Shown here in pieces: positions 1-36,289 of a stretch of 36,289 nucleotides of DNA (position 1 is the first letter of the stretch; each line of letters starts with the position of its first letter). A program made the position numbers and the translations under genes. Under the pieces are notes generated by a model. It made no database searches. It had not been told where the DNA came from and saw only the letters and a list, made by a program, of their open reading frames with translations. Source of the stretch: Deltaproteobacteria bacterium (GTDB lineage Bacteria; Bdellovibrionota; FAC87; UBA2466); NCBI GenBank assembly GCA_900299195.1, contig OMIX01000018.1, positions 1-36,289 of the forward strand. Reading direction: 5' to 3'.

Positions 1-25
1 ATTGATAAGTGAACAGGGAGGGGAA

Positions 26-772
26 ATGATTTATCGAGTATTCTTAGGTGTGATTGTTTTGATGTTAGCCTCAAAACACAGTTTGGGAAATACAACCTTA
101 AATCCGGTTTTAGTTGAGGTCCCTATTCAGAAATCTTTTGTCCCTATGGGGTTTGATAGCAACGATCGTGTGCAATTAGCCATTGGAGGTGAGCTCAGGA
201 ACAGTTGTTATAAAATCGCTAGTAATTCAGTAGTTGTTGATCCTGATCAAAAAATCATAACCGTTAAACAGCAGGCCTATGTTTATTTAGGGTTCTGTTT
301 GATGATGATTGTTCCTTACTCTGAAGTTGTCACTTTAGGAATTGTGGATAAGCCTGGGGATTATCAAATTCGTGATGCCAGCTCAGGAAAAACAATAGGT
401 AAAATAAAGATAGATTTGGCAAGAACGCTTGAACAAGATGAGTTTCTTTATGCTCCGGTGAGCGATGCTGTTTTGGTTAAAGATGAGGCTCATGAGTCTG
501 AGGAAAGTCCTGAAAGAAACAAAATTGTTTTGACTGGAACTTTTGTTGATGCCTGCACTCAACTCAAAGAGGTAAGGGTAAGCCAAAATGAAAATACGAT
601 AGTGGTTCAGCCGATAGCAGTGGTGAATCAACAGATGGGAGACTGTAAAACTGAAAAGATTAACTTCAGTAAAACGGTGGTTCTAGATCCTAAACTTCGA
701 GGGGACTACTTACTTCATGTTCGAGCTCTCAATGGAGCCGCAATCAATAAAGTGATCGATTTTGGAAATTGA
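26..772 (+). CDS. Exported protein with two copies of a two-cysteine domain
   Basis: I do not recognise a named family. The start is the ATG at 26, directly after a strong GGAGGGG ribosome binding site; the frame is also open upstream to the window edge through a TTG at 2, but that has no support. The 248-residue product has a hydrophobic N-terminal signal segment (residues 1-21). Residues 51-115 and 166-232 look like two divergent copies of one unit: each has a G-[EL or TF] stretch, a first Cys (C61, C177), a second Cys exactly 30 residues later (C91, C207), and a GDY turn near the end. I infer two small beta domains, each perhaps closed by one disulfide, acting in the periplasm or outside. 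It converges on the large protease-cytochrome gene with a 4-base gap. Confident as a gene, ignorant of function. Confidence 0.8.
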   Translation: MIYRVFLGVIVLMLASKHSLGNTTLNPVLVEVPIQKSFVPMGFDSNDRVQLAIGGELRNSCYKIASNSVVVDPDQKIITVKQQAYVYLGFCLMMIVPYSEVVTLGIVDKPGDYQIRDASSGKTIGKIKIDLARTLEQDEFLYAPVSDAVLVKDEAHESEESPERNKIVLTGTFVDACTQLKEVRVSQNENTIVVQPIAVVNQQMGDCKTEKINFSKTVVLDPKLRGDYLLHVRALNGAAINKVIDFGN

Positions 773-776
773 AAGC

Positions 777-3700
777 TTACCTTTCATCTAAGATAGGCCT
801 AAGAGATTCGTTAATCTTACGATTGTCTCCGTGTCCATCGGTTCCAAAATTCCTAAAATGCTTTTGATCAAAAATCGTAAATCTTAGATTTTTATCACTT
901 CCCGGAAGGTTTCCGTAGGCTACGATGGAGCCGTAATAATCCGGGTGGTTGCTATTAAAAAAGTTTCTGATGGGTTGATTAGAGTCTTCGTGACATTTGG
1001 CGCAGCTTTGCCTGTCGACTCGAGTTGCTCCGGTATGGGAGTTTTGCGCAACGATGCCATTCGATTGCTGGGTGGTAGGCGCAAAAGCAACCTGATTCGA
1101 AGAACGATCCCACTCAATGCCCAAAGTGCTTTTGAAAGGAGTTGCTAACAAAGTTTTGATCATGGTTCCCGACATGTTGGGGAGCCAGTCGGTCCCTCCA
1201 CTTGTGGAAAAATTACCTTTCTGATAGCCATCTCTCGAAATTTGTACAGCTGACAATCGGTTGGGGTTACTCAGGTGCATTAACAATTGCTCAGCTTCTG
1301 GTTTTAAGTCGGGTGAGTTTTTGGCAATAGAGGACAATTTTTCTCTCAGTGAACCGGCTGTGGGATAGGGTCTCATGATATCCGGAGCCCAAGATCCATT
1401 AGGTTGGTCTTTTTTTCGAGTTCGGATTTCTAATACTTGAAGATTGCCTTGAGAGTCTTTGTTAACCACCACTTCACCTGAAACTGTTCCTACCGGGAAT
1501 TCCCAATCGTAAGTGAAGGTTTCATCAGGAGGAATTATTTTCTTGGATACTTTTATTTTTTGAAGGTTTCCATTGGCATCTTTGGGTAAGTGAATGAAAT
1601 GAAAGGTTCCACTGTTGGTGGCTCCCTCTAAACCTACCCCACTATGGAACATTCTGAGATGACCCTCCTTATTGAGATAAAGTTGATTGGCCTTAGAAGC
1701 AAAGCCCGCTCCTCGAAATCCTTCTTCTGTAGTTCTTACTCCGGCTACAGGCAGACTAGGATCTTGATATCCTGGGACCATGACCGATTTGTCGAAAAAG
1801 AGAGTATTCGGATCTTTCAAAACTGCCGCAAGTTCCGCATTTTCAACTTGAGGTAGAATAGACCGGTAAACTCTTTCTCTCTCCTGAGGGAGTAAATGTA
1901 TGGCATTGTTGGCTGGCTTGAACGGAGTTGAGGCCTGACTTCGACTGGATTGATTGTGACTTCGATCTTGAGGGGAGTGTGTTGAGATTTCTTTGCTTTT
2001 TTGGGAAATCCAAGCTTTAAACTTTTCAGTTTCTGGATCTTTATCAAAATTTTTTCTAAGTTCCTCAGCTGACTTGGGAGGCATATTATTATCGGTATTA
2101 AGCACACGGTCTAAAATCTTGACCATCGATTGAGCTCGCGCTTTTTCGGTAGGATCTGAGCTACTGAGTCGTCTTTCGAATTCTCCCGGTTGAGTGAGCC
2201 AATCGGGTAATGGTCTTTCTGTTTTTCCATCATGACAACTGGTGCAATTATTTTTGATAAGACGGTGACCTTCTGTGACCGAAGGAATGACATGAGAAGA
2301 TTGAGTTGCAGATTCTTTTTTAGAATTGGAATCTGAGGGTGAAGGATTTCTTTTCGAATCATCGGATTTTGGAATCTGGATTTTTGGGGGAGGAGACGCA
2401 CTTCTAGCGGTTCCTCTGAAACTTCCGACACACTCTCTAAGAGAAGCGAAAGGACCACCCTTTTGGCTTCGGTCTCCGGTAGGGTGGGTAGCGTACCAAC
2501 CAGGTGTTGTTTCTGTGGCCACCGATTCTCGTATTTCTCCGCCATAGTAGCAGACGTGACTCGAAAGAGAGTGTTCGGTAGCAAAAAGACAGGCTTCGAG
2601 AGTCATTGAGGACCCTCCCACATAACCGTAATCAGCCCGCGATAGAGTCTTTCCGCTTAAGTAAGTGGGTTTATATCCTTCATCGCGACCTGTAGCTGAG
2701 CACACGACTCCGTTTCTAGAAGCGCTAATAACTTTTTTACAGATTTCCAAACTGGGCACTAATCCTGCTCCCAGAGGCTGTTTTGCTTGTTTGTGTTGGG
2801 GTCTAAAGGCGCCCCCAATCGAAACACACTCAAAATCTCTTTCCTCGTTCTGACCAGGGTTCGTCTGACCCTCTTGAGCGGGTTGTCTTGGCGAATGTTG
2901 TCTTGGACTAAACTTATCCATTAAAGATCGGTATAGAATTGCTTTACTAGTTCCATTGGCATCATGGCTTCCGACTTGTGTGTTTCCTTGCTGTTTCCAA
3001 TTCCCATTTTCATCTAACGAAATCAATTCTGATTGTGGGATCCCTTGATTAGGAATGGGACGAGAGTCTTCAACTTTAATAATTAAAACATCGTTTCTGT
3101 CTTTAAAAACTTCTTTTAAATTGTCTCCTAGATTTTTGCAGTGGGGGCATTGTAAATCGTTTCCGTACCTTACCACAACTTGACGAAATCCCTGTTGCTT
3201 AGCATGCTGCTTGATTTTCTCAAGATCTCTTCCCTTCACCGGACCTACTTCAATCAGAGGGCCTTCAGTGCGCCTGGGAATTAAACGATCTAATACATTG
3301 TTGATGCCGTTATTGATTCTTGGAAGCAGGGCATTTTCTTTTCTCGGAAAGATTAGCCCAGGTCTTTGGCTAGGAGACGTTGGGGGAATTTGGCAAATGC
3401 CGGTTTCGGGATCACAAAACTCATGATTTTGTTGGGGTTTAGAGGGAGTGTTTTGTTTCACTCCATGATGTTTTTCGATCTGTTGTTGCGCCCAACGGAT
3501 TCCTTCCGCCTCAAACGTCATGCCGTGAGCACTCGAGAGGGGTGCATTTGCATTAACTATAATGTTTGAGATAGCTCCAACCAATTCCCCCCGGTCGTTA
3601 AATACGGGGCCCCCAGAGTCGCCGGGTTGGACACTGCCTAGGTCAGCGAGTCGGGTTAGAACTTTGCTGGGCTCATCGGAACTGCGTCCCAGAAATGATG

Positions 3701-4907
3701 ATTGAGCTTCTGTGTTATTCTGTGTGATAGCACTGAGCTTATCTCCTTGAGACATGGGCTTTGTAGCAAAATGAGAAAGCTCATCCTCTTTTACCGCCGA
3801 ACAAGCGATTTGAAAAAAGATCATGGCATAGTCGTCTTTTACAGATTGTCTATCGACTAATACTTGTTGCCCTTGACCGTTTGAGACAAATCTTTTTCGC
3901 CCATTAAATTGCTCACTCAAAACTACGTCAATGTCTTTGGCTGATGCTGAGATAGTAATACCGGAAGGGGTTTCCAGTCGTAAATTATCCAGAGCGGGTC
4001 GTTTGGGGTCTCCCCCTAGGGAAAGTTCCGATTGAGTTGGAATGCAGTGTCCTGCGGTCAAGAATCCCACTTTGCAAATCTCTTCGTTTTCATTGTTTTT
4101 CTGATCTGTTTCAACTCGTGAGACTAAACTAGCTCCACAGCCACTTCCTTCCAAAGTGATTTGGCCATTGCGATTTATTTTTCTTTTTTGAGCCTTACTA
4201 AAAGTGGTCAGTTGAAATCTTTTATTAAACTTGTTGATGGGTTGGGAAGACGGGTTTTTAGATTCGGCTTGGGGTTCTTTTTTTTCATTCTCGTCAGGTA
4301 AATTTCTTTTTTGAGGCGCATTTGATGGGTTTGGATCTATCGGAAGAGAAGGAGGGGGTGACTTTCTTGTGTCAGGTGAGGTCTCCCTGGGTCTTGAAGG
4401 CGGCGTTTCCTGTGTGTTGTCTTGGTGAGTGTTAGGCGAGGTGGGTGAATTTTCAATGGCGGGGGCAGGCGACGCGGCTGAATCATCTACACCCTTAAAA
4501 TATTTTGTCATGAATTTTTGCACTCGAGAATCCTGGTCCATTTTTAGAGCCATGAAGTAGGCTCGTAAATCGGCCAAAACCTCAGCACGAGTGATCTCTT
4601 TCGACCCTGAAAATGAAACAGTGCCGGTTTGTGCATCGATACTAAGTTTTTTGTATACCCCATCTGAGTCACGAGCAGATATGGGCTCTCCACGAGATAA
4701 AAGAATATTGGTGAAGTGTTTTATTTTTCCTTCTTCAATCACAGTGGCGTATTCATTGGGATGAATCATGGAACTAGGAGCCATGATAAATCCTGAATTA
4801 CTGATCGAGAGTGGGCCGGTGGGTACAGTAAAGTTTTCGGCAAGCGCGGAACTCAAAGTTCCAACCGAAAATAAGGATAAAGCTATAATGGATAGTAACT
4901 GGAACAT
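777..4907 (-). CDS. Exported trypsin-like protease / thioredoxin-like / c-type cytochrome multidomain protein
   Basis: This is a 1376-residue exported protein with a signal peptide (residues 1-23). Residues about 140-225 are a Pro/Ser-rich linker. Residues about 250-475 are a trypsin-like (S1) protease with the triad visible: H287 in TAGHC, D359 in DDYAM, S431 in GDSGGP. Residues about 550-665 resemble thioredoxin, with C587-P-H-C590. Residues about 690-830 hold roughly three Cys-containing repeats. Residues 884-968 look like a cytochrome c domain with C888-T-S-C891-H892 and a possible axial M942 in NMPP. A long C-terminal domain ends with a second haem motif, C1302-A-K-C1305-H1306. The start ATG at 4907 follows a G-tract. 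Each domain is recognisable; the combination is unfamiliar to me. It probably works in the periplasm or at the cell surface, where haem is attached after Sec export. Substrate and partners are unknown. Confidence 0.88.
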   Translation of the reverse strand: MFQLLSIIALSLFSVGTLSSALAENFTVPTGPLSISNSGFIMAPSSMIHPNEYATVIEEGKIKHFTNILLSRGEPISARDSDGVYKKLSIDAQTGTVSFSGSKEITRAEVLADLRAYFMALKMDQDSRVQKFMTKYFKGVDDSAASPAPAIENSPTSPNTHQDNTQETPPSRPRETSPDTRKSPPPSLPIDPNPSNAPQKRNLPDENEKKEPQAESKNPSSQPINKFNKRFQLTTFSKAQKRKINRNGQITLEGSGCGASLVSRVETDQKNNENEEICKVGFLTAGHCIPTQSELSLGGDPKRPALDNLRLETPSGITISASAKDIDVVLSEQFNGRKRFVSNGQGQQVLVDRQSVKDDYAMIFFQIACSAVKEDELSHFATKPMSQGDKLSAITQNNTEAQSSFLGRSSDEPSKVLTRLADLGSVQPGDSGGPVFNDRGELVGAISNIIVNANAPLSSAHGMTFEAEGIRWAQQQIEKHHGVKQNTPSKPQQNHEFCDPETGICQIPPTSPSQRPGLIFPRKENALLPRINNGINNVLDRLIPRRTEGPLIEVGPVKGRDLEKIKQHAKQQGFRQVVVRYGNDLQCPHCKNLGDNLKEVFKDRNDVLIIKVEDSRPIPNQGIPQSELISLDENGNWKQQGNTQVGSHDANGTSKAILYRSLMDKFSPRQHSPRQPAQEGQTNPGQNEERDFECVSIGGAFRPQHKQAKQPLGAGLVPSLEICKKVISASRNGVVCSATGRDEGYKPTYLSGKTLSRADYGYVGGSSMTLEACLFATEHSLSSHVCYYGGEIRESVATETTPGWYATHPTGDRSQKGGPFASLRECVGSFRGTARSASPPPKIQIPKSDDSKRNPSPSDSNSKKESATQSSHVIPSVTEGHRLIKNNCTSCHDGKTERPLPDWLTQPGEFERRLSSSDPTEKARAQSMVKILDRVLNTDNNMPPKSAEELRKNFDKDPETEKFKAWISQKSKEISTHSPQDRSHNQSSRSQASTPFKPANNAIHLLPQERERVYRSILPQVENAELAAVLKDPNTLFFDKSVMVPGYQDPSLPVAGVRTTEEGFRGAGFASKANQLYLNKEGHLRMFHSGVGLEGATNSGTFHFIHLPKDANGNLQKIKVSKKIIPPDETFTYDWEFPVGTVSGEVVVNKDSQGNLQVLEIRTRKKDQPNGSWAPDIMRPYPTAGSLREKLSSIAKNSPDLKPEAEQLLMHLSNPNRLSAVQISRDGYQKGNFSTSGGTDWLPNMSGTMIKTLLATPFKSTLGIEWDRSSNQVAFAPTTQQSNGIVAQNSHTGATRVDRQSCAKCHEDSNQPIRNFFNSNHPDYYGSIVAYGNLPGSDKNLRFTIFDQKHFRNFGTDGHGDNRKINESLRPILDER

Positions 4908-5134
4908 TTCCCCCCCATGAAACCCAGTTTTTTAAGCCGAGTTGTCTCCCGATAGTTGAGAGTGCATCAGTTGGGCCATTTTTCGCTGCGTGAAGAGCTG
5001 CGGTATTCTTGTCGTATTCTGATTCGATTCAAAGCGGGTGTATTGAATGGAAACCCTTGTCTAAGAAATTAACAGTGAGAGCGTCCACCAATCGGGGCAT
5101 AGATTAGCTAATAAAGTTTTTTGAGTTCTTCTGA

Positions 5135-5380
5135 TTATCGCGAGGGAGTAAGGGCTCTTGAAACAAATGAGGGACTAACTTTTGATTTTGGCACTGGGAA
5201 ATCGAACCAATTTCTCACATCTTCATCTAAACCGATACCGTGCATGTAATTGTAGATAGCTTTTCTAAGTCCAGCGGATAGAGGTTTTGGGTTATCACCC
5301 TCGATATCTTCATAGGAGAGATCATTTTGAGCAAAGTTAGAACCTAAAGATTTTAATTTAATTCCATAAAGCTCGGGATT
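5135..5380 (-). pseudogene. Out-of-frame 3' tail of the B12-binding radical SAM gene
   Basis: The -1 frame relative to the upstream radical SAM gene is open from the AAT codon at 5380 down to a TAA at 5135. It reads NPELYGIKLK immediately after the VGK of the main frame, then 71 further residues of ordinary composition. The joined motif HSPVGKNPELYGI fits this radical SAM family, where HSP(V/I)GxNPExxGI-like strings are usual near the C-terminus. The shift lies at a run of five T on the + strand (5379-5383); one extra T would restore a single reading frame. It may be a sequencing or assembly error, a real mutation, or -1 slippage on an AAA lysine codon. I favour a homopolymer error or a recent mutation. 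Confidence 0.8.
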
Positions 5381-7032
5381 TTTCCTACAGGACTATGCAC
5401 GGTAGCAGAGAATTGATGCCAGAACCCGGATTGGATGCAGCCAGAGGCAAAGAGTTGTCTGACTCTATCTAAAGAGTCGATCGTTTCTTGAGTGGTTTGG
5501 GAGGGAAATCCATACATTAAGTAGGCGTGAACCATGATGCCATTTTGACTGAAACAGTGAGTGACTTTAGCTACTTGTTCTACCGTGACACCCTTTTGCA
5601 TCAGTTTCAGTAACCGATCAGAAGCGACCTCTAGCCCTCCACTCACTGCAATACAACCACTTTGTGCCATCAATTGAGTGAGTTCTGGGTCAAAAGCTTT
5701 TTCAAATCTAATATTGGTCCACCAGGAAATATTTACTTTTCTTTTGATAAGTTCCTGAGCCAGAGCTTTTAAAGTCTTTGGAGGGGCCGCTTCATCTACA
5801 AAATGGAAACCTGTTTGGCCAGTCTCTTTAATGAGCTGTTCAATTTTATCGACTAAATGAGTTGCACTAGCTACCTCATAGCGATGGATGTAGTCTAACG
5901 ATGTGTCACAGAAGGAACATTTTTTCCAATAGCAACCATGGGCTAAAGTGAGTTTATTCCATCGCCCGTCAGACCATAATCGATGCATGGGATTTAAAAG
6001 CTCGACCAAGGAGAGATATTTCTTGAGCGGAAGACCGTCATAGGTGGGAACCCCTGCTTCCATAAAAGGGATATCGTGGATAGACGGATCAGATTTAAAG
6101 ACGACTGTATTGTTTTCTCTGACAAAAGTTCGTAGGTAACGCTCTGGTTTTTCAGGGTGAGAAAAGTTTTCGAGTAAAGTGAGAATAGGACGCTCACCAT
6201 CGTCCAAGGTAATGAAGTCGATATAATCAAAAACCTTTGGCTCTTTAAGGCTTCGAAGCTCAGTATTAACGTATCCTCCCCCTAAAATGATTTTTGTATG
6301 AGGGGACAATCGTTTAAATTGCTTTGCGATTCTAAAAGCTCCATACACATTTCCCGGAAACGGCACGGTTAAAGCCAGCACGTCGGGAGCAAATTGTTTG
6401 ATATAGGAGGTCGTTAAGTTATCCAGATATTGATCCACCAATGTGGGAGTTGAGTTGAGCGCCTTTTCCAGAGGGGTAAAACTCGGGGCACTCGCGGCCA
6501 GTTTTTCTCCATACCGTGAAAAGGTAAAGCGCGAGTCAATTCCATCTTTAACAACATCGACAAGATCATCGATATAAAGACTTGCTAAATGTTGAGCTTT
6601 ATCTTGAACACCCAAGGCTCCGAATGCCCATTGTAAACCGTCATTTCCTGTCACGTTAAGATCTTGCAAACTTCTAAAACGCGGTCCTTCGGGCAGATAG
6701 TTTTGAGTGGCGATTCGATAAGCTAAAGTGGGGTCTTCGTTTTGTAGAAACTTAATCACTCCATTGATGGTAGATAGGTAATCCTCTTCGAATTTTAAAT
6801 AATGAATGACCGATTCGGGAACAGTCGTGGATTGGGAAGAAAAAGTCTTTTTAAGTTCTTTGGAAATATCTTCCAGCCCGGATCGGGAAAAAAGTTGTAA
6901 GACGATTTCTAAAGCAGGATCGGCTTGAAATGCCTGGAACCCCCGGGAACGTAAAAAACCGGTCAAATAAGCCGTAGCTGGATAGGGCGTATTGACCTGA
7001 GTCATTGGGGGTGTGAGTAGTAAAATGCGCAT
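5353..7032 (-). CDS. B12-binding-domain radical SAM protein (C-terminus lost to a frameshift)
   Basis: The product starts MRILLLTPP, typical of cobalamin-binding radical SAM proteins. An N-terminal region leads into a B12-binding-like fold (about residues 205-290, with ILGGGY), followed by the radical SAM core, whose 4Fe-4S ligands are C367, C372 and C375 in the GCYWKKCSFC variant. A SAM-domain GGLEVASD segment and a late HSPVGK segment follow. The in-frame stop comes only eight residues after HSPVGK (559 residues in all), but the -1 frame continues as coding for 81 more residues (separate entry), so the natural protein is probably about 632 residues. The substrate cannot be told from sequence; relatives with this Cys spacing are mostly uncharacterised. 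It stands alone, with 167 bases upstream before the divergent alcohol dehydrogenase. Confidence 0.88.
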   Translation of the reverse strand: MRILLLTPPMTQVNTPYPATAYLTGFLRSRGFQAFQADPALEIVLQLFSRSGLEDISKELKKTFSSQSTTVPESVIHYLKFEEDYLSTINGVIKFLQNEDPTLAYRIATQNYLPEGPRFRSLQDLNVTGNDGLQWAFGALGVQDKAQHLASLYIDDLVDVVKDGIDSRFTFSRYGEKLAASAPSFTPLEKALNSTPTLVDQYLDNLTTSYIKQFAPDVLALTVPFPGNVYGAFRIAKQFKRLSPHTKIILGGGYVNTELRSLKEPKVFDYIDFITLDDGERPILTLLENFSHPEKPERYLRTFVRENNTVVFKSDPSIHDIPFMEAGVPTYDGLPLKKYLSLVELLNPMHRLWSDGRWNKLTLAHGCYWKKCSFCDTSLDYIHRYEVASATHLVDKIEQLIKETGQTGFHFVDEAAPPKTLKALAQELIKRKVNISWWTNIRFEKAFDPELTQLMAQSGCIAVSGGLEVASDRLLKLMQKGVTVEQVAKVTHCFSQNGIMVHAYLMYGFPSQTTQETIDSLDRVRQLFASGCIQSGFWHQFSATVHSPVGKIPSFMELN

Positions 7033-7199
7033 GGAGGTGGTGGGGATATCACAAATAACGCAACGTGTCCACCTTGGCGCTATTAAGTAGCTGATATTGT
7101 TTGTTAAAAATAACAGAGTTCCAGATTGCCTGGAGTAAAAGGCTTAATTATCCTTTCAGTAAATTTGACATTCCTATTCGACTTTAAAAGGAGCTCACC

Positions 7200-8243
7200 A
7201 TGATTCAAGTTAAAGGCTATGCGGCTCAATCAGCGACTTCCGTGCTCGCCCCTTTTTCGTTTCAGCGAAGAGAAGTGGGGCCAACCGACATTCTCATCGA
7301 CATCGAGTATTGTGGAATTTGCCACTCAGATATCCATCAAGCTCGCAATGAGTGGGGAGGATCACTTTTTCCCATGGTCCCGGGCCATGAAATTGTAGGA
7401 AAGGTCAAACAAATTGGAAATAAGGTTAGGCAATTTAAAGTGGGAGATAAAGCTGGGGTGGGTTGTTTCGTAGATTCCTGTCGAAGTTGTCCGAGTTGTA
7501 AGGAGAATGAGGAACAATATTGCGAAGGCCATTTGGTGACTACTTACAACAACGTCGAAAAAGATGGAAAGACTCCTACCTACGGAGGCTATTCCAATCA
7601 AATTGTCATTGATGAAGATTATGCATTGAAGATTTCTTCCAAACTTCCTTTGGAAACTATTGCTCCTTTATTGTGTGCTGGTATTACGACCTATTCGCCG
7701 CTTCGACATTGGAATGCAGAGAGAGGCAAACGAGTGGGAATTGTAGGGTTGGGTGGGCTAGGTCACATGGGGGTTAAATTAGCAGCCGCTATGGGAGCCG
7801 AGGTTACAGTTTTAAGCCATTCTCCCCACAAAGAGGCTGATGCTAGAAGACTAGGAGCACAGCATTTTGTTGCTACCCAAAAAACAGCCATAGCTGAAGT
7901 TTTTGCGAATCATTTTGATTTGATTCTGGATACCGTATCAGCTCCTCACGATCTGAACACCTATTTATCCACGGTGAAGAAAGATGGAACTATGGTGCTT
8001 CTTGGAGTTCCACCCGATTCAACTCAATTAAGTGCTTTTCCTTTGATCCTTAAACGAAGAAGACTTGCAGGATCATTAATCGGAGGAATTAAAGAAACTC
8101 AGGAAATGTTGGATTTTTGTGCTGAGAAAAACATTGGATCGGATGTCGAAGTAATTTCGGCTCAAGAGATAAATACGGCTTATGAGAGAACTGTCAAAGG
8201 GGATGTGAAATATCGTTTTGTGATAGATTGCAAAACATTTTAA
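7200..8243 (+). CDS. Zinc-dependent NAD(P) alcohol dehydrogenase / aldehyde reductase (YahK/CAD-like)
   Basis: This is a medium-chain dehydrogenase/reductase of 347 residues, the usual length. Catalytic zinc ligands are C41 (CGICHSD), H63 in PGHE, and C159. The structural zinc is held by C94, C97, C100 and C108. The Rossmann glycine motif GLGGLGH spans 183-189. The sequence most resembles the cinnamyl-alcohol/YahK subgroup, usually NADPH-dependent reductases of broad aldehyde range in the cytosol; the natural substrate is not evident. The ATG has a strong AAAGGAG ribosome binding site. A TTGACA sits at 7165-7170 but has no convincing -10 partner. The aldolase-like gene begins 19 bases downstream, so the two are probably co-transcribed. 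Confidence 0.93.
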   Translation: MIQVKGYAAQSATSVLAPFSFQRREVGPTDILIDIEYCGICHSDIHQARNEWGGSLFPMVPGHEIVGKVKQIGNKVRQFKVGDKAGVGCFVDSCRSCPSCKENEEQYCEGHLVTTYNNVEKDGKTPTYGGYSNQIVIDEDYALKISSKLPLETIAPLLCAGITTYSPLRHWNAERGKRVGIVGLGGLGHMGVKLAAAMGAEVTVLSHSPHKEADARRLGAQHFVATQKTAIAEVFANHFDLILDTVSAPHDLNTYLSTVKKDGTMVLLGVPPDSTQLSAFPLILKRRRLAGSLIGGIKETQEMLDFCAEKNIGSDVEVISAQEINTAYERTVKGDVKYRFVIDCKTF

Positions 8244-8262
8244 ATTTAATTGAGGTCATCCA

Positions 8263-9306
8263 TTGAAAACAGGAAGAGGCTTTGCCAGTGATAACAATTC
8301 TGGAATTTTGCCAGAAATTCTAAAAGCGATTTCGGAAGCTAATGTCAAACATGCTGCGGCTTACGGCGAGGATCCTTGGACTCGAAAAGCCGAGGAAGCT
8401 TTTGAACATTATTTTGGAGATGGGATTGCTGTTTATTTTGTTTTTAATGGAACCGCTGCTAATGTTTTATCCTTAGCTTCTTGTACTCAATCTTATGAGG
8501 CTGTGCTTTGTTCGGAAATGGCACATATTTATGAAGATGAGTGTGGAGCTCCCGAATTTATTACGGGTTGTAAACTGATTCCAGTTGAGCCCATACAGGG
8601 AAAGCTGACGCCTGAAAAATTGCTGCCCAAAATTAAAGGGACAGGAAATCAGCACCATGTTCAACCCAAGGTGATTTCGATTTCTCAAAGTACGGAATTT
8701 GGGACCGTCTATGAGCCCGCCGAGCTTTTAGCTTTATCTCGGATCGCAAAGGAGAATGGTTTGTATTTTCATATGGATGGCGCACGAATTTCTAATGCAG
8801 CCGTTTCATTAGGCTTGACCTTTAGAGAGTTCACGAGAGAGGTGGGGGTAGACGTTTTATCTTTCGGAGGGACTAAGGCGGGGCTTCTTGGAGCTGAAGC
8901 CGTAGTTTTTTTTAATGAGCATCTGGCAAACCATTTTAAATTTCGAAGAAAACAATCAATGCAGTTAGCTTCGAAAATGCGATTTGTTTCGGTTCAGCTG
9001 GAGGCTTTCTTAACTCAAGAACTATGGTTAAAAAGCGCACAACACTCGAACCAGATGGCTAAATATTTGAAGGAAAAAATTAGATCTATGAAAAAACTGG
9101 AAATTGCTTATCCAGTCGATGCTAACGGAGTTTTTGCTTGGGTTCCCAAGAGTATATTAGCCTCTTTGCAGGAGCAGTTCCCGTTCTATGTGTGGCAAAA
9201 CGGTGAAGAAAAAGATTTGGTCAGGTGGATGATGTCGTTTGATACGACTCAGGAAGATATTGATAGTTTCTGTCAACTTTTAGAGTCTAAACTGGTTTCC
9301 GCTTAA
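8263..9306 (+). CDS. Low-specificity L-threonine aldolase-like PLP enzyme
   Basis: The product is a fold-type I PLP enzyme of the beta-eliminating lyase/threonine aldolase family, 347 residues as expected. It opens with the diagnostic FASDNNSGILPEIL segment. The PLP-binding lysine is K205 in SFGGTKAG, and D172 in HMDGAR should contact the pyridine nitrogen. Members cleave L-threonine or L-allo-threonine to glycine and acetaldehyde. The upstream gene encodes an aldehyde-reducing dehydrogenase 19 bases away, so the pair could make glycine while reducing the released acetaldehyde; that link is inference. The start is a TTG with GAGGT about 8 bases upstream; no better ATG exists near the conserved N-terminus. 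The 3' end overlaps the convergent methyltransferase gene by 20 bases. Confidence 0.9.
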   Translation: MKTGRGFASDNNSGILPEILKAISEANVKHAAAYGEDPWTRKAEEAFEHYFGDGIAVYFVFNGTAANVLSLASCTQSYEAVLCSEMAHIYEDECGAPEFITGCKLIPVEPIQGKLTPEKLLPKIKGTGNQHHVQPKVISISQSTEFGTVYEPAELLALSRIAKENGLYFHMDGARISNAAVSLGLTFREFTREVGVDVLSFGGTKAGLLGAEAVVFFNEHLANHFKFRRKQSMQLASKMRFVSVQLEAFLTQELWLKSAQHSNQMAKYLKEKIRSMKKLEIAYPVDANGVFAWVPKSILASLQEQFPFYVWQNGEEKDLVRWMMSFDTTQEDIDSFCQLLESKLVSA

Positions 9307-10738
9307 GACAGTAAAGAGTTCGAGTTTTGCAGGGCAGTGTTTCTTTAGTGGCTATCTGAAAATAAGGTGAGCATTGGGATTCAAAAAACTGAGTCGTTAG
9401 GTGTTTGTAGTCTCGTCCCTTAGCTAGATGTTGAAACATGGGGTCTGAGGTTTCGACCCATTCTAAAATCACATATTCGGAACTTAATCGATGAGCTAGT
9501 TTAATGATATGGGGAAGGAGGATACTCTCTGTGGTGAGTAAGTGGTGAATCACAGCTAGCATCAAGACACAATCGAACTTTCCCTCGGCTCGACTTAGGA
9601 AAGATTCATGTTCCTCGTTGTTCCATCCGGAGGCAGGAGAGGGATTAGCTAGGTCAATGATGAGAGGTAAGATCGAGGGATGCGTTTTTCGGCAGGATTC
9701 CCAGGTTTTCGAAATGAGCTCAGTTTCTGAATCAATGGCAACAACCGATCGGCCCAATGCCGCAGCTAATCTCGAGAAATGACCGTTATTACAACCCACA
9801 TCTAAAACGTTCAGTTGAGAAAATTCAGATAGCCATTTTTTTACGAGGATCTCTTTAGCGGCAAAACTCTCTTTACTGTAGGGGCTTTCATTACCCATGT
9901 AATGTTTGAATTGGGTTCGGTGGTGATGGTGATCAAAACTTAAATTAGAGATTGATTTTTTTGCGGATCTTAGAAGAAACTTTAGTGTGAATTGGGCTTT
10001 TTCAGGATCCATAAGCTTTTGCATTTCTGGACAATACCCCAATTTCTTATCACTCCAGTTTTCTAGCAGTGCAGGTAAAGTTATTTTTGAAAATAAAGCG
10101 GGATGAAGTTTTTTCAACAAAGGAGCAAATTCGAATACTGCGGACGCAGTCAAACCCTCACGGGAGAGTAAAAAGGTGTTTTTCAGTGGAATACCCAAAT
10201 GCTGGTAGGCGAGCAAAGGATTGAGGAATGTTTTAGAAAATTGAGAGTAAGCGACCCAAAGGCTATTTCTTGGATCTCTAGCCTCTACAGAGAGCAAGTC
10301 GACAAAAATGGGGTTGCAACCTGAAAAAAGGACGTTGAAAGGAGTTGCATCTTTGAGGCCCAGATTTTCGTTGGCCAATTGTTCTGCCAAATCTAAAGTT
10401 AACACTCCTGCGGTCTGGAGCATTTCCGGAGCCCACTCATAGGGGTAACTGACGAAGGGAATTTTTTCATGGCCTAAATAAAAATCACCCGTTGAATTAG
10501 AGAAAACGTGGGGAAATTCCTGGAACAAACGTTCGATATCGACATCATTCATTTCCCAACTTCGCACGAACGAGCCGGCATTCACGAATTTTTGTAAAGT
10601 CGGAGATTTTTTTATTTTTTCCCAAGAGGATTTGCTCTGGGCATGGACTTGACGAATGAGATGGGATTCGATGTTAAAAAGCGAACCATCGGGATCCCTA
10701 AGAGACAAGGATCTCAATTCGGGGTGAGATGTTTCCAT
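9287..10738 (-). CDS. Two-domain SAM-dependent methyltransferase (NoeA-like architecture)
   Basis: The 483-residue cytosolic product has two parts. Residues 305-480 form a class I methyltransferase with motif I VLDVGCNNGH (311-320), an acidic motif II around AIDSE, and AVIHHLL in the post-I region. Residues 1-200 carry LKDATPFNVLF followed by FVDLLS (D130, N135, D147), which resembles the catalytic loop and metal-binding aspartate of kinase/aminoglycoside-phosphotransferase folds. I recall this pairing in NoeA-type nodulation methyltransferases. The acceptor is unknown; polysaccharide or a small metabolite is possible. A small membrane protein gene lies 13 bases upstream on the same strand, probably in the same operon. 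Methylation is likely; the kinase-like reading of the N-terminus is inference. Confidence 0.82.
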   Translation of the reverse strand: METSHPELRSLSLRDPDGSLFNIESHLIRQVHAQSKSSWEKIKKSPTLQKFVNAGSFVRSWEMNDVDIERLFQEFPHVFSNSTGDFYLGHEKIPFVSYPYEWAPEMLQTAGVLTLDLAEQLANENLGLKDATPFNVLFSGCNPIFVDLLSVEARDPRNSLWVAYSQFSKTFLNPLLAYQHLGIPLKNTFLLSREGLTASAVFEFAPLLKKLHPALFSKITLPALLENWSDKKLGYCPEMQKLMDPEKAQFTLKFLLRSAKKSISNLSFDHHHHRTQFKHYMGNESPYSKESFAAKEILVKKWLSEFSQLNVLDVGCNNGHFSRLAAALGRSVVAIDSETELISKTWESCRKTHPSILPLIIDLANPSPASGWNNEEHESFLSRAEGKFDCVLMLAVIHHLLTTESILLPHIIKLAHRLSSEYVILEWVETSDPMFQHLAKGRDYKHLTTQFFESQCSPYFQIATKETLPCKTRTLYCLKRKPV

Positions 10739-10751
10739 GTGAAATCAAATT

Positions 10752-10973
10752 TCAATGACTAGAAGAGTCAGAGTGTTTTTCTTTACCGAAAATGGCTCGA
10801 ACTCCAAACCAGATTCTTTTAGCAAAAAATAATAGTCCCACGATGGCCCCTAAGAGGACCTGCCACAAAATATAACCCGAGCTGGGATTAATATAGCCGA
10901 AGCTGTCTTCGCAAATGACGCAAAGAAGTAATAATGTGAGAGTGAATTCGAAAGAAAATTTCAGAGATTTCAT
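10752..10973 (-). CDS. Small membrane protein of the YI(D/N)P-(G/S)-SGY type
   Basis: The 73-residue protein has an N-terminal hydrophobic signal or membrane segment (about 6-24), then YINPSSGYILW and a second membrane helix (about 36-53) ending in a basic KRIWFGVR stretch and a charged tail. It matches a recurring small-protein type with a YIDPGTGS-like string before a single helix, often found near transferase genes. GAGG lies five bases before the ATG. It sits just upstream of the two-domain methyltransferase and probably shares its transcript; I infer a membrane partner or anchor role. No catalytic residues are evident. Confidence 0.75.
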   Translation of the reverse strand: MKSLKFSFEFTLTLLLLCVICEDSFGYINPSSGYILWQVLLGAIVGLLFFAKRIWFGVRAIFGKEKHSDSSSH

Positions 10974-11061
10974 AAGGTCCTCGGATAGTGATTTATAAAG
11001 TTTACCATCAAACCGATAAGATACAGAGTTCCAAAACGTATTTTTTATTTCGGAGATAGTG

Positions 11062-12111
11062 ATGAAACGCTCAAAAGTGGAATGGGTTTTTATCTGTCTG
11101 TTTGTTCCTTCCGTAATTGGTTTTTATGCCATTTATAAATATCCTGAATTCCTTTTAGGATCGGGCGTTGACACGCGGTTATTAGGAAAGAACTTATCTT
11201 TTTGGTATGCAGCGTTGTATACCGCTGTAGTTTGTAGCATTGCTGGAAAAGTGATTCTAAAAAATAAAAATAGTTATTCGTTTAAGGCCAACATTACTCA
11301 ACCACTAAGTTCCTACCAGAGAAAGAAGTTTACCAGTATTTTTCTAGTCCAGTTGGTTGGATTTTTCCTTATACCTTATGTGATTTCTCCTATCATGGCC
11401 GGCAAAAGTTTTTGGCAAGATGAACTGATTTATTCTTCAAAAGCGGCCCATGTTTATCTTTATCCAGGATTTAAAAGTTGGGGGATGGCCATTTATCTTT
11501 TCGTTGTGATTCCAGTTTTTGTTTGGTTCTTTGGAAAGCGCTATTGTTCTTGGATCTGTTCCTGCGGAAATTTGGCCGAGACTGTAGGAGTGACCGTTTG
11601 GGGTAAAAAATGGGTAAAAGAGGGAACTCCCCGAGGAGACGCTGCGAATAAAAACCACAAGATTCAATTGGCAGTGATGGCCTTTGCCATTTTTTTCGGA
11701 GTTCTCTTGCTGGTTGATTCGATGAAGGTAGTTGCTATGCCCGGACTTCTGCAAAAAATTCAAGCGATCCAAGATTTCTTTGTCGATTTTATGTTTGGCT
11801 CTGTGATCGGTGTTGCAGCCTATCCTTTTTGGGGCACTCGAATTTGGTGCCGATATGGTTGTCCTTTAGCTAAGTTTATGGAGTTGTCGGGAAGGGTATC
11901 TAAATCTAAATTCCAAGTGGCTGCGAATGAAAAATGCACAGGCATTGGTCTTTGTACTCAGGCTTGCCCAATGGGAATTGATGTGGCTTCATTTGCTCAC
12001 GTTAATAAAAAACCTACGCTAGGAAGTTTTGGCCTACAAAATACCGTCTGTATCGGATGTGGGGGATGTATTGATGTGTGTCCTACCAAAGCGTTGAGTT
12101 TTAAAAAGTAA
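11062..12111 (+). CDS. Membrane-bound 4Fe-4S polyferredoxin (NapH/CcoG-like)
   Basis: The 349-residue integral membrane protein has about five hydrophobic segments and four cysteine groups. C162, C166 and C168, and C263 with C267-P, are the conserved membrane-face motifs of the NapH/NosR/CcoG group. A C-terminal double-cluster ferredoxin follows: C292, C298, C302-P and C330, C333, C336, C340-P. Such proteins pass electrons at the cytoplasmic membrane to reductases or metal-handling systems; the partner is not encoded nearby. The GTG at 11059 is possible, but the ATG at 11062 is better spaced from GGAG. Its last 54 coding bases are duplicated exactly at 15532-15585, so this 3' end may have served as an insertion site. 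The protein itself is complete. Confidence 0.9.
   Translation: MKRSKVEWVFICLFVPSVIGFYAIYKYPEFLLGSGVDTRLLGKNLSFWYAALYTAVVCSIAGKVILKNKNSYSFKANITQPLSSYQRKKFTSIFLVQLVGFFLIPYVISPIMAGKSFWQDELIYSSKAAHVYLYPGFKSWGMAIYLFVVIPVFVWFFGKRYCSWICSCGNLAETVGVTVWGKKWVKEGTPRGDAANKNHKIQLAVMAFAIFFGVLLLVDSMKVVAMPGLLQKIQAIQDFFVDFMFGSVIGVAAYPFWGTRIWCRYGCPLAKFMELSGRVSKSKFQVAANEKCTGIGLCTQACPMGIDVASFAHVNKKPTLGSFGLQNTVCIGCGGCIDVCPTKALSFKK
12056..12109 (+). repeat. 54-bp direct repeat, left copy (3' end of the ferredoxin gene)
   Basis: These bases encode the last cysteine cluster and C-terminus of the polyferredoxin up to the first base of its stop codon. They are identical at all 54 positions, in the same orientation, to 15532-15585. 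I read this as the attL-like end of an inserted segment, because the gene is intact here. Confidence 0.95.
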
Positions 12112-12134
12112 GAACAGAATTTTCTCTCCTTACT
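12107..12134 (+). terminator. Weak hairpin after the ferredoxin gene, related to the one at 15583
   Basis: AGTAAG (12107-12112) can pair with CTTACT (12129-12134). This 28-base block aligns without gaps to 15583-15610, 20 positions being the same. One difference is compensatory: the fourth and twenty-fifth bases are A and T here, G and C there. No strong T-run follows, so termination would be weak. Confidence 0.4.
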
Positions 12135-12348
12135 GTAGTGTTTAAATCTTTTTATTCCTTAAAGGCTTTTAACTTGAGTTTGTAAGAATTTGAATTTTTG
12201 CAGGTTACTTTAAACTTGGCGAATTACTTGATGTTTTTTTAACAATTTAAGAACACGGAGACCCTAAGTATTAATAACTTACCTAAGCTTCAGTCCTAAA
12301 CACAAATTCTTTGCCATTTAGTGGAATTGAAATTATCGTTCCTATCCT

Positions 12349-13545
12349 ATGCTACAAAGACTTCCCCAAGGGAAACTCTGGAAAAGTTTACTTTTTCTTC
12401 AAGTCCTTATTGTCCTTGGAATCACAATAAAAACGATGTTGGGCGGTCCACCGGGTCACTATGCCATCTTCACTACTGCAGGAAAATATCTGCTCCAGGG
12501 TAAAAATCCATATGGAGTTGAATGGGGATTTGGCGGCCTTTGGTTTTACAGTCCTTTGTGCGGGTGGTTTTTTGGCCTGTTATCTCTCATGCCATTCAAG
12601 GTAGGGCTTTTAATTTTTAATCTAGGAAGCCACCTACTTATTCTTGAGGGGGTTCGAAGGTTTCTAAAGCTGTTTCCTGACATCAACAAACCAAATGCTT
12701 TTTTGTCCCTGTTAGTAGTTCTTTCAACTGGCGAGCTGATTGGTGCTTATCAAAGCATTAAAATCGAAATGGCAATGATTGGTATTTTACTGATAGTAAC
12801 GGAACAAGTATCAGTTCGTCCTATTCTTGCGGCTAGCCTAGCTGCACTGATAGTGAACTTTAAATGGTTTCCAGCTGCTCCTGTAGGGCTTCTTGCGATA
12901 GCAAGTTTACGGCATCGGAAGTTTAAATTTCCACTCGCCCTGCCTATCTTTTTTCTTTTCTTTTTCTTGCTGCCAGTTTTTATCTATGGATGGTCTTTTG
13001 CATTGGAGTTATATCGCACTCAGCATGTAACATTGGATAGATTTGTCAGTCAAGTTTATGGAGACTTCCCTAGTGTATTTGGAATGGTTATACATACTTT
13101 CAACATCATGCTCTCACCAGTTATTGTCGCAATAGTAATGGGGCTTGTTGCTATTATTCTTGCTGGGTTCGTGGTCTTTGCTCCCTATCAATGGGATTTG
13201 CTTTCCGTTATTTCGATAAGTTTAGGCTCGCTCTATGTTGTGAATTTCAACCTTCTTAGCCAGTTCAATGCTTATGCGATTGCAACGCCAGCCCTTGCCT
13301 ATACACTTTTCCTCTGCTTTTCTGAAAACAAATGGAAGCGGTATCTATCAATCTTGGGGGTTGCAGCGTATTGGATGACTGTATCTATGTTTTATTCTGA
13401 TTTGGTTCCCCTTTCCTTTCGCGATTTTTGTCGAGAAATACGGATCAAACCCTTGGGAAGCCTTATACTTTTGACTCTCCTCCTTGGTTTGGTTGGATAC
13501 GATATCGTTCACCGGCAGATATCAGATAGTGATGTAAAAGCCTGA
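12349..13545 (+). CDS. GT87 (DUF2029)-like polyprenyl-phosphate-sugar glycosyltransferase
   Basis: The 398-residue polytopic membrane protein has roughly ten hydrophobic segments. After the first helix comes GKYLLQGKNPYG and then LWFYSPL, the pattern of GT-C family GT87/DUF2029 enzymes, in which a periplasm-facing loop precedes a G-x-NPY and a YxP motif. Those enzymes transfer mannose or related sugars from a polyprenyl-phosphate donor to envelope glycans. NFKWFP (about 168-173) also fits. The ATG at 12349 gives a start just before the first helix; no clear ribosome binding site is seen. It is the only + strand gene in the repeat-bounded segment, so acquisition with that island is likely. Sugar and acceptor are unknown. 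Confidence 0.72.
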   Translation: MLQRLPQGKLWKSLLFLQVLIVLGITIKTMLGGPPGHYAIFTTAGKYLLQGKNPYGVEWGFGGLWFYSPLCGWFFGLLSLMPFKVGLLIFNLGSHLLILEGVRRFLKLFPDINKPNAFLSLLVVLSTGELIGAYQSIKIEMAMIGILLIVTEQVSVRPILAASLAALIVNFKWFPAAPVGLLAIASLRHRKFKFPLALPIFFLFFFLLPVFIYGWSFALELYRTQHVTLDRFVSQVYGDFPSVFGMVIHTFNIMLSPVIVAIVMGLVAIILAGFVVFAPYQWDLLSVISISLGSLYVVNFNLLSQFNAYAIATPALAYTLFLCFSENKWKRYLSILGVAAYWMTVSMFYSDLVPLSFRDFCREIRIKPLGSLILLTLLLGLVGYDIVHRQISDSDVKA

Positions 13546-13700
13546 GATTTGGCTTGAAGATTAAACCGTGGCCCCCTCCCATTTCGTCTTTGGGTTTTGA
13601 AACTGCGCAACACAGCTGGTTGGATAGTTTTGTTTGCTATCATTTTAGTTACGGTCTTAATACTCCTGCAAGAAATGGGGCTTTGTGACGCTTATTCTTT

Positions 13701-14573
13701 TCATCTATCAAACACAAAAAGAACAGCTAAATCAGAGGAAGGTTGAAAATTATTTTTAATTGATTGAAACTTCGTGCTCGAAACCTTCTTTAAATCATCC
13801 CAACAAAGGGAAACCAATGTAGTAGGAGATGATTTGACTATATTTAATTCAAAAGTTTCAATGGGTCCTGCCCAATTATTAGCTGTTCTTAGAATGTAAG
13901 CAAATCTACCGAATGAGTTAAAGTGCATATAATCATTCAAAGTAGTGTAATTACTGCCGGGTAATTTTGTTGTTAGTTTGTTTTTTAGCTTCTCAAAAGA
14001 CTTCAGAAAAGTGGAATCGACACAATAAGTGAGTTTATCTTCGATTGAGAGCCCACTATGATTTCCGAAAGCGATATCTTGCGGTGAGTGCCCCCAACCA
14101 GTTCCGAGAGAAGTCCTGTATTTATGAGTAACTTTAACATTTTTACCAGGAGGAAATGTTTGTTCCCAAACGTAATTAACTTGGAGTTGATACTCTTGGT
14201 GTGATTGAGCATAAAACTTTTTTTTTGTTAAAATTTTCGGAGTTACCGGTTTGTCATCGACTTTTACTTCAAAATGAATTGGATCTTTACCTTGCATCCA
14301 ATCTTCTATTCGACCATCGATAGCATAGGGCAACTCAGATTGAAGTTCTGGAAGGGGCCACGATACCGTGTCAGTGATAGGCTTTTGTTGACGATTTCTG
14401 AATACATATTCAACTTCTACCTCTTTTTCAGAAATCGTTAATTTCTCTGATACCATAGAAACTTGATCAGTTTTTTTAAAACGGATGTTTCCTCCCTCAA
14501 CCCGTGCCAAAGAATCATTGGCTGAAGCAGATTGAAAAACAACGATAAGACAAACAAACAAAAATGTAGGCAT
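13701..14573 (-). CDS. Exported DUF4424-like protein
   Basis: The 290-residue product has a signal peptide (about 1-18), then NDSLARVEGGNIRFKK and a SEKLTISEKEVEVEYVF stretch followed by VSWPLPEL. This order (NDS, GG-x-x-F, E-x-L-x-IS, and a PLPE turn) matches my recollection of DUF4424 exported proteins, whose function is not established. The rest is probably beta-rich (KVTHKYRTSLG, FELNIVKSSP). It ends without an obvious anchor. It lies 25 bases downstream of the leucine-rich-repeat-like gene, so the two probably form an operon inside the repeat-bounded segment. The family call is moderate; the gene call is firm. Confidence 0.68.
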   Translation of the reverse strand: MPTFLFVCLIVVFQSASANDSLARVEGGNIRFKKTDQVSMVSEKLTISEKEVEVEYVFRNRQQKPITDTVSWPLPELQSELPYAIDGRIEDWMQGKDPIHFEVKVDDKPVTPKILTKKKFYAQSHQEYQLQVNYVWEQTFPPGKNVKVTHKYRTSLGTGWGHSPQDIAFGNHSGLSIEDKLTYCVDSTFLKSFEKLKNKLTTKLPGSNYTTLNDYMHFNSFGRFAYILRTANNWAGPIETFELNIVKSSPTTLVSLCWDDLKKVSSTKFQSIKNNFQPSSDLAVLFVFDR

Positions 14574-14598
14574 GAAGTAAGTTTAAGTTAAAGCAATT

Positions 14599-15372
14599 CT
14601 AGAATCGATAGAAAAAAGTGTAGCCCCAAGGACCAATCACATCCCAGTAACGGTAGTATTCGTAGGGATACCAATCGTAGTAACTTTTGATAAAACCGTA
14701 GTAATCAAAGTAGGTAGGGTGACCAGTGGGTCGGACCGGAGTTGAATTCAACATTCCTCGCATCAAACTTATTTTAAAAAGTCTCATTTGTTCTTGAGAC
14801 TTTCTCATCAGCTCATACTCTTCATTCCCCATTTTTCTAGTAACTTTTTTAAGGTTAGCTTCGCTGATGGGATTAAGAATTGGGTTCTTCTCGATGCGAA
14901 TAGAAGCAATGTCAAAAAGTTTCTCCGCAAACACAAACTCTAAATTTATACAGTTAGCCAGAATCAGTCTACCCACTCTTCTCAATTCGGGAAAATTTAA
15001 AAACTCCATCTGCTGTTCTTGAAAAACGAGTCGAGAAGTTACAGTTTCTAGTTTGGGAAATTCAGCCACTTTGAGGTCTGAACCCGTTAAATAGATATCC
15101 CGTGCAGCCTCAAGAGCAGGGAAGGCCACGGCCTCCAGGGACCTAGAATCGACATTAATTATCCCAACACTTTTTAATTTGGGAAAAGTAGCCTCTTTAG
15201 CATCATCAATAAAAACGGCCAGACTCTGCCTAATTTCGCAAACATCTTTCATCCTCTCTAGTTGAGTGATGCTATCAATTCGAGCAAACTCAATGGATCG
15301 GCAAGGCTGCTCAATCGCTATCCCCATTCCAGATAACAGTGAAAAAAATACAATTCCTATAAACTTAATCAT
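14599..15372 (-). CDS. Exported leucine-rich-repeat-like protein with an aromatic-rich tail
   Basis: The 257-residue protein has a signal peptide (1-20). Residues about 30-165 form degenerate leucine-rich or receptor-L-like repeats marked by FPKL, FPAL, FPKL and FPEL at roughly 22- to 25-residue intervals. The last 37 residues (221-257) contain 20 aromatic residues (Tyr, Trp, Phe), a striking composition. A GGGGG stretch precedes the ATG as ribosome binding site. The DUF4424-like gene follows 25 bases later. I infer a surface or periplasmic binding protein; the tail might insert in or lie on a membrane, or bind carbohydrate. Nothing catalytic is visible. Confidence 0.7.
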   Translation of the reverse strand: MIKFIGIVFFSLLSGMGIAIEQPCRSIEFARIDSITQLERMKDVCEIRQSLAVFIDDAKEATFPKLKSVGIINVDSRSLEAVAFPALEAARDIYLTGSDLKVAEFPKLETVTSRLVFQEQQMEFLNFPELRRVGRLILANCINLEFVFAEKLFDIASIRIEKNPILNPISEANLKKVTRKMGNEEYELMRKSQEQMRLFKISLMRGMLNSTPVRPTGHPTYFDYYGFIKSYYDWYPYEYYRYWDVIGPWGYTFFYRF

Positions 15373-15531
15373 ACTGGCCCCCAGATAGTGCAGCGCATTT
15401 TATAAACAACCTCAAAAAACTCAATCCTTTTTCCGCACTTCCTATAACTTTTAAATCGAATGAGACATCAGACAGGCAACCTATCGTCTTCATTTGACTT
15501 TTCAATTTTGAGCCATTTCTTGGTTGTCGAA

Positions 15532-15585
15532 GATGTGGGGGATGTATTGATGTGTGTCCTACCAAAGCGTTGAGTTTTAAAAAGT
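15532..15585 (+). repeat. 54-bp direct repeat, right copy (orphan ferredoxin 3' fragment)
   Basis: This exact copy of 12056-12109 would encode CGGCIDVCPTKALSFKK followed by TGA. It has no upstream ferredoxin sequence and is not a gene. It runs into the left arm of the strong terminator at 15581-15612, suggesting that this terminator once followed the ferredoxin gene directly. I read it as the attR-like end of the inserted segment. Confidence 0.95.
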
Positions 15586-15612
15586 GAGGAGAGAAAGCTC
15601 CCTCCTCACTTT
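15581..15612. terminator. Strong bidirectional hairpin terminator
   Basis: A perfect 11-bp stem pairs AAAGTGAGGAG (15581-15591) with CTCCTCACTTT (15602-15612) around a 10-base loop. On the minus strand, five T in a row cover the end of the stem and what follows, so it should end the cysteine peptidase transcript, whose stop codon is 8 bases away. On the plus strand a T/A-rich stretch follows. Confidence 0.85.
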
Positions 15613-15619
15613 ATTTATT

Positions 15620-16933
15620 TTAATAACGGGTTAGGGCTTTAATACAGAAGTTAGCCGATTTCTCATTTTGGATTAAATCTGTCCAAACTCCATTCTTCAG
15701 GTAGAAACTCTCCCCTGGATTGGCTTTGGACTCCACGATCGTTCGGGTTTTTCCTCCTAAAAGAACGGGAACATCAGAGGTTTTATCGAACGCGTGACCT
15801 CCATGGGATAAGGTGACTTGAACATAGAATGAATCTCCTTTATTCAGCTCGACCGAGTGGTCTAGATCCACTGTGTGATATCCCGAATTCTTAAATTCTC
15901 CATCGGCCATTGAAACCAGGTTGCTTAGCTTACCGTTTTCGAAGGTTTGATAAACTGATACCAAGTAACTCACATTTTCAGCTGCCGTATAAAAGCTTAC
16001 TGATTCTAGGTTTTCCTTCCCGTTAGGTCCACCCTCAGCTGTAAAAGCATTGAAAGCTTCGGTGACCTCTTTTTGGGTGTCTCTCCATCCGTGATAGTCG
16101 AGAGTGTAGATTTTGTTGTAACGAAGTTTCTCCACATTTTTGAACGAAACGGCTCCCATTTGGGGGTGATGGCCGGAAGTTTTATCGTAATAAGAGATCC
16201 AAAAATAGCCGTTCTCTCCCCAACTTGAACCCCAGCTATTTTTAACAAGCCAAGCACCTTTTTGCGGAGCTTGAGTTACTTTGTTGTCATCCCAGCCAAT
16301 GATGGCGACAGCATGGTTGGGTTCTTCTGAGCTGGTAGGGGGTTGATAGAAAGTGTTTTTCGAACTGGAATAAAAACTGCTGCTCCAATCAAGAGCTGTT
16401 CCAATCACTCCGCCTTCCATAATCGCTGTTTTGAGCGATTCGATATTTTCAAGTTGTGCCCCTGCGTTGAGCCATTCGATGTCTCTCACATAGTAAGTAT
16501 GATAAGTGTCCGATTTGAATTTGGGGGCCGAGCCGAAAGACTGAGCGTCAACATCTCGAACAGCTCCTTCTCGAGAGAGATAAGCAGCTGCGACTCGATA
16601 ATCTCCACCTTCATGTACCGAGAGGCCGGCTTTTTTGGGGTTGATATCAGCATTGAAGTGCTCATTGAATCCATTCCACCAATCTAAATGATACTCAGCT
16701 AAATTGGGCTCTCCGGATTCTCCGTTTATTTGCCACTGTTGAGTCATCATCAAATTGCTTTCAACAGCCGCCATGGTTCCGTGGGTCCAACAAGTGCCTC
16801 CGCTTTGACTTTTGACTGCAGAAACAAACTTTTTACCGTCTACCGATCTGAGATCAAAACTTGCGGGAGAGGCTAAAGTGGTTTGAACCAAACTCGTGCC
16901 GAGAAAAAGGGATGCTAGAAAATAGAGCTTCAT
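15620..16933 (-). CDS. Exported papain-family (C1) cysteine peptidase with a C-terminal beta domain
   Basis: The 437-residue product has a signal peptide (1-22) and then begins at once with SFDLRSVDGKKFVSAVKSQ, the mature papain N-terminus; there is no inhibitory propeptide. Catalytic residues are visible: Q43 as the likely oxyanion Gln, C48 in GGTCW, H207 in PNHAVAIIGWDD and N232 in KNSWGSSWGENGYFWISY. Residues about 275-437 form an extra domain resembling the lectin-like domains found after some bacterial C1 peptidases. The ATG at 16933 has GAGG six bases upstream, better than the TTG at 16945. It is probably a periplasmic or secreted protease. The gene is monocistronic and ends at a strong hairpin. 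Confidence 0.92.
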   Translation of the reverse strand: MKLYFLASLFLGTSLVQTTLASPASFDLRSVDGKKFVSAVKSQSGGTCWTHGTMAAVESNLMMTQQWQINGESGEPNLAEYHLDWWNGFNEHFNADINPKKAGLSVHEGGDYRVAAAYLSREGAVRDVDAQSFGSAPKFKSDTYHTYYVRDIEWLNAGAQLENIESLKTAIMEGGVIGTALDWSSSFYSSSKNTFYQPPTSSEEPNHAVAIIGWDDNKVTQAPQKGAWLVKNSWGSSWGENGYFWISYYDKTSGHHPQMGAVSFKNVEKLRYNKIYTLDYHGWRDTQKEVTEAFNAFTAEGGPNGKENLESVSFYTAAENVSYLVSVYQTFENGKLSNLVSMADGEFKNSGYHTVDLDHSVELNKGDSFYVQVTLSHGGHAFDKTSDVPVLLGGKTRTIVESKANPGESFYLKNGVWTDLIQNEKSANFCIKALTRY

Positions 16934-17097
16934 GGTGAACCTCAATGGTTTTTAAGTTTTTGGGTGAATAGGGCTTAATTAAAGATTTATTTATTTTCTC
17001 CTATTTTAATTTGATTCTAAACAGAAATAAAAACTGAGCGTTAACAGAAGAGAAGGTAAAGTTTTAACTTTTTTGGGTGGCGAGTCAAAAAAATAGA

Positions 17098-17952
17098 CTA
17101 TTTGAGTAAATCTCTAACGACTACGGAAGCCGCCATGAATCCAAATGTGCCAGTGACAAAACTCACATTACCTAAAATTAAATTTCGGTTGTCACATTGA
17201 AAATAGGGGTTGTCTCCTTGGGGACAGACACATCGAAATCCTTTTCCACCGTCATAATGAAGTTCTTGGGGCTCGGAGTAAGGTTCGATGGAATAAATAG
17301 CCGGGATTCCCCATGGCAAGCTCTCTTCTGCAGGAAAACTATGTTTGTCCCGGAGCACTTTGCGAACTGAACGAGCTAGAGGATCCACGGTAGTTTGAGC
17401 TAGGTCTGAAATTTTAATTTGAGTAGGATCGATCCGCCCGCCCGAGCCCGTACAAACGACGATGGGAATATTTTGCGTGCGGCAATAGTTGATCAAATGG
17501 CACTTAGCGGTGATGTTATCGATAGCATCCACTACGTAATCGGGACGATCTTTAAAAATCTCATCGGCGTGGTCCGCATTGTAAAATTTAGCAATGCCCT
17601 TGATTTTGGCTCCAGGGTTAATTTTTTGCAGCCGGTCGGCCATGACATCGGCTTTTTGGGAACCTACTAAACCGTTTAGGGCATGAAGTTGTCGGTTGAA
17701 ATTAGTGATACAGATTTCATCAAAATCAACAACGGTGATTTTGCCGATACCGGAACGCGCTAAAGACTCTGCAGTCCAAGACCCCACTCCGCCTAAACCC
17801 ACGATCATCACGTGCGAGCTCATGAGCTTTTTCATTTTTTCATCGCCTACGAGTCGGCCCATACGATCAAATCGACGGTGAAGCTTGTAAGTTTCAAGTT
17901 CCCCTTCGGTCATGGGTTGAATTTGAGGCGTGATGTCCAAATTGTTTTCCAT
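17098..17952 (-). CDS. tcdA: tRNA threonylcarbamoyladenosine dehydratase
   Basis: This E1-like (ThiF/MoeB fold) enzyme uses ATP to dehydrate t6A37 of tRNA into the cyclic ct6A form. The nucleotide-binding motif GLGGVGSW is followed by FDEICITNFNRQLHAL, where TcdA keeps TNxNRQ, and VVDAIDNITAKCHLI. The C-terminal part contains GWGIPA-like and VCPQGDN-like segments; the family ends in a hydrophobic tail, seen here as FGFMAASVVVRDLLK. The ATG at 17952 gives 284 residues; a TTG 15 bases upstream is possible but would overlap the tatD stop. It lies 4 bases behind tatD, so the two are co-transcribed. tsaD, which makes the t6A substrate, is encoded elsewhere in the window. Confidence 0.92.
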   Translation of the reverse strand: MENNLDITPQIQPMTEGELETYKLHRRFDRMGRLVGDEKMKKLMSSHVMIVGLGGVGSWTAESLARSGIGKITVVDFDEICITNFNRQLHALNGLVGSQKADVMADRLQKINPGAKIKGIAKFYNADHADEIFKDRPDYVVDAIDNITAKCHLINYCRTQNIPIVVCTGSGGRIDPTQIKISDLAQTTVDPLARSVRKVLRDKHSFPAEESLPWGIPAIYSIEPYSEPQELHYDGGKGFRCVCPQGDNPYFQCDNRNLILGNVSFVTGTFGFMAASVVVRDLLK

Positions 17953-17956
17953 TTCA

Positions 17957-18754
17957 CTAAATCCCAAATAACTTTTCTAAATTTCGGGTGCTTTGGTCGA
18001 GCACCTCTTCGACCGTTGTTCCTTTTAGTTGGGCAATTCCATGGGCGATTGCCACAAGGTATTGAGGCTCATTGATTTTCAAAGGAGCCATTCCCTCTAT
18101 TTTAGGTACCTGATCGGGCGAGTCGGTTTCTACCACAATTTGGGGGAGAGAAAGAAGAGGAATTGCTTTTTTGACAGCAAAATAGCCTTCTTGAGTGACG
18201 GCTCCCCCTAAAGAAATGAGAAATCCAAGTTCGCAGTATTTTTGAGCAATTTCTATAGAGCCCGTGAAGGAATGAACGATGCCGCCCTGAGGAAACGGGG
18301 CCAAAGTTCCCAGGATCTCTAAGGTTTCCGAGTGGGCACGGACTACATGCAAAATCAAAGGTCTTTGGAACTTTTTAGCTAGCTTCAGTTGAGATTCGAA
18401 GGCGGTCAATTGTAGAGCTCGATTGTGATCATGGCCTTTTCCGAAGTCTAAGCCCAATTCTCCTAAGGCATTAGCCTCGGGAAGAAGGTGTTCGAGAACT
18501 TTAAGGGCTGAATCTACGGCTTCGGGATTGGCGGAACTCACCCACCAAGGGTGGAGGCCAAAGCTGGTTAAAATTCTGGAGCCATATTCCATTTTAATAA
18601 GTTTTTGGCGATTCCAATCGTGGGGTTCAATTCCCCCTTGAATCCAACCGGTAACTCCAACTTGTTGGGATCGTTGAATAACTTCAGGTAAAGAAGATCG
18701 AAATTTGGGGGAAGCTAAGTGGCAGTGAGCATCAATCCAATTATGTGAGGTCAT
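17957..18754 (-). CDS. tatD: TatD-family metal-dependent DNase
   Basis: The product belongs to the TatD amidohydrolase-like nucleases, 265 residues from the ATG at 18754. Metal ligands appear in the expected order: H10 and H12 in DAHCHL, E in GELGLDFG, H in LILHVVRAH, H in IVHSFTG, and D in VVETDSP. Family members are cytosolic 3'-5' exonucleases or DNases acting in DNA repair or degradation. The frame is open 24 codons further upstream, but the conserved N-terminus starts at this ATG and the longer version would run into the divergent gene. tcdA follows directly. The upstream ribosome binding site is weak. Confidence 0.9.
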   Translation of the reverse strand: MTSHNWIDAHCHLASPKFRSSLPEVIQRSQQVGVTGWIQGGIEPHDWNRQKLIKMEYGSRILTSFGLHPWWVSSANPEAVDSALKVLEHLLPEANALGELGLDFGKGHDHNRALQLTAFESQLKLAKKFQRPLILHVVRAHSETLEILGTLAPFPQGGIVHSFTGSIEIAQKYCELGFLISLGGAVTQEGYFAVKKAIPLLSLPQIVVETDSPDQVPKIEGMAPLKINEPQYLVAIAHGIAQLKGTTVEEVLDQSTRNLEKLFGI

Positions 18755-18819
18755 CAAATCATCATCGCTTAAAAAAAAGCTCTTTGCAAAAAGGTTCAAC
18801 TGCGGGCATATCTCGAGCC

Positions 18820-20382
18820 ATGCCATCCCCCATTATTCTTGCAACCCTTAATAGCTCCTATTTTCATACGAGCTTTGGATTAAGGTATCTCTTCGCCAAC
18901 TTGGGAGAGCTCAAGTCGCAAACTCAACTTTTAGAATTTACCACGGCCCAAAAAACCATCGATCTAGCTGAAGATATCCTTTCTAGAAAACCTCAGATCG
19001 TAGGTCTGGGCGTTTATATTTGGAACATTAAAGAAACTTTTGAGCTAGTGAGTTTGCTTAAAAAAATCGAACCCAAGGTGAGAGTCGTTTTAGGCGGACC
19101 CGAAGTGAGTTTTGAAACAGACAATCAGCCGATTGTAGATAAGGCTGACTATGTGATTTGCGGTGAAGCGGAAAATTTATTTTACGATCTATGTAAAAAT
19201 ATTTTAAGTGGGGAGTCTCCCAGTCACAAAATCATCAAGGGGCCACTCCCAGAAATTTCGAAGATCCAGTTGCCTTACCAGTATTATTCAGATGAAGACA
19301 TTAAAAATCGAGTCATTTATGTCGAGGCGTCCCGAGGTTGCCCCTACAAATGCGAATTTTGTTTGTCTTCGTTAGACACTTCGGTGCGGTCTTTTGATTT
19401 GGATCTCTTTTTAGATGAAATGCAGACTCTGATTCAAAGAGGAGTTAAGCAATTTAAGTTTGTAGATAGAACTTTTAACTTGAGCATCACAAAAAGCAAA
19501 AAGATATTAGAGTTCTTTTTAGCAAAAGTTCACTTGGGACTTTTCCTGCATTTCGAATTGGTTCCAGACAGATTACCTGAAGAACTCAAAGAGGTGATCA
19601 AAAAATTCCCTCACGGCTCGCTTCAGTTTGAAATCGGAGTGCAAACCTGGTCGCCTAAAGTCGCTAGACTGGTGAGTCGTCGTCAGGATTATGAAAAGGT
19701 TATCCAAAACTTTAAATTTTTAGTTCAAGAGACAGGTGTTCATATTCACAGTGACTTGATTGCGGGATTACCTGGAGAAACCTTGGAAAGCTTTGCGGAA
19801 GGGTTTGATGCTTTGGCCAGTTTGGAGCCGCATGAAATACAACTAGGGATTTTAAAGCGACTCAAAGGAACGCCTATCATACGGCACGACACCGATTGGG
19901 AAATGGTCTACCAAGATCATCCGCCCTACCAAGTTTTAAAAACGAAAGTGATGCCCTTTGAAACTGTTTTGCAGCTTTCTAGGATGGCTAAATTTTGGGA
20001 TTTGGTCGCTAACAGTGGTCATTTCAAAAATTCGATGAGATTGATTCACGAGTTAGGAGAGTCACGAGAAAAGCCCTCTTTGTTTTGGGAATTTTGGCAA
20101 CTGACGGAATATTTTAATCAAAGGCATCCTCAACGTTATGGCATTTCCCTGATTAGCCAAGTGGAATCATTGTGGTTGTATCTGACCGAAGAAAGAGGCG
20201 TTGAGAAGAATAAAGCGAGAACAGCTTTGGTGTTAGATTACACCGTGAACCCTTCTAGAGATATTCCTCCATTTTTGCGAGAGGAAACCCCTCAACCCAA
20301 ACTTAAAAAAAGTAGTCGGGTAAAACACTCTCTTCCCCATCGTCAGTCGAGGCATTGGGTATCAATCTCCGATCGAGCTTAA
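18820..20382 (+). CDS. B12-binding-domain radical SAM protein, DUF4080 type
   Basis: The 520-residue product opens with a cobalamin-binding-like domain (1-140; LATLNSSY, then LGGPEVSFE at 91-99), followed by a radical SAM core with C174, C178 and C181 in RGCPYKCEFC. Downstream SAM-barrel features include FVDRTFN, FEIGVQTW and DLIAGLPGE. The remaining 150 or so residues match the DUF4080 C-terminal region usual in this subgroup. Substrates are not established; methylase activity on an unactivated carbon is a common guess. Earlier in-frame ATGs exist, but the ATG at 18820 fits the conserved N-terminus. It is divergent from tatD (65-base gap) and converges on smpB with a shared terminator. Confidence 0.88.
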   Translation: MPSPIILATLNSSYFHTSFGLRYLFANLGELKSQTQLLEFTTAQKTIDLAEDILSRKPQIVGLGVYIWNIKETFELVSLLKKIEPKVRVVLGGPEVSFETDNQPIVDKADYVICGEAENLFYDLCKNILSGESPSHKIIKGPLPEISKIQLPYQYYSDEDIKNRVIYVEASRGCPYKCEFCLSSLDTSVRSFDLDLFLDEMQTLIQRGVKQFKFVDRTFNLSITKSKKILEFFLAKVHLGLFLHFELVPDRLPEELKEVIKKFPHGSLQFEIGVQTWSPKVARLVSRRQDYEKVIQNFKFLVQETGVHIHSDLIAGLPGETLESFAEGFDALASLEPHEIQLGILKRLKGTPIIRHDTDWEMVYQDHPPYQVLKTKVMPFETVLQLSRMAKFWDLVANSGHFKNSMRLIHELGESREKPSLFWEFWQLTEYFNQRHPQRYGISLISQVESLWLYLTEERGVEKNKARTALVLDYTVNPSRDIPPFLREETPQPKLKKSSRVKHSLPHRQSRHWVSISDRA

Positions 20383-20404
20383 AAAATAGGGACTCCCCTA
20401 TTTT
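20383..20404. terminator. Bidirectional terminator between smpB and the radical SAM gene
   Basis: A perfect 9-bp stem pairs AAAATAGGG (20383-20391) with CCCTATTTT (20396-20404) around a tetraloop. On the minus strand it is followed by a run of six T, a good intrinsic terminator for the smpB operon; on the plus strand the arm itself ends in four T. It lies exactly between two convergent genes. Confidence 0.88.
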
Positions 20405-20421
20405 CGACGATGGAATCCCAC

Positions 20422-20886
20422 CTAACGACTTCGTTTGGTAGCTTTCGCGAGGGCGCGCTTTACTTCTTTTTCTTTGGTGGCTTCGCGTTTGTCGTGGGAT
20501 TTTTTGCCTTTAGCCAAAGCCATTTCAACTTTTACCAATCCATTTTTAAAGTAAATTTTAAGTGGGATCACACTGTACCCTTGAGTTTCCAGTTTTCCCC
20601 AGAGCTTTGACAGCTCTGACCGATTGAGCAATAGCTTTCGCGTTCTGAGCGGGTCGTGATTTTCTCGATTGCCCAACTTATAAGGGGGAATGTGCGCATT
20701 AAGGAGAAAAAGCTCGCCACTTTTGAGGAGTCCGTAGGAATCTTGTAGATTAGCTTTGCCTTCTCTTAGACTTTTAACTTCTGTCCCTTTGAGAACAATT
20801 CCAGCTTCAAACTTATCCTCGACATAATAGTTGTGATAAGCCTTCCGATTGTCACTAATGATTTTTATTCCGCCGGAATCACCCAT
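20422..20886 (-). CDS. smpB: SsrA-binding protein SmpB
   Basis: SmpB binds tmRNA and delivers it to stalled ribosomes for trans-translation. The 154-residue sequence shows the family signature in order: N-terminal NRKAYHNYYVEDKFEAGIVL, GTEVKSLREGKANL, LNAHIPPY, HDPLRTRKLLLNR, and the basic C-terminal tail KGKKSHDKREATKEKE that mimics the codon-anticodon helix in the decoding site. It is the last gene of a compact unit with DUF502, panC and panB, four bases behind DUF502. No tmRNA gene is visible in the window. Confidence 0.97.
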   Translation of the reverse strand: MGDSGGIKIISDNRKAYHNYYVEDKFEAGIVLKGTEVKSLREGKANLQDSYGLLKSGELFLLNAHIPPYKLGNRENHDPLRTRKLLLNRSELSKLWGKLETQGYSVIPLKIYFKNGLVKVEMALAKGKKSHDKREATKEKEVKRALAKATKRSR

Positions 20887-20890
20887 AGTC

Positions 20891-21490
20891 TTAGTGCTCT
20901 TCTCCGGAAACTATTCCCATGGAAACGACCGTTTTAAAGGCCTCTTGAACCGAAATATCGAGGGGAGTTAAATCTTCCTCTTTTACCCATAAATAAAAAC
21001 CTGATGTGGGGTTGGGAGTGCAAGGAACAAAAACATTCACAAAGTGGGCATGTTCATCATCTAGAGCTTTAGGAATAATCCTGGCATCGGGTTTTCCAGT
21101 TCTAAAACCTATCGAGTAAACCCCGGTTCTGGGGAACTGAACCAAAACGACTCCGGAAAATTTGTCGCTACCCGGATTTACAATGGTCGCAAGGAACTTT
21201 TTGATGGTGGTATAAATACTTCCCACCAAAGGAAGTTTTTTTACTCCAGAGTCGAGTAAGCTAACTAGCCCTTGTCCGATGATGTTTTGAGTGAGAACTC
21301 CTGCTAGTAAAATCAGCAGAAAAACTATGGCTAAGCCAACTCCCGGATAGCTTTGGGTAATTTTCGACGGCAAATACTGGGAAACCATGGCATCTAAGTT
21401 GACAATTAACCATCGTAAAATATTGATGGTCGCCATTAAGGGGGCCAGCACCAAAAGTCCGGTGAGCATGGCAGTTCGTAATTTTTTCAT
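20891..21490 (-). CDS. DUF502 family inner-membrane protein
   Basis: The 199-residue protein matches the DUF502 family (COG2928). Two membrane helices (about 7-28 and 50-70) come before GVKKLPLVGSIYTTIKKFLA, the most conserved stretch, then FPRTGVYSIGFRTG and VFVPCTPNPTSGFYLWV. The function of DUF502 is not established. It lies 12 bases after panC and 4 before smpB, clearly co-transcribed; nothing shows a functional link to either. Confidence 0.93.
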   Translation of the reverse strand: MKKLRTAMLTGLLVLAPLMATINILRWLIVNLDAMVSQYLPSKITQSYPGVGLAIVFLLILLAGVLTQNIIGQGLVSLLDSGVKKLPLVGSIYTTIKKFLATIVNPGSDKFSGVVLVQFPRTGVYSIGFRTGKPDARIIPKALDDEHAHFVNVFVPCTPNPTSGFYLWVKEEDLTPLDISVQEAFKTVVSMGIVSGEEH

Positions 21491-21502
21491 AACGATGAAC
21501 CT

Positions 21503-22366
21503 CTAACGATCGATAGCTAAAGAAACATTGTCGATCAACCTGGTAGTGCCAGCATACACGGCAACAAAGAGATGGGGAAGGGCTAGACTCATTAAACTGT
21601 CGTTAGCCTGAGCTGGAAGTAGCTGTCGGCTATGGGTTACCTCAAGGTACTGTAACTTGAGTCCATGTTCCGTCAATAAAGGACGCAGCTTGACTAAGAG
21701 TTGTTCTACAGTTTGCTCGGGGTATTGGAGAGCTTCTCTCTTAGCCAACTCTAAAACTTTCGGAATTTGACCAGCAGCTTCTCGTTCGAGAGGGCTGAGA
21801 TAATGGTTTCGGGAAGACAATGCAACAGCGTCCTCAGCCCGAACCGTGGGATGACCGATGACACAAATGGGAAGATTAAAATCTCGAGTGAGTTGTTGAA
21901 TGATGGTGAGTTGTTGAAAATCTTTTTCTCCAAACACAGCAAAATCACAGTTAGTGATAGAAAATAATTTAAGCACTACCGTGGCCACACCCTCAAAGTG
22001 ATTCGGTCGAAACGCGCCACAAAGGCGATTCCCGATGTCTCCTACCGAAACTTTGGTAGAGAAACCCTCAGGATAAAGATCTTTAACTCCAGGATGAAAC
22101 AGAAGATCCACTCCGAGAGATTTTAACTTTTCACAATCTTGTTCAAAAACTCTGGGATATTTTTCAAAGTCCTCATTAGGTCCAAACTGCAGTGGATTTA
22201 CAAAAATACTGACAACGACTTTAGAAGCTAATTGTTTTGCTTTTTTTACTAGTTCTAAATGGCCTTCGTGGAGGCAGCCCATGGTGGGGACAAAAGCAAT
22301 GGGACTTTCTTTCTTCCATCGCAAACAGGTTTCTTGGGTAACCTCGGGAGAGTTAAGAATTAACAT
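21503..22366 (-). CDS. panC: Pantothenate synthetase
   Basis: PanC joins pantoate and beta-alanine using ATP (through pantoyl-adenylate) to make pantothenate, the coenzyme A precursor. The 287-residue sequence has the nucleotidyltransferase HxGH-type motif in PTMGCLHEGH (27-36), then SIFVNPLQFGPNEDFEKYPR, FEGVATVVLKLF, FGEKDFQQL, and ALSSRN. The ATG at 22366 lies inside the end of panB, giving a 14-base overlap and probable translational coupling. It acts in the cytosol immediately after PanB in the same pathway. Confidence 0.97.
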   Translation of the reverse strand: MLILNSPEVTQETCLRWKKESPIAFVPTMGCLHEGHLELVKKAKQLASKVVVSIFVNPLQFGPNEDFEKYPRVFEQDCEKLKSLGVDLLFHPGVKDLYPEGFSTKVSVGDIGNRLCGAFRPNHFEGVATVVLKLFSITNCDFAVFGEKDFQQLTIIQQLTRDFNLPICVIGHPTVRAEDAVALSSRNHYLSPLEREAAGQIPKVLELAKREALQYPEQTVEQLLVKLRPLLTEHGLKLQYLEVTHSRQLLPAQANDSLMSLALPHLFVAVYAGTTRLIDNVSLAIDR

Positions 22367-23165
22367 GGAAGGAGTGTTCTTTCTCAGGAAAACTCTTTTG
22401 CCTTACTTCGGTGGCATAACTATTAACCGCCGCTCGAGTGGCCTCGGCAAGTTGTGCAAACTTCTTTACAAACTTGGGTTGGAAATCGGTGTTCAGTCCT
22501 AGAAAATCTTGAAGAACAAGAATTTGACCGTCACAACGAGGGCCGGCTCCAATCCCAATAGTAGGTATTTTCACTCGACTGGTGATAGCCTCAGCTAAAT
22601 CCGAAGGAATTCCTTCTAATACCATCGCATAAACCCCGGCATCTTCTAAAGCAATCGCATCTTGGATGATCGATTCTCTTGCACTCGCCGTTCTTCCCTG
22701 AACTTTGTATCCCCCTAAAGCATGAACGCTTTGGGGAGTTAAACCAATATGTCCCATCACGGGGATTCCTACTTCCACCATACGGGTGATCGTGTGGGTA
22801 ATAGAAACTCCACCTTCTAATTTTACTGCGTGAGCTAAACCTTCAGAGAGCAGTCGTCCTGCATTTTTTAGAGCGCTTTCCAAGTTTACTTGGTAGCTCA
22901 TAAACGGCATATCCACGACCAAGTGGGCACTTTTCAATCCAGCTGAAACACATTTTGAGTGATAAATCATGTCCTCTAAAGTAACTGACAAAGTATTGGG
23001 ATGGCCTTGAACCACCATACCCACCGAGTCTCCCACGAGAACGATATCAACTAAATCATCTACCAGTTTTGCAAACGTATAATCGTAAGCCGTTACAGCC
23101 ACTAAAGGAGCTGATCCTTCAGAAACTTTGTTTTTTCGAATAGAGACTGTGTTTACTAAAGCCAT
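22353..23165 (-). CDS. panB: 3-methyl-2-oxobutanoate hydroxymethyltransferase
   Basis: PanB adds a hydroxymethyl group from methylene-tetrahydrofolate to alpha-ketoisovalerate, forming ketopantoate. The 270-residue protein shows TAYDYTFAKLVD, LVGDSVGMVVQGH, VVDMPFMSY, AVKLEGG, GIPVMGHIGLTPQSVHALGG, VLEGIP and GIGAGPRCDGQILV in canonical order. The length is typical. It overlaps panC by 14 bases and lies 18 bases behind the FadL-like gene. The ketopantoate reductase needed between the two steps is not in the window. Confidence 0.97.
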   Translation of the reverse strand: MALVNTVSIRKNKVSEGSAPLVAVTAYDYTFAKLVDDLVDIVLVGDSVGMVVQGHPNTLSVTLEDMIYHSKCVSAGLKSAHLVVDMPFMSYQVNLESALKNAGRLLSEGLAHAVKLEGGVSITHTITRMVEVGIPVMGHIGLTPQSVHALGGYKVQGRTASARESIIQDAIALEDAGVYAMVLEGIPSDLAEAITSRVKIPTIGIGAGPRCDGQILVLQDFLGLNTDFQPKFVKKFAQLAEATRAAVNSYATEVRQKSFPEKEHSFHVNS

Positions 23166-23183
23166 TGTCTTATTCCTATCTCT

Positions 23184-24458
23184 CTATAACGCGCTCTGCA
23201 AGCACAACCCATAGATAGCCGCGTTTCCTTGGAAACTGTATGCTTTTAAACCAGATTCTGTGGGTTGAGTTTTGGTGACTTGGCGATGATTTAACCAGTG
23301 GTATTGACCGTAAACCCCCAGTTTGGTTGGGCCAGGTAGAAAAGAACTCTCTGAAATGAGGTGAGACAAAGAAAGCCCGACGATATGAGTGTTAGAGTCG
23401 AGATAGTTGGCGGCTCCCGAAAGATCCGCGACGGGTGTAGGACGGTATTGATAACCTGAACTTAAAGTTAAAGTGCTCGAAAGAGGGCTTTCAAATGAAA
23501 CTCTCGGATTCCAAGTGTTGTTTAGGGCCATATTGGCGACTTGAGTGGTTCTAACGGCTCCTAAGTTATCTTTAGCCTCTGTGATAAGAATGGGCGCTTT
23601 GTATTGGCTCCAAAATTCATAGCCTATCCCCACAGAAGCTTTGGTGCTTCCTATCTGATGTTGAGCTTCGAGTTGTAAAGTTTGAGGTTCGTAGTAAAGG
23701 GTGCTGCGAGCGAGCAGGGGTTGATGAAGAATTTCACTTCCTGCGATAGAAACTTTCCCGTCGATAGATTGAATAAAACTAGGATCTAACGCTTGATGAA
23801 AAGTGAAAGCGGTTTGAGTGTTTTCTTGTTTTAAATAAAGCCCTACCACTGCGGCAGTGTTAAGCCCCACATCTAGAGCCATTCGGCCAGTTGGATTATT
23901 ACCTACCAGAGTTTCTTCTGCAGCTCCCGCGGTGCTTAAGTAAAGCGAGAGCCCCGCCCCTAAAAATAGAGTTTTTTCAAAAAGCTCAAGCCCGGCCCCT
24001 AGAGTGGCTTTAAATTGGGAATCGGAACCTCCATATCTCATCGCAAAGGCATCTTCGGGGGCATAAGCATAGAAAGTTCGAAGTTTTTGGAAGGGACCCG
24101 AGAAAGCCAGACCCAAGCCAGCTTGTTTGGAAGATTCTCGGTTTAGTTTGAATGGATAGGAAAAACCAAAAGCCCAAGTGGCTAGAGACTGATTCTTAAG
24201 CTTTAAATTTTCGGAGGTTGAAAAAGCTACTTGTTGAACGGCTGAACTAAAACCAAAGATAGGATGGGGCTGGGCCGCAATGAGTGAGGGGTTGTAAAGA
24301 GCCGCAAAGGGATTACTGACTTCAGCTAAAACACTGTTGGCTCTTCCGGTCGTTTCTCCTCCAAGACCGTAGTTTTGGGCTTGGGAAGCTAAGGCCGGAA
24401 TTGCGAAAAGCAGCCCAAACATAGAGAAGTATTTTAAAATAACCAACCTCACAGCCAT
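23184..24458 (-). CDS. FadL/OMPP1-type outer-membrane transport protein
   Basis: The 424-residue product has a signal peptide (about 1-24), then YGLGGETTGRANSVLAEVSNPFAALYNPS. This is the FadL/TodX N-terminal plug-like region (G-x-GRA, then A-x-NPA-like), which inserts in the barrel. The rest alternates hydrophobic and polar residues with many Y/F/G/S, as in a beta barrel, ending in LCLQSAL. Such barrels import hydrophobic compounds; the ligand is unknown. It leads the panB-panC-DUF502-smpB unit. A promoter at 24470-24498 would start transcription only a few bases before the ATG, so either the mRNA is nearly leaderless or a start further in is used. Confidence 0.8.
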   Translation of the reverse strand: MAVRLVILKYFSMFGLLFAIPALASQAQNYGLGGETTGRANSVLAEVSNPFAALYNPSLIAAQPHPIFGFSSAVQQVAFSTSENLKLKNQSLATWAFGFSYPFKLNRESSKQAGLGLAFSGPFQKLRTFYAYAPEDAFAMRYGGSDSQFKATLGAGLELFEKTLFLGAGLSLYLSTAGAAEETLVGNNPTGRMALDVGLNTAAVVGLYLKQENTQTAFTFHQALDPSFIQSIDGKVSIAGSEILHQPLLARSTLYYEPQTLQLEAQHQIGSTKASVGIGYEFWSQYKAPILITEAKDNLGAVRTTQVANMALNNTWNPRVSFESPLSSTLTLSSGYQYRPTPVADLSGAANYLDSNTHIVGLSLSHLISESSFLPGPTKLGVYGQYHWLNHRQVTKTQPTESGLKAYSFQGNAAIYGLCLQSAL

Positions 24459-24469
24459 TGAATTGAGAG

Positions 24470-24498
24470 GTTATAACACTGCGTATAAAAACCTTCAA
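24470..24498 (-). promoter_or_regulatory. Sigma70-like promoter for the FadL-like/pan operon
   Basis: On the minus strand TTGAAG (24493-24498) and TATAAC (24470-24475) are separated by 17 bases. Just upstream lies a small inverted repeat, AAGTA and TACTT at 24502-24518, which could bind a regulator. The predicted start would be near 24463. Confidence 0.5.
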
Positions 24499-24604
24499 TG
24501 GAAGTATTGTAAGTACTTGAAAATAAATAACAAAAAAGCTTAATGCAGTTTGCGTAAGTCTAGATTTGATAGTGAGGGTCCTAGAACCTAGTGATTTCAG
24601 GTCC

Positions 24605-25417
24605 CTAGGGGCTTTTGCTGTGGTTTAGGAGCTCAATCCATTGGGCTTCATTAAGCTCTTCTGCTCGAGTGTTGGGGGAGAGACCTTGGGCTTCCATCGC
24701 TTTCATCCAATCCACTTCCGGAAACACCTGTTTTAAATTGCTTAACATTTTTTTTCGGGGATGTAGGAAGCCAGCTTTAATTATTTTAGACAGGGCATTT
24801 AGGTCTAAGTTTCTGGGATTTTGCGGCTCTAAAATCACGGCTTGAGATGCAACTGCAGGTGGCGGATAAAAAGCCCCACTCGGCAAAATTCCAAGATTAG
24901 TTATTTTAAAGTGGAGCTGGGCGATAATGCTCAAAGCTCCGTAAGCTTCTTGTCCGACTTTCGCTATCAGTCGTTCAGCAAACTCTTTTTGGAAAGTAAG
25001 AACCACTCTAGTTAAGAAAGGTTTTATTTCTACGAGTTTAAAAAAGACTGGGGAAGAAAGGTGATAAGGTAAATTAGAAAGTACAGCGACTTTGCCCGCT
25101 TTTTGGGCCAACTCTTCTAACGGGGCTTTAAGAACATCTCCTTCGATGAGCGAAATTCCAGGGTATTCTTCTCTTAAAAAAGCGGAGAGCTTTTTATCGT
25201 ACTCAAAGAGAGTCACAGGTGCTTTAGCTTTTTTTAATAGAATTTGAGTGAGCGCCCCTAGGCCTGGACCAATTTCCCAAATCGCATCTGGAGTAGGGCC
25301 ATCAGTCACCGCTTGAGTCAAGGTTTCTGCCCAATGAGGGGAGGTGAGAAAATTCTGGCTTAGCGATTTTCTCGCATTGGCCTGAAGGCGAGCTAAAATT
25401 TCTTTAGGGTGGGCCAT
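24605..25417 (-). CDS. rsmA: 16S rRNA dimethyladenosine transferase
   Basis: RsmA (KsgA) dimethylates two adjacent adenines near the 3' end of 16S rRNA during 30S maturation. The 270-residue sequence has SLSQNFL near the N-terminus, motif I WEIGPGLGALT, ISLIEGDVL, and the catalytic motif IV NLPYHLSSPVF. Late PRKKMLSNL and LSPNTRAEEL segments are typical. The ATG at 25417 overlaps the tsaD stop by one base (TAATG), so translation is coupled; the longer open frame upstream lies inside tsaD and is not used. Confidence 0.96.
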   Translation of the reverse strand: MAHPKEILARLQANARKSLSQNFLTSPHWAETLTQAVTDGPTPDAIWEIGPGLGALTQILLKKAKAPVTLFEYDKKLSAFLREEYPGISLIEGDVLKAPLEELAQKAGKVAVLSNLPYHLSSPVFFKLVEIKPFLTRVVLTFQKEFAERLIAKVGQEAYGALSIIAQLHFKITNLGILPSGAFYPPPAVASQAVILEPQNPRNLDLNALSKIIKAGFLHPRKKMLSNLKQVFPEVDWMKAMEAQGLSPNTRAEELNEAQWIELLNHSKSP

Positions 25418-26448
25418 TATTTTTGTCCTGAAAGAGTCGAAAGTTCTGCGAGATCTAAAGATGGATAAGCGGTAGTGTTCCAGGGTTCTGGAATCAGTTT
25501 GTCGTGTTTGGCGTAATATCCCGCGAGCAGCGCCACCATAGCAGCATTGTCGGTGCAATGTTTGGGAATAGGGAAGTGGGCTTGCGGAAGTTTTTGTCTC
25601 AAACGCGAGTTACACGCTACTCCTCCGGTCAATACCAGAGTGGGCACACCTAGAGATTTCTGACTTTGAATGAGTTTTTCAACGACTGCATCCAAAATAG
25701 CTTCTTGGGCTGAGGCCGCAATCGCTAAAACTTCATCTAAGTTGGAAAGATCTGTTTTCTTAACTTGCAACGCAACTGCTGTTTTTAATCCTGAAAAAGA
25801 CAGGGTATGAGCTTCGGTTTTGGCTCTAGGGAATTTATATCGTTTCCGGTGTTCTTCAGTAGCAGACTCTCTGACCCACTTATCTATTTTAGGGCCAGCG
25901 GGGTAGGAGAGTTGTAAAAGTTTGCCCACTTTATCGAAAGCTTCTCCAGCGGCATCGTCCAGAGTTCCTCCAAGCCAAGTATATTGAAATAGAGAGTGGA
26001 CATGGAAAATTTCAGTGTGGCCTCCGCTGACTACACACGCAATCCAAGGAAAAGGAGGCGGCTCTTGCCCATTTAAAGTCGCAAGCAGTGGCGAAAAAAG
26101 ATGGGCTTCAATATGGTTTAAAGTTGAAAACGGTTTTTCGGTTGCAAAAGCAAGTGACTTGGTAAAAGAAAGTCCCACTAAAAGAGCTCCAATCAGTCCA
26201 GGCCGGTTTGTGACGACGTAATGATCGATTTCAGAAGCTTTGAGCTGAGCTATTTCAAGGGCTTCGTGTACCGCTAGCGGTAACCCCTTGAGGTGTTCTC
26301 GGCTTGCGATTTCGGGGACGATACCACCAAATTTTTTCATACTGTCCACATGCGAATGCACAACATCACTCAGCAGCTTCCACTGAGCTGTATCAATAAT
26401 GGCTGCGCAGGATTCGTCGCAGGAAGTATCAACCGCTAAAATTTTCAT
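25417..26448 (-). CDS. tsaD: tRNA N6-adenosine threonylcarbamoyltransferase
   Basis: TsaD transfers threonylcarbamoyl to A37 of ANN-decoding tRNAs, with TsaB and TsaE. The 343-residue product is of normal length. It starts MKILAVDTSCDESCAA, carries the metal-binding H112 and H116 in NHIEAH, then CVVSGGHTEI, LSFSGLKTA, LTGGVACNSRLR and CTDNAAM. The ATG at 26448 fits the family start; an in-frame TTG 13 codons upstream is unlikely. No clear Shine-Dalgarno sequence precedes it. It is coupled to rsmA. tcdA in this window would act on its product. Confidence 0.96.
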   Translation of the reverse strand: MKILAVDTSCDESCAAIIDTAQWKLLSDVVHSHVDSMKKFGGIVPEIASREHLKGLPLAVHEALEIAQLKASEIDHYVVTNRPGLIGALLVGLSFTKSLAFATEKPFSTLNHIEAHLFSPLLATLNGQEPPPFPWIACVVSGGHTEIFHVHSLFQYTWLGGTLDDAAGEAFDKVGKLLQLSYPAGPKIDKWVRESATEEHRKRYKFPRAKTEAHTLSFSGLKTAVALQVKKTDLSNLDEVLAIAASAQEAILDAVVEKLIQSQKSLGVPTLVLTGGVACNSRLRQKLPQAHFPIPKHCTDNAAMVALLAGYYAKHDKLIPEPWNTTAYPSLDLAELSTLSGQK

Positions 26449-26552
26449 AGGCTTTGGCAGATAATCACGTCTCGTCTTTTTTTGCAAAGGATTGCTGAGG
26501 ATTGAAAGGTTTTGATCAGAGAAAATCTCTTTTTTTCATCGGAGATTAATAA

Positions 26553-28004
26553 TTACAAACCTGATTTATCGTAAGATGACTTTTTTGAACCCCAGCATCG
26601 GTTAATGATATCAGTGGATTTTAGGAATTGGTAAAAGCAAAAAAAGCAAGAAAACAGGGTAACTGAAATAAGAACGGCTAGTGAGCAACCTTGAATTGCG
26701 TATTTTTTGAGATGGGAAAATTGTAAAAAGAGTTCCTTGTCTTTGAAAAAACTAAAAGCGGAGAAAAAGATGGGTGATAGTCCCACAGGTTCTAGTACAA
26801 ACTTCCTAAGATAAGCCGGTGTCTCACTTCCATCATAAGCCGTATAAGATGAACTTAATCCCCCTTCAAAGGTATAGAGTCTTGTCCAATTGTAAGCATC
26901 GGCTCCAGTCCAAACAAAAAGCGTGTACCATAAACAGCCGAAAATCAGAGCAGCCTTTATCACTTTTTGAATCGAACGGGAAAAGCTCGGCCCAAGTTCC
27001 AGCAGGATTTGCAGTACGGCAACATAGCTTCCGATAAAAAATCGGAAGTGGGGACCATCTGTTTTCCAATGACCTCGGTGGCCCGCATTAAAGAAAAACA
27101 CCGCTAACATCCAAACGATGCCGGCTCTGGATGTCCAGGAAAGCTTTCGAAAGTGGATAAACCCCAGGATTAAAGTAACGGTCCATAAAGGCAAATATAG
27201 AAAAATGCTCTCAACCGGAGATAAGATGACCTGTAGCAGGGAATCTTTTGATATTGATTGTGCGATAGTTGAAATTTTCATGTTCGCATGTCCGTGAATC
27301 ATGCCCAACCAAATTCCAACTGCTGCAATTACAAGACATACTAAAATTCCCAAGGTTGCGAGTTTTCTGGACCGTGGAGTCTCGAAGCTAAAACCTTTGT
27401 CATCTAAAATGGCGCCCAGGACGAGTAAAACAATCAACAAATCATTCAAACGGATTAAGGAAAGCCAAAGTGAAAAAACTAAAGCCATAGAAAATTTTTT
27501 TTCTTGAATAAAAACCAAAATAAGAAATGCTACCAGAAGCTCTGTGGCATGAGCCATCGTAGTCAATCGAGTTGCAAAGTCTAAGGCGGGAACATTGAGC
27601 AAGAAGAGCAGTGCTGTCATTCCAGAATAATTTGAAGTTGCAATATTTCTTGGCGAGCGGACTTGAATTAATTTATCAATTTGAAAAAGAGTCAAACCCC
27701 AACAGCCAAAGGAAAAAAGTCCCAGCAATGGCATCAACCAATCTTCAAATCCATAGGACGAGATTTGGCTTAATAGGGCTGCCAGTCCGGCTACGGGCAC
27801 CCACGATAAAACCACCCCTGGAAGATGTGTGGTTAAATAACAAGCGGGGTAGTTGAGTCCTAAGAGTTTATGTAGCGATTCAAGGTAACAGGTTTCATCA
27901 ACATAGCTGATAGTAAATGCCCATCGGGCTCGAAAAAAAAGAAGAAAGACGACAAAGCAAGAAAATAGTAGAAAATGTTTTCGTGAAGAATTTGAATAAT
28001 TCAT
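26553..28004 (-). CDS. Polytopic membrane protein, possible GT-C glycosyltransferase
   Basis: The 483-residue protein has about twelve hydrophobic segments. After the first helix comes the loop YVDETCYLESLHKLLGLNYP, with an acidic pair and a following H-x-PG element (THLPGVVLS), a layout like GT-C glycosyltransferases, where an acidic residue in the first periplasmic loop is catalytic. No close family can be named. A small weak hairpin (AATCTC/GAGATT, 26524-26547) follows the stop codon. It lies between the tsaD-rsmA unit and the TadG-like gene, all on the same strand but with gaps of about 100 to 160 bases, so it is probably transcribed alone. Confidence 0.6.
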   Translation of the reverse strand: MNYSNSSRKHFLLFSCFVVFLLFFRARWAFTISYVDETCYLESLHKLLGLNYPACYLTTHLPGVVLSWVPVAGLAALLSQISSYGFEDWLMPLLGLFSFGCWGLTLFQIDKLIQVRSPRNIATSNYSGMTALLFLLNVPALDFATRLTTMAHATELLVAFLILVFIQEKKFSMALVFSLWLSLIRLNDLLIVLLVLGAILDDKGFSFETPRSRKLATLGILVCLVIAAVGIWLGMIHGHANMKISTIAQSISKDSLLQVILSPVESIFLYLPLWTVTLILGFIHFRKLSWTSRAGIVWMLAVFFFNAGHRGHWKTDGPHFRFFIGSYVAVLQILLELGPSFSRSIQKVIKAALIFGCLWYTLFVWTGADAYNWTRLYTFEGGLSSSYTAYDGSETPAYLRKFVLEPVGLSPIFFSAFSFFKDKELFLQFSHLKKYAIQGCSLAVLISVTLFSCFFCFYQFLKSTDIINRCWGSKKSSYDKSGL

Positions 28005-28098
28005 AAGGTTAAAGGACGGTTTGAATACTTAAGATCGTAGCTGGGTCTCAAGGTTAGGTCAATATTACTGCTCAAACTCCTTTGGCTCCGAAAGATAT

Positions 28099-28167
28099 TT
28101 AAGACAATTGCTTCAGCGCCATTAAATTCGTCTTAAGAAATCGGTGCGATGGGTAGAATTGTCTTAA
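28099..28167. repeat. 11-bp inverted repeat around the TadG-like gene's stop
   Basis: TTAAGACAATT (28099-28109) is the exact reverse complement of AATTGTCTTAA (28157-28167), with 47 bases between. A further GTCTTAA lies between the arms near 28130. The right arm covers the stop codon of the TadG-like gene. No T-run follows, so it may be an operator or an mRNA end structure rather than a standard terminator. Confidence 0.5.
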
Positions 28168-29999
28168 TGTAATATCTTATTCAGATTCGGGTCTCCGGTG
28201 GGTTTGTTGGCTAAAGGTACAGTACCTCCGGCTGTGCTTTGAACTTCTAGGAATCGCATTAACCCATCAAACGAAATAAACTTAACCGAGTAGCCGATTC
28301 TTCCGGGTTGGCCGTTAGGAGTCCACCCACTATGAATTTGTTCTCGACTCGCAAACCCAAATTCGTTGGGATTGTCTTTCACAAGATCAAATTGACTAAC
28401 GCCAGTGGTAGAGTGGGAACCGATTTGTTCATTTGCATAATTTCCGTAGTCGCCGCCTCCTCCGGGAGGCGCGTTAACTTGAATCCATCCGGGCCCTCGG
28501 TTTTGAGAACTTAAATTTCTAAAATAGGGGTTGGTTCTGGGCGGCTGAGTGGTAATCACAGTATTGTCGGGCGCTGAGGCTTCAAGAAAGTCTGGAAACA
28601 GCGCCAAGGCAAAATTAGGTTCTTCGTAATCATTATTGATGTTGCCACCCGGATCGGGAAATACGGTGAAAAACATCGAGTCAAAAATAGTGGGGGCTCT
28701 CACGAGTTGTAAAGCAGCTCGAATATCAGCTCTATCAGGTTCCGGCCAGCCGGTATTTTGATTTCCGTCGGGGCGACCTTGATCATTAAAGGGATGGAAG
28801 CGATCAAACAAGGCCAATAATTTAGCGTTTAAAATTCCTAAATTGTCATTAGGAACAAAACTGAAGTTGATCATCGGATTGTCGTTGTTGGGTCGTCCCG
28901 GAATGGGCAGCAAGAAATCGGTGTTACTCTTAGGCCCAACTCGGCCTCCGAAGGGTTTTGCAGCTGCAAAGGCTTCGAGGTTGGGAAAAGTGGATTCCAC
29001 CCATTTTGCAGGCATAAAAAGCAGTCGAGGTTTGGCTGAAACTTTTACGGCGAAGTAGGTCATGATTTCCTGCTGTTTTTCAAAACCCGCAATGATTGGA
29101 ATGGTGTCGGTTCTTTTGGGAATCGCAACGCAACCACTTCCTGCCGTGCTGAAATCATAATAAAAAAGTTTAGTCCCCGTGGAGTATTCTCTAAGCTCTA
29201 AATAACGATTTCCATTGGGTCTAAGAACCTCAATGCGAAAGTTGTCTTGTCGATTGGAGAGACTTAAATTTCTTCTCACTGTTTCGTAAACAGACTTCAT
29301 GAGAGGGTGACTGGTATTTTCCGAAGGTGTTTCCGAGGCCATGTCTTCATTGAGAAACGATTCCAACTTTCTTACTTGGTCGGCGTGAAATTGAGCTCGT
29401 TGAATATAAACTTGAGATAAGTGGTTTACTAAAGCTCGGTTGTCAAAAGCTGCAGCTCGGCATTGAGTGTCGGCGATGTCTCTAATCCGAGTGAGCTGTT
29501 GATTTAATGCGACTTGGAAGGGGTCGAAAGAAGCGATCACTGGTGGAACCACGATCGGGGGCAAGCCCCCAGTGCGAGGATCAGCATTGGCGCAGAGGTT
29601 GGTGATTTTCTGATAACTCACTCCAGAGAGTGAGCGATACCCATGGGCCTGTTGGCAAACAAAAGGTTGGTGAGACGATTGCTGATTGCCGCCTCGAATG
29701 AAACCATTGCCCCGGGGAAATTCTCGGTTGTGGCGGGCATGAGTCACATTCACTCTCATCGCCAATTCTTTGAGGTCTTGTCTTAAGTGGTAGTTCACTT
29801 GACCGATTTGATTGAGCGTTCTCGCCTGCCACGCAGCACCCGTATAAGCGGCAGTGTCTGCTGCGATCTGCAAATTAATTTTATTATTAATGAGGTGGGC
29901 AAAATCGACCACAAAAGCGAAAAGGATAAACATGAAAGTAAAAACCAGAGCGAACAAAATGGCTACTTGTCCTCTTTCGTTTTTAACCCCAAACCTCAT
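28164..29999 (-). CDS. TadG-like protein with TadE/G N-terminal domain
   Basis: The 611-residue product begins with the TadE/TadG signature: NERGQVAILFALVFTFMFIL as a membrane anchor, then VVDFAHLINNKINLQIAADTAAYTGAAW. Such proteins belong to Flp/Tad pilus systems, but standalone large versions are common and of unclear role. The remaining 540 residues are soluble, probably on the outside of the inner membrane, with Pro/Asn/Gly-rich stretches toward the C-terminus. No other tad gene is near, so pilus function is not supported by context. A TATAAT at 30006-30011 would place the transcript start at about the ATG itself, and no well-spaced ribosome binding site is present. Confidence 0.8.
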   Translation of the reverse strand: MRFGVKNERGQVAILFALVFTFMFILFAFVVDFAHLINNKINLQIAADTAAYTGAAWQARTLNQIGQVNYHLRQDLKELAMRVNVTHARHNREFPRGNGFIRGGNQQSSHQPFVCQQAHGYRSLSGVSYQKITNLCANADPRTGGLPPIVVPPVIASFDPFQVALNQQLTRIRDIADTQCRAAAFDNRALVNHLSQVYIQRAQFHADQVRKLESFLNEDMASETPSENTSHPLMKSVYETVRRNLSLSNRQDNFRIEVLRPNGNRYLELREYSTGTKLFYYDFSTAGSGCVAIPKRTDTIPIIAGFEKQQEIMTYFAVKVSAKPRLLFMPAKWVESTFPNLEAFAAAKPFGGRVGPKSNTDFLLPIPGRPNNDNPMINFSFVPNDNLGILNAKLLALFDRFHPFNDQGRPDGNQNTGWPEPDRADIRAALQLVRAPTIFDSMFFTVFPDPGGNINNDYEEPNFALALFPDFLEASAPDNTVITTQPPRTNPYFRNLSSQNRGPGWIQVNAPPGGGGDYGNYANEQIGSHSTTGVSQFDLVKDNPNEFGFASREQIHSGWTPNGQPGRIGYSVKFISFDGLMRFLEVQSTAGGTVPLANKPTGDPNLNKILH

Positions 30000-30251
30000 A
30001 ATAAGATTATACTCCGCGTTAAATATTAAAGGGAATCCCCTGTAAGGTTATCGGGAAAAAGATTCATTATTTTAAGGGTTTATTTCAGCTGAAAAAGAGC
30101 GTAATTTCTTCAAAGTGAACATAATTTGTACAGTCATTTTAAAGGCTAAAGTGATGTGTTTAACCCACGACCCTATTTGAAGAAAGACCGAGACATTTCT
30201 TCTTAGGATTTAGATAGTTTTTTCCGATAGAGCATCAAAGGAGCCCACACC

Positions 30252-31706
30252 ATGAAGAGAAAAGGTCATCTATTTTTTAGCACCTTCTTAGGAATTATCG
30301 CAGGCATTACTCTCACTTTAGGGTTAGGTGCTTATCAGGTCGTTTCAGCTGCACCCAATTATGCCCAGTTAGATGTTTTCACTAAAGTGCTTCATTTTGT
30401 CCAGACCAACTATGTGGAAGAAGTGGATTCTAAAAAGTTGATCGAGGGGGCTATTAAAGGAATGTTAGCTACTTTGGATCCCCATACAGTTTATTTACCT
30501 GCTGAGCAATTTAAAGAAATGCAAGTAGATACCAGTGGAAAGTTTGGGGGATTAGGCATTGAGATTTCTATTAATGAGGGATATCTCACGGTGGTCACGC
30601 CTATAGAAGATACTCCAGCCTTCACTGCAGGGGTTGAGCCAGGCGATAAAATTCTCATCATCGAGGACAAAGCTAAAAAAATTAAAAAAGAAACCAAAGG
30701 CATGACCCTTCAAGAAGCGGTTAATTTAATGAGAGGGGAAAAAGGCACCAAAGTAACGATCCATATTGCTCGCAAGGGAGCCGACAAACTTTTGCCTATC
30801 GAAATTAAGCGCGACATTATTAAAGTTGTTGCCATTAAAGGGGGAATGATTGAGCCCGATTACGCTTGGCTTAGAATCACCAACTTTCAAGCCAACACAG
30901 GCCGTGATTTAAGAAAGAAAATCGAGCAATTGAGCAAAGAAAACGGAAAGCCACTCCAAGGGGCAGTGCTTGATTTAAGAGCTAATCCCGGAGGATTGTT
31001 AGAAGAAGCCGTCAATGTTTCAGGACTTTTCCTAGATAAACAACTTCCTGTCGTTTCTACGATGGGACGAAACAAAGCCAAAAAAGAGGTGGAGTTTGCT
31101 CGAGGGGAAAATCCGTATAAAAATTTCCGATTGGTAGTGTTGGTGAATGAAGCGAGCGCCAGTGCTTCAGAAATTGTGGCTGGGGCCCTTCAAGATCACA
31201 AGCGAGCTATTATCGTCGGTAAACCTACTTTTGGTAAAGGTTCAGTTCAAACGGTCATTGATTTAGAAAATCAAGCAGGCCTGAAATTAACCGTAGCCCG
31301 TTACTACACGCCCAGTGGAAAATCGATTCAGTCGAAAGGGATAGTTCCTGATATCGAAGTGGATCGTTTAGATACCGCTTTAATTGATAAGGCTCGTAAA
31401 GGGAAATATTTAAGAGAGGCGGATCTCGAAGGTCATTTGATTAACGAGCTCGGAGAGGCTTCAAATAAAGAGGATTCTTCTGAAGATCCCACCAAAGTGA
31501 CCAAAGGCGAAAAAGGGGACAAAGAAGACAAAGATAAACGTCCTATCCGTGAAAAAGACGGAAAAAAAGTTCGAGTGGACGATCCGAAAGAGTTCATTAA
31601 GACCGACTTCCAGTTGCAACAAGCTTTATCTTACTTGAAAGCTTGGAACATTTTTGAAGCGGTTTCGGACCAAGCTCGCGCCGTAAAAAGCGCTTCTGCA
31701 AAATGA
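30252..31706 (+). CDS. CtpA-type C-terminal processing peptidase (S41)
   Basis: The 484-residue product is a tail-specific protease of the periplasm. It has an N-terminal signal anchor (about 8-33), a PDZ domain (about 95-180; FGGLGIEIS, GDKILII), and the S41 core with catalytic S304 in NEASASASEI and K329 in TFGKGSVQ, 25 residues apart as usual. PSGKSIQSKGIVPDI closes the core. Residues 403-445 form a highly charged Lys/Asp/Glu linker before a helical C-terminus. A strong AAAGGAG precedes the ATG. The next gene, a lipoprotein, overlaps its stop by four bases, so they are translated together. CtpA proteases often work with a lipoprotein adaptor, which makes that neighbour interesting. Confidence 0.95.
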   Translation: MKRKGHLFFSTFLGIIAGITLTLGLGAYQVVSAAPNYAQLDVFTKVLHFVQTNYVEEVDSKKLIEGAIKGMLATLDPHTVYLPAEQFKEMQVDTSGKFGGLGIEISINEGYLTVVTPIEDTPAFTAGVEPGDKILIIEDKAKKIKKETKGMTLQEAVNLMRGEKGTKVTIHIARKGADKLLPIEIKRDIIKVVAIKGGMIEPDYAWLRITNFQANTGRDLRKKIEQLSKENGKPLQGAVLDLRANPGGLLEEAVNVSGLFLDKQLPVVSTMGRNKAKKEVEFARGENPYKNFRLVVLVNEASASASEIVAGALQDHKRAIIVGKPTFGKGSVQTVIDLENQAGLKLTVARYYTPSGKSIQSKGIVPDIEVDRLDTALIDKARKGKYLREADLEGHLINELGEASNKEDSSEDPTKVTKGEKGDKEDKDKRPIREKDGKKVRVDDPKEFIKTDFQLQQALSYLKAWNIFEAVSDQARAVKSASAK

Positions 31707-32683
31707 AAAAAGTTAAATGTTTCTTCCTCGGGGCGATGGCATTAGCCATCGCCTCGTGTGTTTCTCAGCCCTCAACTTCCTCCTCGTCCCCATCCGTGGT
31801 AAGGCTACGTTTTCAAAATATGCTGGGCCTTAAGCTTTTACACGCGGGCTGTTCAATTAAAAACTTGGGTGGAGTCGAGAGAATGTGCCAGTTTGCTCAA
31901 AGTCATCCTGCAGATTGGGTGTTTCAAATTGGCCCTAGTTTTACTGAAATGCTGGGAGATCCTGAAACCGTTCAAGAACGTGAGAGCAAGCGACGAGCTT
32001 TGTGGAAAATTTGGGAAATTCAAAAAGTCGCATTTTACTCTGTAGACGCTATCGACCTTAATCCTTCTCTTCAAGCTTTTCTTAAAACTCATGAGACAAG
32101 CCAAATTTCACTCGTGAGTTCTAACATTGTTTTAAAAAATGGAAAGCTCCCATTTCAACCTTTTTGGATTAAAGAATTTTTTGGAAAAAAAATAGCGTTT
32201 TTAAGTTTTTCTGAAAAACCCGAAAAACAAAGTGATGCAAGTTGGAAAGTCGAGCCATTAGAAGTGGCTTTTGAAAAAATCAATAAAGAGATAGGGTCCC
32301 AAACTGATGTGTTTTATGTTTTGGGCGCTTTATCTCCAACTAGCCGAAGCCAAATTTCAGCTTTAACTTCAAAACCCATTTTGTTTCTGGGGGGAAGCCT
32401 GGAAGAAGATAATTCAACTCATCTGGAAGCAGAGGGCGAAAAAGATTTTGGGGCTAGAACGGCTTCTTTCGGTAGAGGGTTTGGAGAGTTAGCGGTAGGG
32501 AACTTTGAAACCGATCTCTGGGGAAAACCTAGGCAAGCTGAATTAGGCGGTTTATCCCATTCTTTTTGGTCTTATCTTCTTTCCCCTGGAGAGTTAGTGT
32601 TTAACGAGTGTTCAAGAATCTTAGAAAAAACAAAGCCCCAGTCGTTGCCGACTGAGGCTTCAAAGTCTTACAAAGGTTTGTAA
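31703..32683 (+). CDS. Lipoprotein with a degenerate metallophosphoesterase-like fold
   Basis: The 326-residue product has a lipobox, LAIASC, with the lipidated C19, so it is anchored to a membrane from the periplasm. After a Ser-rich linker, segments such as ADWVFQIGPSF, KKIAFLSFSEKP and TDVFYVLGALSPTSRSQISAL resemble the order of strands in 5'-nucleotidase (UshA-like) metallophosphoesterases. The metal-binding Asp/His/Asn residues of that family are not visible, so if related it is probably not an enzyme. Its ATGA start overlaps the stop of the ctpA-type gene, showing co-translation; an adaptor or substrate role for that protease is inference. Its stop codon directly abuts the next gene's stop on the other strand. 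Confidence 0.75.
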   Translation: MKKVKCFFLGAMALAIASCVSQPSTSSSSPSVVRLRFQNMLGLKLLHAGCSIKNLGGVERMCQFAQSHPADWVFQIGPSFTEMLGDPETVQERESKRRALWKIWEIQKVAFYSVDAIDLNPSLQAFLKTHETSQISLVSSNIVLKNGKLPFQPFWIKEFFGKKIAFLSFSEKPEKQSDASWKVEPLEVAFEKINKEIGSQTDVFYVLGALSPTSRSQISALTSKPILFLGGSLEEDNSTHLEAEGEKDFGARTASFGRGFGELAVGNFETDLWGKPRQAELGGLSHSFWSYLLSPGELVFNECSRILEKTKPQSLPTEASKSYKGL

Positions 32684-33643
32684 TCAACCGCTAGATTTAG
32701 GATTAGCGGGGAATTTTTCTGCGTCCTGTTCCTTGTCTTCAATCTTAGTTTCAACCTTAGTGGTAGGTCCGTTAGGATCTTTTATCGATTTAAACTCTAG
32801 TGTTACTGAACACTGACCCTCTTTACACTCACCCGCTTTGAAAGAATTCAACGTATAAGCGGCTAAGCCCCCTGCTAACGCTAAAGCTCCCCCTTGAACT
32901 GCTAATTTAGTGAGTTGAGAAGCAATTCGGCATACTCCTCGGTCAACAACGCATCTGTCGGCGCACATAGCTCTTGCAATTTCTAAAGTTTCCTCAGCGT
33001 TGAGTTTGTTTTTCTTGGTCAATTCGATGATGCCATTAAGAAGTTTTTCTGGGTTTCCTTGCGCCTTAATCACTTCTTCTAATAATCGTTTCAGGCCTTC
33101 TTCAGCCTCTTTATTCCCTTTAACATCTTTTAAGGTTGATTCCAAAAGGCTGTTAGCTTTCTCTTCATAAGTAGATTTTTGATAAAACTTTTTAACTAGC
33201 GCGACAGAATCTTCTAGAGACCGAGATGGTTCTACTTGGCGTCCCGTACCTCCTCTCCTCATCGCGAAAACTTCTGCCGTATGATCTTTATTTCCTGAAC
33301 CTTCCGTACGGCTAGCTTTTTCCGAAGGCAGAGTTTCAGTGGAAGTCCTACCCGCTGAATTTGCTGGGCTTGTTGCGGAGGGAAGTGAGTTTAGTGTTCC
33401 CACAAATCTCATTCGTTCGTTTACTTCACTGATTTTCTTTTCCCAATACTCACGTTCTTTGGCATCCTTGGCTGCCTCTTTGAGAGCCTGATATTCTCTA
33501 ACCTGTCTAGCAGGTTCATAGGCTTCAATCCTTCTCACGGCCTGCTCTTCTTTTCTTTCTTCTCTTCCCGGGCCTGCTGAAAGTGGTTTACCAATTGAAA
33601 ACGCCATTAAAAAAACAGCGACAAAACGAAAATAGTTTCTCAT
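32684..33643 (-). CDS. Exported helical protein with a cysteine cluster, unknown function
   Basis: The 319-residue protein has a signal peptide (1-23). Residues about 25-80 are charged and helical (many Glu, Lys, Arg), 85-140 a Ser/Thr-rich linker, and 145-225 further helices. Then comes C227-x3-C231-x6-C238, a short hydrophobic segment (about 249-265), and C273-x4-C278, followed by a Lys/Glu-rich tail. I do not recognise the family. A clear promoter lies upstream (33690-33717) and GAGG precedes the ATG. It may function with the large protein encoded just upstream on the same strand, but it has its own promoter. Confidence 0.72.
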   Translation of the reverse strand: MRNYFRFVAVFLMAFSIGKPLSAGPGREERKEEQAVRRIEAYEPARQVREYQALKEAAKDAKEREYWEKKISEVNERMRFVGTLNSLPSATSPANSAGRTSTETLPSEKASRTEGSGNKDHTAEVFAMRRGGTGRQVEPSRSLEDSVALVKKFYQKSTYEEKANSLLESTLKDVKGNKEAEEGLKRLLEEVIKAQGNPEKLLNGIIELTKKNKLNAEETLEIARAMCADRCVVDRGVCRIASQLTKLAVQGGALALAGGLAAYTLNSFKAGECKEGQCSVTLEFKSIKDPNGPTTKVETKIEDKEQDAEKFPANPKSSG

Positions 33644-33689
33644 AAATTTCCTCGATTGAGTTGATGGGACTTACCTAAACTGCCCTCTA

Positions 33690-33717
33690 ATTATATCAAA
33701 GACTCCTGCTATCACAA
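33690..33717 (-). promoter_or_regulatory. Sigma70-like promoter for the exported helical protein
   Basis: On the minus strand TTGTGA (33712-33717) and a perfect TATAAT (33690-33695) are separated by 16 bases. The predicted transcript start near 33683 leaves a leader of about 40 bases, with GAGG before the ATG at 33643. Confidence 0.65.
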
Positions 33718-33836
33718 CCTTACACATCGAGCATACATTGAATTTTTTAAGTTAATGAATTTGGGTGTGTGTTCTGCCAGTAGACAGCTCAAGCTACTAG
33801 AACTACGCAATGCAGAAGTGGGTATGCTTCAATGGG

Positions 33837-36284
33837 TTAGGGAGGGGGATTTCCTGAGGGTGGGGTGAGCTTTTCTGGCGCATTTCTTTGTAAGACTCCT
33901 TCCCAAACCTGTTTTAACTCCCCACTGGCGTTTTTATATTCTTTTTCAGCAAGTTTGACTGCTTCAGAAGTTGAAAGGCTTTCCAAGACTAGAGCCAGTT
34001 GTTGCCTTGCTGCAGGAGTTGATGCTCCGTCCCTATAGGCATTAACTACAGTGTCAACTGCACTTCGATGCACGGTAGAAAAGTTAGCGGCCCCTAAACC
34101 TGTGGGGTTGCTTAAAACTCCACTGCCATAACCGGGTCTGCCGTATGCGTCTGCCGTCAAATCAACCACTCCATTCCCAGCAAGCCATTGAATAGCTGGA
34201 TTAATAAAACCACGTTTTCCCTTTTGCCGTTCAATCGCTTTATGAGCTTCCGAGAGGTCCACTCCCTCTACTCCGAATTGAGCTTTAAAGGCACTTTCAG
34301 AGTCTTTACCTAACACCGCAGCGACTCTTTCAAGAGAGCCTGAGAACTCTCTCATTTGAGTGACTGCTCGAGTGGCTTGTAACATTTGTTGGCTCAGTAA
34401 ATATAATTCCGTTTCCTTGTTTACACGTTCTTGTTCGTCAGCTTCACTGAGTGGTTTTTTATTGCGCAAAGCTTGCCTTCTCTCTAGATCCTTAGCATCG
34501 AGCTCTTTTCTGATTTGGGCCATGTGATTTTGTATGTTTTCTGTTTGCCGATCGATAGAATCTAGGGCTTTTCGTATTTCAGTCACTTTATTCCAGGCGC
34601 CCTCATTGATGAGTTTTTGAAGTTCTTTATGGCTTTCTTCCATTTGAACCACAGCTTTGTTCACTTCAGTGTTGTTTTGAGTCCTTGTTTTGAGTTCAGC
34701 CAGTGCTTTATTAGCTTCCTCAAACTTCTCATTACGCCATTTGACCAGATCTTCAATAAAGATTTTGTCAGCCTTTTTATAATCTTCAGGCTCCAAGCTT
34801 CGTAACAGCCCTTCAATGTGGTAGTTAACTCCTTCATTGATTTCCTTTTGCTCGGCTTCAGAGAGGGTTTCTTTTTTGTTCGCTTTTTTGTAATTCTCTT
34901 CAAATTCTTTTTGGGCCGTTTTTTTGTATTCATCGACTCCATTTTTCATTAAGGATTCTTTTTGCTGATTAAATTGGGCTCGATTGAGGTATCCTCGGCT
35001 GCTGCCCCAACCAATGTAGGCCGCAGTAGAAAGATGATCTAAAAGAGATTCTCCAAGTCGTTCGCTAGACATTCCTGAGAACTGGGATTTTCCATGTATG
35101 ATCCAATGAGCCGCTTCTTTAAGTGCCATGTCGGTCGCCATAAATCCAGCAGTGCCCATGAGCTGATTTCCAAAGCTTGGCTTTTGTAATCCCAAGACAC
35201 TACCCATGATTTTATTGTTGGCCCCAATGGCAGCACTGAAGACCGCACCAGCTTCTAGATTGCTTACCAAGTCTTCAGAGACAGCATCCCAAAGTTCACC
35301 TGCACCACTGGGCTGATAAGTTTTCCCTTCCATTTGAGCTTTTTGTTCCAGCGCTGCTCGTCTTTCTTTCCAGGCTTGAGGTCTAAGGAAATAGTTTTGT
35401 AAATTTCCCATGGTAGCCGCTAAAGGCATTTCCACTATCGGTTTACCTTTAATAAATCTTGTTCCGGGTGCACCCGTAGCATGCCCCGCAAGATTTAAGT
35501 TAGTAAAAAACTGGGCACTTCCAATAAATCGGTTGAACTCTTGGGGATTAAAAACACTGTTGGACAATCGAGTTGAGATATCCTTAGTGTAACCAATATC
35601 TTGAGTTTCTTCTCTGAGCATGTCGATGTATCCATCTCCATTCACGTCCAATTGTTGTTCGAGATTATATTCGTGAACAGCTTTCTCATAATCCTCTTTA
35701 ACCTTAGGGTCAGTATTTCGATTTTTGAAAGCCTCCATCTCGCGAGGATGCTTTTTATATTTTCTCCAACCAGTAGGATTTTTTTCTGCTTCGGCTAATC
35801 GAGATTGTATGTACTCTTCTCCATATTGAATTCTCCAAAGCTCGACAGAAGCTTTTACTCCACCCCCTATGCCTTGAAATATCGCTGCAGTGGCCATTCC
35901 ATGCCTGACGGATCCCGGAATCATTCCCACTGAACGCAAGAGTACCAATGAACTATTGGCAGCTACTCGCTGAGCTACATTTCCGGTTTTGGCAATAGCC
36001 TCAAGTCCCTTGACGATTCTCAAATCATTTAAAGTTACAGCGGTGCCTCTGCCGAATCTTCCGACAGTGAGGCTTTTATTGAGCACATTAGCGGCCCACA
36101 AACTCCAACCCGATTTTCCTGCAGTGGCAATGGGCCCTCCGAAAGGGAGTGTGGCTACCATCAGCACCCCATCTCGGATATTGAGTATGTTTTTGGTTTG
36201 CTGATCTAAGGCGTCGATCTCTTGTTGGTTCTTAAGGGATCGTAGGCCTCGAACTTGGGTTGTGGCATAGTGTTCGGCACTCAT
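33837..36284 (-). CDS. Large Ala-rich and coiled-coil protein, possibly 5'-truncated by the window edge
   Basis: The frame encodes at least 815 residues from the ATG at 36284, but that ATG is six bases from the window edge, has no visible ribosome binding site or signal peptide after it, and the frame remains open, so the true start may lie outside. Several Gly/Ala-rich hydrophobic stretches (about 38-60, 110-145, 345-390) could be membrane-interacting. D213-V-N-G-D-G-Y-I-D221 matches the core of an EF-hand or dockerin calcium loop, though position 12 is Arg instead of an acidic residue. Residues about 425-650 are rich in Lys/Glu/Gln and likely coiled coil. The tail is Pro-rich. The family is not recognised; an envelope or secreted structural role is possible. 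Confidence 0.7.
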   Translation of the reverse strand: MSAEHYATTQVRGLRSLKNQQEIDALDQQTKNILNIRDGVLMVATLPFGGPIATAGKSGWSLWAANVLNKSLTVGRFGRGTAVTLNDLRIVKGLEAIAKTGNVAQRVAANSSLVLLRSVGMIPGSVRHGMATAAIFQGIGGGVKASVELWRIQYGEEYIQSRLAEAEKNPTGWRKYKKHPREMEAFKNRNTDPKVKEDYEKAVHEYNLEQQLDVNGDGYIDMLREETQDIGYTKDISTRLSNSVFNPQEFNRFIGSAQFFTNLNLAGHATGAPGTRFIKGKPIVEMPLAATMGNLQNYFLRPQAWKERRAALEQKAQMEGKTYQPSGAGELWDAVSEDLVSNLEAGAVFSAAIGANNKIMGSVLGLQKPSFGNQLMGTAGFMATDMALKEAAHWIIHGKSQFSGMSSERLGESLLDHLSTAAYIGWGSSRGYLNRAQFNQQKESLMKNGVDEYKKTAQKEFEENYKKANKKETLSEAEQKEINEGVNYHIEGLLRSLEPEDYKKADKIFIEDLVKWRNEKFEEANKALAELKTRTQNNTEVNKAVVQMEESHKELQKLINEGAWNKVTEIRKALDSIDRQTENIQNHMAQIRKELDAKDLERRQALRNKKPLSEADEQERVNKETELYLLSQQMLQATRAVTQMREFSGSLERVAAVLGKDSESAFKAQFGVEGVDLSEAHKAIERQKGKRGFINPAIQWLAGNGVVDLTADAYGRPGYGSGVLSNPTGLGAANFSTVHRSAVDTVVNAYRDGASTPAARQQLALVLESLSTSEAVKLAEKEYKNASGELKQVWEGVLQRNAPEKLTPPSGNPPP

Positions 36285-36289
36285 TGAAC

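Follow-up and report, generated by a model that had tools for sequence, protein, structure and literature searches.

A three-gene insertion behind a polyferredoxin gene that looks like homology-assisted gene gain in an uncultured relative of Bdellovibrio

We identified a lineage-specific insertion of 3.4 kb between a polyferredoxin gene and a C1-peptidase gene in an uncultured aquatic relative of the predatory bacteria, bounded by two identical copies of the ferredoxin 3′ end. The segment was probably acquired in a recent homology-assisted, not site-specific, insertion of DNA from a close relative, combining a homologous anchor with an illegitimate join. As such it looks like ordinary gene gain at a convergent gene boundary, with a clear footprint, and not like a new mobile element. 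It offers a clean, recent example of single genes entering a conserved chromosome region without a visible mobile element, in which the recombination scar can still be read. The DNA analysed, referred to here as the window, is the entire contig C18 (36,289 bases) of a 2.83-Mb genome that is ~97% complete.

The duplicated ferredoxin end and the empty site

The features of the locus are as follows, with the evidence for each in brackets.

11059-12111, + strand: intact gene of a NapH-like membrane polyferredoxin, 350 aa, whose 3′ end is duplicated (ORF, Fer4 domains)
12056-12109, + strand: left copy of the 54-bp direct repeat, made up of the final 53 bases of sense codons and the T of the ferredoxin stop codon (exact maximal repeat)
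12108-12133, + strand: left hairpin, related to the right hairpin and a weak + strand terminator (folding; 19/28 in-register identity)
12110-15531, no strand assigned: inserted body of 3,422 bp, missing at this place in congeners (empty site in G001, G003, G004 and G005)
15532-15585, + strand: right, orphan copy of the 54-bp repeat (exact repeat)
15584-15609, no strand assigned: right hairpin, at the position of the ancestral ferredoxin/peptidase boundary (folding energy)
15620-16945, − strand: C1 (papain-like) peptidase with a lectin-like domain, the right-hand neighbour (PF00112 and PF18560)

An earlier sequence-only reading of this DNA had described identical, same-orientation copies at 12056-12109 and 15532-15585, the left completing the polyferredoxin gene and the right an orphan, and both descriptions were confirmed, the ferredoxin ORF being intact. 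The repeat is maximal, with mismatches bounding it at 12055/15531 and 12110/15586, and is the sole exact repeat of at least 20 bp in the window (chance expectation ~7e-24). Other direct exact repeats of at least 30 bp were confined, in a 330-kb sample of the same genome, to one local tandem array. On its left side the repeat begins at no particular point of the ferredoxin coding sequence, and local alignment against shuffles found no similarity beyond chance upstream of the two copies. The polyferredoxin itself has orthologues of 80-86% identity in five congeners, and its best NCBIfam match is the NapH/MauN subfamily, far below the cut-off.

These five congeners (G001-G005) are metagenome-assembled genomes and include Bdellovibrionaceae bacterium UBA2466 and a Lake Baikal bin. 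Four of them (G001, G003, G004 and G005) have an empty site, in which the ferredoxin and C1-peptidase genes are convergent, their last sense codons lie 0-26 bp apart and no hairpin is present between them; in G004 this junction lies at a contig start, and just the C-terminal part of the peptidase is present on that contig. The peptidase orthologues adjoining the ferredoxin gene in the congeners are 72-80% identical. At the G002 boundary there is a different insert of ~0.6 kb, read from its sequence as holding a methyltransferase fragment. Comparison with relatives had been put forward as the way to look for an empty site, and since four of the five have one, the 3.4 kb is an insertion. Gene order in the congeners indicates that the ancestor had the two genes convergent and adjacent, and the insertion is real and specific to the lineage of this genome. 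There is strong support for the proposal that DNA entered between ferredoxin and peptidase and left the ferredoxin end whole.

The sequence-only reading had also raised the prospect that the duplication is an assembly artefact. Two strain variants, one occupied and one empty, would then have been fused into one contig. The assembly is fragmented (128 contigs) and is most likely a metagenome bin as its congeners are, and if k were 55, the repeat length then being k−1, a branch between strains at the stop codon could produce the same picture. However, when 148 contig ends of the assembly were compared, nine pairs shared an overlap of exactly 121 bp and overlaps of 54 or 55 were absent, so that a k-mer artefact of this kind was rejected; shorter overlaps (16, 22 and 24 bp) were uninformative. 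The graph k is thus most likely 121, a value inferred from the contig-end overlaps. It exceeds the whole 82-bp repeat, and 121-mers in the reads therefore had to cross both junctions. The window also contains no Ns. With this route largely closed, an artefact is highly improbable.

The two hairpins and the course of the insertion

The 28 bp strictly downstream of the two repeat copies match in register at 19 positions, a level attained by just 3 of ~72,500 unrelated 28-mers of the window on both strands; the 20/28 related bases reported earlier are exact for the stretch 12107-12134 compared with 15583-15610. A terminator hairpin had been read after each copy, and this holds for the right one, which folds strongly both ways (−18.0 kcal/mol in the + direction and −21.4 kcal/mol in the − direction) and is predicted to be a strong bidirectional terminator. 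The left hairpin is unconvincing as a terminator for ferredoxin (−5.9 kcal/mol, z −0.6 and no T-run in the + direction) and is better in the − direction (−11.6 kcal/mol). A dispersed terminator or REP-like family was rejected because the hairpin pattern is present at these two places only, and no known RNA families or tRNAs were found.

The copies show no differences in 54 bp as against nine in the next 28 (Fisher p = 2e-5), which implies that the stop codon is the meeting point of two distinct though related alleles. Such a pattern is hard to obtain by duplication and later drift, since no coding constraint acts on the orphan copy. An older, longer duplication that has since decayed was likewise rejected, given the chance-level similarity upstream and a distribution of differences that excludes simple decay. 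The in-register similarity of the hairpins, lacking in the congeners, points to a ferredoxin locus of the same lineage as the source of the incoming DNA.

We propose that DNA from a close relative brought in the 3′ end of a ferredoxin gene, a variant of the hairpin behind it and then the three genes, and that it was anchored through one homologous crossover inside the 54 bp. The illegitimate join at the other end would lie at 15531/15532, which corresponds to 12055/12056 within ferredoxin. Such a join could have formed in two ways: a linear fragment beginning at 12056 may have been closed into a circle by ligation before a single crossover integrated it, or the event may have been a one-sided homology-facilitated illegitimate recombination (HFIR). 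Either course would leave ferredoxin intact with the donor's hairpin behind it and would strand the recipient's own gene end and terminator as an orphan beside the peptidase, the 54 bp being a scar without function of its own.

Several observations are in keeping with homology-anchored insertion. The far end of the insert carries a partial duplication of the homologous locus (the orphan 54 bp and the related hairpin), and its near end is homologous to the target through the left hairpin. The left repeat edge is arbitrary, one cargo gene of 257 aa is native to the family with a congeneric orthologue that has the upstream stretch in common, and other congeners have other inserts at convergent boundaries of the block. 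In E. coli, when recircularised linear DNA integrated by single crossover, part of the homologous locus was duplicated over 109-950 bp (Amarir-Bouhram et al. 2011, PMC3240628). Events of this type and of HFIR share with the present locus the single homologous anchor, the single illegitimate join and the flanking of the incoming DNA by a partly duplicated homologous locus; here, in contrast, 54 bp are duplicated, with a further 28 bp diverged, no deletion is seen to accompany the insertion and the event is a natural one. Counting against this explanation, 54 bp is short for a crossover by RecA, and it is somewhat surprising that a donor should match the 54-mer exactly and yet differ by 32% in its terminator. 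Neither 369 genomes of the phylum nor a ferredoxin-based scan of genome contigs yielded the donor allele (ferredoxin, left hairpin and GT87).

Perfect identity over 54 bp beside a diverged hairpin would also be explained if both copies came from the recipient, through template switching or staggered-break repair in replication. Synthesis would have switched at the hairpin behind ferredoxin to another molecule, copied the three genes from it and re-entered 54 bp upstream, and hairpins favour polymerase switching. Such a course nevertheless still requires a template in which the three genes come after a related hairpin, and the outcome is hard to separate from homology-anchored insertion on sequence alone; we regard switching as distinctly unlikely.

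Site-specific integration at the ferredoxin 3′ end

The sequence-only reading had interpreted the locus as a site-specific insertion. The 54 bp would then be an attachment site in the ferredoxin 3′ end, used by a small element that is now without its integrase (a CIME-like remnant) and that restored the ferredoxin gene while displacing the original end, as e14 did in icd. The anatomy fits: direct repeats lie at both ends and one of them completes the target gene, relatives have the empty site, the original end is a displaced orphan and identity runs right up to the stop codon. The ends of protein-coding genes are known to serve as attachment sites on the 3′ side. In E. coli, prophage e14 occupies the 3′ end of icd and has left a displaced end of 163 bp (PMC6379469), and in that system, too, the insert supplies the gene end and the original end lies as an orphan on the far side.

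Unlike e14, which is a prophage with an integrase, the segment holds three cellular genes of mixed origin, with no phage families. No recombinase was found in the 3.4 kb by ORFs and Pfam, in agreement with the earlier statement that the element lacks an integrase, and a profile search detected neither PF00589 nor PF00239 on contig C18. The search for an integrase, which had been suggested as a follow-up, yielded no serine recombinase in the genome and three tyrosine recombinases, all on other contigs; the one that was examined has ordinary neighbours. The 54-mer, which had likewise been suggested as a query, occurs in the genome as two copies only, both at the ferredoxin locus, and its core has no match in IMG/VR. 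A duplicated ferredoxin end was absent from the five congeners, from four distant orthologues (for which 1.5 kb downstream was covered) and from the paralogue; none of these congeners and distant orthologues gives a sign of the site being used, nor was its repeated use by related elements seen. CIME-type remnants, which are flanked by att sites and have no integrase, resemble the segment in having direct repeats at both ends and no recombinase; they differ in that here neither the genome nor the congeners hold a related integrase or a second user of the repeat.

With no integrase inside, a site that is unused in congeners and mixed cargo, the site-specific interpretation was not borne out and we consider it unlikely. 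Were it true, polyferredoxin would be new as an attachment gene and the element would be one without an integrase; the evidence leans against this. Its most far-reaching form, in which the ferredoxin 3′ end would serve an undiscovered small element that is mobilised in trans, through a recombinase with its gene elsewhere, and moves envelope genes between aquatic Bdellovibrionaceae, is very unlikely.

Other loci were noted in the course of these searches. A 397-aa tyrosine recombinase on contig C31 (L136:11042-12235) has cellular neighbours and no tRNA close by. A second polyferredoxin paralogue in the same genome (L080, contig C95) is 55% identical and has no duplicated end. On contig C9 of the same genome there are perfect palindromes of 42-48 bp with GGGGTCAGTC ends in several copies (L091:12635-12681, 13770-13817 and 16323-16364), which are REP-like or transposon-end-like.

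Cargo genes and other convergent boundaries

The following features lie within the inserted body.

12349-13545, + strand: GT87-like membrane glycosyltransferase gene, 398 aa (PF09594 just above cut-off)
13701-14573, − strand: gene of a DUF4424 exported protein, 290 aa (PF14415, 203 bits)
14599-15372, − strand: gene of an exported beta-solenoid protein, 257 aa, native to the family (G004 orthologue, host-like codon usage)
15397-15431, − strand: conserved stretch upstream of the 257-aa gene, common to G004 and G012 (blastn 83-85% over 33-35 bp)

The cargo had been called envelope-type, which is roughly right: the GT87-like protein is a membrane protein, and the DUF4424 and beta-solenoid proteins have apparent signal sequences. 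Its parts form a patchwork of mixed origin, one native gene and two that look foreign, and not one coherent element. Measured against 220 sampled long ORFs of the same genome, the GT87-like gene lies at the 1st percentile of the host codon score and the DUF4424 gene has the lowest GC3 (0.276). Both are absent from all five congeners, and relatives of the GT87-like gene in the phylum are just ~30% identical. A search of the phylum for a donor yielded, for the two genes, relatives that are just ~27-41% identical. A viral origin was rejected since neither gene has relatives in IMG/VR and there were no PHROG matches; relatives of DUF4424 include three records labelled phage (within a range of 24-33% identity). 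A plasmid origin was also rejected, GT87 having no relatives on plasmids and DUF4424 merely relatives of 24-33% on rhizobial and methylobacterial plasmids.

The 257-aa gene has a 73% identical counterpart in G004, between a radical-SAM gene and smpB in the same synteny block, and is present too in two genomes of another genus (G010 and G012). Its product has no Pfam match; the structural model, of moderate confidence, is a beta-solenoid built from short repeats that faintly resembles receptor L domains, and no known fold matched it at E ≤ 0.001. Promoter-like hexamers are located at 15424-15397, and the conserved upstream stretch is probably a promoter travelling with the gene. Judged by its placement in the different genomes, this appears to be a native gene relocating without a visible mobile element. 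Copies of the gene are found in different places (window:14599-15372, L072:3843-4622 in G004, L073:6315-7157 and L074:7723-8514); it occupies two boundaries of one synteny block in congeners, and the upstream stretch is kept in G000, G004 and G012.

Gene gain and loss at convergent boundaries of the block extends to the congeners, with different inserts at other such boundaries in G001, G003, G004 and G005 and, in G002, at the ferredoxin boundary. The inserts in G002-G005 differ from the one described here in having no exact repeat of at least 18 bp left at them. The convergent radical-SAM/smpB boundary (window:20382-20422; L072, L077 and L079) also takes in different inserts, namely the 257-aa gene in G004, an ATPase-like gene in G003 and a cold-shock-like gene in G005, the last two assigned by sequence reading. 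At another convergent boundary, in G001, a tandem duplication with a 212-bp period (L078:8260-8683; 154 + 57 bp exact) lies directly behind a methyltransferase gene, with a further copy of 23-25 bp at 13662.
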